From Lacrimispora celerecrescens (GTDB lineage Bacteria > Bacillota > Clostridia > Lachnospirales > Lachnospiraceae): a DNA stretch of 64,000 nt. Shown piece after piece: positions 1-64,000 of the stretch. The stretch is from positions 1 through 64,000 of the forward strand of contig NZ_JPME01000015.1 of assembly GCF_000732605.1 (NCBI RefSeq), written 5' to 3'. A program made the position numbers and the translations under genes. The notes under the pieces are model-generated. The model worked only from the letters and a program-made list of their open reading frames with translations. It had not been told where the DNA came from and did not search any database. Each line of letters opens with the position of its first letter. Position 1 is the stretch's first letter.

Positions 1-495
1 CCCCGCTACTATCGTCAAAGCATGGAGCAGTTACAAAAGGAACAGAGAAGGTTATCGAAATGCCGGATTGGAAGTAAAAACCGTAATAAACAGCGAATCA
101 GGGTAGCCAGATTGCATGAAAAGGTATCACATCAACGAAAAGACTTTTTACATAAGCTGTCAAGACAGATAACCAATGTCTACGATGCAGTGTGTATTGA
201 GGACCTAAATATGCAGGGAATGTCCCAGAGCTTGAATTTCGGAAAGAGCGTTCATGATAATGGCTGGGGAATATTCACTTCATTGCTAGACTACAAACTG
301 TCTGAACAGGGAAAGAAACTGATAAAAATTGATAAATGGTATCCGAGCAGTAAAACCTGTTCTTGCTGTGGAAACGTAAAAGAAGAAATATCTCTGTCGG
401 AACGCATGTATCAATGTGAATGCGGTTTCATATGTGACAGAGATGTAAATGCTGCACGCAATATCAAGAAACAAGGAATATTAGTATTGGCATAA
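1..495 (+). CDS. tnpB: TnpB RNA-guided nuclease, 5'-truncated by window edge
   Basis: C-terminal half of the transposon-encoded TnpB nuclease, which in this family cuts DNA matching an RNA read from the element's right end. The frame is already open at base 1 and the first internal Met is at 22, so the start is upstream of the window. Counting from that Met, the RuvC glutamate sits in CIEDLNM (E60), the zinc ribbon is CSCC (C113, C116) with CEC (C132, C134), and the last RuvC aspartate lies in DRDVNAARN (about residue 141). All catalytic residues expected in this half are present, so nothing here suggests inactivation. The N-terminal half and the first RuvC aspartate cannot be judged. Confidence 0.9.
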   Translation, partial: PRYYRQSMEQLQKEQRRLSKCRIGSKNRNKQRIRVARLHEKVSHQRKDFLHKLSRQITNVYDAVCIEDLNMQGMSQSLNFGKSVHDNGWGIFTSLLDYKLSEQGKKLIKIDKWYPSSKTCSCCGNVKEEISLSERMYQCECGFICDRDVNAARNIKKQGILVLA

Positions 496-636
496 ACGGC
501 TAAAAGAAACCGTGGGGCACACGGAGATAGCTTGTTGATACTGTAACCGTTAGGTTACTTGAGCAAGAAGCCCTCACTTCTAGCATAAGCATTTGGTAGA
601 TCCCAAATGTGGTGCTAAGTGGTGGAAGTATGTCAC
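496..636 (+). ncRNA. putative omega/reRNA scaffold at the IS right end
   Basis: In studied IS605 elements the guide RNA of TnpB is transcribed across the 3' end of tnpB and the right end, with the guide taken from the flanking DNA. This stretch has the expected place and structure: no reading frame of note, several short stems, and a final hairpin region just before the element end. The RNA may start inside tnpB. If the end is at 636, the natural guide would begin at 637 (AAAACAGAATAAAGGCTCTG). Inferred from position and structure only. Confidence 0.4.
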
Positions 637-911
637 AAAACAGAATAAAGGCTCTGTATATTTCAAAAGCCTTAATAGAAAATGATAGTAATAAAGGGAT
701 GTATACGGATACAGATTTATTAAAAGCATTACCGCCTGTTCAATCAATCATAAGCAAAACAGAGAAGGCTCAAAATAAATATGACAAAGAAACAATCCAA
801 TACAGGCGATTTGCGCCTATCATAAGTGCAATGTATATTTCGAAAAACTTTATAGAGGATGAAATCTCGAATCGAACACAGGAAACTCATATTGACTTTT
901 CAAGCAATTGA
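630..911 (+). CDS. small hypothetical protein, possibly a gene remnant downstream of the IS
   Basis: A 93-codon frame from ATG 630, which lies in the last bases of the IS right end; an earlier in-frame ATG at 609 is also inside the element. I do not recognise the family. Two similar short stretches, ALYISKALIEND and AMYISKNFIEDE, hint at an internal duplication. The ribosome site before 630 is poor (GGTGGAAG is part of the IS end). The frame may therefore be the tail of a gene cut by the insertion rather than an intact gene. The AT-rich composition matches the resistance genes downstream. Confidence 0.35.
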   Translation: MSQNRIKALYISKALIENDSNKGMYTDTDLLKALPPVQSIISKTEKAQNKYDKETIQYRRFAPIISAMYISKNFIEDEISNRTQETHIDFSSN

Positions 912-953
912 TAGTACAATGGTAAAAAATAAATTGAGGTGAAAAGATGATTA

Positions 954-1040
954 ATTTTTCTTGCTAATTTTTCCAGTACAATGAATACGAAGCGAAACAG
1001 GGGTGTCCTGTTTGTTTTGTTGTACTCATGCAAGAAAAAT
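954..1040 (+). repeat. nested inverted repeat with terminator-like core
   Basis: Three nested pairs of arms share one centre: ATTTTTCTTGC (954-964) with GCAAGAAAAAT (1030-1040), GTACAA (976-981) with TTGTAC (1020-1025), and AAACAGG (995-1001) with CCTGTTT (1007-1013). The inner hairpin is followed by a T-rich run, so it may end transcription from the left. The outer perfect 11-base arms are more than a terminator needs. It could instead be a small non-autonomous element or a structured leader. Confidence 0.5.
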
Positions 1041-1107
1041 ATTCTTTTTCTCTTAATTTATACACTTTTGTTGTGCTATCCTGTTTAGCTTAACTGCGTA
1101 TATTTAT

Positions 1108-1145
1108 GAGCTGTAAGAATAATTAATTCTTGCAGCTCTATTTTT
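1108..1145 (+). terminator. intrinsic terminator just before the ABC-F leader ORF
   Basis: A 13-bp stem (GAGCTGTAAGAAT, 1108-1120, with ATTCTTGCAGCTC, 1126-1138; one G-T pair) closes a 5-base loop and is followed by TATTTTTATTT. It lies directly upstream of the leader ORF. It either ends upstream transcription or acts as a first attenuator on the resistance transcript, depending on where the promoter lies. I could not fix the promoter. Confidence 0.6.
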
Positions 1146-1175
1146 ATTTAATCGAAAAGGAGGAGTAATTATATT

Positions 1176-1256
1176 ATGATAAATAAAGACACGTTACTAA
1201 CACATGTTTCTATCCATATAGAGTCGGATACTGCAGGCGGCACTTATATGGAGTAA
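1176..1256 (+). CDS. 26-residue leader peptide of the ABC-F gene
   Basis: A short ORF of 26 codons beginning MINKDTLLTH and ending TYME before TAA. It has a strong ribosome site (AAAAGGAGGAG, 1156-1166) at good spacing. It ends 65 bases before the ABC-F start. Leader ORFs of this kind control many ribosome-protection ABC-F genes: a drug-stalled ribosome on the leader changes RNA folding. The 3' end of the ORF (TATATGGA, 1245-1252) is also the right arm of a stem whose left arm is 1213-1220. The cfr-type gene downstream has a leader of the same length, ending in the same two residues. Confidence 0.65.
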   Translation: MINKDTLLTHVSIHIESDTAGGTYME

Positions 1257-1290
1257 TAACAAGGTCGCCTATTGTTCCGACTTTGTTATT
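1213..1290 (+). promoter_or_regulatory. attenuator with alternative hairpins before the ABC-F gene
   Basis: Three pairings are visible. Stem A lies in the leader ORF: TCCATATA (1213-1220) with TATATGGA (1245-1252). Stem T follows the leader stop: AATAACAAGGTCG (1255-1267) with CGACTTTGTTATT (1278-1290), one G-T pair, then an A/T-rich run. A competing pairing joins AGTCGGA (1222-1228) to TCCGACT (1276-1282), which would break stem T. This is the layout of ribosome-mediated attenuation. The T-run after stem T is imperfect, so it may pause or terminate only weakly. Confidence 0.55.
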
Positions 1291-1321
1291 TAAATTATTA
1301 AATTCAGAGGAGGACAAATAT

Positions 1322-2800
1322 ATGTCTTTAATAAATGTTGCAAACCTTACCTTTGCTTATGAAGGTAGTTATGATAATATTTTTGAAAATGTAAGCTTTC
1401 AGATTGATACCGATTGGAAATTAGGCTTTACCGGAAGAAATGGCAGAGGAAAGACAACGTTTTTAAATCTTTTGCTGGGTAAATACGAATATAGCGGAAG
1501 CATTTCAGCGAATATAACGTTTGAATATTTTCCTTATGAAGTGCAGGAACAAAGTAATTTCACCATGGATGTTATAAAGGAAATCAGTCCAAATTCGGAG
1601 GATTGGGAGATAGTTAAAGAATTATCATTATTAGATATGGACTATGACACGTTATACAGGCAGTTTTACACACTATCGAAAGGGGAGCAGACCAAAGCAC
1701 TACTGGCTGCTATGTTTTTGAAGGAGAAATCCTTCTTACTGATCGATGAGCCAACCAATCATTTGGATGCAGAAGCCAGACAAAAGCTGAGTGATTACTT
1801 GAAGAAAAAGAAAGGATTTATTCTTATATCCCATGACAGGTCCTTTTTGGATAATTGTATCGATCATATCTTATCCATTAATAAAACTAATATTGAAATA
1901 CAAAAGGGAAATTTTTCTTCATGGTGGAGTAACAAAGAGTTACAGGATCGTTACGAGCTGGCAGAAAATGAGAAATTAAAAAGGGATATCACCAGACTTT
2001 CCAGCGCTGCGAAACGGACTTCCACCTGGTCAGATAGTGTTGAAAGCAGTAAGTATGGAACCACTAATTCCGGAAGCAAATTAGACAGAGGATATGTTGG
2101 ACATAAAGCTGCTAAAATGATGAAGCGTGCCAAAAATATTGAAGCCAGACAACAAAACATGATTGAGGAAAAGTCAAAGCTTCTTAAAAATATTGAATCA
2201 AATGAAAGCTTAAAATTAACACCGTCTTCGTTCCATGATAAAAGACTTGTAGAGCTTACAGATGTTGCAATTAAATATGACGATAAAATAGTCTGTGAAG
2301 GAATAAGTTTCACGATCGAGCAAGGTGAAAAAATTGCTGTTCAAGGAAAGAACGGCAGTGGAAAATCAAGTATATTGAAATTGATTTATGGAGATGACAT
2401 CCCACATAGTGGAATTGTAAGAAAGAACAACAAGCTAATCATCTCGTATGTCTCACAAGATACTTCAGATTTGTATGGTGATTTATCTGAGTATGCAGAT
2501 AAGCAGGGTATTGATGAAAGCTTATTTAAATCCATGCTTAGAAAACTTGATTTTTCAAGAGAACAGTTTGAAAAGCATATCGAAGATTTTAGCGGTGGGC
2601 AGAAGAAAAAGGTACTGCTTGCAAAAAGTCTGTGTGAACGGGCACATTTATATATTTGGGATGAACCATTGAACTTTATTGATGTCATTTCCCGTATGCA
2701 GATTGAGAAGTTATTAACGGAGCAGGAACTTACAATTTTGTTTGTCGAGCATGACAGAACATTTTGTGAAAATGTAGCAACAAAAACAATTAAATTGTAA
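1322..2800 (+). CDS. ABC-F ribosome protection protein, Lsa type
   Basis: Soluble twin-ATPase protein of 492 residues, without membrane segments. Members of the Lsa group bind the ribosome and displace lincosamides, streptogramin A and pleuromutilins. The first ABC domain has Walker A GRNGRGKTT (residues 38-46), signature LSKGEQ and Walker B LLIDEPTNHLD. The second has GKNGSGKSS, FSGGQKK and IWDEPLNFID. A charged linker of about 80 residues joins them, as in resistance ABC-F proteins. I chose ATG 1322 because AGAGGAGG lies just before it and the protein then starts like other Lsa proteins; a frame-open start at 1283 lies inside the attenuator. It is followed after 19 bases by the leader ORF of a cfr-type gene, probably on the same transcript. 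The exact subtype cannot be set without alignment. Confidence 0.88.
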   Translation: MSLINVANLTFAYEGSYDNIFENVSFQIDTDWKLGFTGRNGRGKTTFLNLLLGKYEYSGSISANITFEYFPYEVQEQSNFTMDVIKEISPNSEDWEIVKELSLLDMDYDTLYRQFYTLSKGEQTKALLAAMFLKEKSFLLIDEPTNHLDAEARQKLSDYLKKKKGFILISHDRSFLDNCIDHILSINKTNIEIQKGNFSSWWSNKELQDRYELAENEKLKRDITRLSSAAKRTSTWSDSVESSKYGTTNSGSKLDRGYVGHKAAKMMKRAKNIEARQQNMIEEKSKLLKNIESNESLKLTPSSFHDKRLVELTDVAIKYDDKIVCEGISFTIEQGEKIAVQGKNGSGKSSILKLIYGDDIPHSGIVRKNNKLIISYVSQDTSDLYGDLSEYADKQGIDESLFKSMLRKLDFSREQFEKHIEDFSGGQKKKVLLAKSLCERAHLYIWDEPLNFIDVISRMQIEKLLTEQELTILFVEHDRTFCENVATKTIKL

Positions 2801-2819
2801 AGTAGAAAAGGAAATTAAT

Positions 2820-2900
2820 ATGATTAAGGAGTTTTTAATAGCAACACACAATAGGCTCCATGCAAAGCCGGATGTTTTGGGCGACGCTTGCATGGAGTAG
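2820..2900 (+). CDS. 26-residue leader peptide of the cfr-type gene
   Basis: A 26-codon ORF beginning MIKEFLIATH and ending DACME before TAG, with AAAAGGAA as ribosome site. It has the same length as the ABC-F leader, starts with MI, ends with ME-stop, and its last codons again form the right arm of a stem: CTCCATGCAA (2856-2865) with TTGCATGGAG (2888-2897). The two leaders therefore look like diverged copies of one module. No promoter is evident between the ABC-F stop and this ORF, so it is probably read as part of a two-gene operon. Confidence 0.65.
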   Translation: MIKEFLIATHNRLHAKPDVLGDACME

Positions 2901-2957
2901 TATAAGTCGCTAATCATACTGGCTTTGCTTCCTAACGATTAAAAGTGAGGAGGAAGC
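2856..2957 (+). promoter_or_regulatory. translational attenuator masking the cfr ribosome site
   Basis: GCTTCCT (2927-2933) is complementary to AGGAAGC (2951-2957), which overlaps the ribosome site GAGGAGGAAG of the next gene, so the site can be sequestered. GCAAAGCC (2862-2869) in the leader ORF is complementary to GGCTTTGC (2921-2928), and that pairing would compete with the masking stem. Leader stem 2856-2865 with 2888-2897 is perfect over 10 bp. GCGAC (2881-2885) can also pair with GTCGC (2906-2910). The set resembles translational attenuation of erm genes. Confidence 0.6.
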
Positions 2958-2961
2958 CTGC

Positions 2962-3996
2962 GTGAAACAGACTAAAACAAAATATAATAAAATGAATCAA
3001 ATAGTATCAGATTTGAAATTACCTGATTATAGATACGAACAGCTCACTAATGCTATTTTTCATCAAAAAATCGATCAATTTGATAATATGCAGATATTGC
3101 CAAAAGCGTTAAGGAAGGCTTTAACAAATGAGTTTGGAAATCGTGTATCAAGTGTAAAATCTGTTTTTATACAAGATTCCAAACAAGCTGAAAAATTACT
3201 CTTCGAATTAACTGATGGAGAAAAAATAGAAGCTGTTGGACTAAAATATAAACAGGGGTGGGAATCGTTTTGTATATCTACCCAATGTGGTTGTGGTTTT
3301 GGATGTCGTTTTTGTGCAACGGGAAGTGCTGGATTTAAACGCAATCTTACTGCTGATGAGATAACGGACCAATTACTTTATTTCCTTTTTAACAACCATA
3401 GACTAAGTAGTGTTTCGTTTATGGGAATGGGTGAGGCTTTTGCAAATCCAGAGTTATTTGATGCAATAAATATATTAACGGATCAGAAATTATTTGGATT
3501 AGGTCAGCGAAGAGTTACTATTTCAACAGTTGGCATTATTCCGGGAATTCAACGATTGACCAAGGAGTTCCCACAAGTGAATCTGGCCTTTTCCCTTCAT
3601 TCACCATTTGATAAACAACGAAGCGATTTAATGCCTGTAAATAAAAGATTTCCATTGAATGAAGTGATGAAAGCATTGGATGAACATATCATTCATACGG
3701 GCCGGCGGGTGTTTATTGCTTATATCATGCTTGATGGAATTAATGATTCCAAAGATCATGCAGAAGCAGTTGCAGGTTTACTGAAAAGTCGTGGTTCGTG
3801 GGGACATTTATATCACATTGATTTAATCCCTTATAATTCTACTGATAAAACAACAATTAGATTTCAATCTTCAAATGCTATCAGGCAATTTTGCAGTACT
3901 CTAAAGAAAGCCGGTATAAGCGTAACCATTAGAACGCAATTTGGTTCTGAAATTAGTGCTGCATGCGGACAGTTGTATTTTGAAAATGAAGTATGA
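2962..3996 (+). CDS. cfr: Cfr-type 23S rRNA (adenine-2503 C8) methyltransferase
   Basis: Radical SAM enzyme of 344 residues that methylates C8 of A2503 in 23S rRNA. In this family that gives resistance to phenicols, lincosamides, oxazolidinones, pleuromutilins and streptogramin A. The cluster-binding motif is CGFGCRFC (C111, C115, C118), set in WESFCISTQCGCGFGC, which matches Cfr rather than housekeeping RlmN. The C-terminal catalytic cysteine is in SAACGQLY (C335). The N-terminus is short, as in Cfr. The start is GTG 2962, eight bases after GGAGG. From memory the sequence resembles the Cfr(C) branch known from Clostridioides and Campylobacter, but this needs alignment. It ends at a clear terminator, so it is the last gene of the resistance unit. 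Confidence 0.87.
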   Translation: MKQTKTKYNKMNQIVSDLKLPDYRYEQLTNAIFHQKIDQFDNMQILPKALRKALTNEFGNRVSSVKSVFIQDSKQAEKLLFELTDGEKIEAVGLKYKQGWESFCISTQCGCGFGCRFCATGSAGFKRNLTADEITDQLLYFLFNNHRLSSVSFMGMGEAFANPELFDAINILTDQKLFGLGQRRVTISTVGIIPGIQRLTKEFPQVNLAFSLHSPFDKQRSDLMPVNKRFPLNEVMKALDEHIIHTGRRVFIAYIMLDGINDSKDHAEAVAGLLKSRGSWGHLYHIDLIPYNSTDKTTIRFQSSNAIRQFCSTLKKAGISVTIRTQFGSEISAACGQLYFENEV

Positions 3997-4057
3997 TGTT
4001 TGTCACGAATTTTATATCAAAAATTATGCTTATGATTTGTTCATCAGCCAATAGTAG

Positions 4058-4099
4058 AAAACAAGGTGCAGGAATAATAATCTGTACCTTGTTTTTTTG
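4058..4099 (+). terminator. intrinsic terminator of the resistance operon
   Basis: A stem of AACAAGGTGCAG with CTGTACCTTGTT (one G-T pair), followed by seven T. It closes the ABC-F/cfr unit and shows that the open frame overlapping it is not a gene. Confidence 0.85.
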
Positions 4100-4246
4100 T
4101 ATGTCACATGGATTCTGGGACAAATCCATCGGTTACCTGCCTGCTTTTAAAGTAATTCGTTTGGAAATATTTATGAATTTGTTATTCTTTTCATTCATTT
4201 TTATGCTATCATTAAATTATTCTATATTTTTTACGGGGGAGGAAGA

Positions 4247-6514
4247 ATGAATAAAAAAGGCGGAGTAAAGTTAAGCAGAATGCGGCTCTTGTATTATGGG
4301 TTGGGCATTTTGATCAGTTGCTTCTTATTGTGGATTTCTTTTAGTGAAGGAAAGAGGCTGCACTTTTTAGAGATAGAAATTATGCCTGCAAAGCAGAATT
4401 TTGCTATCAATATCGGGGCAAATAGTAAGGATGTCGATATTTTTGCTGCTGAAAAAGGCGTTCATGCTGCGATCTATTATACAGGCAGGTTGGATGAGCA
4501 GCAAATGAGACTAACAATAGGTGGAAATATCAAGGGTAAAACATTAGACAGCACGCCAATCCATCTTTTGCTGTTTGGCCTTGACAATACAGATAATTGG
4601 CAATGGGAAATATTAAGTTCTGTGGGGGTGACTTCGATACACTTTAGTCAAGGAGAGATGACAAATATTCGGGTGTACCTTTACCTGTATGTCGTTGTCG
4701 TATTTGGGATACTGAGTGTATTTCTGCTTTTTAGAAACAATGGTGAAAATAGAAGTTATGCAAAGGAAAGTTTGTTGGAATTTACGGATGACCCAGAGAA
4801 TCAGGCAGCATTTGAGGCCGGAAAGCGATGGTTTTTGATTCATGACAGAAGACGATACTGGAACCGGTGCCTGATATTATTTTTTGCCTGTGGATCAGGT
4901 TTTTACATGTTCCAGGAATATTTATACAAATGGGTCATTTTGAAATCATTAGACTATATAGGAATTGTTTTTATTTTAACTCTGGTGATTCTAGGCTTAG
5001 GTGGTACTTTGAAAGTTTGTTGGGCAAAAATGTATATGGAGGTACTTACAAAAGAGAATCGGCCCCTTACTGCAGCAGTAGCTTTTCTTATGGAGGCAGC
5101 ATATGGTCCCTATCGTCATCAGTCTTACTTTAAGAAACAAGTACATAATGCTGCCGTCGGACTTTCCAGGGCCGGAAGATATGTGCAGGCTTTAAAGATG
5201 GCAGATTATGGCTGGAAAGGTGCTCAGGAGAAGAAACTGATGCAGCTTGCTCACAGTAATTTATGTTACGTATGCTTCATAGGTCTGGGCAGGCTTTTAG
5301 ATGCTGAAGCAGAATATTCGTACCAGAAGCAGCTTGTAAAAAAACATCCCGGACTAAAAAGGATGGGGGAGGCGATCCTTCTTTTATCTGAAATCAGGAA
5401 GGCTTATATTGAACAGAAATTTGGACAGGTGGAAGCCTATGTAAATGTATATTGTGATCGTTATTCAGATTCATATCGTCGCATACCGCTAATGCCCATT
5501 CAGATGAAAGTTTATGAACAAGCAGGTGAAATGGAGAAGGCAAAAAATATCTGTGGCAATCTTCTTTCATACAGCCCTGAAAATATAGCAGTCAGGCAGG
5601 TAATGGAACATGGAGCTTGTACCTATGTAGAATCTCCAGGCTTTCTCAAAGATAAGACCGGCCTTGTATGCCGGATTGTTTTAACCGGAGTTCTTGGCAT
5701 TTACATGGTGCTGTTTGGAATTCTTATGTTAATGGAACCACATCATTGGGAAACTAGTAAAACGATAACATATGAAGAGACGAAAGTCGAAGAACACATA
5801 CAACAAACAACTGCTGCAGAGAAGGCAGAAGATGAGCAGATGGAAACAGAGATATCTGAAACGGAGGGAGAGCCGACTTATCAGGCTTCTAATACTCAGG
5901 CGCCGGGCTTTGAGATGGATTTGCCGAAAGAATGGAATAGTCTGGCAGTCAGAAATGAGTTTAAAGGAGGGTGCAGCTACCATCAAAAAAAATCCTATGA
6001 CTTGATAGGGGATGGGGTTTTATTCTATATTCAGGCATATTCGGACTGCAGCTATGTTAATCTGCCAGACTATCATATATGGGGATATGATGGTCCTTAT
6101 GTTTATGTAATGTCAGAGCCTACAGATGTGACGTTTTATACGGAAGACAATGCAATAATGGAGGAATACAATAAAATGCATAATGAGATCAGTCAAATAC
6201 AGGACACTTTCCGTATTCAGTCTGATACGGCAAAATATGATGGATCTGAATTTGTATTTCCTAACAGCAGCGATAGTCTGTTGCAGGAGCCTGATTTATG
6301 GAATCTTTCCGCCAGTCAGCTGCGGATTGCAAAAAATGAGATTTATGCAAGACATGGCAGACGATTTGCGGATGAAGAGTTGCAGAGGTATTTTAATCAA
6401 TGCAGCTGGTATGAAGGATTGATTGACCCAAGAGAGTTTGAAGAAAATGTGCTGAATGAAACAGAGCATTTCAATATCCGATTGATTGATGAACAGCAGA
6501 AAAATATGGAGTAG
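4247..6514 (+). CDS. multi-pass membrane protein with C-terminal YARHG domain
   Basis: A 755-residue protein. Hydrophobic segments lie at about residues 13-31, 144-162, 208-228, 236-258 and 474-496. Residues about 270-450 are helical and TPR-like, probably on one face of the membrane. After the last segment an acidic, Thr/Glu-rich linker (about 505-550) leads to a region with scattered aromatic residues and then a YARHG motif (residues 700-704) near the C-terminus. YARHG domains are usually extracellular in Firmicutes; their ligand is not established. The ribosome site GGGGAGGAAG precedes ATG 4247. It stands alone between two terminators. Its role is unknown; envelope sensing or stress is a guess from the layout. 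Confidence 0.75.
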   Translation: MNKKGGVKLSRMRLLYYGLGILISCFLLWISFSEGKRLHFLEIEIMPAKQNFAINIGANSKDVDIFAAEKGVHAAIYYTGRLDEQQMRLTIGGNIKGKTLDSTPIHLLLFGLDNTDNWQWEILSSVGVTSIHFSQGEMTNIRVYLYLYVVVVFGILSVFLLFRNNGENRSYAKESLLEFTDDPENQAAFEAGKRWFLIHDRRRYWNRCLILFFACGSGFYMFQEYLYKWVILKSLDYIGIVFILTLVILGLGGTLKVCWAKMYMEVLTKENRPLTAAVAFLMEAAYGPYRHQSYFKKQVHNAAVGLSRAGRYVQALKMADYGWKGAQEKKLMQLAHSNLCYVCFIGLGRLLDAEAEYSYQKQLVKKHPGLKRMGEAILLLSEIRKAYIEQKFGQVEAYVNVYCDRYSDSYRRIPLMPIQMKVYEQAGEMEKAKNICGNLLSYSPENIAVRQVMEHGACTYVESPGFLKDKTGLVCRIVLTGVLGIYMVLFGILMLMEPHHWETSKTITYEETKVEEHIQQTTAAEKAEDEQMETEISETEGEPTYQASNTQAPGFEMDLPKEWNSLAVRNEFKGGCSYHQKKSYDLIGDGVLFYIQAYSDCSYVNLPDYHIWGYDGPYVYVMSEPTDVTFYTEDNAIMEEYNKMHNEISQIQDTFRIQSDTAKYDGSEFVFPNSSDSLLQEPDLWNLSASQLRIAKNEIYARHGRRFADEELQRYFNQCSWYEGLIDPREFEENVLNETEHFNIRLIDEQQKNME

Positions 6515-6535
6515 GGATTTGGAGGATGTATAATG

Positions 6536-6567
6536 TTAGCTCCCATTTATATGGGGGCTACTTTTTT
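6536..6567 (+). terminator. intrinsic terminator
   Basis: TAGCTCCCAT and ATGGGGGCTA (one G-T pair) form a hairpin with a TTAT loop, followed by CTTTTTT. It ends the YARHG gene. Confidence 0.85.
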
Positions 6568-6693
6568 CGGTTTTCCTAGTGGGTAACGTTCTAACGAGAA
6601 AAAGTATTTAATCCAATAATTCAAATGATCATCTAGAATTAACAACGTAAGGTATTGTAATTTTATTCACAAAGTGGTAATATAAATCATAAG

Positions 6694-6721
6694 TAGTAAG
6701 TAGTAAGTAGTAAGTAGTAAG
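6694..6721 (+). repeat. heptamer tandem repeat TAGTAAG x4
   Basis: Four perfect copies of TAGTAAG, flanked by partial copies, sit 56-83 bases before the next start codon. The place suggests a promoter-region length-variable repeat, but nothing shows that it matters. The 263 bases between the YARHG gene and the next gene otherwise hold only the terminator and A/T-rich sequence. Confidence 0.8.
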
Positions 6722-6776
6722 TAACATAGTGAATAGTAGGTGGACCCATTATTAATACAGCTAAAGGAGGATTATT

Positions 6777-7649
6777 ATGGATTTAACATTATCAGAACGT
6801 TTTGCACTAATTAGTTTTAACGGTAAAGAGAGTGAGCATAGAGAAACTGCTAAGCAGAATGTATTAAAGGTATTGGCTGCTGCTGTATTTTTAGAGGAAA
6901 ACTACGACCCAGCGACAGGTAAATGGAATTTTAATGAAGAAGGAATAAAAGCTGCTATTAAAAAAGCAAATAAAAAGGCATTGGAGCGAACGTACGCTGA
7001 TCGGTTACAAAGTAAACAGCTGCTTTCTAAGGTTTCTAGTTTGTTAGGCTGTGATTTATTTTATGATGAAAATATTAAGCTAAAAACCTATGTTAGCGAA
7101 ACAAGGGAATTTGAGTGCCAGTTAGATTTATTAAGAGCTGAGTTTTTAGAAGAAGGACCCATCTCAGAGGAAAGTATTATTTTGGTGTGGCTGCTGCAGG
7201 AGTCCCTATGCTTCTTTGAGGTTTTCTCTGTCTATGAACAAAATAAAATTACAGAGAGGTTGACAGGTCTTCGCAGTGAAAGCACCTTGGCAAGAGCACT
7301 TTATCCCATTACGGTGCGTTCTTTATGGAGTACGGTAGTCGTTGGTTTTTTACGTATAAAAAGCCAGGCAGCTGCTACCGAGACAGGAAAAGGATTTAAT
7401 TTCATATTCCCTTTCTTTGAAAGAAGACAATCTATTTTTATCGATACAGAAGAATATTTTCCAAACGCACAGTTGCGATTGAAGAATGTACTGGATCGAA
7501 TATCTTCACAGGGGCATGTATATGAGGTACTTCGAGATGGTGCAGTACCGGTTGTAAAAATTGATAATATTAAATATGAATTAATCCCTGGAGCTATTAG
7601 CGGTAAAATGCCAATCCATGGAGTGAGATTACGTCGTTACAATCTGTGA
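6777..7649 (+). CDS. hypothetical protein, possibly GPP34-like
   Basis: A 290-residue soluble protein with a strong ribosome site (AAAGGAGG) before ATG 6777. It has no signal peptide; its hydrophobic stretches (around residues 150 and 210) are short and look like core helices. The start, LTLSERFALISFNG, and the all-helical look with a late beta-rich end recall bacterial GPP34-like proteins, but I cannot confirm this and give no function. The MerR-like gene starts 10 bases after its stop, so the two are probably cotranscribed. Confidence 0.6.
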   Translation: MDLTLSERFALISFNGKESEHRETAKQNVLKVLAAAVFLEENYDPATGKWNFNEEGIKAAIKKANKKALERTYADRLQSKQLLSKVSSLLGCDLFYDENIKLKTYVSETREFECQLDLLRAEFLEEGPISEESIILVWLLQESLCFFEVFSVYEQNKITERLTGLRSESTLARALYPITVRSLWSTVVVGFLRIKSQAAATETGKGFNFIFPFFERRQSIFIDTEEYFPNAQLRLKNVLDRISSQGHVYEVLRDGAVPVVKIDNIKYELIPGAISGKMPIHGVRLRRYNL

Positions 7650-7659
7650 GGAACTGGAT

Positions 7660-7935
7660 ATGTCGAGGCAGCGAACACTTGAAAAAATAATGGAATCGGA
7701 ATATGTATCAATCGGAGAATTGGTGCGGCTGACCAATACCAGATACAGTACCCTTAAGTTCTATACGGAAGAGGGACTGCTTCCTTTTGAACAGGCAGAA
7801 ACGAATCTGACCAGGAGATTCAAACGTATAGAAGCAATAATCCGAATTGAGGAAATAAGGGATATGCGCCAAGATGGCAAAACCATACCTCAGATAAAGG
7901 AGATACTTCAGAAATCTGCGAAAAATAAGGAATGA
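7660..7935 (+). CDS. MerR-family-like DNA-binding protein
   Basis: A 91-residue protein with a winged-helix MerR-type N-terminal part: YVSIGELVRLTNTRYSTLKFYTEEGLLPF (split here only by reading, residues about 15-43), then an Arg-rich wing and a helix ending DGKTIPQIKEIL. There is no effector domain beyond a short helix, so it is a minimal regulator of the kind found in small operons or phage-like genes. It follows the 290-residue protein after 10 bases and may regulate it. Confidence 0.7.
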   Translation: MSRQRTLEKIMESEYVSIGELVRLTNTRYSTLKFYTEEGLLPFEQAETNLTRRFKRIEAIIRIEEIRDMRQDGKTIPQIKEILQKSAKNKE

Positions 7936-7998
7936 AAGCAGAGAAAATATTATTGAAAAAATAGAAAGAAGTTGGATTATACCCGATAAAAAGGGAGG

Positions 7999-8029
7999 AG
8001 CCGGCAAGATCGGGGGAATCCTGCCGGCT
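7999..8029 (+). repeat. GC-rich inverted repeat without T-run
   Basis: AGCCGGCA (7999-8006) and TGCCGGCT (8022-8029) form a perfect 8-bp stem in an otherwise A/T-rich stretch. It is followed by GTATGAAAAAAAG, not by T, so it is not a standard terminator on this strand. It may be an mRNA end structure or an operator. The 281-base gap to the next gene holds only this and the terminator at 8170. Confidence 0.45.
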
Positions 8030-8169
8030 GTATGAAAAAAAGTTTTATTTATAAGGGTGATTAGCCTCTTTACATTTATTAATATACCTGTAAAGTGTGA
8101 CGGGATTTTGATGAAACTGTGAAAAGTTTGTGAAAGAAGACGAAAGTGAAAAACTATGAATTATATCAT

Positions 8170-8208
8170 AAGACTACTAAAAGTAATATTATTTAGTAGT
8201 CTTTTTTA
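8170..8208 (+). terminator. intrinsic terminator
   Basis: AAGACTACTAAA and TTTAGTAGTCTT form a 12-bp stem followed by TTTTT. It faces the plus strand and so ends the 6777-7935 unit; the convergent gene stops just beyond it at 8216. Confidence 0.85.
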
Positions 8209-8215
8209 ATTATAT

Positions 8216-8809
8216 TTATAATATTTGGACATGCAGTGCATCAGCTTCATTCGGAATCACCGCATTTTGAAAATTGGTATGAGCGACAAGCACATCTACC
8301 AATAAACCAGGATGAAGTGAACGAAGAGGAACAGGGTTGCTATCTTTGTCTCGAATCGTAGTGATATCGCTGATGTTAAATTTAATTTGATTATCTGCAT
8401 TATTTGGATCGCCGGTAAAGAGAAGAGAGTTATCGATATCTACTTTTGCGATTCGATCTATAATAAAATTCAGTGGCGGCTGATCGTATGTTCTTGCAAC
8501 AATTAAATCTGCATCAGCCTGTGGCGGAGTGAGTCCTTGCTTAATAGGTGAAAATAATGAATCTACCAGCATGCCTTCTTCGATGTCTGATAAGGATATA
8601 TGATAGCCAAATGAATTGAGAATGACAGTGTTGATGTCTACGTTAAGTCTTAAGGATTTGGATATGGCTTCATTTTGTTCATAGTTGGCATAGATAATGT
8701 CCAGATATCCGGTAGCGCTATCAATAAGAAAAACCTCTTCAACCACTGCATTATGGACTTGCAGTATTCGTCCAACTAGCGTGATTGTACCTAAATTACT
8801 TATGCGCAT
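8216..8809 (-). CDS. hypothetical protein with two similar halves
   Basis: A 197-residue soluble, beta-rich protein without signal peptide or Cys motifs. The two halves look alike: EEGMLVDSLFSP (about residue 76) and HPGLLVDVLVAH (about residue 165) sit at similar places, each after a run of alternating hydrophobic residues, as in small beta-barrels. I do not recognise the family. It is single and divergent from the thioredoxin-like gene, with 274 bases of A/T-rich sequence between them that probably hold both promoters. Confidence 0.6.
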   Translation of the reverse strand: MRISNLGTITLVGRILQVHNAVVEEVFLIDSATGYLDIIYANYEQNEAISKSLRLNVDINTVILNSFGYHISLSDIEEGMLVDSLFSPIKQGLTPPQADADLIVARTYDQPPLNFIIDRIAKVDIDNSLLFTGDPNNADNQIKFNISDITTIRDKDSNPVPLRSLHPGLLVDVLVAHTNFQNAVIPNEADALHVQIL

Positions 8810-9083
8810 TCGTGGCCTCTTAAGGATTTTACTAATTTTTATAATATATGCATAAATATATTTAAGATACGTGTTTTTTTTGCGGACAAAGATGGTACTA
8901 TGTATGATATAATTAGAATCAGAATGGCATTTTTTTCTTCAATAATAATTATTGTGAGACAAATTAAAATTTTACTATTGATAGTCAGCATTTTTTTCGA
9001 TAAAATAGGCATACAGAAGAATATTCATTGTATCTCATTCAATGAGGTATAGAAACGGACAACATATGAGGAGGTGCCCTGTT

Positions 9084-9743
9084 ATGCTTGATATTACAAC
9101 AATATCGGCGGAAAGTGATCTGATTGATCAGGAGCTGAAAGTACAGCTGTCTGACATATTAAAAAAGATGGAAGACCCGGTGACGATCAAAGCGGTGGTG
9201 GATATTTCCCGGGAGAAAGATCTGCAGATGGCTTCATTTCTGAAAACGATTGTTTCTCTCAGTGAAAAACTGCAACTGGAGCTTTACTCTCCAGAGGAGG
9301 GGGATCAGGTTTCGGAGTTGGATACGGCTTTTCTGCCGGTTACCGGTCTTTACAAGGCGGGAAGCTATGGCCGATGTGCTTTTCACGGAATTCCGGGCGG
9401 GAAAGAAATTAATTCGTTTATTTTGGCTATTTATAATCTGGCTGGCCCGGGACAAAAGATATCCGGCGGCCTGAAAAAAAAGATATCCAAGCTCAAAACG
9501 AAAACCAATATTAAGATATGTGTATCCTTGTCATGTCATCATTGTCCTGTAGTGGTGACGGCCTGCCAGCAGATTGCCATTTTAAATCCGGTTATCGAGG
9601 CGGAAATGATCGACGCGGCACTCTATGGGGATCTGGTTGAAAAGTATAATATTGAGCGTGTTCCCATGGTCATATTTAATGATAAAGAAATCCATATGGG
9701 GAACAAGACAATAGAGGAAATTGTCACATTGTTAAACAAATAA
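9084..9743 (+). CDS. thioredoxin-fold protein, AhpF N-terminal-like
   Basis: A 219-residue protein resembling the free N-terminal half of AhpF, that is two fused thioredoxin folds of which only the second keeps the redox pair. The pair is in SLSCHHCP (C151, C154), close to the CHNC of AhpF, and a cis-proline motif VPMVIFN follows. Such stand-alone proteins pass electrons from a thioredoxin-reductase-like flavoprotein to peroxidase or other disulfides; no AhpC or flavin partner is adjacent here. I chose ATG 9084 because GAGGAGGTG lies seven bases before it; the earlier ATG at 9042 has no ribosome site. Confidence 0.75.
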   Translation: MLDITTISAESDLIDQELKVQLSDILKKMEDPVTIKAVVDISREKDLQMASFLKTIVSLSEKLQLELYSPEEGDQVSELDTAFLPVTGLYKAGSYGRCAFHGIPGGKEINSFILAIYNLAGPGQKISGGLKKKISKLKTKTNIKICVSLSCHHCPVVVTACQQIAILNPVIEAEMIDAALYGDLVEKYNIERVPMVIFNDKEIHMGNKTIEEIVTLLNK

Positions 9744-9845
9744 CTAAAAAAATAATAAAAAACTTAAAATAATATACAAAGTGCACAAAAATATGGCTAG
9801 TTGCACCGGGAAACTGTTTGGTTTTGTAGAAAAAAATTTGAACTA

Positions 9846-9874
9846 TTGAAAGAGTATATACAATGTGCTATATT
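9846..9874 (+). promoter_or_regulatory. sigma-A promoter of the glycerol operon
   Basis: TTGAAA (9846-9851), 17-base spacer, TATATT (9869-9874). It lies about 112 bases before glpP, with the antiterminator/terminator region in between. Confidence 0.7.
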
Positions 9875-9893
9875 GAGTTCAAGGTAATAATCA

Positions 9894-9955
9894 TGCGGAG
9901 ATGATGAGAGCATAGCAGAACAACAGAAATGTTGGTTCTAAACTATGCTCTTTTT
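9894..9955 (+). promoter_or_regulatory. GlpP-type leader: conserved motif plus terminator
   Basis: TGCGGAGATGATGAGAGC (9894-9911) leads into a hairpin GAGCATAG...CTATGCTC with an inner AGAAC/GTTCT stem, followed by TTTTT (to 9955). GlpP proteins act on such leader terminators in glycerol operons when glycerol-3-phosphate is present. Since it lies before glpP itself, the regulator would be autocontrolled. A similar motif precedes the terminator at 12957. Confidence 0.7.
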
Positions 9956-9986
9956 CAGCTGTGATGTGAAATAGAGAGGAGCTCCA

Positions 9987-10556
9987 ATGGACCAGAAATT
10001 TTATGACTTGTTTGAGAGCAATCCTGTTATAGCGGCGGTAAAGGATATGAAAGGCTTAGCCGACTGCTGTAGCATGGAGGAGATCCGGGTGGTATTTATC
10101 CTGTTTGGAGATATCTGCAACTTGAGTTCGATTGTTAAGCAGATAAAAGATGCGGATAAAGTTGCTATGGTACATATTGACCTGATTACAGGATTAAGCG
10201 GAAGAGAAATTGCAGTCGATTTCATCAAGGATAATACTCATGCAGACGGCATTATCTCAACGAAGCCGGCACTGATTAAGCGGGCTAGAGAATTATCATT
10301 ATTTACAACATTAAGAATATTTGTTTTGGATTCTATGGCCTTTGAGAATATAGATAGGCTGATGAGTATAGCCAGGCCGGATATTATTGAAATATTGCCA
10401 GGTCTGATGCCGAAGGTGATTAAGAGGGTATGCAGTCTGGTCAAGGTGCCGGTGATAGCCGGGGGACTGATATCGGACAAAGAGGATGTGATGGAGGCTC
10501 TCGCCGCAGGTGCGATATCCGTATCCACAACCAATCCGATGGTATGGAAAATGTAA
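9987..10556 (+). CDS. glpP: GlpP glycerol-operon antiterminator
   Basis: A 189-residue TIM-barrel-like RNA-binding regulator. The GlpP family senses glycerol-3-phosphate and lets transcription pass leader terminators of glp genes. Family features are visible: NPVIAAVKD at the N-terminus, MVHIDLITGLSG, ADGIISTKP, DIIEILPGLMPKVI, and VPVIAGGLISDKEDV. The length is normal. It is the first gene of the operon, behind its own leader terminator, with glpK 84 bases downstream. Confidence 0.93.
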   Translation: MDQKFYDLFESNPVIAAVKDMKGLADCCSMEEIRVVFILFGDICNLSSIVKQIKDADKVAMVHIDLITGLSGREIAVDFIKDNTHADGIISTKPALIKRARELSLFTTLRIFVLDSMAFENIDRLMSIARPDIIEILPGLMPKVIKRVCSLVKVPVIAGGLISDKEDVMEALAAGAISVSTTNPMVWKM

Positions 10557-12137
<1,581 letters not shown>

Positions 12138-12192
12138 AAATAATTTTTGTAACTATTGACAGGTGTACAAAAATAAACTAGGGGGATACATT

Positions 12193-12906
12193 ATGTTGCC
12201 ATATATAGCAGAATTTATCGGAACTATGATTCTGATTCTTTTAGGCGATGGTGTTGTAGCAAACGTAACATTAAACAAGTCTGGTATGAAAGGTGCTGGT
12301 TCAATCCAAATCACCTTTGCATGGGGTCTTGCTGTTTTAATTCCGGCCTTTATCTTCGGCGCAGCTTCTGGTGCTCATTTTAATCCTGCATTAACAATTG
12401 CTTTGGCTGTGGATGGAAGCATGGCCTGGTCACTGGTTCCCGGTTATATCGTGGCTCAGTTTGCCGGTGCATTTTGTGGGGCGGTTCTTGTTTATCTTCT
12501 ATTCAAGGATCAATTTGATGCAACGGAATCTGCGGCTACCAAGCTGGGTGTATTTTCAACTGGACCTTCCATTCCCAATATGGGACGCAATATTTTAAGC
12601 GAAGCGATCGGTACATTCGTATTGGTATTTAGTATTAAGGGTATCTCACAGGTTAGCGGCATTGCTACTGGTCTGGATAAGCTCCTGGTATTTGGTATTA
12701 TCGTTTCTGTTGGTATGTCTCTTGGCGGGCTGACCGGATATGCAATTAATCCGGCTCGTGACCTTGGCCCGCGTATTGCCCACAGTGTTCTTCCGATTAA
12801 GGACAAAGGCGATTCTAATTGGGGTTATGCACCAGTTGTTATCATCGGTCCAGTCATTGGTGCGATTGCTGCAGTACTGCTGTATCAGGCAATTCCCTGG
12901 GCATAA
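12193..12906 (+). CDS. glpF: glycerol facilitator (aquaglyceroporin)
   Basis: Membrane channel of the MIP family, 237 residues with six helices and two half-helices carrying NPA boxes: SGAHFNPALT and GYAINPARDLGPR. The Asp after the second NPAR is typical of glycerol-conducting members. It lets glycerol diffuse in, where GlpK traps it. ATG 12193 has the GGGGG ribosome site just before it; the earlier in-frame ATG at 12163 would add an unlikely polar leader. Confidence 0.95.
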   Translation: MLPYIAEFIGTMILILLGDGVVANVTLNKSGMKGAGSIQITFAWGLAVLIPAFIFGAASGAHFNPALTIALAVDGSMAWSLVPGYIVAQFAGAFCGAVLVYLLFKDQFDATESAATKLGVFSTGPSIPNMGRNILSEAIGTFVLVFSIKGISQVSGIATGLDKLLVFGIIVSVGMSLGGLTGYAINPARDLGPRIAHSVLPIKDKGDSNWGYAPVVIIGPVIGAIAAVLLYQAIPWA

Positions 12907-12956
12907 TATTAAGATAATCATACAATCATTCTGAACGATAATAATCATATATAGAT

Positions 12957-13016
12957 TGCGGGAGAATGGAGCGGCGCAAATAGGCGTGGAAACACGTCTT
13001 ATTTGCGCCGTTTTTT
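12957..13016 (+). promoter_or_regulatory. second GlpP-like leader and terminator before glpA
   Basis: TGCGGGAGAATGGAGCGG (12957-12974) resembles the motif at 9894. It leads into a strong hairpin of GGCGCAAATA with TATTTGCGCC and an inner CGTG/CACG stem, followed by TTTTTT. The sequence ATAATCAT also precedes both motifs. I read it as a second GlpP-controlled terminator that separates uptake and phosphorylation genes from the oxidation genes. It could instead be a simple operon-internal terminator. Confidence 0.65.
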
Positions 13017-13047
13017 GGCAATATCTGAAAGGGAGGACACTTAAAGT

Positions 13048-14484
13048 ATGTATGACGTAATTATAATTGGAGCAGGTGTGTCTGGCAGTGCCGTCGCACG
13101 TGAACTTTCCCGATATAAGGTGAATGCCTGTGTTCTGGAAAAAGAAGAGGATGTGTGCTGCGGCACCTCTAAAGCCAACAGTGCCATCATCCATGCCGGC
13201 TATGATGCGGCAGAAGGATCCTTGATGGCCAAGCTGAATGTAGAAGGAAATCAAATAATGCCAGAACTTTCCAAGGAGCTTGATATTCCTTTTGAGCAGT
13301 GCGGGTCTTTGGTTGTATGCCTGGATGAAGCATCTCTGCCGAATCTGCAGGCCCTTTATGACCGGGGCGTTAAAAACGGTGTAGAGGATCTGGAAATTAT
13401 TACAGATAAGGCAAGAATCAGGGAAATGGAGCCAAACCTGACAGATGAGGTGGTTGCAGTTTTATCTGCTCCGACAGCGGGGATTGTATGTCCCTTTCAT
13501 TTGAATATTGCATTGGCAGAAAATGCTTATACGAATGGCATTGACTTTAAATTTGATACCGAGGTAGAGAGTATAGAGCCGATCGAGGGTGGCTGGAAGC
13601 TGGAGACCAGCCAGGGCGCGTATGAGACCCGGTATGTGGTGAATGCGGCCGGTGTTTATGCAGACCGTTTTCATAATATGGTCAGTGAATCAAAGATCCA
13701 TATCACTCCCAGGCGCGGCGATTATTTTCTACTGGACAAAAATGCAGGAAAGCATGTGAACCGGACAATTTTTGCATTGCCGAGTAAGTATGGCAAGGGG
13801 GTACTGGTAACTCCTACGGTACATGGAAATCTTATCATCGGCCCAACTGCTGTTGATATTGAAGATAAGGAAGGCACGGCAACCACCAGGGAGGGTCTTG
13901 ATGAACTTTCAAAGGCCAGTTTGAACGTGAAGAATCTGCCGATGAGACAAGTGATTACCTCTTTTGCAGGTTTAAGAGCCCATGAAGATCATCATGAATT
14001 TATAATCCGGGAGCTGGAAGATGCACCGGGTTTTGTGGACTGTGCAGGTATTGAGTCGCCGGGTCTTACAAGCAGTCCGGCGATCGGCAAAATGGTAGCA
14101 GAAATTTTACGGGAAAAGCTGGACCTGGATGTAAATCCTGATTTTAACGGAACCCGCAAAGGAAATATTGATCTGGATACTCTGTCAAAAGAGGAGAAAG
14201 CAGCCCTGATTGAGAAAGAACCGGCATATGGTAATATTATCTGCCGTTGCGAGATGGTCACGGAAGGGGAGCTTTTAGATGCCATTCACCGACCGTTAGG
14301 TGCTCGTACCTTAGATGGTATCAAACGTCGGACCAGGGCGGGAGCAGGACGCTGTCAGGCGGGTTTTTGTACGCCTAAAACAATGGAGATCCTGCACCGG
14401 GAACTGGGCATTCCAATGACAGAGATTACGAAATCCGGCGGGGATTCACAGCTGTTAGTCGGATATAACAAGGACAGAATATAA
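13048..14484 (+). CDS. glpA: anaerobic-type glycerol-3-phosphate dehydrogenase, GlpA-like subunit
   Basis: FAD enzyme of 478 residues that probably oxidises glycerol-3-phosphate to dihydroxyacetone phosphate. It has the N-terminal FAD motif GAGVSGSAVARELS, a DAO-type middle, and a C-terminal BFD-like domain with CRC (C399, C401) and CQAGFC (C436, C441), which in this family holds a [2Fe-2S] cluster. The GlpA of E. coli has the same two-part layout. The next gene encodes a flavoprotein and the one after a Cys-rich DUF1667 protein, so the three probably form one complex. AGGGAGGAC precedes ATG 13048. Confidence 0.88.
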   Translation: MYDVIIIGAGVSGSAVARELSRYKVNACVLEKEEDVCCGTSKANSAIIHAGYDAAEGSLMAKLNVEGNQIMPELSKELDIPFEQCGSLVVCLDEASLPNLQALYDRGVKNGVEDLEIITDKARIREMEPNLTDEVVAVLSAPTAGIVCPFHLNIALAENAYTNGIDFKFDTEVESIEPIEGGWKLETSQGAYETRYVVNAAGVYADRFHNMVSESKIHITPRRGDYFLLDKNAGKHVNRTIFALPSKYGKGVLVTPTVHGNLIIGPTAVDIEDKEGTATTREGLDELSKASLNVKNLPMRQVITSFAGLRAHEDHHEFIIRELEDAPGFVDCAGIESPGLTSSPAIGKMVAEILREKLDLDVNPDFNGTRKGNIDLDTLSKEEKAALIEKEPAYGNIICRCEMVTEGELLDAIHRPLGARTLDGIKRRTRAGAGRCQAGFCTPKTMEILHRELGIPMTEITKSGGDSQLLVGYNKDRI

Positions 14485-14502
14485 AAAGGGGGCGCGCTTC
14501 GG

Positions 14503-15768
14503 ATGAAAGAATATGATATTGTGATAATTGGCGGCGGTCCTGCTGGCCTTGCTGCAGCGATTGCGGCCCGGGATAACGGCTCTGAGAGTATCTTGATCCT
14601 GGAAAGGGATAAAGAGCTGGGAGGGATATTAAATCAGTGCATTCATAACGGCTTTGGACTGCATACATTTAAGGAAGAATTGACTGGACCGGAATACGCA
14701 GCTCGATTCACGGAACAAGTGGAAAAATATAAGATTGAATATGTCCTTAATACAATGGTTATTGAAATCAGCCCTGAAAAGGTAGTTACGGCAATGAACA
14801 GAGAGGAGGGACTGTTTGATATCCAGGCCAAGGCGATCATCCTGGCGATGGGATGCAGAGAACGTTCCCGGGGAGCTCTCAATATACCTGGATATCGGCC
14901 GGCCGGTATTTTTTCAGCCGGTACCGCACAGCGTCTGGTTAATATGGAAGGCTTCATGCCCGGGCGCGAGGTGGTGATTCTTGGATCCGGTGATATCGGT
15001 CTGATTATGGCCAGACGATTGACCCTGGAAGGGGCCAAGGTTAAAGTGGTGGCTGAGATCATGCCATATTCCGGAGGCCTGAAAAGGAATATTGTGCAGT
15101 GCTTGGATGATTATGGAATCCCGCTTAAACTAAGCCACACGGTAATCGAGATCAGAGGCAAGGAGCGGCTGGAGGGAATTACTCTGGCGGCAGTGGATGA
15201 CAGGGGAAAACCAATTGCAGGAACAGAAGAGGAATATTCCTGTGATACCTTGCTCTTATCGGTAGGATTGATACCGGAAAATGAGCTCTCAGGAGCCATG
15301 GGAGTTGTTATGAATCCGGTCACATCAGGCCCGATTGTAAATGAAAGTCTGGAAACGAATGTGGAGGGAGTCTTCGCCTGCGGAAATGTACTTCATGTAC
15401 ATGATTTGGTGGATTTTGTTTCAGAAGAAGCTGCTGCTGCCGGAAAGAATGCATCAAATTATGTGAAAAACGGGGAGCAAAAACCGAACGGCCGGGAAAT
15501 CATCCTTGAAGGAACTGATGGGGTCCGTTATACGGTTCCAAGCACGATTAATCCAGAACGTATGGAGGCAACCCAGATTGTTCGTTTCCGGGTTGGAAAT
15601 GTTTATAAAAATTGCTATATCGGTGTATACTTTAATGACGAGAGGGTATTGCATCGGAAACGGATGGTGATGGCGCCAGGAGAAATGGAAGAAATAAAAC
15701 TGGAAAAAGAAAAGTTACTGTTGCATCCGGATATTGACAGGATTACAATAAGGGTAGAGGAGGCCTAG
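14503..15768 (+). CDS. FAD/NAD-dependent oxidoreductase partner of GlpA
   Basis: Flavoprotein of 421 residues with FAD motif GGGPAGLAAAIAA at the N-terminus, a second dinucleotide motif GSGDIGLIMARR near residue 165, and a late FAD motif in GVFACGNVLHVHD. It belongs to the pyridine-nucleotide-disulfide oxidoreductase fold but lacks a redox CxxxxC after the first motif; NQCIHNGFG lies there. The gene starts 18 bases after glpA and ends 3 bases before the DUF1667 gene. In clostridia this trio stands in for GlpABC, and this subunit probably passes electrons from GlpA to NAD or another carrier. That electron route is inference. Confidence 0.82.
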   Translation: MKEYDIVIIGGGPAGLAAAIAARDNGSESILILERDKELGGILNQCIHNGFGLHTFKEELTGPEYAARFTEQVEKYKIEYVLNTMVIEISPEKVVTAMNREEGLFDIQAKAIILAMGCRERSRGALNIPGYRPAGIFSAGTAQRLVNMEGFMPGREVVILGSGDIGLIMARRLTLEGAKVKVVAEIMPYSGGLKRNIVQCLDDYGIPLKLSHTVIEIRGKERLEGITLAAVDDRGKPIAGTEEEYSCDTLLLSVGLIPENELSGAMGVVMNPVTSGPIVNESLETNVEGVFACGNVLHVHDLVDFVSEEAAAAGKNASNYVKNGEQKPNGREIILEGTDGVRYTVPSTINPERMEATQIVRFRVGNVYKNCYIGVYFNDERVLHRKRMVMAPGEMEEIKLEKEKLLLHPDIDRITIRVEEA

Positions 15769-15771
15769 GTC

Positions 15772-16128
15772 ATGGAAAAAAGAGAACTTATCTGTATCAG
15801 CTGTCCTATGGGCTGCCCTCTGACCGTGGAATTGGAAGGCCAGGAAATCGTGAACATTACAGGATATACCTGTAAGCGAGGTGAGGTATATGGCCGAAAG
15901 GAAGTTACCAATCCCACCAGGATCGTCACATCCACCGTGAAGGTGGAAGGCGGAAAATCCGATATGGTATCGGTAAAAACAAGAGAGGATATACCCAAAG
16001 ATAAAATCTCTGAGTGTGTAAAGGCACTCAAAGGCATCACTGTGAAAGCGCCTGTCCGGATCGGCGATGTGATCTTGTCTAATGTGGCAGGAACAGGAGT
16101 AGATATCGTAGCGACAAAAGAGGTGTAG
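15772..16128 (+). CDS. DUF1667 Cys-rich protein
   Basis: A 118-residue protein opening with CISCPMGC (C8, C11, C15) and a fourth Cys in GYTCKRG (C34), suited to bind an iron-sulfur cluster. DUF1667 proteins usually lie next to the GlpA-like and flavoprotein genes, as here, and are thought to be the small electron-transfer subunit of the glycerol-3-phosphate dehydrogenase. It starts three bases after the flavoprotein stop, so the two are translationally linked. After its stop a short hairpin (GGGCC...GGCCC) precedes the next small gene. Confidence 0.85.
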   Translation: MEKRELICISCPMGCPLTVELEGQEIVNITGYTCKRGEVYGRKEVTNPTRIVTSTVKVEGGKSDMVSVKTREDIPKDKISECVKALKGITVKAPVRIGDVILSNVAGTGVDIVATKEV

Positions 16129-16191
16129 ATAACTTTGGGCCTTTTTGCGGCCCTGCGTTGCTGTATATAATTAGTCGAAGGAGGACTTTCT

Positions 16192-16395
16192 ATGAAGATC
16201 AAGAAAATGGATATCAACAATATGAACGGGATAACCGAAGATGAAGATACAACCTGCGGCTTAAATGACATGAATTGTCTTGGAGAAGAAGATGATACAA
16301 CCTGCGGTTTAAATGATATGAACTGCGTAGAGGATGAAGAAGAGGATACAACTTGCGGCTTAAATGATATGAATTGTCTGGGTGAAGATGAATAA
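16192..16395 (+). CDS. small acidic peptide with three DTTCGLNDMNC repeats
   Basis: A 67-residue peptide with a short basic start (MKIKKMDINN) and three perfect copies of DTTCGLNDMNC at residues 19-29, 35-45 and 52-62, joined by Glu/Asp-rich linkers. The six cysteines form three CX6C pairs. The ribosome site AAGGAGG is ideally placed, so it is surely translated. At DNA level the three copies differ at several third positions (ACC/ACT, GGC/GGT, GAC/GAT, AAT/AAC, TGT/TGC) yet every change is silent, which points to selection on the peptide. There is no signal peptide. It lies between the DUF1667 gene and dhaK, on the operon strand. I do not know the family. Metal binding, a redox buffer or a multi-core modified peptide are all possible. 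Confidence 0.8.
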   Translation: MKIKKMDINNMNGITEDEDTTCGLNDMNCLGEEDDTTCGLNDMNCVEDEEEDTTCGLNDMNCLGEDE

Positions 16396-16430
16396 ATTCA
16401 TAATATAATGTATGGACAAGGGGGTTCTCA

Positions 16431-17417
16431 ATGAAAAAATTTATCAACGATACGGTATTAGTGGAAGAACAGATGATTTTAGGGATGGTGAAGGCTTATC
16501 CCCGGCATTTGAAAAAGCTGGATTGCGGTAATGTCGTTGTGCGGGCCGAGAAGAAAGAGGGTAAGGTGGCTTTAATCAGCGGCGGCGGAAGCGGGCATGA
16601 ACCGGCTCATGGCGGTTTTGTCGGAACCGGAATGTTAGATGCCGCAGTTGCGGGACCGGTCTTTACCTCCCCGACTCCGGATCAGATCTATGAGGGCATT
16701 AAGGCAGTCGCAACCGATGCTGGTGTGCTTATGATCGTTAAGAATTATACCGGTGATGTCATGAACTTTGAGATGGCAGCAGAGATGGCGGAGATGGAAG
16801 GCATCACTGTGAAGCATGTTGTCACGAATGATGATGTGGCAGTAAAAGACAGTCTTTATACGATCGGCCGCAGAGGAGTGGCTGGGACAGTCTTTGTTCA
16901 TAAAATAGCAGGTGCTATGGCTGAAACCGGCGCAGATCTTGATAAAGTTCAGGCAACTGCGCAAAAAGTAATTGATAATGTAAGAACCATGGGAGCGGCG
17001 ATTGAACCTTGTACAGTTCCGGCAGCGGGGAAACCAGGTTTTACACTTTCTGATGATGAGATGGAAATCGGAATTGGTATCCACGGAGAGCCGGGAACCC
17101 ATAGAGAGCCGGTTAAAAAGGCGGATGAGATCGTTGATATGCTGCTGAGCCAGATTCTTGAAGATATCGATTATTCAGGCAGCGAAGTAGCAGTTATGAT
17201 TAATGGAGCCGGCGGAACACCGTTAATGGAGCTTTATATCATTAACAATCGTGTTTCTGATGTTCTTGCAGAAAAAGGGATACGGATACATAAAACCTTT
17301 GTCGGAGAATATATGACTTCCATCGAGATGCAGGGCTTTTCAATCTCCCTCCTTCGCCTGGATGATGAAATGAAGCAGCTGCTGGATGCGGCCGCAGATA
17401 CACCGGCTTGGAATTAA
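16431..17417 (+). CDS. dhaK: dihydroxyacetone kinase subunit DhaK
   Basis: Substrate-binding subunit (328 residues) of the PTS-dependent dihydroxyacetone kinase. Residue H218 in GIGIHGEPGTHRE is the histidine that binds the ketone covalently, and H56 in GGGSGHEPAHGG is the other active-site histidine; both have the numbering of the E. coli enzyme. It works with DhaL and DhaM, encoded next, to phosphorylate dihydroxyacetone to DHAP with phosphate from PEP. AAGGGGG precedes ATG 16431. Confidence 0.95.
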   Translation: MKKFINDTVLVEEQMILGMVKAYPRHLKKLDCGNVVVRAEKKEGKVALISGGGSGHEPAHGGFVGTGMLDAAVAGPVFTSPTPDQIYEGIKAVATDAGVLMIVKNYTGDVMNFEMAAEMAEMEGITVKHVVTNDDVAVKDSLYTIGRRGVAGTVFVHKIAGAMAETGADLDKVQATAQKVIDNVRTMGAAIEPCTVPAAGKPGFTLSDDEMEIGIGIHGEPGTHREPVKKADEIVDMLLSQILEDIDYSGSEVAVMINGAGGTPLMELYIINNRVSDVLAEKGIRIHKTFVGEYMTSIEMQGFSISLLRLDDEMKQLLDAAADTPAWN

Positions 17418-17440
17418 AGGGATTTTTTATGTATTTTTTC

Positions 17441-17463
17441 AGTCCCCGCTTATTGCGGGGACT
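17441..17463 (+). other. hairpin between dhaK and dhaL
   Basis: AGTCCCCGC and GCGGGGACT form a perfect 9-bp stem with a TTATT loop. Only TT follows, so full termination is unlikely. It may stabilise the upstream message or set the ratio of DhaK to DhaL. Confidence 0.6.
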
Positions 17464-17501
17464 TTGTCAATGTAAATTTGTATCAGGAAAGGTGGATTGC
17501 C

Positions 17502-18128
17502 ATGGCAGACAGTAAAAAGGTATTGAAGATCATTCAAGCAATCAGTTTAAAAATGGAAGAACAAAAGGATTATCTTACGGAGCTGGACCAGCCGATTGGT
17601 GACAGCGATCATGGTATTAACCTGGGCCGTGGTTTTGCTGCGGTAAATGAAAAGCTTTCCGGTTTGGAAGGCAAGGATATCGGGACCATATTAAAGACAG
17701 TAGGTATGACCCTTGTTTCCACTGTCGGCGGAGCTTCTGGTCCGTTATACGGATCTGCTTTCATGAAGGCAGGACAGGCCATGGCTGGAAAAGAAGATGC
17801 GGACATCACCGATTTTCTGACCATCATAAAGACTGCCATCGAAGCAGTAGAACTTCGTGGTAAGGCAGTGGTAGAGGAGGCGACCATGCTGGATGCCATG
17901 GTACCGTCCTATCAGGCGATGGAACAAGCTGTCAAAGAAGGGAAAGCGGCAGAGGAAGTTCTTAACGCCGGAGTCAAGGCAGCATGGTCCGGAGCGGAGC
18001 ATACGAAGGATCTGATTGCCACCAAAGGCCGGGCCAGTTATGTGGGTGAACGGGGTCTGGGGCATCAGGACCCGGGGGCTACGTCTTATTCTTTTATGTT
18101 GGAAGAGATTTCTAAGGTAACAGGCTGA
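17502..18128 (+). CDS. dhaL: dihydroxyacetone kinase subunit DhaL
   Basis: Nucleotide-binding subunit of 208 residues. The Mg/ADP-binding aspartates lie in LDQPIGDSDHG (D29, D34, D36), and GGASGPLYG, the loop over the phosphates, is present. In the PTS-type system ADP stays bound and is rephosphorylated by DhaM. ATG 17502 has AAAGGTGG before it; the longer frame from 17478 lacks one. DhaM starts 18 bases after its stop. Confidence 0.95.
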   Translation: MADSKKVLKIIQAISLKMEEQKDYLTELDQPIGDSDHGINLGRGFAAVNEKLSGLEGKDIGTILKTVGMTLVSTVGGASGPLYGSAFMKAGQAMAGKEDADITDFLTIIKTAIEAVELRGKAVVEEATMLDAMVPSYQAMEQAVKEGKAAEEVLNAGVKAAWSGAEHTKDLIATKGRASYVGERGLGHQDPGATSYSFMLEEISKVTG

Positions 18129-18146
18129 AGGGAGGTGTAACATTGT

Positions 18147-18527
18147 ATGGTTGGATTAGTCATCGTATCTCATAGTGATTCGCTGGCAAAAAGTGTGGTG
18201 GAACTGACAAAAATCATGGCGTCCAATGCGCAGATTGTCTCGGCCGGTGGACTCGAAGACGGAAGCTTTGGCACCAGCTTTGAGAAAATCAAGGCTGCGA
18301 TTGAATCTGTTTATACCGACGACGGAGTACTGGTGCTCATGGATATGGGCAGCGCTGTCATGACCACTGAGATGGTAATCGAAATGCTGGAGGACAAAAA
18401 GGTGGAAATGGTAGATTGCCCATTAGTTGAGGGCGCGGTTGTTGCCTCCATTGATGCGGCTGCCGGAATGGATTTTGAAGCGATTAAGGCAGATCTTTCT
18501 AAAGTAGGAGGAACCAGGAAGTTTTAA
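18147..18527 (+). CDS. dhaM: phosphotransfer subunit DhaM (EIIA-Man-like domain only)
   Basis: A 126-residue single-domain DhaM. H9 in GLVIVSHSDSLA is the phosphoryl-accepting histidine; GGLEDGSFGTS and VLMDMGSAVMTTEM are family motifs. It takes phosphate from HPr and passes it to the ADP on DhaL. The HPr-like and EI-like domains of E. coli DhaM are absent, which is normal for Gram-positive systems. It is the last gene before a terminator. Confidence 0.94.
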   Translation: MVGLVIVSHSDSLAKSVVELTKIMASNAQIVSAGGLEDGSFGTSFEKIKAAIESVYTDDGVLVLMDMGSAVMTTEMVIEMLEDKKVEMVDCPLVEGAVVASIDAAAGMDFEAIKADLSKVGGTRKF

Positions 18528-18540
18528 ATAGGGCGATAAG

Positions 18541-18583
18541 AGAGCTATGGACCACGATAAATAATGGTAACATAGCTCTTTTG
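18541..18583 (+). terminator. terminator of the glycerol/dihydroxyacetone operon
   Basis: AGAGCTATG (18541-18549) and CATAGCTCT (18571-18579) form a 9-bp stem with a long loop, followed by a short T-run. Confidence 0.7.
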
Positions 18584-18647
18584 GCATATCAGTATTGGAT
18601 AAAGTAATCTAAAACCAAGAACACACTGAATGGGGAGGCTGACATAT

Positions 18648-19442
18648 ATGAGACGGCAATTCGATAAGCAGGTGAAGCAGATAAAAAAAGATGAATATAA
18701 ATTGCTTAATAAAAAGGAAAATCCATTGTTAAAAGCTTCCATAGAGCCTGTTGCTGATAAAATTCAAAATTATATTCCCGGCAAACTGAAAACCGCCCTG
18801 GAGATGGCATTCTATAAAGGCTTCCGGCTGGTTTTTGAAAAAGGATATATTTATATAGAGAAAACTTATGATAAAGATAAAATACAGCTGGAATATGATT
18901 TAAATAATTATGCCATTGACAAAGTAACCAAAAGAAAATATTTGAAACGCCTGGACCGGCATTCCAAGCAGTCCCAGATGTTTAATTCTTCTATTTCTGT
19001 ACTGGAAGGAGGAGTTTTGGGAGCATTGGGAATCGGCTTGCCGGATATTCCTCTTTTTTTATCTCTGGTCATGAAATCTATTTATGAAATTGCATTAAGT
19101 TATGGATATCGTTATGAAACAGAGGAAGAAAAAGCTTATATCCTGCTTTTGATCTGTACTGCAATGTCGAAACAGGAGCAGCAGAAAGAATTTTATCAAA
19201 AGCTTGAAAAATTAGGCGAGGACATCGATGATAAGAGGATTCCGGTAATTGACTTGGAAGAACTTATAAAAACCACAGCAGGAATGCTATCGGAGTCGCT
19301 GTTAGTCGCAAAATTCATACAGGGGATCCCATTGTTAGGAGCGGTGGGTGGCGTTGTAAATTACAACATCATTCGTAAGATAAGCAAATTTGCCGGCGTG
19401 AAATATAAAAAGAGATATTACATGAATAAACAAAAACATTGA
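18648..19442 (+). CDS. EcsC-family protein
   Basis: A 264-residue protein of the EcsC family, named after a gene next to an ABC exporter in Bacillus but of unknown biochemical role. The hallmark is the Gly-rich amphipathic stretch GGVLGALGIGLPDIPLFLSLV (the DIP core at about residue 132), followed by KSIYEIALSYGY. The C-terminal GIPLLGAVGGVVNYNI stretch is also typical. No ABC gene is adjacent. ATG 18648 follows GGGGAGG. It stands alone between the dha terminator and a promoter at 19510. The 139 bases after it hold an imperfect hairpin (CCTACGC/GCGTAGG, about 19445-19480). Confidence 0.8.
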   Translation: MRRQFDKQVKQIKKDEYKLLNKKENPLLKASIEPVADKIQNYIPGKLKTALEMAFYKGFRLVFEKGYIYIEKTYDKDKIQLEYDLNNYAIDKVTKRKYLKRLDRHSKQSQMFNSSISVLEGGVLGALGIGLPDIPLFLSLVMKSIYEIALSYGYRYETEEEKAYILLLICTAMSKQEQQKEFYQKLEKLGEDIDDKRIPVIDLEELIKTTAGMLSESLLVAKFIQGIPLLGAVGGVVNYNIIRKISKFAGVKYKKRYYMNKQKH

Positions 19443-19509
19443 TACCCTACGCTTGTCCGCGGGGATTGAAAGTGCGTAGGATGATTCGAAATAACTGAGG
19501 ATAAAGAAG

Positions 19510-19537
19510 TTGACAAATTTAGAATATACACTATACT
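19510..19537 (+). promoter_or_regulatory. sigma-A promoter of the RpiR regulator
   Basis: TTGACA (19510-19515), 16-base spacer, TATACT (19532-19537), 44 bases before the regulator start. Confidence 0.75.
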
Positions 19538-19581
19538 TACAATAAAAGAAATATAGATTTCTTGCATGGGGATGATGATGG

Positions 19582-20400
19582 ATGTATATTGTGGCTTATC
19601 GCTTGTTAAATTTACTAAATGACTGTGAGTTTGATTCTACAGATGCGCATATTGCGAAACGTTTACTGGATATGATATACGAGGTTGAGTTTTTGCCGAT
19701 TGACCAGGTCGCGAATAGATGCCACATTTCCAAGTCAACACTTTCTAAATTCATAAAGCGCCTTGGCTTTGAGGATTACAAAGAGTTTAGGGATAATGTG
19801 AGGAATGAGAAGAAACGAAGTAAATATACCGGAAATGAACAAAAATTGTCAATGAACGAATTTATTGAAGCACAAGGAATTGAACGATATTTGAATGTTC
19901 TTTCTGGCGATATTAAGAATTTCCTGTCGGGAATTAACATGGGGCAGATTCAAAAGCTGGCAGAGGCTATTTATGAATATGATAAAATTGCTGCATTCGG
20001 AGCCGTTTATTCAGAAACGGTTGCTATGGATTTTATGTATATGTTTGCAGAGGAGCGAAAATATATAAAAACAAATCTCTTTGATATAAAGCAGGAGCAA
20101 TTTATTAATCAGGCAGACGAGGATACTCTGATTATTATATTCTCCAATTCAGGCCAGTACATTTATAGGGATGGGATGAAAGCTTTGAATTCTTCCAAAT
20201 TATTTATCAAAAAAACGAAGGGTCGGATAGCTCTCATCACCTCGAATAAAGAGGCTGCGTATGACCCATGTATCACGTATCCTGTCTTATATCACTTAAC
20301 GACGGTAGTGCAGAATCATTTGATGATTGAGCGCATCGTCGTGAATCTGATTGTGGACTGCTACAGAAAAATCAAAAAAGAGAAAAGAGAAAATAGTTAA
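19582..20400 (+). CDS. RpiR-family transcriptional regulator
   Basis: A 272-residue regulator with an N-terminal RpiR helix-turn-helix (IDQVANRCHISKSTLSKFIK, residues about 38-58) and a C-terminal SIS domain that would bind a phosphosugar. RpiR proteins often control amino-sugar or sugar-phosphate genes. It ends at a terminator and the mannose-type PTS operon follows on the same strand, so that operon is its likely target. The ribosome site before ATG 19582 is only moderate. Confidence 0.85.
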   Translation: MYIVAYRLLNLLNDCEFDSTDAHIAKRLLDMIYEVEFLPIDQVANRCHISKSTLSKFIKRLGFEDYKEFRDNVRNEKKRSKYTGNEQKLSMNEFIEAQGIERYLNVLSGDIKNFLSGINMGQIQKLAEAIYEYDKIAAFGAVYSETVAMDFMYMFAEERKYIKTNLFDIKQEQFINQADEDTLIIIFSNSGQYIYRDGMKALNSSKLFIKKTKGRIALITSNKEAAYDPCITYPVLYHLTTVVQNHLMIERIVVNLIVDCYRKIKKEKRENS

Positions 20401-20410
20401 AATGAGAAAA

Positions 20411-20441
20411 GGCAGACTTTCATGAGGAGTCTGTCTTTTTT
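20411..20441 (+). terminator. terminator of the RpiR gene
   Basis: GGCAGACT (20411-20418) and AGTCTGTC (20428-20435; one G-T pair) followed by six T. The remaining bases up to the PTS gene at 20685 are A/T-rich and should hold the PTS promoter, which I could not fix with confidence. Confidence 0.85.
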
Positions 20442-20684
20442 GTGAGAAATGACTAAATTATGTTTGTACAATTAAGGGGAAGTTGCTAAAAAAGTTTCCA
20501 AAAAGCGAAATTCAAAGATTTTTATTGTGTTTTTATTTATAATAAGTTTCAAGTTATTATGCATAGTAAATTGTAAAAATCAGTCATGAAAGGAGTAAAA
20601 GATGTACGGCTACTAATGACCGTAAATTATGGGGAGGGTGACATAGCCAATAAAAAGATAGTGAAAACGTTAGGAGGAAGGGAT

Positions 20685-21578
20685 ATGTATTATATTATTG
20701 CTTCACATGGGGAATATGCTGATGCTTGTAAAAAGAGCTGCGAAATGATTACCGGAGCAGCACCCCAGTTTTCAGTGGTGACATTTACAGAAGAAATGAC
20801 GAAAGAATCGGTTGAGAATGCCTACAGAAAGATTATTGCAGAAAAAGGAGAGGAACAGTGCCAGGCAATTATTTCTGACATAAAGGGGGGGACGCCTTAT
20901 AATGCAGCAATTGCTATAAGACATGAGTATCCAACAATTGCACTGGTATCAGGACTATGTCTGGGTATGATGATTGCATTGAATATAGGTGATACGTTAG
21001 AGAGTGCGATTGAACAGTCAAGAGAAATAATTACCGGAGAAGGGGTATCCTCTGCAAAACGGTCAAAGGAAGCTGTTGAATCTGCTGAGCCGGTGGATAA
21101 TAACGGTATTGTGAATTTCAGGCTGGATGAACGTTTGATTCACGGCCAGGTGGCAACCTTCTGGACACGTACTCTTGGCGTCACAAGGATTATGATAGTA
21201 GACAACGACATCCTTAGTGATGAGATCAGCAAAAAGGCTCTGCAGGCAGCAGTTCCCTCAGGGATCAGGCTAAGTGTCCTGTCAGTAGCTTCCGCAGCAA
21301 GGAAGCTGAACAATGGTACTTACACAGGACAGAGGGTATTCCTCATTGTAAGGAGGACGAATACAATCCGTGAGCTGCTTGAAGCAGGGGTCAAAGTAAA
21401 AGAAGTAAACATTGGGAACATGGGAGTGAAAAACGGACGGAAACAAATATTTAAATCCGTTTACTGCACGAAGGAAGAACTGAAGGATATTCAGGATATA
21501 GAGAAATCTGGAGTGTTAGTATATGCTCAGATGGTACCGAATGACGATAAGAAGAAATTTACATCTTTTATAAATTAA
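20685..21578 (+). CDS. PTS EIIAB fusion, mannose/fructose/sorbose family
   Basis: Cytoplasmic phosphotransfer protein of 297 residues. The EIIA domain (about 1-125) has its phosphoryl histidine in IIASHGEYA (H8), and the EIIB domain (about 140-297) has its own in RLDERLIHGQVA (H153). It takes phosphate from HPr and passes it to the sugar carried by the IIC/IID pair encoded next. I chose ATG 20685 because TAGGAGGAAGG precedes it and EIIA proteins start at this point; the frame upstream from 20586 is unsupported. The EIIA-EIIB fusion is usual in this family. Confidence 0.9.
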   Translation: MYYIIASHGEYADACKKSCEMITGAAPQFSVVTFTEEMTKESVENAYRKIIAEKGEEQCQAIISDIKGGTPYNAAIAIRHEYPTIALVSGLCLGMMIALNIGDTLESAIEQSREIITGEGVSSAKRSKEAVESAEPVDNNGIVNFRLDERLIHGQVATFWTRTLGVTRIMIVDNDILSDEISKKALQAAVPSGIRLSVLSVASAARKLNNGTYTGQRVFLIVRRTNTIRELLEAGVKVKEVNIGNMGVKNGRKQIFKSVYCTKEELKDIQDIEKSGVLVYAQMVPNDDKKKFTSFIN

Positions 21579-21594
21579 AGAGGAGGCATAGGGA

Positions 21595-22398
21595 ATGGGA
21601 ATTCAAGTGTGGCAGATAATGGTATTGACATTTTTAGCTTTCTTTTTTATTTGTGAAGGCTTATCTACATCTATATTTGCAAACCAGCCGGTTATCATAG
21701 GGACAATTACCGGTATTGTTATGGGGGATATAGGAACCGGATTAGCAGTAGGGGCGACCCTTCAGCTGATGATCCTGGGAGTGGGTACATATGGAGGGGC
21801 ATCCATACCTGATTATGTGACTGGTGCGATGATTGGGACCGTATTTGCAATCACGTCAGGAAAGGGAATGGAGTTTGGTATGGGACTGGCGGTGCCTGTA
21901 GGACTCTTGATGGTACAGCTGGATGTCCTTGCAAGATTTTCCAATGTGTTCTTTTCTAAGAGAGTTGAAGCAGCAATCGAAAGAATGGACTTTAAGGGGA
22001 TGGCAAGGAATACATGGCTGGGAGCTTTTTCATGGGGGCTTTCCAGAGCGATTCCAGTTTTTCTGATGTTAATTTTCGGGCAGAATCTTGTTAACGCCAT
22101 TACAGAGTATATGCCGGAATGGTTAATGAGCGGTCTGTCAGTTGCAGGAGGACTGCTTCCTGCAGTTGGTATTGCAATCCTTTTAAGATATCTTCCTGTT
22201 AAAAATTATATTGCTTATCTGCTCATTGGATTCATTGCAGCAGCGTATTTAAAAGTACCAATGGTTGGAGTGGCAATCATGGGAGTGGCGCTGGCTATCA
22301 TCGCATTTAAGCAGGAAGTGGCGAAAAACCAGAACGTTGTTGTAGTAAATCAGGGTGCAGTTCAGGAGGGATTGTTAGATGGAGAATATGAAGACTAA
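21595..22398 (+). CDS. PTS IIC membrane component, mannose family
   Basis: Multi-pass membrane protein of 267 residues that forms, with IID, the sugar channel of a mannose-family PTS. Visible family features are the N-terminal FICEGLSTSIFANQPV-like helix, GDIGTGLAVGATLQLMILG and GGASIPDYVTGAMIGT. The 3' end overlaps the IID gene by 20 bases. Substrate cannot be read from sequence; the RpiR, SIS and CutC neighbours suggest an amino sugar or uncommon hexose rather than glucose. Confidence 0.9.
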   Translation: MGIQVWQIMVLTFLAFFFICEGLSTSIFANQPVIIGTITGIVMGDIGTGLAVGATLQLMILGVGTYGGASIPDYVTGAMIGTVFAITSGKGMEFGMGLAVPVGLLMVQLDVLARFSNVFFSKRVEAAIERMDFKGMARNTWLGAFSWGLSRAIPVFLMLIFGQNLVNAITEYMPEWLMSGLSVAGGLLPAVGIAILLRYLPVKNYIAYLLIGFIAAAYLKVPMVGVAIMGVALAIIAFKQEVAKNQNVVVVNQGAVQEGLLDGEYED

Positions 22399-23200
22399 TC
22401 AGGAAAAGATTACTAGCCAGGATATAAACAGTGTAAGCAAACGATGGATTCTGGCATCACAGATTACATGGAATTATGAAAAAATGATGGCAATAGGCTA
22501 TCTGTATTCCATACTCCCAGTCTTACGTAAATTATATAAAAAAGAAGAAGAATTAAAAGCAGCAATGAAAAATCATGTGCAGTTTTTTAATACGACTCCA
22601 CATATGGGCGGATTTATTCTAGGCATTGATATTGCAACAGAGGCAGAAGGAAAAAACAGCAGCAAAGATGGAGTTGAAACAGCAAATGGTATTAAAACCG
22701 GTCTGATGGGGCCTTTTGCAGGCGTTGGTGATACCATATTTGGAGTCCTGATCCCTACGATTTGCGGTTCTATAGCCGCTTATATGGGACAGCAGGGTAA
22801 TGTAACTGGTGTCGTTATCTGGATATTGGTTAATATTGCAATCATGGCATTCCGTTATTTGACAGTAGGAATTGGATACAGAGAGGGTACAAAATTAATT
22901 GCTTCAGCAAAAGATAAGCTGGATGCATTGACAAGTGCTGCAACACTGCTTGGCATTACCGTGGTCGGTGCTTTGATTCCGACTGTAGTCAGAGCAAATA
23001 TTACAGCAACCTTTACAACAGGAGAAGTTACTTTGGCAGGACAGGACATATTAGATCAGATCATGCCAAGCCTTGTTCCGGTTCTGATTGTAGCCGCGAT
23101 CTATGTTTTACTTGGAAAGAAAAAGATGACCTCTACGAAGGCAATCTTAATTGTTATGGGGGCTTCCATCATTTTTGCAGCAATTGGATTTTTGGGATAA
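22379..23200 (+). CDS. PTS IID membrane component, mannose family
   Basis: Second membrane component, 273 residues. It shows FFNTTPHMGGFILGIDIATE and TGLMGPFAGVGDTIFGVLIPT, both typical of IID, and helices in the C-terminal half. ATG 22379 has CAGGAGGG before it within the IIC gene, so the two are translationally coupled; a second Met three codons later is possible. Confidence 0.9.
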   Translation: MENMKTNQEKITSQDINSVSKRWILASQITWNYEKMMAIGYLYSILPVLRKLYKKEEELKAAMKNHVQFFNTTPHMGGFILGIDIATEAEGKNSSKDGVETANGIKTGLMGPFAGVGDTIFGVLIPTICGSIAAYMGQQGNVTGVVIWILVNIAIMAFRYLTVGIGYREGTKLIASAKDKLDALTSAATLLGITVVGALIPTVVRANITATFTTGEVTLAGQDILDQIMPSLVPVLIVAAIYVLLGKKKMTSTKAILIVMGASIIFAAIGFLG

Positions 23201-23288
23201 ACAGACAACATACCATTCCCGGCAGAGGAGAGGAATGTTCCGGTCAGGGAATGGTGGAACATGAAATGATACAGTAAGGAGAGAGATT

Positions 23289-23993
23289 ATGGGATTAGAG
23301 TTTTTTAACAAATCAAAAAAGATTATGGAACAACTGGAAGCAGCGGAACAGGAGCACATTCATGAGGCGGCCTTACTGGTTTCTGATTCTATCAGAAAAG
23401 GAGGGATCCTGCAGGCATTTGGAAGTGGGCATTCCTATGCAGGTGCAATAGAAGTATGCGGGAGAGCCGGAGGTTTAATTCCAAGCAAGCTTATCCGTGA
23501 CAAAGCAGAAGGAATGTATGAGAGTGTGGAAGGAAATGCACCGTTTTTAATGCGCCAGGTGAACATAGGAGAGAATGATATTTTCGTACTGATCTCTAAC
23601 TCCGGCAGAAACCCGTTTGCAATAGAAATGGCTGATTACATAAAGAAAAAAGGCAACAAGCTAATAGTAGTAACTGCATTGGAGGTATCAAAAAGTTCAA
23701 CCTCCAGACATTCTTCCGGTAAGCTTCTATATGAGTTCGCAGATGTGGTTTTGGATAACCATTCCACATTTGGGGATGCTGCCTTGGAAGTTGAAGGGCT
23801 GGACTACAAAGTCTGTGGAACCTCTTCGCTCAGCACATGCCTTCTTCTGCAGCAAATGATTTATGAAGCGGTGCAAGATATGATGTCGAAAGGATATGAG
23901 CCTCCGGTTTACAAGAGTGCTAACATTGACGGAGGAAGAGAGTTTAATAATACTCTTGAACAGAAATATGCGGATAGAATCTGGCATATTTAA
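23289..23993 (+). CDS. SIS-domain sugar-phosphate protein (UPF0309-like)
   Basis: A 234-residue protein with one SIS domain: [13 protein letters not shown] (about residues 43-55) and [17 protein letters not shown] (about 100-116) form the phosphosugar-binding loops. The length and the [11 protein letters not shown] stretch fit the UPF0309 group, which contains uncharacterised relatives of GmhA and MurQ-type enzymes. Within a PTS operon it is probably an isomerase or etherase acting on the imported sugar phosphate. The reaction is unknown. Confidence 0.82.
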
Positions 23994-24122
23994 TAACAAA
24001 GAGTGCCTGCGATTTACCTTTACGCTCATTTAAGGTAAGAAGTTATGGTTTAAAACATATTAGCGATAGAATAGGCAGGCGAGCTTCTGGTAAAATAATG
24101 ATTCTGAGAGTATGAGGTTATT

Positions 24123-24878
24123 ATGAAACATTCGGTATTAGAAGTATGTGCAGATTGTGTGCAGTCTGCGGTAAATGCGGATAACGCAGGAGCAGACAGG
24201 ATTGAGCTTTGCAGCAATCTGGTAATCGGAGGTGTGACTCCGGGAATTGCGCTGTTTAAGCTGGTAAAAAAATATACGGATATTAAAGTCCGTGTCCTTT
24301 TGCGTCCCAGATACGGTGATTATTGTTATAATGCCTATGAATTCGAACAATTAAAAGAAGAAGTACAGATGTATCGTGAGTTGGGAGCTGACGGTTCGGT
24401 AATGGGAATCTTAAGACCGGATGGCAGGCTGGATGTGGAAAGAATGTCCGAGCTGGAAAGATTAGCCGGAAACATGGACACTGCACTGCACAGAGCATTT
24501 GATGCCTGCATAAACCCAATGGAAACGATGGAACAGGCAGTTTCTTTAGGAATGAAAACCATTTTGACTGGAGGACAATGTGGAAGTGCATGGGACGGCA
24601 GAGAGATGTTAAAAGAGCTTTATGAGAAAAGTGCAGGAAGAATCGAAATCCTGGCAGCAGGAGGAATTAATGCTGATGTAATGGATAAATTAATTCCGCT
24701 TACAGGAATCACCTCTATTCATATGTCAGGAAAAATTGAGGTGGACAGCATGATGACATATCGAAAAGCAGGAAGCAGCATGGGGCTTCCTGAAAGAGAT
24801 GAATATGCCCTATGGCAGACATCAGAAGAAAAAGTAAAACAGGCTGTTCAAGTTTTAAAAAATGTTCAGAATAAATAG
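24123..24878 (+). CDS. cutC: CutC-family TIM-barrel protein
   Basis: A 251-residue TIM barrel of the CutC family, once linked to copper homeostasis but of doubtful copper function. It starts LEVCADCVQSAVNADNAGADRIE-like, with VRVLLRPRYGDYCY, LHRAFDAC and TILTGGQCGSA as family marks. It is the last gene before a terminator, on the same strand as the mannose PTS and SIS genes, 129 bases after the latter. That gap has a hairpin (TTACCTT/AAGGTAA, about 24017-24036) but no T-run, so cotranscription is likely. This context fits an enzyme of sugar metabolism better than copper handling; that is inference. Confidence 0.88.
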   Translation: MKHSVLEVCADCVQSAVNADNAGADRIELCSNLVIGGVTPGIALFKLVKKYTDIKVRVLLRPRYGDYCYNAYEFEQLKEEVQMYRELGADGSVMGILRPDGRLDVERMSELERLAGNMDTALHRAFDACINPMETMEQAVSLGMKTILTGGQCGSAWDGREMLKELYEKSAGRIEILAAGGINADVMDKLIPLTGITSIHMSGKIEVDSMMTYRKAGSSMGLPERDEYALWQTSEEKVKQAVQVLKNVQNK

Positions 24879-24901
24879 AGCGGTATAAATAGATTCCGGC
24901 T

Positions 24902-24940
24902 GGGGCTGTGTGCTGATTATTATGTGCACAGCCCCTTAAA
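24902..24940 (+). terminator. terminator of the mannose-family PTS operon
   Basis: GGGGCTGTGTGC and GTGCACAGCCCC form a strong stem with a short A/T loop, followed by TTAAAT. The T-run is poor but the stem is strong. Confidence 0.65.
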
Positions 24941-24956
24941 TGAATAAAGATCAATG

Positions 24957-25901
24957 TCAATTTTTTAAGTTACTATTGATAAACTCTAATATATATTCGT
25001 GTAGTTGATCTAAGGCGGGCTGCTCAATCGGATAATGACTTCCGTTTTCTAATGTCTTAATGCTAACAGGAACTTTGCTTATTTTATCAAGGAAAGGCTT
25101 ACTTAAATGTAACGGAGTCCATTTGTCTTTACTCGGTTGTGTAAGGAGAATAGGGCAAATATCAAAACTTTCCGGATCTATTTCAGGAGCAGCAGTCATG
25201 TAAGAATAGATAAATTTCATCGGAACACAATTTCCTGCTGATGTTTTATCCTGTAATAATACCTGCAAGCAATCATCGTCATTGCATAAGGCTGTCATTT
25301 TAGAGCAAATTGACATCTTCATTTTTAACTTCCCCATACCAAATTTACAAGAAATTCCCGCTAACGGAGTTCCCCATTGTGCCCAAAAAGCATTATTTGC
25401 TGTTTCGTTTCTCACTTGTTGATTACGCTGGTCCAAAAAAGTCATGCCTATGATTCCCGCAACTTTTTTATTCTTACAAGCCACATGATATGTCTCCATT
25501 CCCCCAGCTGACAGCCCATAAAGAAAAATAGCTTTATCATCACGTTTCAACTCGTAATCAATGTAGTCACTGCCTAATTGCACCCAATCGTCATAGGTAA
25601 TGGCTTTTTTTTGATTGATAACACTCATTCCATAAAGCGGCATATCAATAGCAATCATTTCAAAGTTATCTTTGGCTAAAGGTCCGCCAATAATCGTAGA
25701 CATTTGTCTGCCGTTAGTACCTACACCATGAAAAAGAATTATTTTTGCTTTTGCATCTGGATTACGAAATGTATCTAAATGTATTTTGTTTCCTTTCCAT
25801 TCCCACCATTCTTCATTGGGACAGAATGAGCTTGTAAAGTGAAATTTTTCAGGCAGAAAAGCTGCGACTTTTTTCCAATCTGTTTGATTTGAATAATTCA
25901 T
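24957..25901 (-). CDS. alpha/beta hydrolase
   Basis: Soluble hydrolase of 314 residues. The oxyanion-hole motif HGVG lies at residues 58-61, the nucleophile elbow is GLSAGG (S131), and a late NGSHYP holds the likely catalytic histidine. There is no signal peptide. The substrate is not evident; the fold suits esters, lactones or a quorum-type signal. Upstream it shares an operator-like sequence with the ArsR regulator gene, so the two are probably one regulatory unit, although 93 bases separate them. Confidence 0.8.
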   Translation of the reverse strand: MNYSNQTDWKKVAAFLPEKFHFTSSFCPNEEWWEWKGNKIHLDTFRNPDAKAKIILFHGVGTNGRQMSTIIGGPLAKDNFEMIAIDMPLYGMSVINQKKAITYDDWVQLGSDYIDYELKRDDKAIFLYGLSAGGMETYHVACKNKKVAGIIGMTFLDQRNQQVRNETANNAFWAQWGTPLAGISCKFGMGKLKMKMSICSKMTALCNDDDCLQVLLQDKTSAGNCVPMKFIYSYMTAAPEIDPESFDICPILLTQPSKDKWTPLHLSKPFLDKISKVPVSIKTLENGSHYPIEQPALDQLHEYILEFINSNLKN

Positions 25902-25933
25902 AAGAGTCCTCCATTTGATACGATCATAAGTTC

Positions 25934-25947
25934 AAACATGTAAACAT
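25934..25947 (-). promoter_or_regulatory. ArsR operator-like site before the hydrolase
   Basis: AAACATGTAAACAT, 33 bases before the hydrolase start. On the minus strand the ArsR gene has AAACATATAAACAT before its own start. Written in this way the two differ at one base of 14, though they lie on opposite strands. I read them as binding sites of the ArsR protein. Confidence 0.55.
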
Positions 25948-25994
25948 AAAGAGGGGGAAATAATGCTACCTATGAAGTAGCACTATAATTAGGG

Positions 25995-26306
25995 TTAAAT
26001 CGAACTTTCTATATCAGCTTCAAGGGATTGCGTCAATTGCTTTAGCAAATCCAAAGCGTTATGCAAATTGATTTTATAATAGCGTTCTTTACCATTTTGC
26101 CTTACCGCTACTAAATCAGCGTCCAATAAAAGTTTTAGATGATGTGAAACAGCGGGACGTGACAAAGAAAGTTGGCTCGTGAGTTCTGTCACGCTCAACT
26201 CTTTATTGTCAAAAAGCAACTGCATAATTTCTTGCCGCTTATCATCCTGGAGCATTGTAAAAATAGGGGAACATTTTTTCAGTATTCCCATAGTTCTTTT
26301 ACTCAT
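25995..26306 (-). CDS. ArsR-family transcriptional regulator
   Basis: A 103-residue winged-helix regulator. The recognition helix region is LSVTELTSQLSLSRPAVSHHLKLL, here given in part as SLSRPAVSHHLKLL (about residues 46-60), followed by a wing ending NGKERYYKI. No CVC or other metal-binding cysteine motif is present, with C12 the only cysteine, so it is probably not a metal sensor. AGGAGG precedes the start. The site at 26320-26333 just upstream suggests autorepression and the hydrolase gene downstream is the likely target. Confidence 0.88.
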   Translation of the reverse strand: MSKRTMGILKKCSPIFTMLQDDKRQEIMQLLFDNKELSVTELTSQLSLSRPAVSHHLKLLLDADLVAVRQNGKERYYKINLHNALDLLKQLTQSLEADIESSI

Positions 26307-26319
26307 AACTGCCTCCTAT

Positions 26320-26333
26320 ATGTTTATATGTTT
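26320..26333 (-). promoter_or_regulatory. ArsR operator-like site before its own gene
   Basis: On the minus strand this reads AAACATATAAACAT, 14-27 bases before the ArsR start and directly upstream of its ribosome site. It matches the site at 25934-25947 except for one base. Confidence 0.55.
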
Positions 26334-26603
26334 AAACGCATTATATATTTTTGAAAATCGTTTGTCAATATACAATTGAAATTATGGAGTAAACCCCACG
26401 GAATCGATATAAATTAAATTAAAAATCCCCGGTTTAAGGCAAAAAATACAATGAAGAATTACAAATCCCTTATATATTAAAAAAAATGCCCATCTTTGCA
26501 GGACATAAAATATTTGTTATAATAAAAATTACCATATTTCCAGATGTTCATTTCAACGAATATATGGAGCTGCATATAAATGATACCGGAAAGAGGAAAA
26601 GGG

Positions 26604-28427
26604 ATGAAAAAGTCTTCTAAATTATCTGTTCGGATGTTTCTGCTGTTACTGCTATGCGTGGTCCTGCCTTTGGCAGGGACATGTATTTACGTGCGAGTCA
26701 GCATGGAACATTTTATCCAGGAAAAGCTGAGTGAAAAGGTCATTCAGAACATTTCAAGGGGAGAACGGAATATCTGCGATAATTTACAGAACATAGCGGC
26801 TTTGACCAATGTCTTTGTTTATGACGAGGAGCTGCAAAAGCGCATTACAGATCCCAATACGTCACAATATGACAATACGAAGTACTTTGACCAGATGATA
26901 CATAAGCTCAGCATTGCCAGCGGATTTGATTTCGTTCAGGATATGAAGATCATCCTATTTGACGAGCACAATAGAATTTACTCCAACTGGAGCATGAATT
27001 ACCAGGATTACCAGTTTCTCCTGGATCAGGATTGGGTGAAAAAGAGCAGGGAGAACAATGGGCATATTGTATGGGCCATGTTTAATCCGGCTTACATTAT
27101 TGGTGAACAGAAAGATCAGACCTATATTTCCCTGGCAAAATCCCTGCTCAAGGATTATACGACGGGAAATGTTATAGGAACGCTTATTATCAGCATTGAC
27201 CAGAAAAAATTCAGCGACCTTTTGATGGAATATGCCTATGCCGGTGACATGGCCTATGTCTGTGTGGGAGAAGGATCCGTACTTTTACAAAACGACATTC
27301 AGGGGCTTATTCAAGAAGAGGATATCAGGAATCTGTTCCGGGAGACGGAGAAGAAAAAAAGCGGAAACCTGCGATATCAATCTGCAGGAGGAAACTTTCT
27401 TATAAGCTATTATACCATTCCAAAGCCGTGGGTGTTTAATGATCAGCAAATGAAAGTCTTTCATTTTACCAATTATCAGGAAGTAACCAATCAGGTGGAA
27501 ATGATTGGGAGCAGGATGAATCTGATCATCCTGATCGTTATATGCGCGCTGGTCTTAATTCTGTATCTTTCCATCCGGATGCTGGTTAAGCCCATTGTAA
27601 AACTCAGCGGCCAGATGGAAAATTACACGCTGGATATGGATTTAAAAGATATCGATATGAAGCGGTCCGATGAGATCGGCCAGTTAAACCGCTCCTTCCG
27701 GCAAATGTCCATTAACATCCGCCATTTATTTGAAGAGCTTAAAAATGAGCACGAGATCAAGGAAAAATACCGTTATGAATCTCTGCGGGCACAGTTAAAT
27801 CCCCATTTTCTATTCAATACCCTGTCAACCATCCGTTGGATGGCGATCATAAGAGGAGCGGATAATATCGTAGATGGAATCGATGCTTTGGCTCATATTT
27901 TAAAATACAGCATGAGCAGGGAAAACTGCCTGGTGACGGTAGCGGAAGAGGTGGAGAACATCAGGAATTATCTTTATATCCAAAACTGCCGTTACGGAAA
28001 TCATTGCAGGCTGGAAATGGATCTTGAGGAAGACATCATGAATTTGAAAACAGCCAAGTTCATCCTTCAGCCCATTGTGGAAAATGCTATCATTCATGGA
28101 TATGACAAGGATAGGGAGGAAATCTTGATCCGGATTTACGGATCTGCAGAGGAGGACAGCCTTAAAATCTATGTGGAGGATGACGGAGTAGGCATTTCCC
28201 CCAATGTTATCAGGCAATTTGAGGCCTCCAGGGAAGGCCGGATAAAGGAAAGCAAGCTGACGGGCATCGGAATCAAAACTGTAGATGAGTATATCCGAAT
28301 TACCTTCGGCAATGAGTATGGGCTGACCATAGAAAGTCTTAAAACAAGAGGGACGGTGGTATTGTTCACACTTCCGGTAATCAGAGAGGAGAAATCAGGG
28401 GATGAAAAGGGTGATGATTGTAGATGA
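26604..28427 (+). CDS. YesM-type sensor histidine kinase
   Basis: Membrane sensor kinase of 607 residues. A first membrane helix lies at about 12-32, then an extracellular domain of roughly 270 residues, a second helix at about 305-330, a HAMP domain, and a His_kinase/HATPase pair. The phospho-accepting His is in LRAQLNPHFLFNTLSTIRWM, the YesM-type motif; GIGIKTVDEYI marks the ATP lid. It pairs with the response regulator whose gene overlaps its end by 26 bases. The adjacent sugar ABC operon (30197-36597) is the likely target. ATG 26604 follows a GAGGAAAAGGG site; the longer frame from 26580 is less likely. Confidence 0.9.
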   Translation: MKKSSKLSVRMFLLLLLCVVLPLAGTCIYVRVSMEHFIQEKLSEKVIQNISRGERNICDNLQNIAALTNVFVYDEELQKRITDPNTSQYDNTKYFDQMIHKLSIASGFDFVQDMKIILFDEHNRIYSNWSMNYQDYQFLLDQDWVKKSRENNGHIVWAMFNPAYIIGEQKDQTYISLAKSLLKDYTTGNVIGTLIISIDQKKFSDLLMEYAYAGDMAYVCVGEGSVLLQNDIQGLIQEEDIRNLFRETEKKKSGNLRYQSAGGNFLISYYTIPKPWVFNDQQMKVFHFTNYQEVTNQVEMIGSRMNLIILIVICALVLILYLSIRMLVKPIVKLSGQMENYTLDMDLKDIDMKRSDEIGQLNRSFRQMSINIRHLFEELKNEHEIKEKYRYESLRAQLNPHFLFNTLSTIRWMAIIRGADNIVDGIDALAHILKYSMSRENCLVTVAEEVENIRNYLYIQNCRYGNHCRLEMDLEEDIMNLKTAKFILQPIVENAIIHGYDKDREEILIRIYGSAEEDSLKIYVEDDGVGISPNVIRQFEASREGRIKESKLTGIGIKTVDEYIRITFGNEYGLTIESLKTRGTVVLFTLPVIREEKSGDEKGDDCR

Positions 28428-30039
28428 TGAGGTTTTGGTGCGTCTGGGAATTCAGTCATTGATCAAATGGGAGAACCATGGATACCAGATTGTCTGTGAT
28501 GCATCGGATGGGGAAGAGGCGCTTCAAAAAATCAGACAGTATCAGCCCGATATCGTTCTTACGGACTTAAAGATGAGCCCGGTGGATGGCTTTGAGCTGA
28601 TCTCAGAGTGCAGGGAAAAATATCCTCACATCCAGTTTATTGTCTTAAGCAGCTATAATGATTTTGACAATGTGAGAAATGCCATGAAAATGGGGGCGTT
28701 TGATTATGTTTTTAAATTGACGGTGAAGCCGGAAGAACTGCTGAAAATCATGGATGAAGCTACCTCCTCAGGGAAAGGGAGCGACACAGTCCAGGAAACC
28801 TCTGTACTGGCGGAACGGAATATGGAAGTCATAAAAAGAGGATTATTTAAAAGAATTTTAAACTCTGAAACCTTTTTGAAGAAATATTTAGAGGAACTGA
28901 TGAGGCTGCCTCTTTCTGTAAATTTTGACCATCCGTTCCATATCCTCTCCATTACCATCGATGATTTTAAGGTGGTAAGAAAAAAGGGGGATTTTATGGA
29001 TTTGGAGCTCCTGATATTTACCATGGAAAATATCCTTAGTGAATTGTTTAACCGCCATCACCGTGCAGAAGTGTTCCAATACGGGGAATATGATTTTGCA
29101 GTGGCAGTAAACCTGGAAGAAAATCAGGATCATAAGGCCTTTTTTACAGCAATGGAGAAGGAGTTTGGCATCTTTTCCAGCTGCGCCCGACAGTATTACG
29201 GTTTGGAGGTAAGCGGAGCATTGAGCAGGGAATGTACGGGGATCAAAGGGTTAAAGGAGGCCATTGCTCAGAACCGGGGTACATTAAACATGCGCTTTTT
29301 TTCGGAACCTGGAAAGCTTCATCCATACGAGAGGAGCGTTAAGGAAGAGGCGGTTCTTCCGGTCGAGTTTCACAGCTCTGTTTTAGAACGTCTGGCGGCA
29401 GAACACGACTTTTTCGGGATGAGGAAGTTTCTGGAGGACTTATTTGAATTTCTGAAAGAAAAGAACCGGTGGGAGCCTGAGGAAATCCGCTATCTTCTGA
29501 GAAAGGCCTATGGAACCCTGGCAGCCTCCTTTGCCCGCAGCAGAGCTGATATAGATCTGTTCCTGGATAAGAACGGAATAAACATGGAGGCTTCCATCAA
29601 TGATTATACATATCTTGAAAAAATCAGGCAATCCGTATTGGAATTGTTGGAACAGTATAAAAAGGAGTATGAATCAAACAGCGGCAGAATATTGAGAAAA
29701 GAGGTTGCCGAAGCAAAGAGTTTTGTCCGAAGTCATATGAAGGAAGAACTGCAGGTCGCAGAAATTGCGGCGATGGTGAACATGAGCGGCAGTTATTTTT
29801 CCCATGTATTTAAAAAGGAGGAAGGGATTAGCTTTTTGGAATATGTATACCGGGTGAGAATGGAGCAAGCCAGATACTTACTGGAAAGCAGCGATTTAAA
29901 GGTAAATGAGATTGCAGATGAGGTTGGAATCTTTAATCCAAATTATTTCAGCACCCAGTTTAAAAAGAGCGTAGGACAGTCTCCTTTGGAATATCGCCAG
30001 GCTTGGTTAAAGAAAGCGGAGGAAAATAGCAGAATCTGA
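28402..30039 (+). CDS. YesN-type response regulator with AraC domain
   Basis: A 545-residue response regulator. The receiver domain has DDE (residues 8-10), the phospho-acceptor D55 in VLTDLKMSPVDG, and K in the FKLTVKPEE stretch. A long middle part of unknown fold follows. The C-terminal 100 residues form two AraC helix-turn-helix units (LQVAEIAAMVNMSGSYFSHVF and VNEIADEVGIFNPNYFSTQF). It is coupled to the kinase by a 26-base overlap and ends just before a terminator. Confidence 0.92.
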   Translation: MKRVMIVDDEVLVRLGIQSLIKWENHGYQIVCDASDGEEALQKIRQYQPDIVLTDLKMSPVDGFELISECREKYPHIQFIVLSSYNDFDNVRNAMKMGAFDYVFKLTVKPEELLKIMDEATSSGKGSDTVQETSVLAERNMEVIKRGLFKRILNSETFLKKYLEELMRLPLSVNFDHPFHILSITIDDFKVVRKKGDFMDLELLIFTMENILSELFNRHHRAEVFQYGEYDFAVAVNLEENQDHKAFFTAMEKEFGIFSSCARQYYGLEVSGALSRECTGIKGLKEAIAQNRGTLNMRFFSEPGKLHPYERSVKEEAVLPVEFHSSVLERLAAEHDFFGMRKFLEDLFEFLKEKNRWEPEEIRYLLRKAYGTLAASFARSRADIDLFLDKNGINMEASINDYTYLEKIRQSVLELLEQYKKEYESNSGRILRKEVAEAKSFVRSHMKEELQVAEIAAMVNMSGSYFSHVFKKEEGISFLEYVYRVRMEQARYLLESSDLKVNEIADEVGIFNPNYFSTQFKKSVGQSPLEYRQAWLKKAEENSRI

Positions 30040-30117
30040 AAGAAAAATAGCAGGATTTTAAACTATTGGCAAAAGAAGAAACCAATGAAGCCGGAAATCG
30101 AAAGAATTGAAAGAAAG

Positions 30118-30155
30118 ACAGCAGACAGAGGGATATCACTTGTCTGCTGTTTTTG
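30118..30155 (+). terminator. terminator after the two-component pair
   Basis: ACAGCAGACA (30118-30127) and TGTCTGCTGT (30141-30150), then TTTT. A likely promoter for the next gene (TTGTCT, 16 bases, TATAAA at 30162-30167) overlaps the hairpin, so the ABC operon can be transcribed on its own. Confidence 0.75.
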
Positions 30156-30196
30156 CTATAGTATAAAAGAAATCAAAACTATTGGAGGAAGGTATA

Positions 30197-31594
30197 ATGA
30201 AAAAGTGGAAAAAGTTAGGGGCACTCGGCATGGCATCTCTAATGGCAATGTCAGTGATGGCCGGCTGCCAAAGCGGCCAGAAAACAGAACAGGTAACTGC
30301 GTCTGGGGAGACGGCTAAAACAGATGAATCAAAAACAGAAGCGCCAAAAGCAGGAAATGGAGAACCTGTTGTTTTGCGGATGTGGGGAGGCGTTCCTGCG
30401 GAAGCTGGTCCTCAGGCTGTTTGTGATAACTTTAACCAGCTCTACAAGGACAAAGGGATACAGGTAGAGTACGAACGGTTTGTAAATGATGATACGGGAA
30501 ATTTAAAGCTGGAAACAAATCTTCTCTCAGGAGACGGTGTGGACCTTTATATGACTTACAGCACCGATGTTCTGACAAAGCGCGCGGAGGGTAACATGGC
30601 ACTGGATCTTTCAGAACTGATTGCCCGTGATGATTTCCAACTGACAAAATATTTCGGGACCCTGGCAGAGGCGTATTACATAAACGGAAAGCCTTATTCC
30701 ATTCCTACAAAGCTGGATCAGTATGGAATCGTTTTAAATGAAGACATGTTCGAAGCAGCTGGGATAGAAATTCCTACGGAATGGACGTTTGACGAATTCC
30801 GTGAGATCGCCAAAAAGCTTACTCATGGAGAAGGCCAGGATAAGGTTTACGGCATGTTTTGGAATTCCCAGCAGGATCTGACCTATCTTTTCACTTACTT
30901 AGTGGCCCAGACAAGCGGCGGAGATCCCATGTATAAAAATGACAAGGAAACCAGCTTTGATGATCCTGTGGTGCTTAAATCCGTTGAGCTGATCAATAAC
31001 ATGATGAATGTGGATAAAACATCTCCTACTCATACGGATTCTGTGACCCAAAAGCTGTCTCAGGAAAGCATGTTCCTGACGGGAAAATCTGCCATGACGG
31101 TGGGACCGTGGATTGTAAGAAGCGTTAAGGACCAGGCCAGTTATCCCCATGACTTTAAGACGGCATTCGCTCCTTATCCTGTGGTGGAAAAAGGACAGAG
31201 AAATTATACCCAGGGAGGCTATGGCGATCATCTGTGCATCAATCCAAAATCCCAGAACATTGAGGCAGCATGGGAATTTGCAAAATGGTACGCGAACGAG
31301 GGAATGCTTCCCGTAGTGGAAGGTGGCCGGGTGCCGGCTTCCAATACTTATAATGCCCTTGAGGTAACAGAGGCGTTTGTCATGGGAGCCGAGGATTATT
31401 TAGATGCGGAAACTACTCAAAAGATCCTTATAACACCGGCAGACAATTACGCGGTTCCTTCCATCACCAACCATATTGCAGAGGTAAAGAAAATCGCGGT
31501 GGAAGAACTGGAAGGGATTTTCATCGGAAAGCAGACGGCGGAGGAAGGCATGAATAAGGCCAAAGCCAGAGCTGATGAGCTTTTGCAGAAATAA
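30197..31594 (+). CDS. sugar ABC transporter substrate-binding lipoprotein
   Basis: Lipoprotein of 465 residues, with an N-terminal signal and lipobox MAGC (C24), then a Thr/Glu-rich linker of about 25 residues and a type-I-importer solute-binding fold of the CUT1 class. GPWIVRSVK and NTQGGYGDHL-like stretches are typical. Two CUT1 permeases follow. No ATPase gene is present in the operon, as in many Firmicutes where a shared MsmK-type ATPase serves several importers. GGAGGAAGG precedes ATG 30197. The substrate is probably an oligosaccharide or glycoside. Confidence 0.9.
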   Translation: MKKWKKLGALGMASLMAMSVMAGCQSGQKTEQVTASGETAKTDESKTEAPKAGNGEPVVLRMWGGVPAEAGPQAVCDNFNQLYKDKGIQVEYERFVNDDTGNLKLETNLLSGDGVDLYMTYSTDVLTKRAEGNMALDLSELIARDDFQLTKYFGTLAEAYYINGKPYSIPTKLDQYGIVLNEDMFEAAGIEIPTEWTFDEFREIAKKLTHGEGQDKVYGMFWNSQQDLTYLFTYLVAQTSGGDPMYKNDKETSFDDPVVLKSVELINNMMNVDKTSPTHTDSVTQKLSQESMFLTGKSAMTVGPWIVRSVKDQASYPHDFKTAFAPYPVVEKGQRNYTQGGYGDHLCINPKSQNIEAAWEFAKWYANEGMLPVVEGGRVPASNTYNALEVTEAFVMGAEDYLDAETTQKILITPADNYAVPSITNHIAEVKKIAVEELEGIFIGKQTAEEGMNKAKARADELLQK

Positions 31595-31607
31595 TCAGAG
31601 AAAAATT

Positions 31608-31641
31608 CCCGGGGCTGCTGGTTCCATTACGCAGCCCCGGG
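31608..31641 (+). other. strong hairpin between binding protein and permease genes
   Basis: CCCGGGGCTGC (31608-31618) and GCAGCCCCGGG (31631-31641) form a perfect 11-bp stem. It is followed by ATAATAAAAAG, with no T-run. Such hairpins after binding-protein genes usually protect the 5' message and keep the binding protein in excess over the permeases. Confidence 0.7.
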
Positions 31642-31675
31642 ATAATAAAAAGAAGAAAGGAGGGAACCACTGAAC

Positions 31676-32572
31676 ATGAAGAAAATCAGGCTTAGCAGAC
31701 AGTTAAAGGTGGATCTAACCGGCTATGCTTTCATTCTGCCCAATATTATCGGTGTATGCCTTTTCACCTTATTTCCCATGATCTTTTCTTTGATCATCAG
31801 CTTTACAAACTGGGATTATACCAAAGGGATCGGCAACTGGGATTTTATCGGACTTAAAAATTTTATTGACATGTGGCAGGATGAATGGTTTACCAGTTCC
31901 CTGATTAACACCATCATTTTTGCGGTTGGAGTGGTACCGGTGACCGTTTTTCTGGCGCTGGTGTTAGCGGTCATCATTGATAAATACTGCGTTGCCAGAC
32001 TTCCCATGAGGCTGGCGCTTTTTATGCCCTACATATCCAATATCGTAGCGGTTGCCATTGTTTGGGTGATGATGTATTCCCCCTGGGGGCCATTTACCCA
32101 GTTGGTGAAGTTATTTGGAGTGGAGAATCCTCCCCAGTGGCTTGGAGATACAACCTGGGCGTTGCCCGCGCTGATGCTTATGACCGTATGGTCAGGAGTG
32201 GGATATGCCAATATGATCTATACATCGGCACTTCAGGGACTTCCTCAGGATGTTTATGAGGCGGCGGATATTGACGGAGCAGGAGAGGTTCAGAAATTCT
32301 TTAAGCTCACGATCCCGTTTTTATCGCCTACTACCTTTTTCCTGATCATTACTACGTTTATCACCTCGTTCCAGGTGTTTGCGCCTATTCAGATCATGAC
32401 AAGAGGCGGCCCCGGAACGGCCACCAATGTGTTGGTTTACTATATTTACACTTCGGCCTTTACCTTCTACAAGATGGGATATGCTTCCGCCATGTCGTGG
32501 ATATTGTTCTTGATCCTCTTTGGCATAACCATGTTTCAATGGGCGGGGCAGAAAAAATGGGTCAGCTATTAA
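31676..32572 (+). CDS. sugar ABC permease, MalF/UgpA type
   Basis: Membrane protein of 298 residues with six predicted helices. The cytoplasmic EAA loop is EAADIDGAGEVQKFFKLTIP, which contacts the ATPase. It forms the CUT1 channel with the permease encoded at 32695. AAGGAGGGAACC precedes ATG 31676. Confidence 0.92.
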   Translation: MKKIRLSRQLKVDLTGYAFILPNIIGVCLFTLFPMIFSLIISFTNWDYTKGIGNWDFIGLKNFIDMWQDEWFTSSLINTIIFAVGVVPVTVFLALVLAVIIDKYCVARLPMRLALFMPYISNIVAVAIVWVMMYSPWGPFTQLVKLFGVENPPQWLGDTTWALPALMLMTVWSGVGYANMIYTSALQGLPQDVYEAADIDGAGEVQKFFKLTIPFLSPTTFFLIITTFITSFQVFAPIQIMTRGGPGTATNVLVYYIYTSAFTFYKMGYASAMSWILFLILFGITMFQWAGQKKWVSY

Positions 32573-32574
32573 GA

Positions 32575-32678
32575 AAACACCCTGCGGGTATACCTGTATG
32601 CCCAAAGGACATGGGCAATAAAGAGGAAACACCCTGCGGGTATACCTGTATGCCCAAAGGACATGGGCAATAAAGAAG
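32575..32678 (+). repeat. 52-bp direct repeat, two copies, between permease genes
   Basis: Two tandem copies (32575-32626 and 32627-32678) identical apart from the last bases. Each holds the palindromes CCCTGCGGG-like and GGTATACC, then TGCCC/GGGCA which can fold into a small hairpin. The copies fill almost the whole gap between the two permease genes, and the second ends just before the ribosome site of the next gene. Confidence 0.85.
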
Positions 32679-32694
32679 AAAGGTGGCGCCTGGA

Positions 32695-33546
32695 ATGAAG
32701 AAACATCAACGGATCATCCTTAGGGTCCTGTTTACCGTAGTCATAGGGGCTCTGGCTGTCTCCATGGTCACCCCGTTTTTATGGATGCTTTCGGCATCAA
32801 TGAAGCTTCCTCTGGATGTCATGAAGCTTCCGATTGAATGGATACCAAAATATTTTTATCCTGATAATTACAAGAAAGTGTGGAATGTGGGAGGCCTGGC
32901 AGTCAGGGATTACCATTTCGGCCTGGCATATTGGAACTCCATAAAGATCGCCGTCATCAATTTAACGGGATCCGTGCTTACCAGCACTCTGGCAGGGTAT
33001 GCCTTTGCTAAAATAAAGTTCAGAGGACGAAATATCCTCTTTCTGATCTATCTGGCCACCATGATGATCCCCAGTCAGGTGACCCTGATCCCCAAGTTTG
33101 TTATGTTTAATAAAATGGGGCTCACCGGAACCCATTTAACCCTGATTCTTCCGGGGCTGATTACCATTACAGGCACATTTCTCATGCGCCAGTATTTTAT
33201 GCAGATTCCGGATGAACTGAGAGAGTCGGCAAGGGTAGATGGGGCCCACGAGTTTCTCATATGGCTAAAGATCATGGTTCCTATTGCTAAGCCTAATATG
33301 GCATCTCTTGCAATGGTGGTGTTCCTGTGGAACTGGAACAGTTATCTGGAGCCATTGGTATTTTTAAGCGATTGGCGATTGTATACAATTCCTATTGCCC
33401 TTACGAATTTTATAGAAGAGAGTGTGACGGAGTATAATCTGGTCATGGCAGCAGCGGCCTCTGCCCTGATTCCGGCTTTTCTCGTATTTTTACTGGGGCA
33501 GAAGTTTCTTGTCAAAGGCCTGGTGGCTGGTGCAGTGAAAGGATAA
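32695..33546 (+). CDS. sugar ABC permease, MalG/UgpE type
   Basis: Membrane protein of 283 residues with six predicted helices, CUT1 class. The EAA loop reads ESARVDGAHEFLIWLKIMVP. It pairs with the permease at 31676. ATG 32695 follows AAAGGTGG; an upstream GTG at 32683 is possible but has no better site. The gene ends 10 bases before the first flavoprotein gene, so these are one operon. Confidence 0.92.
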   Translation: MKKHQRIILRVLFTVVIGALAVSMVTPFLWMLSASMKLPLDVMKLPIEWIPKYFYPDNYKKVWNVGGLAVRDYHFGLAYWNSIKIAVINLTGSVLTSTLAGYAFAKIKFRGRNILFLIYLATMMIPSQVTLIPKFVMFNKMGLTGTHLTLILPGLITITGTFLMRQYFMQIPDELRESARVDGAHEFLIWLKIMVPIAKPNMASLAMVVFLWNWNSYLEPLVFLSDWRLYTIPIALTNFIEESVTEYNLVMAAAASALIPAFLVFLLGQKFLVKGLVAGAVKG

Positions 33547-33556
33547 GGTTGAGAAT

Positions 33557-34840
33557 ATGAAATATATAACGGAAAATAAGAGAGAGATACCAGTAATACG
33601 TGAGGTGGATGTGCTGGTGCTGGGGGGAGGACCGGCAGGAATCGGGGCAGCGGTTGCAGCAGCAAGAGAAGGCGCTGTGACCATGCTGGTGGAGCAGGCA
33701 GGAGATGTGGGAGGAATCGCCACAGCAGGACTTATGAGCCATTGGACGGGAAGCACGGAAGGGGGATTTTACGAGGAAATCCTGAGCCGTTCGGCAGAGT
33801 TTTCCGGGGAAGGACGGCAGATCATTAATCCTGAGCGCTTAAAGACAGTTTTTCTCCGCATGCTTATGGAGGCAGGGGTTAGTCTCAGGCTGTATACATT
33901 TGCCAGTGATGTTATTATGGAGGGGAATGTGATCAAGGGAGTGATCCTGGAAAGCAAGTCTGGCAGGGAGGCTGTTCTTGCGAAGATCGTCATTGACGCT
34001 ACAGGTGATGGTGACATAGGGGCAAAGGCCGGGGCTCCCTATTTTAAGGGCAGAGAAGACGACGGACTCATGCAGCCGGCTACGATCATGTTTAAGGTGG
34101 CAGGTGTTGATGAGGAGAGAGGTGTTTTTCCCGGCGGCTTTGAAGAAAGCTTTGACCTTCCCGACGGGGATTTACAGGAGCTGGGGAAGAAGCATCTGCC
34201 AGAGCCTGCGGGACATGTGCTCCTTTACAAGACAACGCTTCCGGGAGTGGTCACCTGCAATATGACCAACTGTACCGGAGTGGACGGTACAAATGCCGAG
34301 GATCTGACGAAGGCAACCCTTGTATGCAGAGAGCAGATTGATAAAATAGTTGCTTTCCTTAGAAGATATGTACCGGGCTTTGAAAACTGTTATATCATCA
34401 GCTCCGCATCCCTGGTAGGAATCCGGGAAACCAGGCATTTTAAGGGAGTGGAGACCATTCGTCCGCAGGATATCCTGGAGGCCAGGGTATTTGACAACTG
34501 GGTGGTGGCAAAGGCCTGCTTTAATTTTGACGTACACAATTTAACAGGCAATGGCCTAGACGAAACCGGCAGTCAAAAGCATTTTCCTCAGACAAAAGGG
34601 TATACCATCCCTTACGGCTGTTTCGTACCATTGGAAATTGACAATCTGTATCTGGCGGGAAGAAATATTTCAGGAACCCACATGGCCCATTCCAATTACC
34701 GGGTCATGCCGATCTGCGCCAATATGGGGCAGGCGGTGGGGATTGCAGCAGCCATGTGCGCCGCTTCTGAAACAGCGCCCAGAGACCTTGAAGTGAAAAA
34801 GATTCAGAGCCGCCTTATGGAATTGGGGGTGAATCCGTGA
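33557..34840 (+). CDS. FAD-dependent oxidoreductase (FAD_oxidored family)
   Basis: Cytoplasmic flavoprotein of 427 residues. The N-terminal FAD motif is VLGGGPAGIGAAVAAAREG (residues about 20-38), followed by a second FAD loop near ATGDGDIGAKAGAP and a late LYLAGRNISGTHMAHSNYRV. This family (Pfam FAD_oxidored type) is common in carbohydrate loci of Firmicutes, but most members have unknown substrates. A four-base overlap (GTGA) links it to a second flavoprotein of the same family. With the ABC importer upstream, the pair may oxidise an imported sugar or glycoside; that is inference. Confidence 0.82.
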   Translation: MKYITENKREIPVIREVDVLVLGGGPAGIGAAVAAAREGAVTMLVEQAGDVGGIATAGLMSHWTGSTEGGFYEEILSRSAEFSGEGRQIINPERLKTVFLRMLMEAGVSLRLYTFASDVIMEGNVIKGVILESKSGREAVLAKIVIDATGDGDIGAKAGAPYFKGREDDGLMQPATIMFKVAGVDEERGVFPGGFEESFDLPDGDLQELGKKHLPEPAGHVLLYKTTLPGVVTCNMTNCTGVDGTNAEDLTKATLVCREQIDKIVAFLRRYVPGFENCYIISSASLVGIRETRHFKGVETIRPQDILEARVFDNWVVAKACFNFDVHNLTGNGLDETGSQKHFPQTKGYTIPYGCFVPLEIDNLYLAGRNISGTHMAHSNYRVMPICANMGQAVGIAAAMCAASETAPRDLEVKKIQSRLMELGVNP

Positions 34841-36597
34841 ACACATATCATTATGACTTTGTCGTAGTCGGAGGCGGTATGTCCGGCATCTGCGCGGCCA
34901 TTGCTGCCGCCAGAGGAGGTGCGAAAACGGCCTTGATCCACGACAGGCCTGTTTTAGGCGGCAATGCCAGCTCCGAAATCCGGATGCATATCTGTGGGGC
35001 AGACCATCACATGTCGGTTTCAAATGCCCGTGAAACCGGAATAATAGAAGAAATACTTCTGGAAAACAAGCGGAGAAATCCAGAGATGGTGTATCCGATT
35101 TTTGATTCCGTTCTATGGGAAAAGGTTCATTATCAGGAAAACCTGACCCTTTATTTAAATACTCATATGACAGAGGTCTTGTGCGATGGTGACAGGATCG
35201 AGGCGGTAAGTGCCCTGCAGATGACAACGGAGAAAACGTTCCGCATTTTCGGTACTCTGTTTTTGGATGCCACGGGTGACGGCGTTCTGGGTGCTAAGGC
35301 GGGAGCGGAGTACCGGATTGGAAGGGAAAGCAGTTCCCAATATGGAGAGACCCTGGCTCCGGAAAAAGAAGACCCCTATACCATGGGAAATTCCCTCATG
35401 TTCAAGGCTCGGGACATGGGACATGAGGTGCCCTTTATAAAGCCTTTCTGGGCCAATACCTATACCGAGGAGCAGCTTAGGCTGCGGGATCACAGTGATG
35501 TCACCTCCGGGTACTGGTGGATCGAGCTGGGAGGCGGAGAACGGGATGTGATTTCCCATGGGGAAGAGCTTCGGGATGATCTGCTAAAGGCTGTATTTGG
35601 AGTATGGGATCATATTAAAAACGGCGGAGAACACGGTGCGGAGCGTATGGAACTGGAATGGGTCGGCTTTCTGCCTGGAAAAAGAGAAAGCCGCCGGCTC
35701 ATAGGAGATTATGTTCTGACGGAAAAGGATTGTCTCCAGAGCACACGGTTTGAGGATGCCGTAGCCTATGGGGGCTGGCCCATGGATATTCATACAGTTG
35801 AAGGCTTTCTAAATGAGAACGATGATCCTACAGTCTGGAACCAGGTAAACGGCATATACTCCATACCCTACCGGTGCCTGTATTCAAAGAACATCAGTAA
35901 CTTGTTTTTAGGAGGCAGGGCAATCAGTTGTTCTCATGTGGCATTTTCCTCCACAAGGGTTATGGGAACTTGTGCGGTCGTTGGTCAGGCGGTAGGTACG
36001 GCCGCTTCCATGGCAGTAAAAAGGAATCTGGGGCCCAGGGAAATCCTTGATTGTGTGGGGGAACTGCAGCAGGAGCTTTTAAAGGATGACTGCTATATTC
36101 CCTATGCTGCTAACCAGGATCCTGATGATATCGCCAGGCAGGCAGTGGTGACAGCGACCCACCATATTCCAGGATGTGAGCCGGAAAAGACAGTAAACGG
36201 AGTGGCAAGAACGGTGGATGAAGTGTCAAACTGCTGGCGTGCCGCCATAGAAGACCGCCCTTCCCTGCTTCTATCCCTGCCAGGGAAGACGCCCATCCGG
36301 GAAATACGTCTGGTACTTGATTCCAATTTAAGCAGGGAGATTACTCCTTCTATAAACCAGGGTGTGCTATCCAGACAGAAGTCCGGGCCGCCGTCGGAGC
36401 TTTTAAAAGAATATGAAGTGGATATCCTTCTGGAAGGGGAAGTTGTGGAGCATATTGCGGCCCAGTCCCATGGACAGAGGCTACAGCAGCTTTTCATTGA
36501 CGGAACGGTAGGAGATGCTATCCGGATCAGTCCCATTTCTACATATGGAAGCAAGGAAGCAGGGATCTTTGAAGTGAGGATTTATTCCTGTAAATAA
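34837..36597 (+). CDS. FAD-dependent oxidoreductase with C-terminal extension
   Basis: A 586-residue flavoprotein of the same family as its upstream neighbour. The FAD motif is VVGGGMSGICAAIAAARGG near the N-terminus, with GNASSEIRMHICGAD, ATGDGVLGAKAGAEY and LFLGGRAISCSHVAFSSTRVMG-type motifs later (given here in pieces). About 150 residues after the flavin part (from about 440) look beta-rich, like a small carbohydrate-binding or discoidin-type module (SNCWRAAIED...LLLSLPG). The start is GTG 34837, overlapping the previous stop, which implies translational coupling. The extension is unusual and may help recognise a large substrate. Confidence 0.8.
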   Translation: MNTYHYDFVVVGGGMSGICAAIAAARGGAKTALIHDRPVLGGNASSEIRMHICGADHHMSVSNARETGIIEEILLENKRRNPEMVYPIFDSVLWEKVHYQENLTLYLNTHMTEVLCDGDRIEAVSALQMTTEKTFRIFGTLFLDATGDGVLGAKAGAEYRIGRESSSQYGETLAPEKEDPYTMGNSLMFKARDMGHEVPFIKPFWANTYTEEQLRLRDHSDVTSGYWWIELGGGERDVISHGEELRDDLLKAVFGVWDHIKNGGEHGAERMELEWVGFLPGKRESRRLIGDYVLTEKDCLQSTRFEDAVAYGGWPMDIHTVEGFLNENDDPTVWNQVNGIYSIPYRCLYSKNISNLFLGGRAISCSHVAFSSTRVMGTCAVVGQAVGTAASMAVKRNLGPREILDCVGELQQELLKDDCYIPYAANQDPDDIARQAVVTATHHIPGCEPEKTVNGVARTVDEVSNCWRAAIEDRPSLLLSLPGKTPIREIRLVLDSNLSREITPSINQGVLSRQKSGPPSELLKEYEVDILLEGEVVEHIAAQSHGQRLQQLFIDGTVGDAIRISPISTYGSKEAGIFEVRIYSCK

Positions 36598-36622
36598 GTG
36601 TTGCGATAGGATAAGCAAAAAT

Positions 36623-36677
36623 CCTGTTTGCCGGCGGAAGTCTTAACAAATCCGCTGACAAACAGGATTCTTTTTTC
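36623..36677. terminator. bidirectional terminator between convergent operons
   Basis: AATCCTGTTTG and CAAACAGGATT arms with an inner CGGCGGA/TCCGCTG stem. TTTTTT follows on the plus strand, and TTTTT on the minus strand. Confidence 0.85.
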
Positions 36678-36688
36678 TCTAAATAGTA

Positions 36689-37702
36689 TTAGAGTCCCAT
36701 ATCCAGGGTTTTCGCAGACAAGGTACTTCCCTTACGCAGCTCCTGACGTGCAGTCTGTATCAGGGAATCCATCTTTTCAAGCTCCTCTAACAAGAGCTTT
36801 TCTTCCTCGCTGGTATCCAGGACTTTGCTGATACCGCCGTTTTTAATGATGATCCGCTTGTCTGCCATAAGTGCCAGAAGAGGATCGTGAGTTGCCATTA
36901 ACACGATCTTATCGGAGGAAATCAATAGCTCAAGAGCCTTTTTACGGTCAATTCCGGCATTTTCGATTTCATCGATAAGAACAATGGGAGAAGAGCTTAA
37001 AATAGCAGTATCTGCGATCATCAGGGCTCTGGACTGCCCTCCGCTTAAACTGGTGACAGGAGTGGTTAAGTCAAATTTTTCACCTGCCAGATGATTGGCG
37101 GCCAGGATGATCTGTTCAATAACAGTCTGGGGATTCTCCACCAGACGGCTTACGGCATGCATCCTTAAAAATTCTTCCACTGTAAGGTCCATAACAAAAT
37201 TCATATTCTGTGATAACTGTGCCACCAACCGGTTATTGGAGGAGAAACGCCATTTATTATCCGGCTTCTTTCCATTAATCAAAATGCTGCGGCCTGTAGG
37301 CGTATCCTTTTGCGCCGCCCATTCGATATCTGCCAAAAGGCGGCTTTTGCCGGACCCTGTAGGCCCTACGATGGATATAATCTGAGAGGTTTCCACCGTT
37401 AGTTCTGTAAAGCCTTCCGGATTGCCGGATTTGTCATTTCCCGCAAGGATTGTCATGGAAAGGACTTGGTTGCTTTTCTCAAGACCCAGAAACGCACTCA
37501 TCTGTTCTAAGTAAACAGGAAGATTGGACAGGAGTTTTTCCTTGTCAATGGCCTGGTCCTCTAATTCCTCCTCTGTAAAATGCTCTAAATATTCCCGGAA
37601 GGTCTTATCTCCATACCCTACAATATCCAGTCTGTTTTGTTCAAAGTATGCGCTTACAAAGGGATATTCTTTAAGAAGCTGGTCTAAGCTTAATTCCATC
37701 AT
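36689..37702 (-). CDS. soluble ABC ATPase with N-terminal DUF1858-like domain
   Basis: A 337-residue protein. The first 45 residues (SLDQLLKEYPFVSAYF and onward) look like a DUF1858 domain and resemble the start of the binding-protein-like partner two genes upstream. The ABC part has Walker A GPTGSGKS (113-120), signature LSGGQ (219-223), Walker B VLIDE (241-245) and switch His in MATHDP (272). No permease gene is nearby on this strand, so it need not serve transport; the domain layout resembles no standard importer ATPase. Its ATG overlaps the GTPase stop by four bases, so the trio is translated in a coupled way. Confidence 0.8.
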   Translation of the reverse strand: MMELSLDQLLKEYPFVSAYFEQNRLDIVGYGDKTFREYLEHFTEEELEDQAIDKEKLLSNLPVYLEQMSAFLGLEKSNQVLSMTILAGNDKSGNPEGFTELTVETSQIISIVGPTGSGKSRLLADIEWAAQKDTPTGRSILINGKKPDNKWRFSSNNRLVAQLSQNMNFVMDLTVEEFLRMHAVSRLVENPQTVIEQIILAANHLAGEKFDLTTPVTSLSGGQSRALMIADTAILSSSPIVLIDEIENAGIDRKKALELLISSDKIVLMATHDPLLALMADKRIIIKNGGISKVLDTSEEEKLLLEELEKMDSLIQTARQELRKGSTLSAKTLDMGL

Positions 37703-38400
37703 GTCTTATCTGCCCCCAAATTGATTTTTTTAACGTTTCCCATCTGAAATGCTTCTCCGATCCTTGTTTCTCCAAGACAATAGGAGCAGAGAGCAGAAGG
37801 CATAGGGAAGCGAAGCTGCATGCCCTGGACGGATTCAATGTTCTGGTTTTCATCATAGAGAAGGCTTCCAAGCTCGTAGGCTCCCTGCCCGGTTAAGCCG
37901 TTTACATGCATGGTGACGGCGCGGGGATTTACGGAGCTTACACAGGAGGCGAAAACCTCACGTTCCGCCTGGGACACGATATCCCCCTTTGTAATCACCA
38001 CAAAATCTGCGGATTTTAACATGGGACCGATCTTTTTTGGAGTATTGATGCCGGAAAGATTGTCAATGACGCAAACTCCCTTGATTTCCTTTAAATAGGG
38101 GGAACAGCGGTTGCAAAGACCAGCGGATTCTGTGATGAGTAAATCCAGCTTTTCCTCATTGCCCCAATTTACCACCTCTTCAATATTGGAAGCAAAGAAA
38201 TGATCAGGGCATAAGGCACCGGAAAGTCCCTTTTTTACCGGTATACCAGCCTTTTCGTAGGCAGCATCGTCATCCGTATAAAGGCAGTCAAATTTGACAA
38301 CACCTACCTTTATATTTCTGCTCTGATAAGAGGCGATGGTTTTTAATATCACAGACGTCTTCCCGGAGGAAGGGGGGCCTGATACAATAATCAGATTCAT
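37699..38400 (-). CDS. CobW/HypB/UreG-like GTPase with two CxxC motifs
   Basis: A 233-residue P-loop GTPase. Walker A is GPPSSGKT (8-15), and VITKGD (136-141 or so) fits the TKxD guanine motif. ITESAGLCNRC (C96, C99) sits where HypB and UreG proteins have their metal-site region, and a second CxxC lies near the C-terminus (CSYC, 205-208); CPDH follows residue 63. Members of this GTPase group insert nickel, cobalt or zinc into target enzymes, so this is probably a metallochaperone or an assembly GTPase. Four-base overlaps with both neighbours bind it into one operon with a soluble binding-protein-like protein and an ABC ATPase. Confidence 0.8.
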   Translation of the reverse strand: MNLIIVSGPPSSGKTSVILKTIASYQSRNIKVGVVKFDCLYTDDDAAYEKAGIPVKKGLSGALCPDHFFASNIEEVVNWGNEEKLDLLITESAGLCNRCSPYLKEIKGVCVIDNLSGINTPKKIGPMLKSADFVVITKGDIVSQAEREVFASCVSSVNPRAVTMHVNGLTGQGAYELGSLLYDENQNIESVQGMQLRFPMPSALCSYCLGETRIGEAFQMGNVKKINLGADKT

Positions 38401-39650
38401 AAAGCCTCCTTTTCCGCTGCCTGATAAAACAGCTGTTCTGTAGTCTTGATAAGCTCTCCGATATCATGGCTGTGAATATAATCCCAGCCAAGCCACATGA
38501 ATTTCTGATCTGGTTTTAAGTGGTTGTCTACCAGCGGATTGGTAGAAGGAAATTTCCCGTTAGAGGAAAGGATTTCACCTATTTCTTTGGAATACAGGAA
38601 GTCCACAAATGGTTTGACCTTCTCCCTGTTCTTTGTACTTGCCAAAAGGAAAATCGGGCTGATGATCGCGCCATCCTTTGGCCATACGGGCCTAAGGGGA
38701 CTTTTCTCATCTGCCATACTGGCAAAAAAGTAAGGGGAAATCGTAACAGCAGGAACCTTGTTTCCATCCTTTGATATATGGGATTTTACCATCTGGGCCG
38801 GATGCATGCTGCGCAAAAGAGCCTTTCCCATTTTTTCAATGCCCTCATCCCCATAATACCGGTGGATGTGCAGCAAAAATGCGTTGAACATGTCTAAGTC
38901 CTTCATTGGCATGCTGACGCTGTTTTCAAATTCAGGCTTCATTAAATCCGCCCAGCTTTCAGGAAACGGACGGTCTCCTAAAACAGCGGTATTCACCATA
39001 ATAACCGCAGGAACAATGCCGATGATAGCATATTGGTTTTTTGGATCCTTTAAAGAAATGGAGTCATTGTCAAAATCAGGATTTATTTGTTTCATATCAG
39101 AAATATCTTCAAAGGTACCGGAATCCCGGTAACGTCCCATAAGGCTTTTATCAAAAAACAAGTCAAAGCCAGCCGAAAGATAGAGATCGGATAAGGCATC
39201 CGCGTTGCCGTCTGCGGCGATGATCCGTTCCTTTACATCATCAAGTCCAAGGTTGGCAGATTTTAAATTGTAGTCCACCTTATAGTCCATGGAATCCTTC
39301 TGGGAAGCCATCCAGGATTCAAACTTTTCCAAAAGAGGAAGGCGAATGGGGCAGGGGAGTACCCCTTCAATGCGGATATCACCGCCTTCTTCTTTTCTCG
39401 TAGGGGTAAGTCCGGAAGTGAGATCCGGAAGGTTTTGCTTAATGGTTTCTTCCAGTTTTTCTATGAAAAGCTCCTGATTTAGCTTTCTCATGGATAAGGC
39501 CATTTCCAGAGTGACCGTCTTACCAAGGGTGCTGCGCATGATTGGATTATTTAATTGCTCAAACCCATTTGCAACAAACAGTCCGATTGTTTCGGGAAAT
39601 TTTTCGGTTATATCATAAATGGTGTCAGTAATATTTATATAATGTGCCAT
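38397..39650 (-). CDS. DUF1858-like domain fused to ABC substrate-binding fold, no signal peptide
   Basis: A 417-residue protein. Residues 1-70 (INITDTIYDITEKFPETIGL) resemble DUF1858 but lack its usual cysteine pair. From about residue 92 the sequence follows the type-2 periplasmic binding fold of the AfuA/FbpA kind (LPCPIRLPLLEKF, then FDLFFDKSLMG and PAVTISPYFFASM). There is no signal peptide or lipobox, so unlike true binding proteins it should be cytoplasmic. I chose the start at 39650 because GAAAGGAAG precedes it; the longer frame to 39704 adds 18 residues without a site. First gene of the minus-strand trio and divergent from the radical SAM gene. Confidence 0.78.
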   Translation of the reverse strand: MAHYINITDTIYDITEKFPETIGLFVANGFEQLNNPIMRSTLGKTVTLEMALSMRKLNQELFIEKLEETIKQNLPDLTSGLTPTRKEEGGDIRIEGVLPCPIRLPLLEKFESWMASQKDSMDYKVDYNLKSANLGLDDVKERIIAADGNADALSDLYLSAGFDLFFDKSLMGRYRDSGTFEDISDMKQINPDFDNDSISLKDPKNQYAIIGIVPAVIMVNTAVLGDRPFPESWADLMKPEFENSVSMPMKDLDMFNAFLLHIHRYYGDEGIEKMGKALLRSMHPAQMVKSHISKDGNKVPAVTISPYFFASMADEKSPLRPVWPKDGAIISPIFLLASTKNREKVKPFVDFLYSKEIGEILSSNGKFPSTNPLVDNHLKPDQKFMWLGWDYIHSHDIGELIKTTEQLFYQAAEKEAL

Positions 39651-39691
39651 TTTTCTTCCTTTCTGTATGCGATAAAATTCTGGATTCTTCG

Positions 39692-39711
39692 ATATGTTTA
39701 TCATAACATAT
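39692..39711. promoter_or_regulatory. inverted repeat ATATGTT-N6-AACATAT in the divergent promoter region
   Basis: Perfect 7-base arms around a 6-base spacer, 42-61 bases before the trio's start. A candidate operator for the minus-strand operon; the regulator is unknown. Confidence 0.45.
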
Positions 39712-39727
39712 GATTTCCCATTTTGTT

Positions 39728-39741
39728 GTTGTAATTACAAC
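39728..39741. promoter_or_regulatory. perfect palindrome GTTGTAATTACAAC
   Basis: A 14-base perfect palindrome between the two divergent operons, 17 bases upstream of the -35 box of the plus-strand promoter. It could serve both directions. It does not match classic Fur or PerR boxes; the binding protein cannot be named. Confidence 0.5.
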
Positions 39742-39757
39742 GCAGGAGGAAACGTTA

Positions 39758-39786
39758 TTGATACTATTTATTAAAAACTATATTAT
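39758..39786 (+). promoter_or_regulatory. sigma-A promoter of the radical SAM/importer operon
   Basis: TTGATA (39758-39763), 17-base spacer, TATTAT (39781-39786). It implies an untranslated leader of about 120 bases before the start at 39914; this leader is A/T-rich and shows no strong fold. Confidence 0.65.
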
Positions 39787-39913
39787 AACACCTGTTTCCC
39801 ATGAATGGTTAATATAATATAATCGGTAAAAATCAAATAATTATGGAATGAAAAAGAGCTGATGGAATTATGATGAATTAAATGGTTTAAAGAATAGTAC
39901 AAGGAGAAAGTAT

Positions 39914-40927
39914 ATGATCGTTTCGTGGATGACAACAAACCAGTGTAATCTTAAGTGCAAGCATTGTTACCAGGATGCAGGCAGTAAAAAGGCAGATGAA
40001 TTAACAACGGAAGAAGCCAAAAGGCTGATCGATGAAATCGCCAGGGCTGGTTTTCGCATTATGATATTCAGCGGAGGGGAACCATTAATGCGCCCGGATA
40101 TCTATACCCTGGTATCCTATGCAGCCGGTGCGGGCCTTCGGCCTGTTTTTGGCACCAACGGTATGCTGATTACGGAGGAAGCGGCTAAGAATTTAAAGAA
40201 ATGCAAAGCTGCAGTCATGGGGATCAGCCTTGACAGCCTGGATGAACAAAAACATAACAGATTCAGAGGAGATGAAAATGCATACCGTCTGACTTTAGAG
40301 GGTATCGAGAATTGTAAAAAGGCAGGCTTACCCTTTCAGATACATACTACGGTCATGGACTGGAATCAGGAAGAAGTGGAAGATATTATTGACTTCAGCG
40401 TGAAATCAGGCGCTGTAGCCAATTACCTGTTTTTTCTGATTCCGGTTGGCAGAGGAAGATATTTAGAAGAAACCTCGCTGAAAGTCATGGAGTACGAAAG
40501 GCTTCTTCAGACTATCATGAAGAAGCAGAAGGAAGTTCCCATTGATATCAAACCCACCTGTGCCCCTCAATTTACAAGAGTGGCAAAGGAGATGAAAGTT
40601 GATACCCGTTTTACCAGAGGCTGCCTGGCCGGACTTTCCTACTGCGTGGTAAGCCCTGTTGGAAAGGTCCGTCCCTGTGCCTATATGGTAGAGGAAGCAG
40701 GAGATGTCCGCAAAGAACCGTTTGATGAAATTTGGAAAAACAGCAGCCTGTTTAAAACCCTGCGCACCCGGAATTACAAGGGGACATGCCGTGACTGCAT
40801 TTACGAAGAAGAGTGCGGAGGCTGCCGTGCGAGGGCAGGATATTATCATGACGGCGATTATATGGCAGAAGACAGCTATTGCGCTTACGGAAAACAATTA
40901 TGCAAAGAAGGTGCCTTAATAAATTGA
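39914..40927 (+). CDS. radical SAM/SPASM enzyme, NirJ2/AhbD-like
   Basis: A 337-residue radical SAM enzyme. The SAM cluster motif is CNLKCKHC (C11, C15, C18), followed by FSGGEPLMRPD. The SPASM part has RGCLAGLSYCVVSP, VRPCAY and CRDCIYEEECGGC with further Cys. The overall pattern (LRPVFGTNG, FQIHTTVMDWN, IKPTCAPQF) matches the NirJ2/AhbD group, whose AhbD members convert Fe-coproporphyrin III to haem b. Other ahb or nir genes are not in the window. The next three genes encode a FecBCD-type importer with start-stop overlaps. A role in using an imported tetrapyrrole is possible; peptide maturation is the alternative, as SPASM enzymes also do that. Confidence 0.82.
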   Translation: MIVSWMTTNQCNLKCKHCYQDAGSKKADELTTEEAKRLIDEIARAGFRIMIFSGGEPLMRPDIYTLVSYAAGAGLRPVFGTNGMLITEEAAKNLKKCKAAVMGISLDSLDEQKHNRFRGDENAYRLTLEGIENCKKAGLPFQIHTTVMDWNQEEVEDIIDFSVKSGAVANYLFFLIPVGRGRYLEETSLKVMEYERLLQTIMKKQKEVPIDIKPTCAPQFTRVAKEMKVDTRFTRGCLAGLSYCVVSPVGKVRPCAYMVEEAGDVRKEPFDEIWKNSSLFKTLRTRNYKGTCRDCIYEEECGGCRARAGYYHDGDYMAEDSYCAYGKQLCKEGALIN

Positions 40928-41868
40928 AGAAAAAATCTATGGTGTATGCAATGATTCTTTTTATGATAGTAAATATGCTTTCCGGGTGCGGCAAAAGGAT
41001 AGGGGAACCCGCTGCCGTCATGCCGGAGGGATACTGCTTTACCGATACCCTTGGGCAGGAGGTGACAGTCAGGAAAACGGAGCGTGTGGTGGCGTTAATG
41101 GGGAGCTTTGCAGAAGTCTGGCTGTCAGCCGGAGGCAGTCTGGCTGGTGTTACGGATGATGCATTTGATGAAAGAGGACTGGAGCTTTCGGAGGAAACTG
41201 TATCCGTGGGGAAATATAACAATCCCAATGTAGAAAAAATCATAGCCTTAAACCCGGATCTGGTTCTATTGTCATCAGAAACCAAGGAGCATGCAGCGCT
41301 TAAAGAGGTTTTAAAACAAGCGGGCATTACGGCTGCCTATTTTAAAGTAACATATTTTGATGACTATCTGTCCATGCTTAAGACCTGTACGGAAATAACC
41401 GGAAGAGAAGAGCTGTATGAAAAAAATGGCCTGGCTGTAAAAACAGAGATTGAGGAGATCCTCAGCAGAGCAAAAGCTGAAGAGCCTCCCTCTGTTTTAC
41501 TTCTCATTACTTATTCCGGCGGAGCAGTGGCGCAAAATTCCAAGACCATGACAGGAAACATGTTAAATGATCTGGGTTGTAAAAACATAGCCGACGAGAA
41601 TCAAAGCCTGTTAAAGGACTTTAACATGGAGAGCATCGTAAAAGAAGATCCGGATTATATTTTTGTGATCCCCATGGGAAATGACGATACCCTTGCCATG
41701 AAGAATTTAAAGGAAAGCATTGAAAAGAATCCGGCATGGAATGGCCTTGCCGCCGTTAAAAATAACCGTTATATTCTTTTGCCAAAGGAAAAGTTCCTTT
41801 ATAAACCCAATGAAAAATGGGCAGAAAGCTATCAATACCTTTCGGAGATTCTATATGGGAAGAAATAA
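40924..41868 (+). CDS. iron-siderophore/haem/corrinoid binding lipoprotein (FecB/BtuF type)
   Basis: Lipoprotein of 314 residues with lipobox LSGC (C22 if started at TTG 40924) and a type-III binding fold. VVALMGSFAEVWLSAG, KIIALNPDLVLLSSET and the late NPAWNGLAAVKNNRYILLP motif are typical of FecB/BtuF proteins. The proposed TTG start overlaps the radical SAM stop and has AAGGTG before it; ATG 40939 is the alternative. It delivers a metal chelate to the permease encoded next. The ligand is unknown; the radical SAM neighbour hints at a tetrapyrrole. Confidence 0.85.
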   Translation: MKKKSMVYAMILFMIVNMLSGCGKRIGEPAAVMPEGYCFTDTLGQEVTVRKTERVVALMGSFAEVWLSAGGSLAGVTDDAFDERGLELSEETVSVGKYNNPNVEKIIALNPDLVLLSSETKEHAALKEVLKQAGITAAYFKVTYFDDYLSMLKTCTEITGREELYEKNGLAVKTEIEEILSRAKAEEPPSVLLLITYSGGAVAQNSKTMTGNMLNDLGCKNIADENQSLLKDFNMESIVKEDPDYIFVIPMGNDDTLAMKNLKESIEKNPAWNGLAAVKNNRYILLPKEKFLYKPNEKWAESYQYLSEILYGKK

Positions 41869-42847
41869 TAAGGCGAGGCTGCTTATCCTTTTATCAACTG
41901 GGTTGCTTGCAGTTTCGGTTTTGCTGGGATTATGCCTGGGAGCCAGTAACATCCGGCCAACTGTTCTCGTAGCTACCCTGTTTGCAGGAGAGCCTGATGA
42001 TTTTTTATACCGGATTCTTCTTACGGTCCGCCTGCCAAGGGTCACAGCAGCCTTGCTTGCAGGAAGCGCACTTGCAGTATCCGGTGCGATCATTCAGTCC
42101 GTGTTAAATAATCCTCTGGCAAGTCCTAATATCATAGGCGTGAATGCAGGAGCCGGACTTTTTGTTTTGCTGGCATCTGCATTTCTTCCGGCAGACCCGT
42201 TCCTCCTGCCTTTGTCGGCGTTTTCCGGTGCCCTCCTTGCCTGTATGATGGTTCTTGCCATTACCATGACCGGAAGATTGTCAAGGGTTCTGTTGGTTTT
42301 GACAGGCTTTGCGGTAAACAGTATTTTCAGCGCAGGAATGAATACGATAATGATTTTATATCCCGATGCTTACATAGGCGCAGGGAATTTTCTAGCGGGA
42401 GGACTTTCCTCTGTTACTTCAAATGTACTTGTCTATCCTTCGGTTTTTATAGCTGCAGGCTTTATTCTAGCACTGCTTTGCTCCAAGGGTTTAAACATTT
42501 TAAATCTTGGGGCAGACAGTGCAAAAACCCTGGGAATGAATGTAAATGCCTGCCGTTGTGCCTATTTGGCCATTGCAGCCATACTTGCAGGCGCGGCGGT
42601 CAGCTTTGCCGGGATGATCGGTTTTGTGGGCCTTCTGGTTCCCCATGGGGTGAAATTAATGATCGGCCAGGACAACCGGTATGTCATACCCGCAAGCGCT
42701 CTGACAGGTGGTATCTTCGTAATTTTGTGTGATCTGCTTGCCAGAACCTTATTCCTGCCCTATGAGCTGCCTGTGGGTATTTTGATGTCCTTGATGGGAG
42801 GACCGTTTTTTCTTTATCTGATTCTAAAAAACAGGCGGAAGGAATGA
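41855..42847 (+). CDS. FecCD-family ABC permease
   Basis: Membrane permease of 330 residues, about ten helices. RLPRVTAALLAGSALAVSGAIIQ and NPLASPNIIGVNAGAG (given in part) are the family signature, and GFVGLLVPH is the ATPase-facing loop. It forms the channel of the importer with the lipoprotein before and the ATPase after. Start ATG 41855 overlaps the lipoprotein gene by 14 bases; the ATPase gene starts by a four-base overlap. Confidence 0.9.
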   Translation: MGRNNKARLLILLSTGLLAVSVLLGLCLGASNIRPTVLVATLFAGEPDDFLYRILLTVRLPRVTAALLAGSALAVSGAIIQSVLNNPLASPNIIGVNAGAGLFVLLASAFLPADPFLLPLSAFSGALLACMMVLAITMTGRLSRVLLVLTGFAVNSIFSAGMNTIMILYPDAYIGAGNFLAGGLSSVTSNVLVYPSVFIAAGFILALLCSKGLNILNLGADSAKTLGMNVNACRCAYLAIAAILAGAAVSFAGMIGFVGLLVPHGVKLMIGQDNRYVIPASALTGGIFVILCDLLARTLFLPYELPVGILMSLMGGPFFLYLILKNRRKE

Positions 42848-43620
42848 TGGAAATTATGATCAGGCTTGAGGATGTGACTTATTCTTATAACAGGCAGCCG
42901 CTGATCCATGGGATGGATTTAACGTTTGAAAAAGGAAAGATCACCACCATCGTCGGGCCCAATGGATGTGGAAAAAGCACGGTGATAAAGCTTTCTTCCC
43001 GTCTGTTGCATCCGGATAAGGGAAAGGTATTTTTAGAGAATAAAGAGATCGGCGTTATGAAACGAAAGGAGTTTGCCAGGAGTGTATCTGTGCTGCTTCA
43101 AAGCAGCTACATACCGGATATGGCAGTGGAAGATGCGGTAATGTCGGGAAGATATCCACATCAGTCTCCAATCAGTTTCTCTTCTGCCGAGGATAAACGG
43201 CTGACGGAATATGCCATGGAAATGACATACTGTCAGTCTCTGCGAAACAAAAATATGCGCCAGCTTTCCGGAGGAGAGCGTCAGAGAGTCTTTCTTGCCA
43301 TGGTACTGGCTCAGGATACGCCGGTTATTATTCTGGATGAACCCACTACGTATCTTGATATTAATGTCTCTTATGAAATTATGGAGCTTATAAACAGTTT
43401 AAACAGGAATCTTGGAAAAACCATTGTGCTGGTTTTGCATGATCTTAATCTGGCTCTTAATTACTCAGACCGGCTGGCTGTGATGGAAAATGGAAAGGTG
43501 GTCGCTTATGAGGAAGCTTCGGACCACAGGGTTCATCGTTGCATCAGTGATATCTTTAAGGTAGATATCCGGCGGATGACAGAAAAGGGGAAGTCTTATT
43601 ATTATTCCTTTAAACTATGA
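42844..43620 (+). CDS. ABC ATPase of FecE/BtuD type
   Basis: A 258-residue ATPase with Walker A GPNGCGKST, signature LSGGERQRV, Walker B VIILDEPTTYLD and switch VLHDLNLAL. It is the motor of the importer. The start overlaps the permease stop by four bases. No clear terminator directly follows; the structured element at 43660 may serve. Confidence 0.92.
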   Translation: MMEIMIRLEDVTYSYNRQPLIHGMDLTFEKGKITTIVGPNGCGKSTVIKLSSRLLHPDKGKVFLENKEIGVMKRKEFARSVSVLLQSSYIPDMAVEDAVMSGRYPHQSPISFSSAEDKRLTEYAMEMTYCQSLRNKNMRQLSGGERQRVFLAMVLAQDTPVIILDEPTTYLDINVSYEIMELINSLNRNLGKTIVLVLHDLNLALNYSDRLAVMENGKVVAYEEASDHRVHRCISDIFKVDIRRMTEKGKSYYYSFKL

Positions 43621-43659
43621 GAATTAAGCGGATGATTCTGTTTTAGTGAGAGTAAATAA

Positions 43660-43763
43660 AAAAGCGGTTCTGCTATGATAATTATGAAGTGATCTCCAAT
43701 AAGTTAGATTTTTTGGTCTGACTTATTGGGGTTCGTTCATGAAACACATAGAGAACCGCTTTT
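43660..43763. repeat. 104-bp structured inverted-repeat element, probable bidirectional terminator
   Basis: Outer arms AAAAGCGGTTCT-G-CTATG (43660-43677) and CATAGAGAACCGCTTTT (43747-43763) pair over 17 bp with one bulge. Inside lies a second perfect hairpin, CCAATAAGT (43696-43704) with ACTTATTGG (43721-43729). On the minus strand a run of six T follows, so it can end the AraC gene; on the plus strand TTTTATTATT follows. The size and double structure also recall a small non-autonomous element. Confidence 0.6.
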
Positions 43764-43764
43764 A

Positions 43765-44670
43765 TTATTGAACAATTTTTCTATTCCTATATTGATTGGG
43801 AGTAAAGCCCATTTTCTTACGAAAAACCTGAGTAAAATAGCTTCCGCTAGAAAAACCTATATCATGCGCTAATTCTGTAATACTTAAATCAGTATTATCT
43901 AATAGGTATAGACTTTTTTCAATTCTATAGTCTGATATATAGGCACTTATCGTTGCGTTCATATGTTTCTTAAAGAATCGACAGCATTCATTGGTACAAA
44001 TGTTTATGGTACCGGCGATCTCTTCTAAAGATATCTTACTGCCATAATTATTATGTATATATTCTAATAGTTTCTTTAGCCGATTCAGCTCCTTCTCATT
44101 ATAAGAACATACTGGTAATTCATCTTTTGATTTTTCAAAGCAGTCAAATAAATTCATCCATATGGAGGTTAAAAGTGTAAGCAGTTTTAATTCATTGATT
44201 TCTTTATTGATTAATTGCAAAGTATTAATCTCTGATAAAATTTCCAGGATATTTCTTGCACCCTGGTCATTGTCTAGCAGCAAAAGGTGAGAGAGAGACG
44301 GGTTTTTAACGATTTCATCTATATATTTTGTCTTAATACGACTTAATTCAAAGCCATAAATGAGCTTAGGCAGGAATGTGATGGATAAATACTTGCATTC
44401 TTGTCTGTTATGCATTTTCCCGCTATGCATCATGTTTTGATTACAGAAAATTCCCTGTCCCTCTTTTAATAGAAGTTCAAAACCATTGATGGTATATAGA
44501 ATTTCACCTTCTATAATATAGGTAAATTCTATTTCTGGATGCCAATGATCCAGAAAATAACCTTTGTCATATCTGGACAACACTTCTTTACTGATTAAAA
44601 TGGGATATTCTTTCGATCCATGCATTTTTAACTCTCTATGTTGATGATCAACTGAAATTTGCATAGGCAC
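43765..44670 (-). CDS. AraC-family regulator with cupin sensor
   Basis: A 301-residue regulator. The N-terminal cupin has HWHPEIEFTYIIEGE and a late HSGKMHN; the C-terminal two helix-turn-helix units are ISLEEIAGTINICTNECCRFF and ITELAHDIGFSSGSYFTQVF. It is divergent from the MFS-like gene at 44835, with the shared promoter region between, and probably controls it in response to a small molecule. Confidence 0.88.
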   Translation of the reverse strand: MPMQISVDHQHRELKMHGSKEYPILISKEVLSRYDKGYFLDHWHPEIEFTYIIEGEILYTINGFELLLKEGQGIFCNQNMMHSGKMHNRQECKYLSITFLPKLIYGFELSRIKTKYIDEIVKNPSLSHLLLLDNDQGARNILEILSEINTLQLINKEINELKLLTLLTSIWMNLFDCFEKSKDELPVCSYNEKELNRLKKLLEYIHNNYGSKISLEEIAGTINICTNECCRFFKKHMNATISAYISDYRIEKSLYLLDNTDLSITELAHDIGFSSGSYFTQVFRKKMGFTPNQYRNRKIVQ

Positions 44671-44834
44671 CTCAATTTAATGATAAAAACAATCAAAATA
44701 TGGATATTTTTTTAACATTAATATTATTATAATAGTTTCAAATGATTTGTCAATAAAACATGCATTCTGTGAAATACATTGATAAAAAGTATGGAACGTG
44801 TATTTCAGAGAATATGAAAATAAGAGGGATGGCA

Positions 44835-46121
44835 ATGGAAAGTAGAAGAATGGAAGACATTGTTGTTAATCGTGAAAAAAGATATTGCCAGAAGCAGGCG
44901 ATTATCTTTAACTCTTTTAGTCAGATAATTACGAATACACTGACAGGCGATATTATGGTACTGTTTCTAACCGATATTCTATTATTTAAGATTGTAAATA
45001 TCACCTTCATTATATCATTAATACCTTTGGTTGCATTGGTAAGGCTCCCTCTGATATTCGTCTTGAGAGGGAGAAGCAAAGTGAAAATGATAGAAATCAG
45101 TATTATTGTAAAAGTGATTTTTGTTGTAGTACTATTATCTGTTCCATGGAACTTGCTGGGGGTCTGGAACTATACTGCTTTAATCATTATTTATCAGATA
45201 TCCACAGAATATGGCGTTGGTATATGCTGGCAGCCCTTAATGAGGGAGATTACATCAATTAGTGACAGAGGTCAGTTCTTTAGCCGTATGAGGTTTGTAT
45301 TTATGTCACTGAACACATTATTTATTTTTCTCCTGGCTTTCTTTGTTGGAGATGTTATGAACAGCTTTCAATATAAAGCACTATTGTGTGTGTCATTATT
45401 TGGCCTTTTATTACAGTTTTATACAATCAGAAAAATAAGCAGGAAACAGATTATCATAGCTAATAACGAAGGACATAAAATTAGCAGACCATTACTGCAG
45501 CAGTTAAGTGATAATAAGAAAATACTATGGGCGCTTATTTTAGACCTGTTATTTCTGTGTATAGGATTTACGTTAAATGTGGTATATCTTAAAACTGTGC
45601 TGGGATATTCCTCAAAACTGGTATCATTATATATAACATTAAACAATTTAGGTGGAACATTATTCCTTCCATTTATGGGCAGGATTTTAGATAGGAATTT
45701 ACAAAAGGGAAATAGATACATATGCAGACTATATTTAATATATATGGTGGTTTTAGTCATGCTCCCTGTATATGTCTCAGGCAGTATGATAAATGTTGTT
45801 TTTATTACCATATTTTCTCTGCTAAGCGGAGTAATTGCATCTGGTGTATATCTTATGATGACAATTCTTCAGCACAGCCTTGTGAAAACAGAAGATTCTT
45901 TTATGGTTTTCAACTTATATCAGATAATTCTTTATGCTGTTGCATTTGTATCTACGAATGTGTTTGGAAGCATTATAAATTATGCGGGGCACGACAGGAT
46001 TTCTATGATATATTTATTTTCGCTGGATATATTTAAATGTGTTTATGCATTCCTCATATTGAGCTCTGTAGTAATTGTGAAAATAGTATTCAATAAAATG
46101 AATATGAATCTTAGGGAATAG
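44835..46121 (+). CDS. MFS-like transporter
   Basis: Integral membrane protein of about 428 residues with 10-12 hydrophobic segments and no signal peptide, of the major facilitator type by layout: short loops, a basic LRGRSKVK loop after helix 2-3 and a long central loop. I do not see a family-specific motif that gives the substrate. The start is uncertain: ATG 44835 has AGAGGG before it, whereas ATG 44760 would add 25 polar residues. Divergent from the AraC regulator. The gene ends before a bidirectional terminator. Confidence 0.7.
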   Translation: MESRRMEDIVVNREKRYCQKQAIIFNSFSQIITNTLTGDIMVLFLTDILLFKIVNITFIISLIPLVALVRLPLIFVLRGRSKVKMIEISIIVKVIFVVVLLSVPWNLLGVWNYTALIIIYQISTEYGVGICWQPLMREITSISDRGQFFSRMRFVFMSLNTLFIFLLAFFVGDVMNSFQYKALLCVSLFGLLLQFYTIRKISRKQIIIANNEGHKISRPLLQQLSDNKKILWALILDLLFLCIGFTLNVVYLKTVLGYSSKLVSLYITLNNLGGTLFLPFMGRILDRNLQKGNRYICRLYLIYMVVLVMLPVYVSGSMINVVFITIFSLLSGVIASGVYLMMTILQHSLVKTEDSFMVFNLYQIILYAVAFVSTNVFGSIINYAGHDRISMIYLFSLDIFKCVYAFLILSSVVIVKIVFNKMNMNLRE

Positions 46122-46208
46122 TATCCTGTGATATATAAAAAAATGTCTGCTAAGGAGAATGGGAAACAACAAGATGCCATATTGGATCTGCCGAATTATA
46201 GAAAGCAG

Positions 46209-46266
46209 AAAAACATGCACTTTGGATGTAAGGCTTTTGTGTCTTACGTTTAAAGTGCATGTTTTA
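46209..46266. terminator. bidirectional terminator
   Basis: AAAACATGCACTTT and AAAGTGCATGTTTT form a 14-bp perfect stem with an inner GTAAG/CTTAC hairpin. It serves the MFS gene on the plus strand and the AraC gene, whose stop codon lies in the right arm, on the minus strand. Confidence 0.8.
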
Positions 46267-47121
46267 TTGACTGGTTTTCCGATAAATGCTTGCTGAAATT
46301 CCGTAATACTGCTTAAAGGCATAGGAAAAATGCTGGACAGATGAATAATTAAGCCGGTCGGCAATTTCTGAAATGTTTAAGCCGGCGTCGTTTAGATAAA
46401 TTTTTGCCATGGACATCTTTGCCTCAGTTTTTTTCTGAAGAAATGTCTTTCCATAGTATTCTTTTAAAAATCGTTCTGTCTGCCGGATGCTTAATCCAAG
46501 GCGTTCGGCCAGGCTTTCTAAAGTAAGGGTCTCATATTCATAAAGAAAACTTTCCTCAACAATGATATATTTGCTGTCCACCAGATTGGATGGAGAAAAA
46601 TGAACCTTTGACTGCCGTCTGTTTTCATAGTTGCGGACAATTTTCACTACACACTGCTGAAGCAGAGTTTCAACCTGAATCATGTAACCGGTATACCGGT
46701 GCTCTAATTCAAAGAAAATCTGCTGCATCAGCGGATATAGCTCCTGGGTATCCTGACCGAACCAGAAGTGGGTATTTTGGAATTTATATGCCACGGTTTC
46801 CGTTCCCAGATTTCCGGCTCCGGAATTCTGGAGCTTAAAATAGATGCAATACTCTGTCATCGGATCATTTTTAATAGGGATCTGCTCATGCTCCACATGG
46901 GGACCGGTCATGTAAAGGGTATTAGGGGTAATGTCATAAACCCGGTCATCAATATAGACAGTTCCGTGACCATAGGGAATGTAATGGATCTCGTAGCTGT
47001 TGTTCCCATGGCTGTGCCTGGGCATGGAACGGAGAAAACGCTCAAACACAATGTTTAAAACAAGAAATGTTGTATCATTGATTGTAATCTTAATATTCAA
47101 ATCAGTATATACCGTTCTCAT
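46264..47121 (-). CDS. AraC-family regulator of the sugar/polyol locus
   Basis: A 285-residue regulator with an N-terminal cupin (PRHSHGNNSYEIHYIPYGHG) and C-terminal paired helix-turn-helix (LESLAERLGLSIRQTERFLKE and ISEIADRLNYSSVQHFSYAF, given in part). I chose the start at 47121 because AGGAGG precedes it by six bases; the frame to 47151 adds ten residues across the site. It is divergent from the aldolase gene at 47303, so it is a probable regulator of the 47.3-53.6 kb operon. The 181-base gap contains TATAAT at 47253-47258 as a candidate -10. Confidence 0.87.
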   Translation of the reverse strand: MRTVYTDLNIKITINDTTFLVLNIVFERFLRSMPRHSHGNNSYEIHYIPYGHGTVYIDDRVYDITPNTLYMTGPHVEHEQIPIKNDPMTEYCIYFKLQNSGAGNLGTETVAYKFQNTHFWFGQDTQELYPLMQQIFFELEHRYTGYMIQVETLLQQCVVKIVRNYENRRQSKVHFSPSNLVDSKYIIVEESFLYEYETLTLESLAERLGLSIRQTERFLKEYYGKTFLQKKTEAKMSMAKIYLNDAGLNISEIADRLNYSSVQHFSYAFKQYYGISASIYRKTSQ

Positions 47122-47302
47122 GGCATACCTCCTGTTTCCCATTGCTATCACCAGTTTACCAGGAGAAGAGGCCTAAGTCAAGATGTTCGAAAACACGACA
47201 TTATCAGCCTTGGGTTGTCTCATAAAGCACTAATCATTTGGGTAAATATCTTTATAATTAAAGTCAGAACAAACAATCATCACGATTTAAGGAGGAAGTA
47301 CA

Positions 47303-48154
47303 ATGGCATTAGTTACGTCGAAACAGATGCTGCTGGATGCACAGAAGGGTGGATACGCAGTAGGAGCATTTAATGTGGAAAATATGGAGATGGTAAAGGC
47401 AGTCATTGCCGCAGCCAAGGAGCTGCAGGCTCCGGTGATGCTTCAGACCACACCGTCTACTGTAAAGTATGGATCCTTAAAAACATATCAGGCCCTGGTA
47501 GCAGCTGAGGCTGAAAAGGCCGGTATTCCGGTATGCCTCCATCTGGACCACGGCAGCAGCTTTGAGCTTGCGGTGCGGGCCATCCAGGCAGGTTATACAT
47601 CGGTCATGATTGACGGCTCCCATGAGGACTTTGAACAGAATATCGCCCTTACTAAAAAGGTGACAGAGGTTGCAAAAGCCTGCGGTGTTACAGTAGAAGC
47701 AGAACTTGGTAAGGTGGGCGGAAAGGAAGATGATCTGGAAGCCGAGGGAGATACGAATACCGACCCGGCAGAGGCCAGGGAGTTCGTTGAACGTACAGGG
47801 GTGGACTCATTGGCAATAGCCATTGGAACGGCCCATGGATTCTATGCGGATACGCCTGTTCTGGACAAAGAGAGAGTTTCGGAGGTTAAGTCACTGGTTT
47901 CAATCCCACTGGTACTTCATGGTGCGTCAGGCTTAAGAGATGAGGATATCCGGGAGTGTGTGCAGAGAGGCATGTGCAAGGTAAATTTTGCAACAGAACT
48001 GAGAGTTGCCTACACAGAAGCAGGAAAGAAGCTGATTGCAGAAAATCCAGATATGTTTGATCCCAAAAAAATGGGAGGCGTTGGAATGGAGGCCGTAAAG
48101 GAACTTGTAAAAAACCGCATCCTGGTATGCGGATGCGACCATAAGGCAAAATAG
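47303..48154 (+). CDS. class II ketose-bisphosphate aldolase, GatY/KbaY-like
   Basis: Zinc aldolase of 283 residues. The catalytic and zinc residues lie in HLDHGSS (D82, H83), VEAELGKVGGKED, GTAHGFY and LHGASGL. This branch (about 285 residues, FNVENMEM start) covers tagatose-1,6- and fructose-1,6-bisphosphate aldolases. With the GatD-like dehydrogenase and PfkB kinase downstream, cleavage of a ketohexose bisphosphate to DHAP and glyceraldehyde-3-phosphate is likely; tagatose-1,6-bisphosphate is my preferred substrate. First gene of the operon, with AAGGAGG before ATG 47303. Confidence 0.88.
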   Translation: MALVTSKQMLLDAQKGGYAVGAFNVENMEMVKAVIAAAKELQAPVMLQTTPSTVKYGSLKTYQALVAAEAEKAGIPVCLHLDHGSSFELAVRAIQAGYTSVMIDGSHEDFEQNIALTKKVTEVAKACGVTVEAELGKVGGKEDDLEAEGDTNTDPAEAREFVERTGVDSLAIAIGTAHGFYADTPVLDKERVSEVKSLVSIPLVLHGASGLRDEDIRECVQRGMCKVNFATELRVAYTEAGKKLIAENPDMFDPKKMGGVGMEAVKELVKNRILVCGCDHKAK

Positions 48155-48173
48155 AAACAGGACGGAGAATGAT

Positions 48174-49682
48174 ATGGGACCATATTTATTGGGAATCGAT
48201 ATCGGTACAAGCGCCTGCAAAGTGGCTCTTTTTGACCAGGGAGGAAATGTCATTTCCTCTGCCAGCGAAGAATATGAGGTTTCATATCCAAAGTCAGGCT
48301 GGGCGGAACAGAACCCGGAGGACTGGTGGACAGGGATTTGCCGTGGGATAAAAAGGGTATTGGAACAGTCCAAAATCCCCGCAGAGCAAATTGCCGGAAT
48401 CGGAATCGATGGGCAGAGCTGGGCGGCAGTAGCGGTTGACCGGGAAGGAAATGTTCTGGCTGATACTCCAATCTGGATGGATACCAGAGCAAACAATATC
48501 TGTAAGGAATTAAATGACAGGGTGGGAGAAAAAAGGATCTTTGAAATTTCCGGCAATTCTCTTCAGCCATCCTATACCACAGCTAAAATCATCTGGTATC
48601 AAAGAAATCTTCCTCAGGTGTATGAGCATACATATAAAATTCTCCAGTCTAACAGCTACATCGCATGTAAGCTGACTGGAAAAATGACGCAGGATGTCTC
48701 TCAGGGATACGGACTGCATTGCTTCGATATGCATACAGGGACCTGGAATCGGGAAATGTGTGAAGCGCTGGGCATCCCGGAAGGGCTCCTGCCTGAGATC
48801 TATTCCTGCCATGAAGTGATCGGGACAGTGACGGACCATGCAGCGGCACAATCCGGCCTCGCTGCCGGGACTCCTGTCGTGGCCGGGGGTCTTGATGCAG
48901 CCTGCGGAACCCTGGGCGCCGGTGTGATCCATTCGGGAGAAACACAGGAACAGGGCGGGCAGGCAGGCGGAATGAGCATTTGTATGGATCAGTATAAGGC
49001 AGATATGCGGCTGATTCTTGGTTACCATGTGATTCCCGGCCTGTGGCTGCTTCAGGGAGGTACAACAGGCGGCGGCGGAGTGATGCGCTGGCTGGAGCGG
49101 GAATTGGCTGATTATGAACGAGAAGAAGGCAGGCGTTGCGGCAGAAGCTCATTGGAATTGTTTAATGATCTGGCGCAGGAAACTGCTCCGGGAAGCGATG
49201 GATTGATCTTTCTGCCCTATATGGCAGGCGAGCGTTCCCCTATCTGGAATCCAAATGCAAAGGGTGTTTATTATGGCTTGGATTTCAGCAAGACAAAAGG
49301 TCATTTAATCCGTGCAGCCATGGAAGGCGTTGCCATGTCCTTAAAGCATAATTTGGAGGTTGCCGAGCATGCAGGCGCTGAGGTGAGCGTACTCAGGGCA
49401 ATAGGAGGATCTGCAAATTCCCTTTTATGGACGCAAATCAAGTCGGATGTGACGGGAAAGCCCATTGCAGTACCATCATCCGATACCGCCACGACCCTTG
49501 GCGCTGCCATCCTGGCCGGCGTAGGCGTAGGAATCTATGGGAGTTTTGAAGATGCGGTAAAGATAACCGTTAAAAATAAGCGCTATCATGTACCAAATCA
49601 GGACAATCGGGAGGTTTATGACCGGAATTACCGGAATTATCTGGAGATATACGACTCATTACAAATAATTATGGAAAAGTAG
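48174..49682 (+). CDS. FGGY-family carbohydrate kinase, xylulokinase-like
   Basis: A 502-residue sugar kinase. GIDIGTSACKVALFD is the phosphate motif, GIGIDGQSWAAVAVD holds the catalytic Asp, and IGGSANSLLWTQIKSDVTGKP is the C-terminal signature. FGGY kinases act on ketoses or polyols such as xylulose, ribulose, glycerol and erythritol, so the substrate must come from context. Next to a polyol-phosphate dehydrogenase and a non-PTS importer, a polyol or ketose imported unphosphorylated is the likely substrate. Confidence 0.87.
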   Translation: MGPYLLGIDIGTSACKVALFDQGGNVISSASEEYEVSYPKSGWAEQNPEDWWTGICRGIKRVLEQSKIPAEQIAGIGIDGQSWAAVAVDREGNVLADTPIWMDTRANNICKELNDRVGEKRIFEISGNSLQPSYTTAKIIWYQRNLPQVYEHTYKILQSNSYIACKLTGKMTQDVSQGYGLHCFDMHTGTWNREMCEALGIPEGLLPEIYSCHEVIGTVTDHAAAQSGLAAGTPVVAGGLDAACGTLGAGVIHSGETQEQGGQAGGMSICMDQYKADMRLILGYHVIPGLWLLQGGTTGGGGVMRWLERELADYEREEGRRCGRSSLELFNDLAQETAPGSDGLIFLPYMAGERSPIWNPNAKGVYYGLDFSKTKGHLIRAAMEGVAMSLKHNLEVAEHAGAEVSVLRAIGGSANSLLWTQIKSDVTGKPIAVPSSDTATTLGAAILAGVGVGIYGSFEDAVKITVKNKRYHVPNQDNREVYDRNYRNYLEIYDSLQIIMEK

Positions 49683-49692
49683 GAGGCTGAAA

Positions 49693-50742
49693 ATGAAAGC
49701 TGCAGTCGTTCGTGCAAATGAAAATGTAACATATCAGGATTATGAGGAACCGGTGGCTGGACCGGGACTGGTGAAGGTGAAAGTGAAAGCGTCCGGTATA
49801 TGCGGTTCTGACATACCCAGAGTCCTGCATCATGGAGTTCACTATTATCCCATCGTGCTGGGACATGAATTTTCCGGTGATGTAGTGGAAGTAGGAGAGG
49901 GTGTTAAGAAAATCAAAGTCGGTGACAGAGTATCCGGTGCACCGTTGCTACCCTGTATGAAATGTGATGATTGTCAGAATGGAAACTTTTCCCTCTGCAA
50001 GCATTATAGTTTTATCGGTTCCAGACAGCAGGGGAGCAATGCGGATTATGTGGTATTACCAGAGCAGAACGCGGTTGTGTTTGATAAGAGCATTTCCTAT
50101 GAGCAGGGAGCCATGTTTGAACCATCCACGGTTGCCCTTCATGGGATTTTCCAGAATGAGTACAGGGGCGGTGAGTATGTTGCTGTTTTAGGCGGCGGAA
50201 CCATAGGCATGTTTACGATGCAGTGGGCTAAAATATTTGGTTCCAGAAAAGTTGTGGTATTTGATATTAGTCATGAGCGTCTGGAGCTTGCAAAACGGCT
50301 GGGAGCCGATGAAACCGTCAACACCACTGAAGATGGCCATATGGAAAAGGCCATGGCTATGACTGAGGGGAAAGGTTTTTCCTATGTATTTGAGACGGCC
50401 GGACAGATACCCACCATGCATATGGCCTTTGAACTGGCGGCGAATAAAGCTCATGTGTGCTTTGTGGGTACTCCCCATGAGGAACTTAAGTTCACTCCGG
50501 CAATGTGGGAAAATATGAACCGGAAGGAATTTCATCTGACCGGTTCCTGGATGTCATACAGTTCCCCGTTCCCTGGAAAAGAGTGGAGCCTGACTGCACA
50601 CTATTTTGCGACTGGACAGCTTAAGTTTGATCCGGGTTTTATTTATAAAAAGGTTCCCATGAGCCAGGCACAGGAGGCCTTCCAGATGTTCAAGATACCA
50701 GGCCAGGTCAAGGGAAAAGTTCTGCTGGTAAATGAAGAATAG
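49693..50742 (+). CDS. zinc alcohol dehydrogenase, galactitol-1-phosphate dehydrogenase-like
   Basis: Medium-chain dehydrogenase of 349 residues. Catalytic zinc ligands are C37 (GICGSD), H58 and E59 (GHEF); structural zinc cysteines are C88, C91, C94 and C102. The NAD motif is VLGGGTIGMF. HYYPIVLGHEFSG, PLLPCMKC, FIGSR and GSWMSYSSPFPG are shared with GatD, which oxidises galactitol-1-phosphate to tagatose-6-phosphate. Substrate use may differ within the family. The gene starts 11 bases after the FGGY kinase and is followed by a PfkB kinase, a tight pathway order. Confidence 0.85.
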   Translation: MKAAVVRANENVTYQDYEEPVAGPGLVKVKVKASGICGSDIPRVLHHGVHYYPIVLGHEFSGDVVEVGEGVKKIKVGDRVSGAPLLPCMKCDDCQNGNFSLCKHYSFIGSRQQGSNADYVVLPEQNAVVFDKSISYEQGAMFEPSTVALHGIFQNEYRGGEYVAVLGGGTIGMFTMQWAKIFGSRKVVVFDISHERLELAKRLGADETVNTTEDGHMEKAMAMTEGKGFSYVFETAGQIPTMHMAFELAANKAHVCFVGTPHEELKFTPAMWENMNRKEFHLTGSWMSYSSPFPGKEWSLTAHYFATGQLKFDPGFIYKKVPMSQAQEAFQMFKIPGQVKGKVLLVNEE

Positions 50743-50751
50743 GAGGCAGCC

Positions 50752-51711
50752 ATGATACTGACGGTGACACTGAATGCAGCCATCGATAAACGCTATGTAG
50801 TGGATGGGTTTTGCATAGGAGAAGTAAACCGGGTAAAGGAATGTACTTATACTCCGGGCGGAAAAGGACTGAATGTTTCCAAGCCGGCTGCCATTGCCGG
50901 TGCCCAAGTGGTTGCTACCGGTTTTATCGGCGGCCATGCGGGAAGCTATATTGAGGATTCATTAAAGCCATTTGGGATTAAAAGTGCATTCTGTCATTTA
51001 AAGGAGGAAAGCCGTTCCTGCATTAATATCTGGGATGAGAAAAATAAAATCCAGACTGAATTTCTGGAACCGGGCTTTACAGTTTCCATGGAAGATTTTA
51101 GGCGGTTTACTGAGCAGTATGAAGAATTGGCCAAACAGGCGGAGGTGGTGGCTATGTCTGGAAGCGTTCCAAAAGGTCTTAATGGAACCGCATACCAGCG
51201 CCTGATAAAGATTGGAAAAGACCTTGGAAAAAAGGTGATACTGGATACCAGCGGATCGCTTCTTGAGATGGGAATAGAGGCCCTGCCAACCATGATTAAG
51301 CCAAATTTGGACGAAATCCGGATGCTGACCGGAAAGCCCTGTGACAATCTGGAGGAGATGATTCGGGCAGCCGGTGAGATCCATAGGCGTGGCGTGGAAA
51401 TTGTGGCAGTTTCTCTTGGAAAAGACGGATCCTTCGTTGTTTGTGATACGGGATTTTACCGGGCCACAGTGCCAAAGATTCATGCGGTTAATACGGTGGG
51501 GTGTGGGGATTCCATGATTGCCGGTTTCGCCCTGGGGCTGAGCCAGGGTCTGCCTGTGGAAGAAATCTTAGGAAAAGCCAGCGCTATTTCAGCAGCCTCA
51601 GCATTAAGGGAAGAAACCGGATATTTCAGACTTGAGGATATGGAACGGCTTCTGCCAGAAATTGAAGTATGCAGGATCGGAGGGTGCAATGAACTATCGA
51701 TTGGAGAATGA
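50752..51711 (+). CDS. PfkB-family 1-phosphofructokinase/tagatose-6-phosphate kinase
   Basis: A 319-residue sugar-phosphate kinase. TVTLNAAIDKRYVVDGF and YTPGGKGLNVSKPAAIAG are the LacC/FruK-type start, and NTVGCGDSMIAGFALG holds the anion hole and catalytic Asp near residue 245. The family makes fructose- or tagatose-1,6-bisphosphate. With GatD- and GatY-like enzymes in the same operon, tagatose-6-phosphate is a likely substrate. The 3' end overlaps the epimerase gene by 23 bases. Confidence 0.88.
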   Translation: MILTVTLNAAIDKRYVVDGFCIGEVNRVKECTYTPGGKGLNVSKPAAIAGAQVVATGFIGGHAGSYIEDSLKPFGIKSAFCHLKEESRSCINIWDEKNKIQTEFLEPGFTVSMEDFRRFTEQYEELAKQAEVVAMSGSVPKGLNGTAYQRLIKIGKDLGKKVILDTSGSLLEMGIEALPTMIKPNLDEIRMLTGKPCDNLEEMIRAAGEIHRRGVEIVAVSLGKDGSFVVCDTGFYRATVPKIHAVNTVGCGDSMIAGFALGLSQGLPVEEILGKASAISAASALREETGYFRLEDMERLLPEIEVCRIGGCNELSIGE

Positions 51712-52570
51712 CGATCTGTGCGTGGAATTTACGACTAGGGGCGGAGGATTGACCTCAATCAGGGACAAGAGTGGACGGGAATATTTATGGCAGGGAGACC
51801 CCCTGTATTGGAGCGGTCAGGCGCCTGTGCTGTTTCCCATCTGCGGAAGTCTGAGGGAAGAACAGGCAGTGACGGAAGATGGAAAGCCGGTTCACATGCC
51901 AAGGCATGGCATTGTACGGAAGGAAGAATTTAAACTGGAATTTATGTACAAAGACAAAATTTGTTTCTCCATTGTGGAAAATGAGTCAATGCTTTCTCAG
52001 TTTCCCTATCGGTTTCGTCTGTCCATCACTTATACGCTGAAGGAAAAGCAGATACAGGTAACCTATGGGATTTTAAACAGGGATACTGCGAATATGCCGT
52101 TTTTTATTGGAGGTCATCCTGCATTCAATTGCCCCCTGGACAGCGGGGAGGATTATTCCGACTATAAGATTGTTTTTGAACAGGAGGAAAATTGTACAGT
52201 TCCTGCTCCTGTGACAGAGACAGGACTGATCGATATGGGAACAAGAACTCTTATGTTGGAAGGCAGTGATACATTACGCTTAAATCAAGATCTGTTTAAA
52301 AAGGATGCAATGATCTTTGATCAGTTGAAATCCCGGAAAATCCAGTACATTCACAGGCAGGAGCAAAAAGGAATCCAATTGGAGTTTCCACAGTTTCCAT
52401 ATCTGATTCTGTGGTCCTCAAACAACAACGGACCTTTTATTGCTTTGGAGCCATGGTCCGGTCTTTCCACCTGCAGCGATGAGGATGATGTGTTGGAGCA
52501 TAAGAGGAATGTATTGATTGCAGAGCCAGGGCTTTTAGAAGAGCTAAGTTATACCATAACGATTTTATAA
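51689..52570 (+). CDS. aldose 1-epimerase family protein (LacX-like)
   Basis: A 293-residue beta-sandwich mutarotase of the LacX group. APVLFPICGSLRE and PRHGIVRKEEF hold the expected arginine and histidine, and FIGGHPAFNCPL a second histidine. It would interconvert anomers of a free or phosphorylated aldose. ATG 51689 follows CGGAGGG and lies inside the kinase gene. An aldose substrate fits with the aldo/keto reductase that follows. Confidence 0.84.
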   Translation: MNYRLENDDLCVEFTTRGGGLTSIRDKSGREYLWQGDPLYWSGQAPVLFPICGSLREEQAVTEDGKPVHMPRHGIVRKEEFKLEFMYKDKICFSIVENESMLSQFPYRFRLSITYTLKEKQIQVTYGILNRDTANMPFFIGGHPAFNCPLDSGEDYSDYKIVFEQEENCTVPAPVTETGLIDMGTRTLMLEGSDTLRLNQDLFKKDAMIFDQLKSRKIQYIHRQEQKGIQLEFPQFPYLILWSSNNNGPFIALEPWSGLSTCSDEDDVLEHKRNVLIAEPGLLEELSYTITIL

Positions 52571-52603
52571 TGAATAAGAAAAAATGAAGAGGAGAAGAAA
52601 CAG

Positions 52604-53611
52604 ATGGGAGAATTTATCAATCCGGCAAATGTGCCAAAAGTAACACTATATACGGGAGAGCAGATTCCCTGTGTTGGAATGGGAACCTTTGGTTCTGACC
52701 GTTTTACCCCGGAAGAAGTGTCCTCTGCGGTGGCAGGAGCGATCCGCTGCGGATACCGGCTGTTTGACTGTGCCGCCTGCTACGGAAATGAGGACCAGAT
52801 CGGAAAGGTATTCCAGGATGCGTTTGAGGAAGGCGTGGTGGATAGAAAAGAACTGTTTATCATGACAAAAGTGTGGAATGATATGCATGAACGGGTAGAG
52901 GAGTCCTGTAAAAAGAGTATTTTGGACTTGCAGTGCGGCTATATTGACCTGTTTTTTATCCATTGGCCATTTCCAAACTATCATGCCCCTCATTGTAATG
53001 CTGATTCCCGCAATCCGGATTCCAGACCCTTCAGCACAGATGAATTCATCCGTACATACAGACAGTGTGAGGCGCTTTTAGAAAAAGGACTTATCCGTAA
53101 CATTGGTATTTCCAATATGACCATACCAAAACTGGAAGCAGTTTTACCGCTGATGAAAGTCATGCCCGTTGCCTGTGAAATGGAACTCCATCCCTGCTTC
53201 CAGCAGCAGGAGCTGTTTGATTATCTTGTAGCACATAAGATCCAGCCAGTGGGCTTCATGCCCCTTGGTTCTCCCCAGCGCCCGGAACGGGATATGTGCC
53301 AGGAAGATATTGCAGACTTACAGCAGCCTGAGATGAAGAAGATCGCAGAGGCTCACGGATGCCATCCGGCCCTCATTTCACTGAAATGGGCCAGGCAGAG
53401 AGGTCAGATTCCCATTCCGTTTTCCATTTACGAAGCAGAGTATGTCAGCAACCTAAGAGCCATGACAGAAGATCCGCTTACAGAGGATGAGATGAAAACA
53501 ATTGCAACCCTGGAGCGCAATAACCGGTTGGTAAAAGGACAGGTGTTCCTCTGGGAAGGAGCATCAGACTGGCATGCCCTGTGGGATGAGGATGGCTATA
53601 TTGTAAAATAG
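52604..53611 (+). CDS. aldo/keto reductase
   Basis: NAD(P)H-dependent reductase of 335 residues with the full catalytic tetrad D55, Y60, K89 and H120 (FDCAACYGNE, MTKVW, FFIHWP). KWARQRGQIPIPFS is the cofactor loop. Its close layout suits aldose-to-alditol reduction, such as xylose- or galactose-type reductases. It is the last gene of the plus-strand operon that begins at the GatY-like aldolase. If it reduces an aldose, its product would feed the FGGY kinase and the GatD-like dehydrogenase encoded upstream. Confidence 0.88.
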   Translation: MGEFINPANVPKVTLYTGEQIPCVGMGTFGSDRFTPEEVSSAVAGAIRCGYRLFDCAACYGNEDQIGKVFQDAFEEGVVDRKELFIMTKVWNDMHERVEESCKKSILDLQCGYIDLFFIHWPFPNYHAPHCNADSRNPDSRPFSTDEFIRTYRQCEALLEKGLIRNIGISNMTIPKLEAVLPLMKVMPVACEMELHPCFQQQELFDYLVAHKIQPVGFMPLGSPQRPERDMCQEDIADLQQPEMKKIAEAHGCHPALISLKWARQRGQIPIPFSIYEAEYVSNLRAMTEDPLTEDEMKTIATLERNNRLVKGQVFLWEGASDWHALWDEDGYIVK

Positions 53612-53657
53612 GGAAAGAAAGAGGAGCGGCCGGAAAGGAAGCTTCTCTTTCTTTTTG
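53610..53657 (+). terminator. terminator of the catabolic operon
   Basis: AAAGAAAGAGGAGC and GCTTCTCTTTCTTT form an imperfect stem followed by TT. It separates the enzyme operon from the LacI gene. Confidence 0.65.
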
Positions 53658-53730
53658 TGAGCCAAGGGAAGCCTGTAAATTTGATACTGTTCTTTTTGCC
53701 ACAGTTTATGTATAATGAAAAGGAATAAGA

Positions 53731-53744
53731 GCGAAACGTTTCGC
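53731..53744. promoter_or_regulatory. LacI-type operator GCGAAACGTTTCGC before the regulator gene
   Basis: A perfect 14-base palindrome with the central CG typical of LacI-family sites, 19 bases before ATG 53763 and downstream of TATAAT (53711-53716). Nearly the same site lies before the importer operon at 59247. Confidence 0.75.
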
Positions 53745-53762
53745 GGTCAGGAGAGGAAGACT

Positions 53763-54758
53763 ATGGGTGCAACAATAAGAGACATTCAGAAGCTGACGGG
53801 GCTGTCATTGGCTACAATTTCCAAATATTTAAATGGCGGCAATGTTCTGCCGGAAAACAGGGCGGCAATCGGCAGGGCCATAGAGGAACTCCATTACGAA
53901 GTCAATGAAGTTGCCCGGGGCTTAAAAACAAGGCAGACCAGAATCGTAGGAGTTTTGCTCCATGATTTGAAAAATATTTTTGCAGGAACCATCATATCCC
54001 GGATGGAAGACATACTCCGTCAGCACGGATACGGGATGTTTCTTTGTGACTGCCGCGGAAATCCGGAATTAGAGGGTGAAGAGATACAGTTTCTCCTGGG
54101 CAAACAGGTGGATGGGATTATCACTTTTCCTACGTCTGAAAACTCCGGTTATTTAAAGCTTGCCAGGGAACGGGGGATTCCTATTGTACTGATTGACCGG
54201 ATGTTCGATGATCAGGAATTTGACAGCGTGATTGTTGACAATGAAACGGCATCAAAGCTGGCGGTGGAGAAGCTTCTGGCATATGGACACCGCCGGATCG
54301 GAATGATCTGCGGGGATGAGCATTATTACACGGCCAGAAAGAGGCTTTATGGTTTTTGCCGGGCAATGGAGGTAACAGGGGCAGAAGCCTGCATTGCGAA
54401 GGGAGAATTAACTGTGGGGCATGGATATGAAGCCATGAAAAAAATGTTAGACATGAAAGAACGGCCAACAGCAGTGTTTTTAAGTAATTATGAGATTACA
54501 CTTGGAGCCGTGATTGCCATGAATGAACAGAATGTTTCTTTTCCAAAGGAAATCTCCGTAATCGGGTTTGACAATATGATGCTGGCTCAAGTGGTAAAGC
54601 CTAAGCTTTGGATGATCACACAGCCCATGGAACAGATTGCTGTAAGGGCAGCCGAGATTATGATGGAACGGTTAAAGAACGGCAGCAGCCGGGAACCGCA
54701 GGTGGAAATACTCCAGACCATGTTGTCAGAGGGAGAGTCCATCGGAAGGATTGTTTGA
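53763..54758 (+). CDS. LacI-family transcriptional regulator
   Basis: A 331-residue repressor. The N-terminal helix-turn-helix is ATIRDIQKLTGLSLATISKYL, here residues 3-23 in short, and the following linker ends VARGLKT. The sugar-binding domain follows, with VIGFDNMMLAQVVKPKL late on. It probably binds the palindromes at 53731 and 59247 and releases them with the locus sugar. ATG 53763 follows AGGAGAGG; an upstream ATG at 53715 lies across the operator. The next gene, a response regulator, starts 13 bases after its stop. Confidence 0.9.
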   Translation: MGATIRDIQKLTGLSLATISKYLNGGNVLPENRAAIGRAIEELHYEVNEVARGLKTRQTRIVGVLLHDLKNIFAGTIISRMEDILRQHGYGMFLCDCRGNPELEGEEIQFLLGKQVDGIITFPTSENSGYLKLARERGIPIVLIDRMFDDQEFDSVIVDNETASKLAVEKLLAYGHRRIGMICGDEHYYTARKRLYGFCRAMEVTGAEACIAKGELTVGHGYEAMKKMLDMKERPTAVFLSNYEITLGAVIAMNEQNVSFPKEISVIGFDNMMLAQVVKPKLWMITQPMEQIAVRAAEIMMERLKNGSSREPQVEILQTMLSEGESIGRIV

Positions 54759-54770
54759 CGGGGGAAAAAC

Positions 54771-56375
54771 ATGTATAAAGTATTGCTGGTGGATGACGAA
54801 ATTTTAATCCGGGAACGGATTTCCAGAAAAATCCCGTGGGAGGAACTGGGGTACGAATTAGCGGGTATCTGCGAGAACGGCAGGGAGGCCATAGCATTTA
54901 TTAAACGGGAGCCGGTCAGCCTGATTCTCACTGATATCTGCATGCCCCATGTGGATGGACTGGAACTTGCAAAGTATGTATATGAACATGCCAAAAATAC
55001 CAAGGTAGCAATTATTACGGGATATGAAGAATTTGAATATGCAAAAAAAGCGCTGGAATATCATGTGTTTTCCTATATATTGAAGCCTGTCACATCCGCA
55101 GAGCTTATGGAAAACTTAATGGAGATCCATAAGATTCTGGAGGATGAGAGGAATAATGAGCAGGTGCGTATCCGGTACGAAGACAGCTATCCATTGCTGG
55201 AAAACCAGTTCCTGCTTCAACTGGCCCAGGGAAAGATACCGGATGAGGCCATAGGGGAAAAGCTGAGGGAATTTAAAATCAATTTCCGTGGAGACAGCTA
55301 CTGTGCTGCAATTTTCTTTCCAAGAGAACCGGTAAGCCGGATGGAGCTGGAGCACATGACGGAATTTACCAGGGCAAAATACCCGGAGGATGTTCTGGCC
55401 TTTCAAGGGAATGACGGAACCATGATTGCGTATATTAAGCGGAGCCGCAGCAACGATCAGGATAATAATATGGCCCGCTTATGCCGGATGATGGTACAGG
55501 ACATCAGTAGCAAATTAGGGATCGAAGTGTTCTGTCTGATGGGGATTGCTGTCATGAATTTAAACGGCTTGAATCTTTCTTATGAAAAAGCCCTAGGGAT
55601 GAAAGAATACCTTTATCTGGAAAAAGAATCCCATGTTTATGAATGGGATCAATACCAGAAATGCCGGTTCCAGCCAGATGCCGGATTTGAAAAAAATGAC
55701 AGGGAAAAGAGATTGGTTCTTGCCGTCCAGAGCAATTTAAAGGAAGAGATACGCCGGGAAGTATCCTCGATCCGGGACGAATGCAGCGGGAAATGGCTTT
55801 CACGGACCAAGGTTGTGATTTTCTGTCAAAGCCTTATTCTGGCGGTGATGAATTCTTTGGAACGTCTGAACATGGAGGATGCGGAGCTTTTCCTAAAAGG
55901 GCAGGAGCTTTTTTCCGGCCTTTACGGTTGCAGTTATATCTCTGAAATGGAAGAAAAGTTGCTAGATTTTTTTGATTCCGCGGCAGATCTTATGAACAGG
56001 AACCGCAGCAGCTATGGAGAAGAACGGGCGGCAATGGCCCTTAATTATATCTCGGAGCACTATTCCGAATGCAGTCTTTCACTTCAGGAGGTATGCGGTA
56101 AGCTGGCGATCAGTGTCAGCTATTTCAGCTCAGCATTTAAAAATCACACAGGAATGACCTTTGTGGAGGCCCTGACAAAGACCAGGATGGAAGCGGCAAA
56201 GGAACTGCTGAAAAACACAACCATGAAAACCTATGAGATTGCGGAACGCTGTGGTTACAGTGATTCCAATTATTTCAGTTCAATTTTTAAAAAGACTGTA
56301 GGGAATACACCCAGAGAATATGCAAAATCCGTAACTGGACAGAAGGGAAAAGATGTTAAGGAAAATAAGGTTTAA
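54771..56375 (+). CDS. YesN-type response regulator with AraC domain
   Basis: A 534-residue response regulator. The receiver has DDE (8-10), D55 in LILTDICMPHVDG and ILKPV. A long linker leads to an AraC domain in the last 100 residues: LQEVCGKLAISVSYFSSAF and YEIAERCGYSDSNYFSSIF. It overlaps the sensor kinase gene by 23 bases. The kinase and a sugar-binding protein follow, so the three form one sensing unit for the importer operon downstream. Confidence 0.92.
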   Translation: MYKVLLVDDEILIRERISRKIPWEELGYELAGICENGREAIAFIKREPVSLILTDICMPHVDGLELAKYVYEHAKNTKVAIITGYEEFEYAKKALEYHVFSYILKPVTSAELMENLMEIHKILEDERNNEQVRIRYEDSYPLLENQFLLQLAQGKIPDEAIGEKLREFKINFRGDSYCAAIFFPREPVSRMELEHMTEFTRAKYPEDVLAFQGNDGTMIAYIKRSRSNDQDNNMARLCRMMVQDISSKLGIEVFCLMGIAVMNLNGLNLSYEKALGMKEYLYLEKESHVYEWDQYQKCRFQPDAGFEKNDREKRLVLAVQSNLKEEIRREVSSIRDECSGKWLSRTKVVIFCQSLILAVMNSLERLNMEDAELFLKGQELFSGLYGCSYISEMEEKLLDFFDSAADLMNRNRSSYGEERAAMALNYISEHYSECSLSLQEVCGKLAISVSYFSSAFKNHTGMTFVEALTKTRMEAAKELLKNTTMKTYEIAERCGYSDSNYFSSIFKKTVGNTPREYAKSVTGQKGKDVKENKV

Positions 56376-58137
56376 AAGTATTCGCACCAGCATGATCATT
56401 TATTTCTCCTGTCTGGTTCTGCTGATTGTGACTGCATTCATGTTCTTTTCGATAAAATATACCAAAGAGAACCTGATGGAAAATTCCGAAGAGAACAGCC
56501 GCCGGTTGATTGAACAGGTAAACTTAAGCATCGAAAATTATGTGGATCATATGGAAAATATCTCTCATGTGGTTGTCAGCAACCGGGACATGCGGGAATA
56601 TCTGTTTGGTGATGATGAAACCGGAGTGTGGCCTCATCTGAAGGAAGAATTCCAGACCATTCTTCAGGTGAGAAAGGATATTTACAATATTGCGATCCTT
56701 GGAAACAATGGCAGGTATTTTATCAACGGGGGAAACCGTGCGATGAATACCAGAGCACAGTTGGAAAAGAAGGAATGGTACCGGGAAGCAAAAGAGGCAG
56801 GAAGTGAAATTGTCATTTCCTCTTCCCATGTCCAGAATCTTGTGAAGGGTGATTACAAATGGGTGGTGACACTCAGCAGGGGAATCCAGAATCCCAAGAC
56901 CCAACAGGTGGAAGGGCTGTTCATTCTTGATTTAAATTATGATGTGATCAATGACTTGTGTGAATCAATCCATCTGGGAAATAAAGGATATGTATATATT
57001 GTGGATCAGAAAGGGGAAATCGTATATCATCCCCAGCAGCAACTGATCTTAAGCGGGGTAAAAAATGAGCTGCTGAAAGAAGTTCTGAATCAGAAAACAG
57101 GAATTTCCTATAAAGATGAGAACGGGGAGAATAAGATTTATACCACCTTTCGCTCAGGTAAAACCGGCTGGACCATTGTGGGGGTTGTGTATACCTCTGA
57201 GTTGGTAAAAAGAGAACAGGACATGAGAGCCATGTACATTGGCATGGCACTGGCGCTGATCGTCCTGGCAGGTGTAATTGCCATATTCCTGTCTGACAGC
57301 ATAACAAAGCCCATCAAACAGCTTCAGGCAGGTATGAAGAAAGTGCAGGAGGGAAGATTTCAGCCGGTATACATTGATGCAGGAGGAGATAATGAGATCG
57401 CCAGCTTAAACCGGTCCTTCAACCGGATGACGGAACATATTGATGAATTGATGAAGAGGAATATGGCGGAACAGGTGGAAAAGCGGAAAAGCGAGCTGAA
57501 GGCTCTGCAGTCACAGATCAATCCTCACTTTCTATATAATACCCTGGACTCTATCATCTGGATGATTGAAACCGATGATGCGCAGCAGGCCATAAAAATG
57601 ACTTCCATATTGGCCCGGTTCTTCCGGCAGGCCATCGGGAATTCTGATGTGTTTGTCACGATCAGCCAGGAATTGGAATACACAAAAAATTATCTCTTAA
57701 TTCAGCAGATGCGTTATAGGGATAAGGTAACCTTTGATATCCAGGTAAATCCGGATATACTGGAATGCCACATCATAAAACTGATTATGCAGCCCCTTGT
57801 AGAGAATGCGCTGTATCATGGACTTAAGTATAAAGAAGGGTGCGGCCATATTTGGATTACAGGGTATCGTCTGGAAAATAAAGTTATCCTTAAGGTGATG
57901 GATGATGGAATAGGGATGGATACAGAGACTCTGCAGAAACTTTTCCGGAACAAAAATAAAACCGGGGGGAAACACAATGGTGTAGGGCTGGGAAATATAC
58001 AGAACCGCTTAAAGCTGTATTACGGTGAGGAATATGGAATCCAGGTGGACAGCGAAAGGGAAATAGGAACGGCAATTACCATTGAAATCCCTTTCCTGCT
58101 GCCGGAGCGCAAGGAGGATACAGATGAAAAAGCATAA
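56353..58137 (+). CDS. YesM-type sensor histidine kinase with Cache-like domain
   Basis: Membrane kinase of 594 residues. Helix 1 is at about 12-30, then an extracellular domain of about 260 residues of Cache type (KEWYREAKEAG and GYVYIVDQKGEIVYHP), helix 2 at about 290-312, HAMP, and the kinase motif LKALQSQINPHFLYNTLDSI. The ATP lid is GVGLGNIQNRLKLYYG. It pairs with the response regulator upstream and overlaps the binding-protein gene by 14 bases. Confidence 0.92.
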   Translation: MLRKIRFKSIRTSMIIYFSCLVLLIVTAFMFFSIKYTKENLMENSEENSRRLIEQVNLSIENYVDHMENISHVVVSNRDMREYLFGDDETGVWPHLKEEFQTILQVRKDIYNIAILGNNGRYFINGGNRAMNTRAQLEKKEWYREAKEAGSEIVISSSHVQNLVKGDYKWVVTLSRGIQNPKTQQVEGLFILDLNYDVINDLCESIHLGNKGYVYIVDQKGEIVYHPQQQLILSGVKNELLKEVLNQKTGISYKDENGENKIYTTFRSGKTGWTIVGVVYTSELVKREQDMRAMYIGMALALIVLAGVIAIFLSDSITKPIKQLQAGMKKVQEGRFQPVYIDAGGDNEIASLNRSFNRMTEHIDELMKRNMAEQVEKRKSELKALQSQINPHFLYNTLDSIIWMIETDDAQQAIKMTSILARFFRQAIGNSDVFVTISQELEYTKNYLLIQQMRYRDKVTFDIQVNPDILECHIIKLIMQPLVENALYHGLKYKEGCGHIWITGYRLENKVILKVMDDGIGMDTETLQKLFRNKNKTGGKHNGVGLGNIQNRLKLYYGEEYGIQVDSEREIGTAITIEIPFLLPERKEDTDEKA

Positions 58138-59098
58138 AAATGGAATTGTTTTAGTGCTGCTTCTGCTGGCTGCTTCCTGTTTTGTCTTCTCTCTGATCCG
58201 GTTGGGGGAATTCAGAGAGAATAAAAAGGTGAAGATTGTTTTTATTCCTAAAGTCATGGATGAAACAAATGATTTTTGGATGTCAATGATTTCCGGTGCA
58301 AAAAGTGCTGCCAGGGAGTATCAGGCTGATATCGTTATCCTTGCTCCTCAAATTGAGAACGATTATGTAAGGCAGGAAAAATACATTGATGAAGCAATCA
58401 AACTGAATCCCGATGTGATCGCATTGTCACCCATCAGATATTCGGAGATGACGGATTCCGTATGGAAAATAAAGGAAGCCGGAATCAAACTGGTTCTGTT
58501 GGATTCCATGCTGGATGAGGATCTGGCAGAGTGCTGTGTCAGCACTGATAACATAGAGGCAGGAACCCAGATGGGCAATAAAATGCTGGATTATATGAAA
58601 GACGATACGAAAATTGCCATTATGTCCTTTGTAAAAGCTTCTTCCACTGCCATTGAACGTGAACAGGGGGTCAGGACCGGACTTGGAGAATACGAAAACC
58701 GGATTGACACTGTATTATACAGCAATTCAGACTATGAACAGGCTTATGAACAGACAAAGCAGCTTCTGAAAGAAAAGCCGGAAATCAATCTAATTGCCGG
58801 TTTAAATCTCTATTCCACAGTCGGAGTTGCCCGGGCCGTGCGGGAAATGGATCTCAAACATAAGATATATATTGTGGGTTTCGATAATGATGTGGAGGGA
58901 ATCCAGTACCTGGAAGAAGGGATCATTGATACGCTCATTGTCCAGAAACCCTTTAACATGGGTTATTTAGGAATACAGAAGGCCGTGGAAATCGCAAAGG
59001 GAAAGAAGGTAGAGAAGATCATTTATTCTGAAACTGAGATCATAACGGTAGACAATATCTACACGGATGAAAACCAGAAACTGCTGTTTCCGTTTTAA
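58124..59098 (+). CDS. sugar-binding protein of the sensor module
   Basis: A 324-residue binding protein of the ribose/galactose type, with one N-terminal hydrophobic segment (about 8-28) and no downstream lipobox cysteine of good fit (AASC at about 16-18 is possible). FIPKVMDETNDFWMSMI and VGFDNDVEGIQYLEEG mark the fold. It is coupled to the kinase gene and lies before, not within, the transporter operon, so it is probably the extracellular sugar sensor for the kinase rather than the transport receptor. That split is inferred. AAGGAGG precedes ATG 58124. Confidence 0.85.
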   Translation: MKKHKNGIVLVLLLLAASCFVFSLIRLGEFRENKKVKIVFIPKVMDETNDFWMSMISGAKSAAREYQADIVILAPQIENDYVRQEKYIDEAIKLNPDVIALSPIRYSEMTDSVWKIKEAGIKLVLLDSMLDEDLAECCVSTDNIEAGTQMGNKMLDYMKDDTKIAIMSFVKASSTAIEREQGVRTGLGEYENRIDTVLYSNSDYEQAYEQTKQLLKEKPEINLIAGLNLYSTVGVARAVREMDLKHKIYIVGFDNDVEGIQYLEEGIIDTLIVQKPFNMGYLGIQKAVEIAKGKKVEKIIYSETEIITVDNIYTDENQKLLFPF

Positions 59099-59110
59099 TC
59101 GAGAAAAAGT

Positions 59111-59126
59111 TTCCGTTATAACGGAA
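59111..59126. repeat. perfect palindrome TTCCGTTATAACGGAA
   Basis: A 16-base perfect palindrome 13 bases after the sensor-module stop. It is not followed by T. It could be a regulator site for the downstream importer or an mRNA end structure. It is a different sequence from the LacI-type site. Confidence 0.45.
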
Positions 59127-59148
59127 TCATCAATCAGACAGAAGGAAG

Positions 59149-59195
59149 AAAAAGAGGAGTATTTTACGGAAAAGTAAAATATTCCTCTTTTTTTG
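59149..59195 (+). terminator. terminator after the sensor module
   Basis: AAAGAGGAGTATTTTAC (59151-59167) and GTAAAATATTCCTCTTT (59174-59190), one mismatch pair, then a T-run. It separates the sensor genes from the importer. Confidence 0.85.
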
Positions 59196-59246
59196 TAAGA
59201 TCCTCTATAGGAAAAAATATGAAAGAATATATAATGATAGAAGAAA

Positions 59247-59264
59247 GAGCGAAACGGTTCGCTC
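59247..59264. promoter_or_regulatory. LacI-type operator before the importer operon
   Basis: GAGCGAAACGGTTCGCTC, an 18-base palindrome with one mismatch. It shares GCGAAACG-TTCGC with the site at 53731. It lies 12 bases after TATAAT (59230-59235), where a repressor would block transcription of the importer genes. Confidence 0.75.
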
Positions 59265-59279
59265 TTATAATCAGAGGAG

Positions 59280-60788
59280 ATGGAAGGTGAAAATGTGGGC
59301 GACGTGATGCTTAGAATGAAGGGGATTGACAAGTCCTTTCCCGGTGTGCATGCACTGGACCATGTGGACCTGGAAGTGAAAAGCGGCGAGGTTCACGCGT
59401 TAATGGGTGAGAATGGTGCAGGAAAATCCACGCTGATGAAAATACTTACCGGTATTTATTCAAAGGACTCCGGCACGATTGAATTTGAAGGAAAAGAGAT
59501 GGAGTTTACCACTCCAAAGGAAGCCCAGGACACAGGAATTGCCATTGTACATCAGGAGCTTAATATGATGAATCATCTTACGGTCGCGCAGAATATCTTC
59601 ATAGGCCGGGAGATGATGAAAGGCGGGCTGATTGATGATTCCCAGATGAACAGGGAGGCCAAGAAGCTGTTCGACAGACTGAACATAGATATTAACCCAG
59701 CGGAAACCATGGGGAACCTGACCGTAGGAAGACAGCAGATGTGTGAAATTGCAAAGGCAATTTCCAGAGAAGTGAAGCTGATTGTATTTGATGAGCCTTC
59801 TGCAGCCCTGACAGAGGCTGAGATCGAGGAGCTGTTTAAAATCATCAGGGATTTAAGGGCCAAAGGTCTGGGAATTGTTTACATATCCCACCGGATGGAT
59901 GAAATCAAGGTGATTACAGACCGGGTGACGGTTATGCGTGACGGCAGTTATGTGGGTACGCTGATTACAAAAGATAGTACCAAGGATGATATTATCAATA
60001 TGATGGTAGGGCGTGTTATTTATGAGACGCCAAAGCAGGTGAGCAATGTGCCGGAGGGTGCCCCAGTTGTCCTTAAGGTGGAGCATTTAAATGCCGGAAG
60101 ACTGGTAAAGGACGTCAGCTTTGAGCTGCACAAGGGCGAGATCCTTGGCTTTTCCGGGCTGATGGGAGCAGGAAGAACCGAGACAGCCAGAGTGATCTTC
60201 GGGGCTGATAAAAAGGAAAGCGGAGATATATTCATCAATGATAATAAGGCGGAGATAAAGACAACAGAGGATGCGGTAAAACACGGAATAGGATATTTGT
60301 CTGAGGACCGGAAACGGTTTGGCCTTGTCATCCAGAAAACCGTAGCAGAAAATGCATCAATGGCTTCCTTACCGGATTTTATCCAGGGTCTGTTTATTGA
60401 TCAGGAGAAAGAACAGAGGGAAGCGGAACAATATGTGAAAACTTTGAATATCAAGACTCCCGGAGTGGATCAGCTGGTAATGAACTTATCAGGAGGGAAT
60501 CAGCAGAAGGTAGTCATAGCAAAATGGCTGATCAAAAACTGTGATATCCTGATTTTTGATGAACCTACAAGGGGAATCGATGTAGGTGCAAAAAGTGAGA
60601 TCTATCATTTAATGAATGAACTGGTAAAGCAGGGGAAATCCATCATCATGATATCTTCGGAAATGACGGAGATTCTTCGTATGAGTGACAGAGTCATCGT
60701 GATGTGCGAGGGACGTATCACAGGAGAGCTTCCCATTGAAGAAGTGACGCAGGAACGTATCATGACTGCGGCCACCTTGAGAAATTAA
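59280..60788 (+). CDS. sugar ABC ATPase, RbsA/MglA type
   Basis: Twin-domain ATPase of 502 residues, of the CUT2 class. The first domain has Walker A GENGAGKST, NLTVGRQQM and VFDEPSAALT; the second has LSGGNQQK and IFDEPTRGIDVGAKSEIY. The second Walker A is degenerate (GLMGAGRTE), as usual for RbsA-type proteins. The start is not certain: ATG 59280 has AGAGGAGA close by, while GTG 59295 follows GGAAGGTG. With the permease and the binding lipoprotein it imports a monosaccharide or polyol in unphosphorylated form. Confidence 0.92.
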   Translation: MEGENVGDVMLRMKGIDKSFPGVHALDHVDLEVKSGEVHALMGENGAGKSTLMKILTGIYSKDSGTIEFEGKEMEFTTPKEAQDTGIAIVHQELNMMNHLTVAQNIFIGREMMKGGLIDDSQMNREAKKLFDRLNIDINPAETMGNLTVGRQQMCEIAKAISREVKLIVFDEPSAALTEAEIEELFKIIRDLRAKGLGIVYISHRMDEIKVITDRVTVMRDGSYVGTLITKDSTKDDIINMMVGRVIYETPKQVSNVPEGAPVVLKVEHLNAGRLVKDVSFELHKGEILGFSGLMGAGRTETARVIFGADKKESGDIFINDNKAEIKTTEDAVKHGIGYLSEDRKRFGLVIQKTVAENASMASLPDFIQGLFIDQEKEQREAEQYVKTLNIKTPGVDQLVMNLSGGNQQKVVIAKWLIKNCDILIFDEPTRGIDVGAKSEIYHLMNELVKQGKSIIMISSEMTEILRMSDRVIVMCEGRITGELPIEEVTQERIMTAATLRN

Positions 60789-60805
60789 TCCAGGAGGAGA
60801 AAGAG

Positions 60806-61792
60806 ATGGAAAAACTGAAAAACAATCCGGTTGTGAAGGCAATCGGTACACAGAGACTGGTTGCGTTGCTGGCACTGATTGTCATTTATGGGGTATTTGG
60901 CTTAATGAATCCCCGGTTTGCCACCTACAATACCATGGTAAATATATTTGACGCATCGTATTATATCGGATTTATGGCGATCGGAATCTGCTTTGTAATT
61001 GCAACGGGCGGGATCGATCTGTCAATCGGTACCGTATTGACCATGTCAGGTCTGGTGGCCGGTTATCTGAGCGTTAACAAAGGTTTTCCAATGTGGCTTA
61101 CAATTATTATCTGTATACTCATCGGCATGATTTTTGGTTTGATAAATGGCCTGCTGGTGGCTAAAATGGGGCTGCCCCCTTTTATAGCTACCCTTGGTAC
61201 CATGATGCTGTCAAAGGGAATCGGTTCTATTATCACAGGCGCCCAGTCGGTTACCTGGAAATCCGGTTCTGATCCTGAAGGCTGGTACCGCTGCCTTTTC
61301 AAGATTAAAACAGCAGGCGGATTGCTGATTCCCACCGGTTTTGTGCTTCTGATCGCTGCAGCCGTCATTATGGCCATCGTATTGAATAAGACGAAAACCG
61401 GACGATATATCCTTTCACTTGGCAGTAACAAGGAGGCCACGCGGCTTTCCGGTGTTAATGTTGACAAGTACCTGGTCATCGCATATATCATAAGCGGTAC
61501 TTTTGCAGGAATTGCAGGCCTTGCATATTCCACCATTTATTCCACCTTGCTTCCAGGCGGAGGAGCCGGATTTGAAATGGATGCCATCGCAGGTGTGGTA
61601 ATCGGAGGAACCTCAATGGCAGGCGGTACCGGTACGATTGCAGGTACTATGATCGGTGTGTTTATTATTTCCGTACTGAAAACAGGCCTGCCATTTGTAG
61701 GGCTGCAGACACACTATCAGCAGGTTGCAACAGGTCTTGTATTAGTAGTTGCTGTATTTGCTGATGTATATAGAAATCGTAAGAAATATTAA
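60806..61792 (+). CDS. sugar ABC permease, RbsC/MglC type
   Basis: Membrane permease of 328 residues, about ten helices. GGIDLSIGTVLTMSGLVAGY, GSNKEATRLSGVNVDKYLVI and IAGVVIGGTSMAGGTGTI are family motifs. The gene starts 17 bases after the ATPase with CAGGAGGAG before it. Confidence 0.92.
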   Translation: MEKLKNNPVVKAIGTQRLVALLALIVIYGVFGLMNPRFATYNTMVNIFDASYYIGFMAIGICFVIATGGIDLSIGTVLTMSGLVAGYLSVNKGFPMWLTIIICILIGMIFGLINGLLVAKMGLPPFIATLGTMMLSKGIGSIITGAQSVTWKSGSDPEGWYRCLFKIKTAGGLLIPTGFVLLIAAAVIMAIVLNKTKTGRYILSLGSNKEATRLSGVNVDKYLVIAYIISGTFAGIAGLAYSTIYSTLLPGGGAGFEMDAIAGVVIGGTSMAGGTGTIAGTMIGVFIISVLKTGLPFVGLQTHYQQVATGLVLVVAVFADVYRNRKKY

Positions 61793-61861
61793 ATAAATTC
61801 AGGGAATGTGATTCGAAAGAATTTACATACAGAACCATTCAAATATAAGGAGGAAGTAAAA

Positions 61862-63007
61862 ATGAAACGAAATGTATTGGGAATTTTACTGAGCACGGCA
61901 ATGATTGCCACTGCCCTGGCCGGATGCGGAAGCAAAGCAACGGGCAGTACCTCTGCAGCTCCTGAAGCCACAGAGGCTAAAACCTCAGAAGGCACTCAGG
62001 CCCCTGCAGCCACAGAAGCTGCTTCTAACGGAGATATGACTGTTTACCTGGTAGCAAAAGGATTTCAGTCCCAATATTGGCAGGCAGTATATAAGGGCGC
62101 TCAAAACGCAGCAAAAGGATTGGGGGTCCGTCTGGAATTTCAGGGACCGGATTCTGAATCGGATATTGCACAGCAGGTTCAGATGTTGAACAATGCGGTT
62201 CAGATGCAGCCAAATGCAATTGGACTGGCAGCTCTGGATGTATCAGCTTTAAACGACAGCATTAAGGAAGCTCAGGATGCAAAAATCCCGATCATAGGAT
62301 TTGACTCCGGTGTTCCGGATGCACCGGCAGGTTCCGTAGCGGCCAATGCGGCTACGGACAATTACAAGGCAGGAGAAGTAGCAGCCGAAAATACATATCC
62401 TTTGGTAAAGGATATCATTGCAAAAGCCTCTGGTAGCGTACGGATCGGAGTTCTGAACCAGGATGCCACATCAGAATCCATTATCAGCCGCGGACTTGGT
62501 TTTATTAATAAAATTACCGAACTGATTGAAGCTGATGGAAAAAGTGTATGTGTAACCGGAAATGAAAAATTTGTAAGTGACGCAAAAGCGGACAAGGGCG
62601 ACTCTGCAGATGTTATTCTGGATGTTGCAGTTCCTGCAAAAGTTGAAGCCTCTCTGATGACAACAGACGCACAGACAATATTAAATAAAGATGATACGAT
62701 CTGCATATTCGCATCAAACCAGAAGACAGGGGAGGGCCTGATCACAGGTGATGAGAATCTGGGAAGACTGGGGAAGGAAGTAATCGGTGTTGCATTTGAC
62801 TCCGGTACCATGATTAAGGAGGCGATAAAAGACGGCAGACTTGCCGGCGCTGTTACCCAGGCACCGGTAGAGATCGGATACCAGACAGTGGAGCTGGCAG
62901 TGAAAGCTGCCAGGGGTGAAGCAGTAACTGACGTGGATACAGGCTGTAAGTGGTACACCGTTGATAATATGGACAACGAAGAAATTATACAGAATCTGTA
63001 TGACTAA
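61862..63007 (+). CDS. sugar-binding lipoprotein of the RbsB type
   Basis: Lipoprotein of 381 residues. Signal and lipobox LAGC are at residues 18-21, followed by a Ser/Thr/Ala-rich linker and the ribose-type binding fold (GFQSQYWQAVYKGAQNAAKG, IIGFDSGVP). It is the transport receptor of the importer. ATG 61862 follows AAGGAGG; the longer frame from 61808 is not supported. A hairpin with T-rich tail follows the gene. Confidence 0.92.
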   Translation: MKRNVLGILLSTAMIATALAGCGSKATGSTSAAPEATEAKTSEGTQAPAATEAASNGDMTVYLVAKGFQSQYWQAVYKGAQNAAKGLGVRLEFQGPDSESDIAQQVQMLNNAVQMQPNAIGLAALDVSALNDSIKEAQDAKIPIIGFDSGVPDAPAGSVAANAATDNYKAGEVAAENTYPLVKDIIAKASGSVRIGVLNQDATSESIISRGLGFINKITELIEADGKSVCVTGNEKFVSDAKADKGDSADVILDVAVPAKVEASLMTTDAQTILNKDDTICIFASNQKTGEGLITGDENLGRLGKEVIGVAFDSGTMIKEAIKDGRLAGAVTQAPVEIGYQTVELAVKAARGEAVTDVDTGCKWYTVDNMDNEEIIQNLYD

Positions 63008-63028
63008 GGAATAACGAATTGATCAATC

Positions 63029-63079
63029 GGGCTGCTGCATCAGGCGATAGAAAATCTCCGGGCAGCAGCCCTTAATTTT
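63029..63079 (+). terminator. hairpin after the binding-protein gene
   Basis: GGGCTGCTGC (63029-63038) and GCAGCAGCCC (63062-63071) form a perfect 10-bp stem; TTAATTTTT follows. It may be a partial terminator that lowers expression of the mutarotase gene downstream. Confidence 0.65.
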
Positions 63080-63102
63080 TATCTAGCTGAGGAGGAAGAA
63101 AG

Positions 63103-63537
63103 ATGTTAAAAGGAATACCGGCAATTTTAAGCCCGGAACTGTTAAAAATACTTTGTGAAATGGGTCATACGGATGAGCTGACCATTGGTGATGGGAACTT
63201 TCCTGGTCATACCTATGGGCAGAAGGTGATTCGTATGGATGGACACGGCGTGGCTGAGATATTGGCTGCAATCCTTCAGGTATTTCCCCTGGATACTTAT
63301 GAGGAGCATCCGGTAACTTTAATGGCGGTGGTTGCAGGAGATAAAGTGGAAACCCCTATTTGGGAGCAGTACAAAGAGATCGTAGCAAACTATGATGAAC
63401 GGGGTGCTGGCTGCTTTGAAAAAATCGATAAGTGGAAATTCTACGAAAAGACAAAGGAGAAGTCATCGGTTGTCATTATGACAAGTGAAAAGGCGCTATA
63501 TGCAAACATCATTTTAAAAAAGGGCGTGGTGATATAA
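63103..63537 (+). CDS. RbsD/FucU-family sugar mutarotase
   Basis: A 144-residue cytoplasmic mutarotase. MLKGIPAILSPELLKILCEMGH and DELTIGDGNFP at the N-terminus, and VVIMTSEKALYANIILKKGV at the C-terminus, match the FucU branch rather than RbsD. It interconverts anomers of the imported sugar. AGGAGGAAG precedes ATG 63103. With the LacX-like epimerase in the other operon it points to an aldose as the incoming substrate. Confidence 0.9.
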   Translation: MLKGIPAILSPELLKILCEMGHTDELTIGDGNFPGHTYGQKVIRMDGHGVAEILAAILQVFPLDTYEEHPVTLMAVVAGDKVETPIWEQYKEIVANYDERGAGCFEKIDKWKFYEKTKEKSSVVIMTSEKALYANIILKKGVVI

Positions 63538-63644
63538 AACAAATGACTGGCACTTGTTTCCATGGATAAGGAAGGAGTAAAGGAGCCGGGGATTGATGGG
63601 TCTATTCCATGAAAATGGAGATTTGGAGTATGGAGGGGAAGAAT

Positions 63645-64000
63645 ATGTTTCAAAAGATGAAATTGGCATCTAAATTAGGTGCTGTCATTGGCTTTTTTCT
63701 GGCAGCAATTTTTTTAATTCTGATTGCAGTTACTGCCATGGTGTCAGGCAGTGCGATTACAACCGGCGTATCAGGGGAGCTGACTGCAATCGCCAAATCC
63801 AACAGCATTAAAGTCCAGCAAATATTTGATGCTGCCGGAACGGTAGCAAATGATATGCAAGCCTATTTGGAAAATGCCTGTGAGGAGGGGGAATCTTCTG
63901 CAGAGCGGATGAAACTGCCCTCCGACCCTGCTGTTGCCGGTTTGTTTCAAAGTTCCATTTATGGACAGGCTCTGACGCCTTTGAATTACGAAGTGGAGAC
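63645..64000 (+). CDS. methyl-accepting chemotaxis protein, 3'-truncated by window edge
   Basis: The first 118 codons of a membrane receptor; the frame is open to the end of the window. MFQKMKLASKLGAVIGFFLA starts a membrane helix at about residues 10-35, and the following extracellular part (TAIAKSNSIKVQQIFDAAGT) looks like the first helix of a Cache sensor. TGGAGGGG precedes ATG 63645. Such receptors are common after sugar import operons. The signalling domain is outside the window, so the class is likely but not proven. Confidence 0.7.
   Translation, partial: MFQKMKLASKLGAVIGFFLAAIFLILIAVTAMVSGSAITTGVSGELTAIAKSNSIKVQQIFDAAGTVANDMQAYLENACEEGESSAERMKLPSDPAVAGLFQSSIYGQALTPLNYEVE

Follow-up and report, generated by a model that had tools for sequence, protein, structure and literature searches.

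The lsa-cfr locus and its upstream region

The window, a 64,000-nucleotide stretch of the Lacrimispora celerecrescens genome, carries two adjacent genes on its + strand, each preceded by a leader ORF. The first gene, lsa (1322-2800), encodes a 492-residue ABC-F ribosomal protection protein. Its product exceeds the NCBIfam NF000167 cut-off of 750 with 759.9 bits, which assigns it to the Lsa family, and Lsa(A) (7nhk) is the sole solved structure that it matches at E up to 1e-100. The second gene, cfr (2962-3996), starts at GTG and encodes a 344-residue Cfr-family 23S rRNA A2503 methyltransferase. This product lies above both Cfr cut-offs (612 bits against 550 for TIGR04432 and 591.2 bits against 530 for NF000424), and its best solved structure is Cfr (9p0p). 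It shows high identity to none of the named plasmid Cfr types A, C and D, in a comparison that covered cfr, cfr(C) and cfr(D) and left out cfr(B) and cfr(E). Among the matches listed, identity is 55.1-56.1% to cfr and cfr(C) plasmid records and 50.3-51.0% to cfr(D) plasmid records; all 178 plasmid records fall below 60% (best 40 of 178 listed). A near-mode plasmid search with the lsa-cfr operon gave no match, and no Cfr relatives were found in the viral contigs searched.

Leader 2 follows the lsa stop codon by 19 nt, and the terminator scan found no + strand terminator between them; its + strand sites lie at 995-1013, 1108-1138 and 2628-2643, the last within lsa. Both genes and both leaders probably share one transcript. 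A probable start for this transcript is the promoter-like site TTGACT-17-TACAAT (892-920, +), the best match to consensus in 600-4300 with 10 of 12 bases; since the scan gave 15 such sites and shuffled sequence gives 15.9 on average, it is weak evidence for a promoter.

The original prediction counted two leader switches, one before each gene. Both find computational support, but a uORF encoding MINFSC (947-967, +) and an intrinsic terminator (1108-1138, +), a 13-pair hairpin followed by TATTTTTATT, had been overlooked. By eye, TTTTTCTTGC in the uORF is able to pair with GCAAGAAAAA at 1030-1039, and the 3' arm of the terminator, TTCTTGC, is complementary to GCAAGAA at 1030-1036, a possible antiterminator. 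Together the uORF and terminator are best read as a candidate VmlR-like transcription attenuator of the lsa operon, its features being a short uORF and complementary arms seen by eye and a terminator found by consensus scan only. MIN(F/L)SC uORFs also precede at least eight Lsa genes that have no 26-codon leader (L045, L052, L056, L057, L060, L064, L068 and L077), in a survey that took in Lsa loci on the + strand and then also on the - strand. The lsa gene of L045, 86% identical, is one that lacks the leader.

Anatomy and ancestry of the two long leaders

Leader ORF 1 (1176-1256, +) encodes MINKDTLLTHVSIHIESDTAGGTYME and is conserved in L003-L010; leader ORF 2 (2820-2900, +) encodes MIKEFLIATHNRLHAKPDVLGDACME and also has homologues. 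As originally described, both have 26 sense codons with an MI start and an ME end on direct reading, and in both TCCAT within arm A (ORF nt 38-42) pairs with the terminal ATGGA. The Thr9-His10 codons of leader 1 (1200-1205), its proposed stall site, are picked out by conservation and by a folding-scan optimum at codons 9-10. Arm A (1212-1221) pairs with arm A' (1244-1253), which comprises the final codons with ATGGAG and is supported by covariation. Arm B (1218-1241), which overlaps arm A, pairs with arm B' (1264-1287), and the Shine-Dalgarno sequence (SD) of lsa, read directly, occupies 1308-1313. Conservation and the folding scan likewise place the proposed Thr9-His10 stall site of leader 2 at 2844-2849, and covariation analysis places its arm A at 2856-2865, the overlapping arm B at 2862-2885, arm A' at 2888-2897 and arm B' at 2906-2928; the cfr SD was read directly at 2948-2953. 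All of these features are on the + strand. The A/A' pairing is TCCATATA/TATATGGA in leader 1 and CTCCATGCAA/TTGCATGGAG in leader 2. Alternative pairing with the SD is available in both: CCGACTTTGT of arm B' in leader 1 can pair with the lsa SD and the bases preceding it, and GCTTCC at 2927-2932, in the B' region of leader 2, is complementary to GGAAGC at the cfr SD.

Several of the shared traits are local. The MI start of leader 2 is not found in its relatives, which begin MF or MY; the ME ending is common and not universal, the L009/L010 lsa leader ending MK; and a length of exactly 26 codons is kept in clostridial lsa-cfr loci and not across the family, where leaders have 16 codons (lsa, L028), mostly 20 (Paenibacillus CD3324) or 12 (many transporters). 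These varied lengths and endings rule out 26 codons or ME-stop as the conserved feature. Across the family it is the distance between sensor motif and arm A that stays constant.

Alignment of the two leaders, proposed with the original prediction as a check, shows them to be homologous. The local DNA alignment of the two elements scores 105, the best of 1000 dinucleotide shuffles reaching 72, and the peptides are identical at 9 of 26 residues, a value equalled in none of 10000 residue shuffles. A covariance model of 12 lsa leaders from other genomes, built without window sequences or cfr leaders, matches cfr leader 2 at E=2.9e-8. Shuffles and model together rule out a chance likeness.

The original prediction went further and proposed that one cassette had been duplicated inside this operon and had then diverged. 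Homology agrees with this, and constraining the cfr and operon-lsa leaders to group together costs 15.9 log units without being rejected (AU p=0.152, with L093 entered as an operon lsa leader, its downstream cfr presumed). However, the best tree of 73 elements places the cfr leaders beside those of CD3324 genes (98/97) and the lsa leaders of this operon with lsa leaders L028, L094, L119 and L122 of other genomes (88/91); five other lsa leaders (L047, L074, L085, L115 and L097) are placed elsewhere. One of the elements labelled CD3324P in the tree, L021, is followed by a gene for ribosomal protein L4, and L134 was left out of the tree. Because the tree separates cfr from lsa leaders, it appears more likely that each gene brought its own member of an older leader family, and we regard a local duplication as unlikely.

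The wider family, its proposed sensor motifs and its exclusive helices

The original prediction, that the leaders are two switches of one design, was open to refutation by a lack of the leader ORFs or paired arms in related genomes. Both are conserved there with compensatory changes, so that the prediction passed the runnable part of this test. The family sample took in 66 of 143 source sequences. Copies or near-copies carrying the element (L010, L046, L091, L092, L103, L104, L116, L117, L120 and L121) were left out, as was L105, whose gene is truncated by the contig end; L013, a remnant element, lies outside the sample. uORF starts in the family table were picked by a simple SD score, which put four cfr leader starts four codons upstream. 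The next gene in 74 aligned matches belongs to the CD3324 family in 24, is Mef-like in 20, Lsa in 18 and Cfr in 10, and is esterase-like or encodes ribosomal protein L4 in one each (families among the 25 commonest listed, with the Cfr count of 10 taken from other tallies).

No Rfam 15 family matched the window at gathering score, and a search of nine further loci with E up to 1 allowed turned up rox2 and MIR5649 alone, both below gathering. We did not find the RNA family of these leaders in open-licence PMC papers, nor did we find a paper on the role of CD3324-family proteins. The two switches belong to a larger and apparently undescribed family that precedes several kinds of resistance-like genes. 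The element was found neither at four plasmid cfr loci nor, at E up to 1, before either of the two CD3324 genes in the genome that the window comes from; the CD3324 family search also pointed to Bacillus subtilis as a carrier of such a gene. Distant-mode plasmid searches with either leader or a CD3324 element gave no match, and the viral contigs held one CD3324 element among 3 pattern matches. Own-genome matches L088-L090 (E 3.1 to 9.5) were treated as background and, judging by the translation, are followed by genes of other kinds. A covariance model of lsa leaders only did not find transporter elements L087 and L133.

In all 31 in-frame Lsa, Cfr and Paenibacillus-group leaders, arm A is preceded by Thr at 12 nt and by His at 9 nt, and in all 17 leaders of a second, basic-Asn class by Asn at 12 nt. 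Thr is encoded by ACA (23), ACC (6), ACG (1) and ACT (1), and His by CAT (24) and CAC (7); since the pair is kept through synonymous codons, selection acts on the peptide. The distance from motif to start codon varies (L015, L028, L097) while that from motif to arm A is fixed, and basic-Asn leaders have 21-39 nt between start and arm A. Most frame-1 transporter leaders have Leu-Cys-Ile before arm A, most of the transporter class reads arm A in another frame, and four lsa elements (L047, L074, L085 and L115) have lost the Thr-His frame. Owing to uncertain uORFs, the scan and class tables omit L084, L134 and L138. Such motifs bear on whether the signal might instead be carried by RNA alone, with A:A' and B:B' forming a ligand- or protein-binding pseudoknot and the ORFs being incidental. 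The two helices do interleave, and the arms are conserved across reading frames. Against this, the three peptide motifs are conserved as described, lie outside both covarying helices and each keep a constant distance to A downstream, which makes an RNA-only signal very improbable. According to PMC8987054, arrest by linezolid and chloramphenicol is strongest with penultimate Ala and weaker with Ser or Thr. Drugs probably stall ribosomes at Thr-His, and our guess at their identity is linezolid or chloramphenicol with Thr penultimate, or other drugs of the peptidyl-transferase centre.

A:A' and B:B' are two exclusive structures backed by covariation. A:A' is paired in 95.7% of cells with double changes in 8 of 10 pairs, in an alignment not fitted to A:A', and B:B' in 94.3% with double changes in 15 of 18 pairs, in an alignment that was fitted to B:B'. 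Among the first 18 leaders, 3 of 10 A:A' pairs had double changes, and a count of five double-change pairs fell entirely within B:B' (18 pairs). The B':SD helix has a double change in just one of 8 pairs. RNAalifold gave the B:B' state with A on the SD for 18 leaders and the A:A' state with B' on the SD for 12 lsa leaders. Ten of the 20 transporter elements have the SD GGAGCAAAGTC, which copies the motif GCAAAGTC of arm B; B' is complementary to both copies, as seen in L087.

Folding, also proposed as a check and done here with a placed ribosome, predicts that opening of the lsa SD is best at codons 9-10 of leader 1. For 67 of 71 elements the best predicted opening of the downstream SD comes with the ribosome 8-16 nt upstream of arm A (corrected gene starts; range set after an earlier scan), the exceptions being L005 cfr, L094 lsa, L097 lsa and L012. 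The class mean optimum is 9-12 nt before A in all seven classes, and the optimum of L003 lsa is no more than shallow. Because the footprint was set at P-13 to P+15, which in itself biases the result towards positions some 9-15 nt before A, all that the scan can test is whether the SD opens when A is hidden and B is not; other footprints shift the optimum by about one codon, and with two of them leader 1 ties at codons 20 or 23. In 8 of 10 elements no more than 1 of 100 shuffles swung as far between opening and closing; for L017 and L012 the numbers were 7 and 5 of 100. For the plain gain over no ribosome, 3 to 26 of 100 shuffles were as high in 7 of 10 elements; the T-H plus 5 position in the shuffle test was chosen after an earlier 18-element scan. 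The cfr SD of the window is predicted to open partially, from 7.6 to about 5 kcal/mol. SDs downstream of motif-bearing leader ORFs are predicted to be closed, as a translational attenuator requires.

Folding scans also address a simpler role for the ORFs, in which they merely couple translation to the next gene, with the helices as stabilisers and no drug sensing. The leaders are short, most end upstream of the SD, and a ribosome at the stop codon would melt A:A'; in L084, whose uORF is uncertain, it cuts the cost of opening from 8.4 to 4.5 kcal/mol. In 18 scanned elements, however, the reduction is at most 0.7 kcal/mol, and in all nine lsa elements a ribosome at the stop raises the cost. Stop position is unconserved, yet Thr or Asn keeps its distance to arm A, and of the 74 matches 48 are followed by an Lsa, Cfr or Mef-like gene and 24 by a CD3324 gene. 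Simple coupling is improbable on these grounds.

Proposed mechanism and comparison with known systems

We put at roughly three in four the probability that the leaders are translational attenuators with exchangeable stall motifs, placed below a candidate VmlR-like transcription attenuator. The basis in hand consists of the ORFs, their homologues, the covarying exclusive helices, the fixed motif-to-arm spacing and the predicted effect of a ribosome at each codon, from which we infer induction in cells by a drug-stalled ribosome. The arms follow one another along the RNA as A - B - A' - B' - SD, the first three lying within the leader ORF. In the proposed mechanism, when drug is absent, A:A' would form and B' with the following bases would pair around the SD, closing that of lsa or cfr; alternatively, arm A (CUCC) might itself pair with the SD (GGAG). 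A ribosome carrying the drug would stall with its E and P sites on the conserved Thr-His codons, covering A and leaving B free; B:B' would then pair, and the released SD would allow translation of the resistance gene. A ribosome moving past the stall would cover B and close the switch. The codons 9-13 nt before A, acting as sensor, would be separable from the arms, acting as switch, with basic-Asn or Leu-Cys-Ile replacing Thr-His in other family members. As leader 1 lies below the candidate VmlR-like attenuator, lsa would be gated twice, and cfr would have its own gate on the same RNA.

It also seems reasonably likely, though less so than attenuation itself, that one RNA switch serves as a general output module before lsa, cfr, Mef-like and CD3324 genes, with exchangeable drug-sensing peptides at a fixed, ribosome-length spacing and in different frames; CD3324-family proteins would then take part in the response to ribosome-targeting antibiotics. 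If so, many Lsa, Cfr and Mef-like genes of Bacillota would have leaders that sense antibiotics through one common RNA platform, and sensor codons could be predicted from their fixed position. Structural work would also gain a collection of naturally occurring candidate stall peptides, and CD3324-family genes would become possible antibiotic-response genes.

The mef/msr(D) attenuator of streptococci parallels the present family in placing macrolide resistance genes under attenuation, but there it is transcription attenuation (PMC4335068, PMC10314930). Its leader peptide, MYLIFM, is also different. In the leader regions of VmlR and CplR an ABC-F gene is preceded by a uORF and a terminator and has its SD closed, and the uORF consensuses named for them have 3-4 residues: MIN, MR(I/M), MK(L/Q) and MAGN (PMC9226507, PMC10201436). 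The VmlR uORF is MIN, and the MINFSC uORF and terminator found here appear to be of the same kind; unlike those systems, this locus would have a second, long-leader switch after the terminator and a third before cfr. The occurrence of cfr beside lsa has already been noted in C. difficile and staphylococci (PMC10201436), with no mention of leader switches for the pair in the available part of that paper. A further parallel to the proposed switch is the translational attenuation of erm genes (ermC/ErmCL), where a drug-stalled ribosome on a leader peptide refolds the mRNA and exposes the SD of the resistance gene (PMC10219788). The present family differs from ermC/ErmCL in its interleaved helices A-B-A'-B'-SD, with arm A in different frames, in its sensors (Thr-His, basic-Asn and Leu-Cys-Ile), and in the genes that follow, lsa, cfr, CD3324 and Mef-like.

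Organization and relatives of the operon

The first base of the window is also the first of its contig, which is 325,829 bases long and belongs to a genome of 5,035,064 bases. At the contig edge (22-495) lies the 3' portion of a TnpB gene of the IS200/IS605 type, followed by a stretch that may be the end of such an element (about 500-608) and by a 100-codon open reading frame with no NCBIfam or Pfam match just 5' of the promoter (609-911). The operon is encoded on the forward strand. Downstream of a promoter-like site (892-920) come an upstream reading frame of six codons, MINFSC (947-967), and a terminator hairpin whose tail is rich in T (1108-1138). Leader 1 (1176-1256) precedes the Lsa-family ABC-F gene (1322-2800), and leader 2 (2820-2900) lies between this gene and the Cfr-family gene (2962-3996). 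At 759.9 bits the Lsa protein exceeds its NCBIfam cut-off of 750, and the Cfr protein passes both TIGR04432 (612 against 550) and NF000424 (591.2 against 530). By eye, the Cfr protein contains CxxxCxxC and two additional cysteines, which are typical. Among the matches listed, it is 55.1-56.1% identical to cfr and cfr(C) plasmid records and 50.3-51.0% identical to cfr(D); identity is below 60% to every one of 178 plasmid records, ruling out each of the listed plasmid types.

Both leaders have the 26 codons and pairing arms originally described, and they are more alike than chance would produce. Aligned as DNA, the two elements score 105, and the highest score among 1000 shuffles is 72; the peptides agree at 9 of 26 residues (equalled by 0 of 10000 shuffles); and a model built on the lsa leaders of other genomes (n=12) matches leader 2 at E=2.9e-8. 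The same model also matches some CD3324-family and transporter elements with weaker scores, and does not match the elements at loci L087 and L133 at E up to 1.

Within a genome collection, lsa followed by cfr, each with its own leader, occurs at eight loci (L003-L010; Cfr identity 79-86%) in Clostridium, Terrisporobacter, Metaclostridioides, Tissierella and other hosts; both leader reading frames are kept in related genomes. At L003 lsa is truncated, yet both leaders are retained. In L011 and L026 (65-66%) cfr is preceded by its leader, and the stretch retrieved contains no lsa.

Alternative helices and the proposed switch

The arms occur in the order A, B, A', B' and then the Shine-Dalgarno sequence (SD) of the resistance gene. 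A overlaps B, and the loop of B:B' contains A'. Pairing was scored on an alignment of 74 elements from 66 of 143 sources, whose cells count sequences rather than events and whose related rows share changes. For A:A', which the underlying model did not include, 95.7% of 737 cells are paired and 8 of 10 pairs show double changes. Its paired share or covariation score was reached by 0 of 500 shuffles, its number of doubly changed pairs by 1 and its number of pair types by 24; slid versions pair at 28-52%. For B:B', to which the alignment was fitted, 94.3% of 1235 cells are paired and 15 of 18 pairs show double changes. The B':SD helix is paired in 95.8% of cells and rests mainly on pairing, because only 1 of 8 pairs has a double change. 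RNAalifold returns B:B' with A on the SD for 18 leaders, and A:A' with B' on the SD for 12 lsa leaders.

On this evidence, both leaders fit translational attenuators. A ribosome stalled on Thr-His (codons 9-10) would mask arm A, allowing B to pair with B' and opening the SD, and a ribosome moving past Thr-His would mask B and close it. According to PMC8987054, arrest by linezolid and chloramphenicol is best with penultimate Ala and less with Ser or Thr, and the codon of the penultimate residue is in the E site; on that basis Thr would occupy the E site, with His in the P site. Linezolid and chloramphenicol, or lincosamide-type drugs, are candidate inducers.

To mimic a ribosome at each codon in turn, positions P-13 to P+15 were masked and the cost of exposing the SD downstream was calculated. 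For the window lsa SD the predicted cost is 1.8 kcal/mol with no ribosome, 0.5 with a ribosome at Thr-His and 6.7 five codons further; for cfr the values are 7.6, 5.0 and 9.2. This swing was equalled in 0 or 1 of 100 shuffles of the Thr-His to SD sequence for 8 of 10 elements, in 7 for L017 and in 5 for L012. Compared simply with the ribosome-free state, the gain stands out less: 3 to 26 of 100 shuffles are as high in 7 of 10 elements. In 67 of 71 elements the optimum (within 0.2 kcal/mol) falls 8-16 nt before A (Cfr 9/10, in-frame Lsa 12/14, Paenibacillus group 6/7, other CD3324 17/17, frame-2 Lsa 4/4, frame-1 transporters 16/16, frame-0 transporters 3/3; exceptions L005, L094, L097 and L012), a range favoured by the assumed footprint itself, and the independent fact is therefore that conserved motifs sit there.

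All 31 in-frame Lsa, Cfr and Paenibacillus-group leaders have Thr at 12 nt and His at 9 nt before A; four Thr and two His codons are used. The 17 other CD3324 leaders with a clear reading frame all have Asn 12 nt before A, preceded by a largely basic run of residues. Frame-1 transporter leaders (n=16) have Cys at 13 nt (13/16), Leu at 16 nt (15/16) and Ile at 10 nt (14/16), and three frame-0 transporter leaders have a different motif. In four lsa elements arm A is translated in a different frame, and Thr-His is missing at this position. The distance to the start codon varies; the peptide and RNA parts therefore appear to be under separate selection.

A wider RNA family

A model built from 18 leaders matches 3 of 398 genomes of the phylum (E up to 0.01). 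One built from 31 elements (R2) matches, at E up to 0.05, 13 of the 391 genomes searched in the class and, in the window's own family sampled at one genome per genus, 38 of 200; these counts include the window's genome and come from stricter filters that can miss weak matches. Rfam gave no match at gathering within the window and only chance-like matches on 9 other loci. The next gene in the 74-row alignment is CD3324 (24), MFS (20), Lsa (18), Cfr (10), a PF00756 esterase (1, L134) or ribosomal protein L4 (1, L021). All 20 MFS genes match TIGR00900 and 19 match Mef models. A third element in the window's genome (L087; G000:C18 255917-256047) precedes a 434-aa Mef-like transporter whose scores fall far under the Mef cut-offs. 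The esterase-like gene downstream of the L134 element is possibly, at a guess, a drug-inactivating enzyme.

The cfr genes of Paenibacillus and relatives have a different leader of 36 codons, strongly conserved in L012-L024 and L028 (e.g., MFEVVNVHVNRSLSVGTVHDQTKRMPEHYPSIDRCT*). In the ribosome scan, passage beyond Val-His (codons 18-19) closes the SD in most of these. Behind cfr, a window-type element precedes a CD3324-family gene at six loci (L012, L015, L017, L018, L022, L023), extends into a ribosomal protein L4 gene at L021, is a remnant at L013 and is followed by lsa at L028. R2 has no match at E up to 1 in L014, L016, L019, L020, L024 and L025, or in plasmid loci L079-L082. Leaders of a third type, which begin M(I/L)TVF, lie upstream of three further cfr genes, those of the S. 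aureus plasmid locus L079, of L081 (cfr(D)) and of L025 (Bacillus). L4 genes lie behind cfr at seven Paenibacillus-group loci (L012, L015, L017, L018, L021, L022, L023) with 65-100% identity to the L021 copy, L012 being a fragment only; behind cfr in L025 there is, by eye, an L3-like gene. They may represent additional gene copies, with a possible link to drug resistance.

Origin and relation to known systems

A tree built from 73 elements joins the cfr leaders with CD3324 leaders (98/97) and the lsa leaders of this operon with four other lsa leaders (88/91). The original suggestion of one cassette duplicated within the operon and then diverged is disfavoured by the tree, short of rejection: forcing the cfr and operon-lsa leaders into one clade is 15.9 log units worse, with an AU p of 0.152. 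At L045, an lsa gene at 86% identity has no leader. The SD of this gene looks as if the SDs of leader and gene had been fused, compatible with leader loss through a deletion between them; gain of the leader is a possible alternative.

Searches of open-licence papers gave no description of this RNA family or its leader peptides, or of CD3324 proteins, which is weak evidence of absence. Control of resistance genes through attenuation by drug-stalled leaders has long been known. The adjacency of lsa and cfr is already noted in PMC10201436. MINFSC-type reading frames also lie upstream of at least 8 Lsa genes without a long leader, and the MINFSC frame and terminator of the window resemble the VmlR/CplR kind described in PMC9226507 and PMC10201436.
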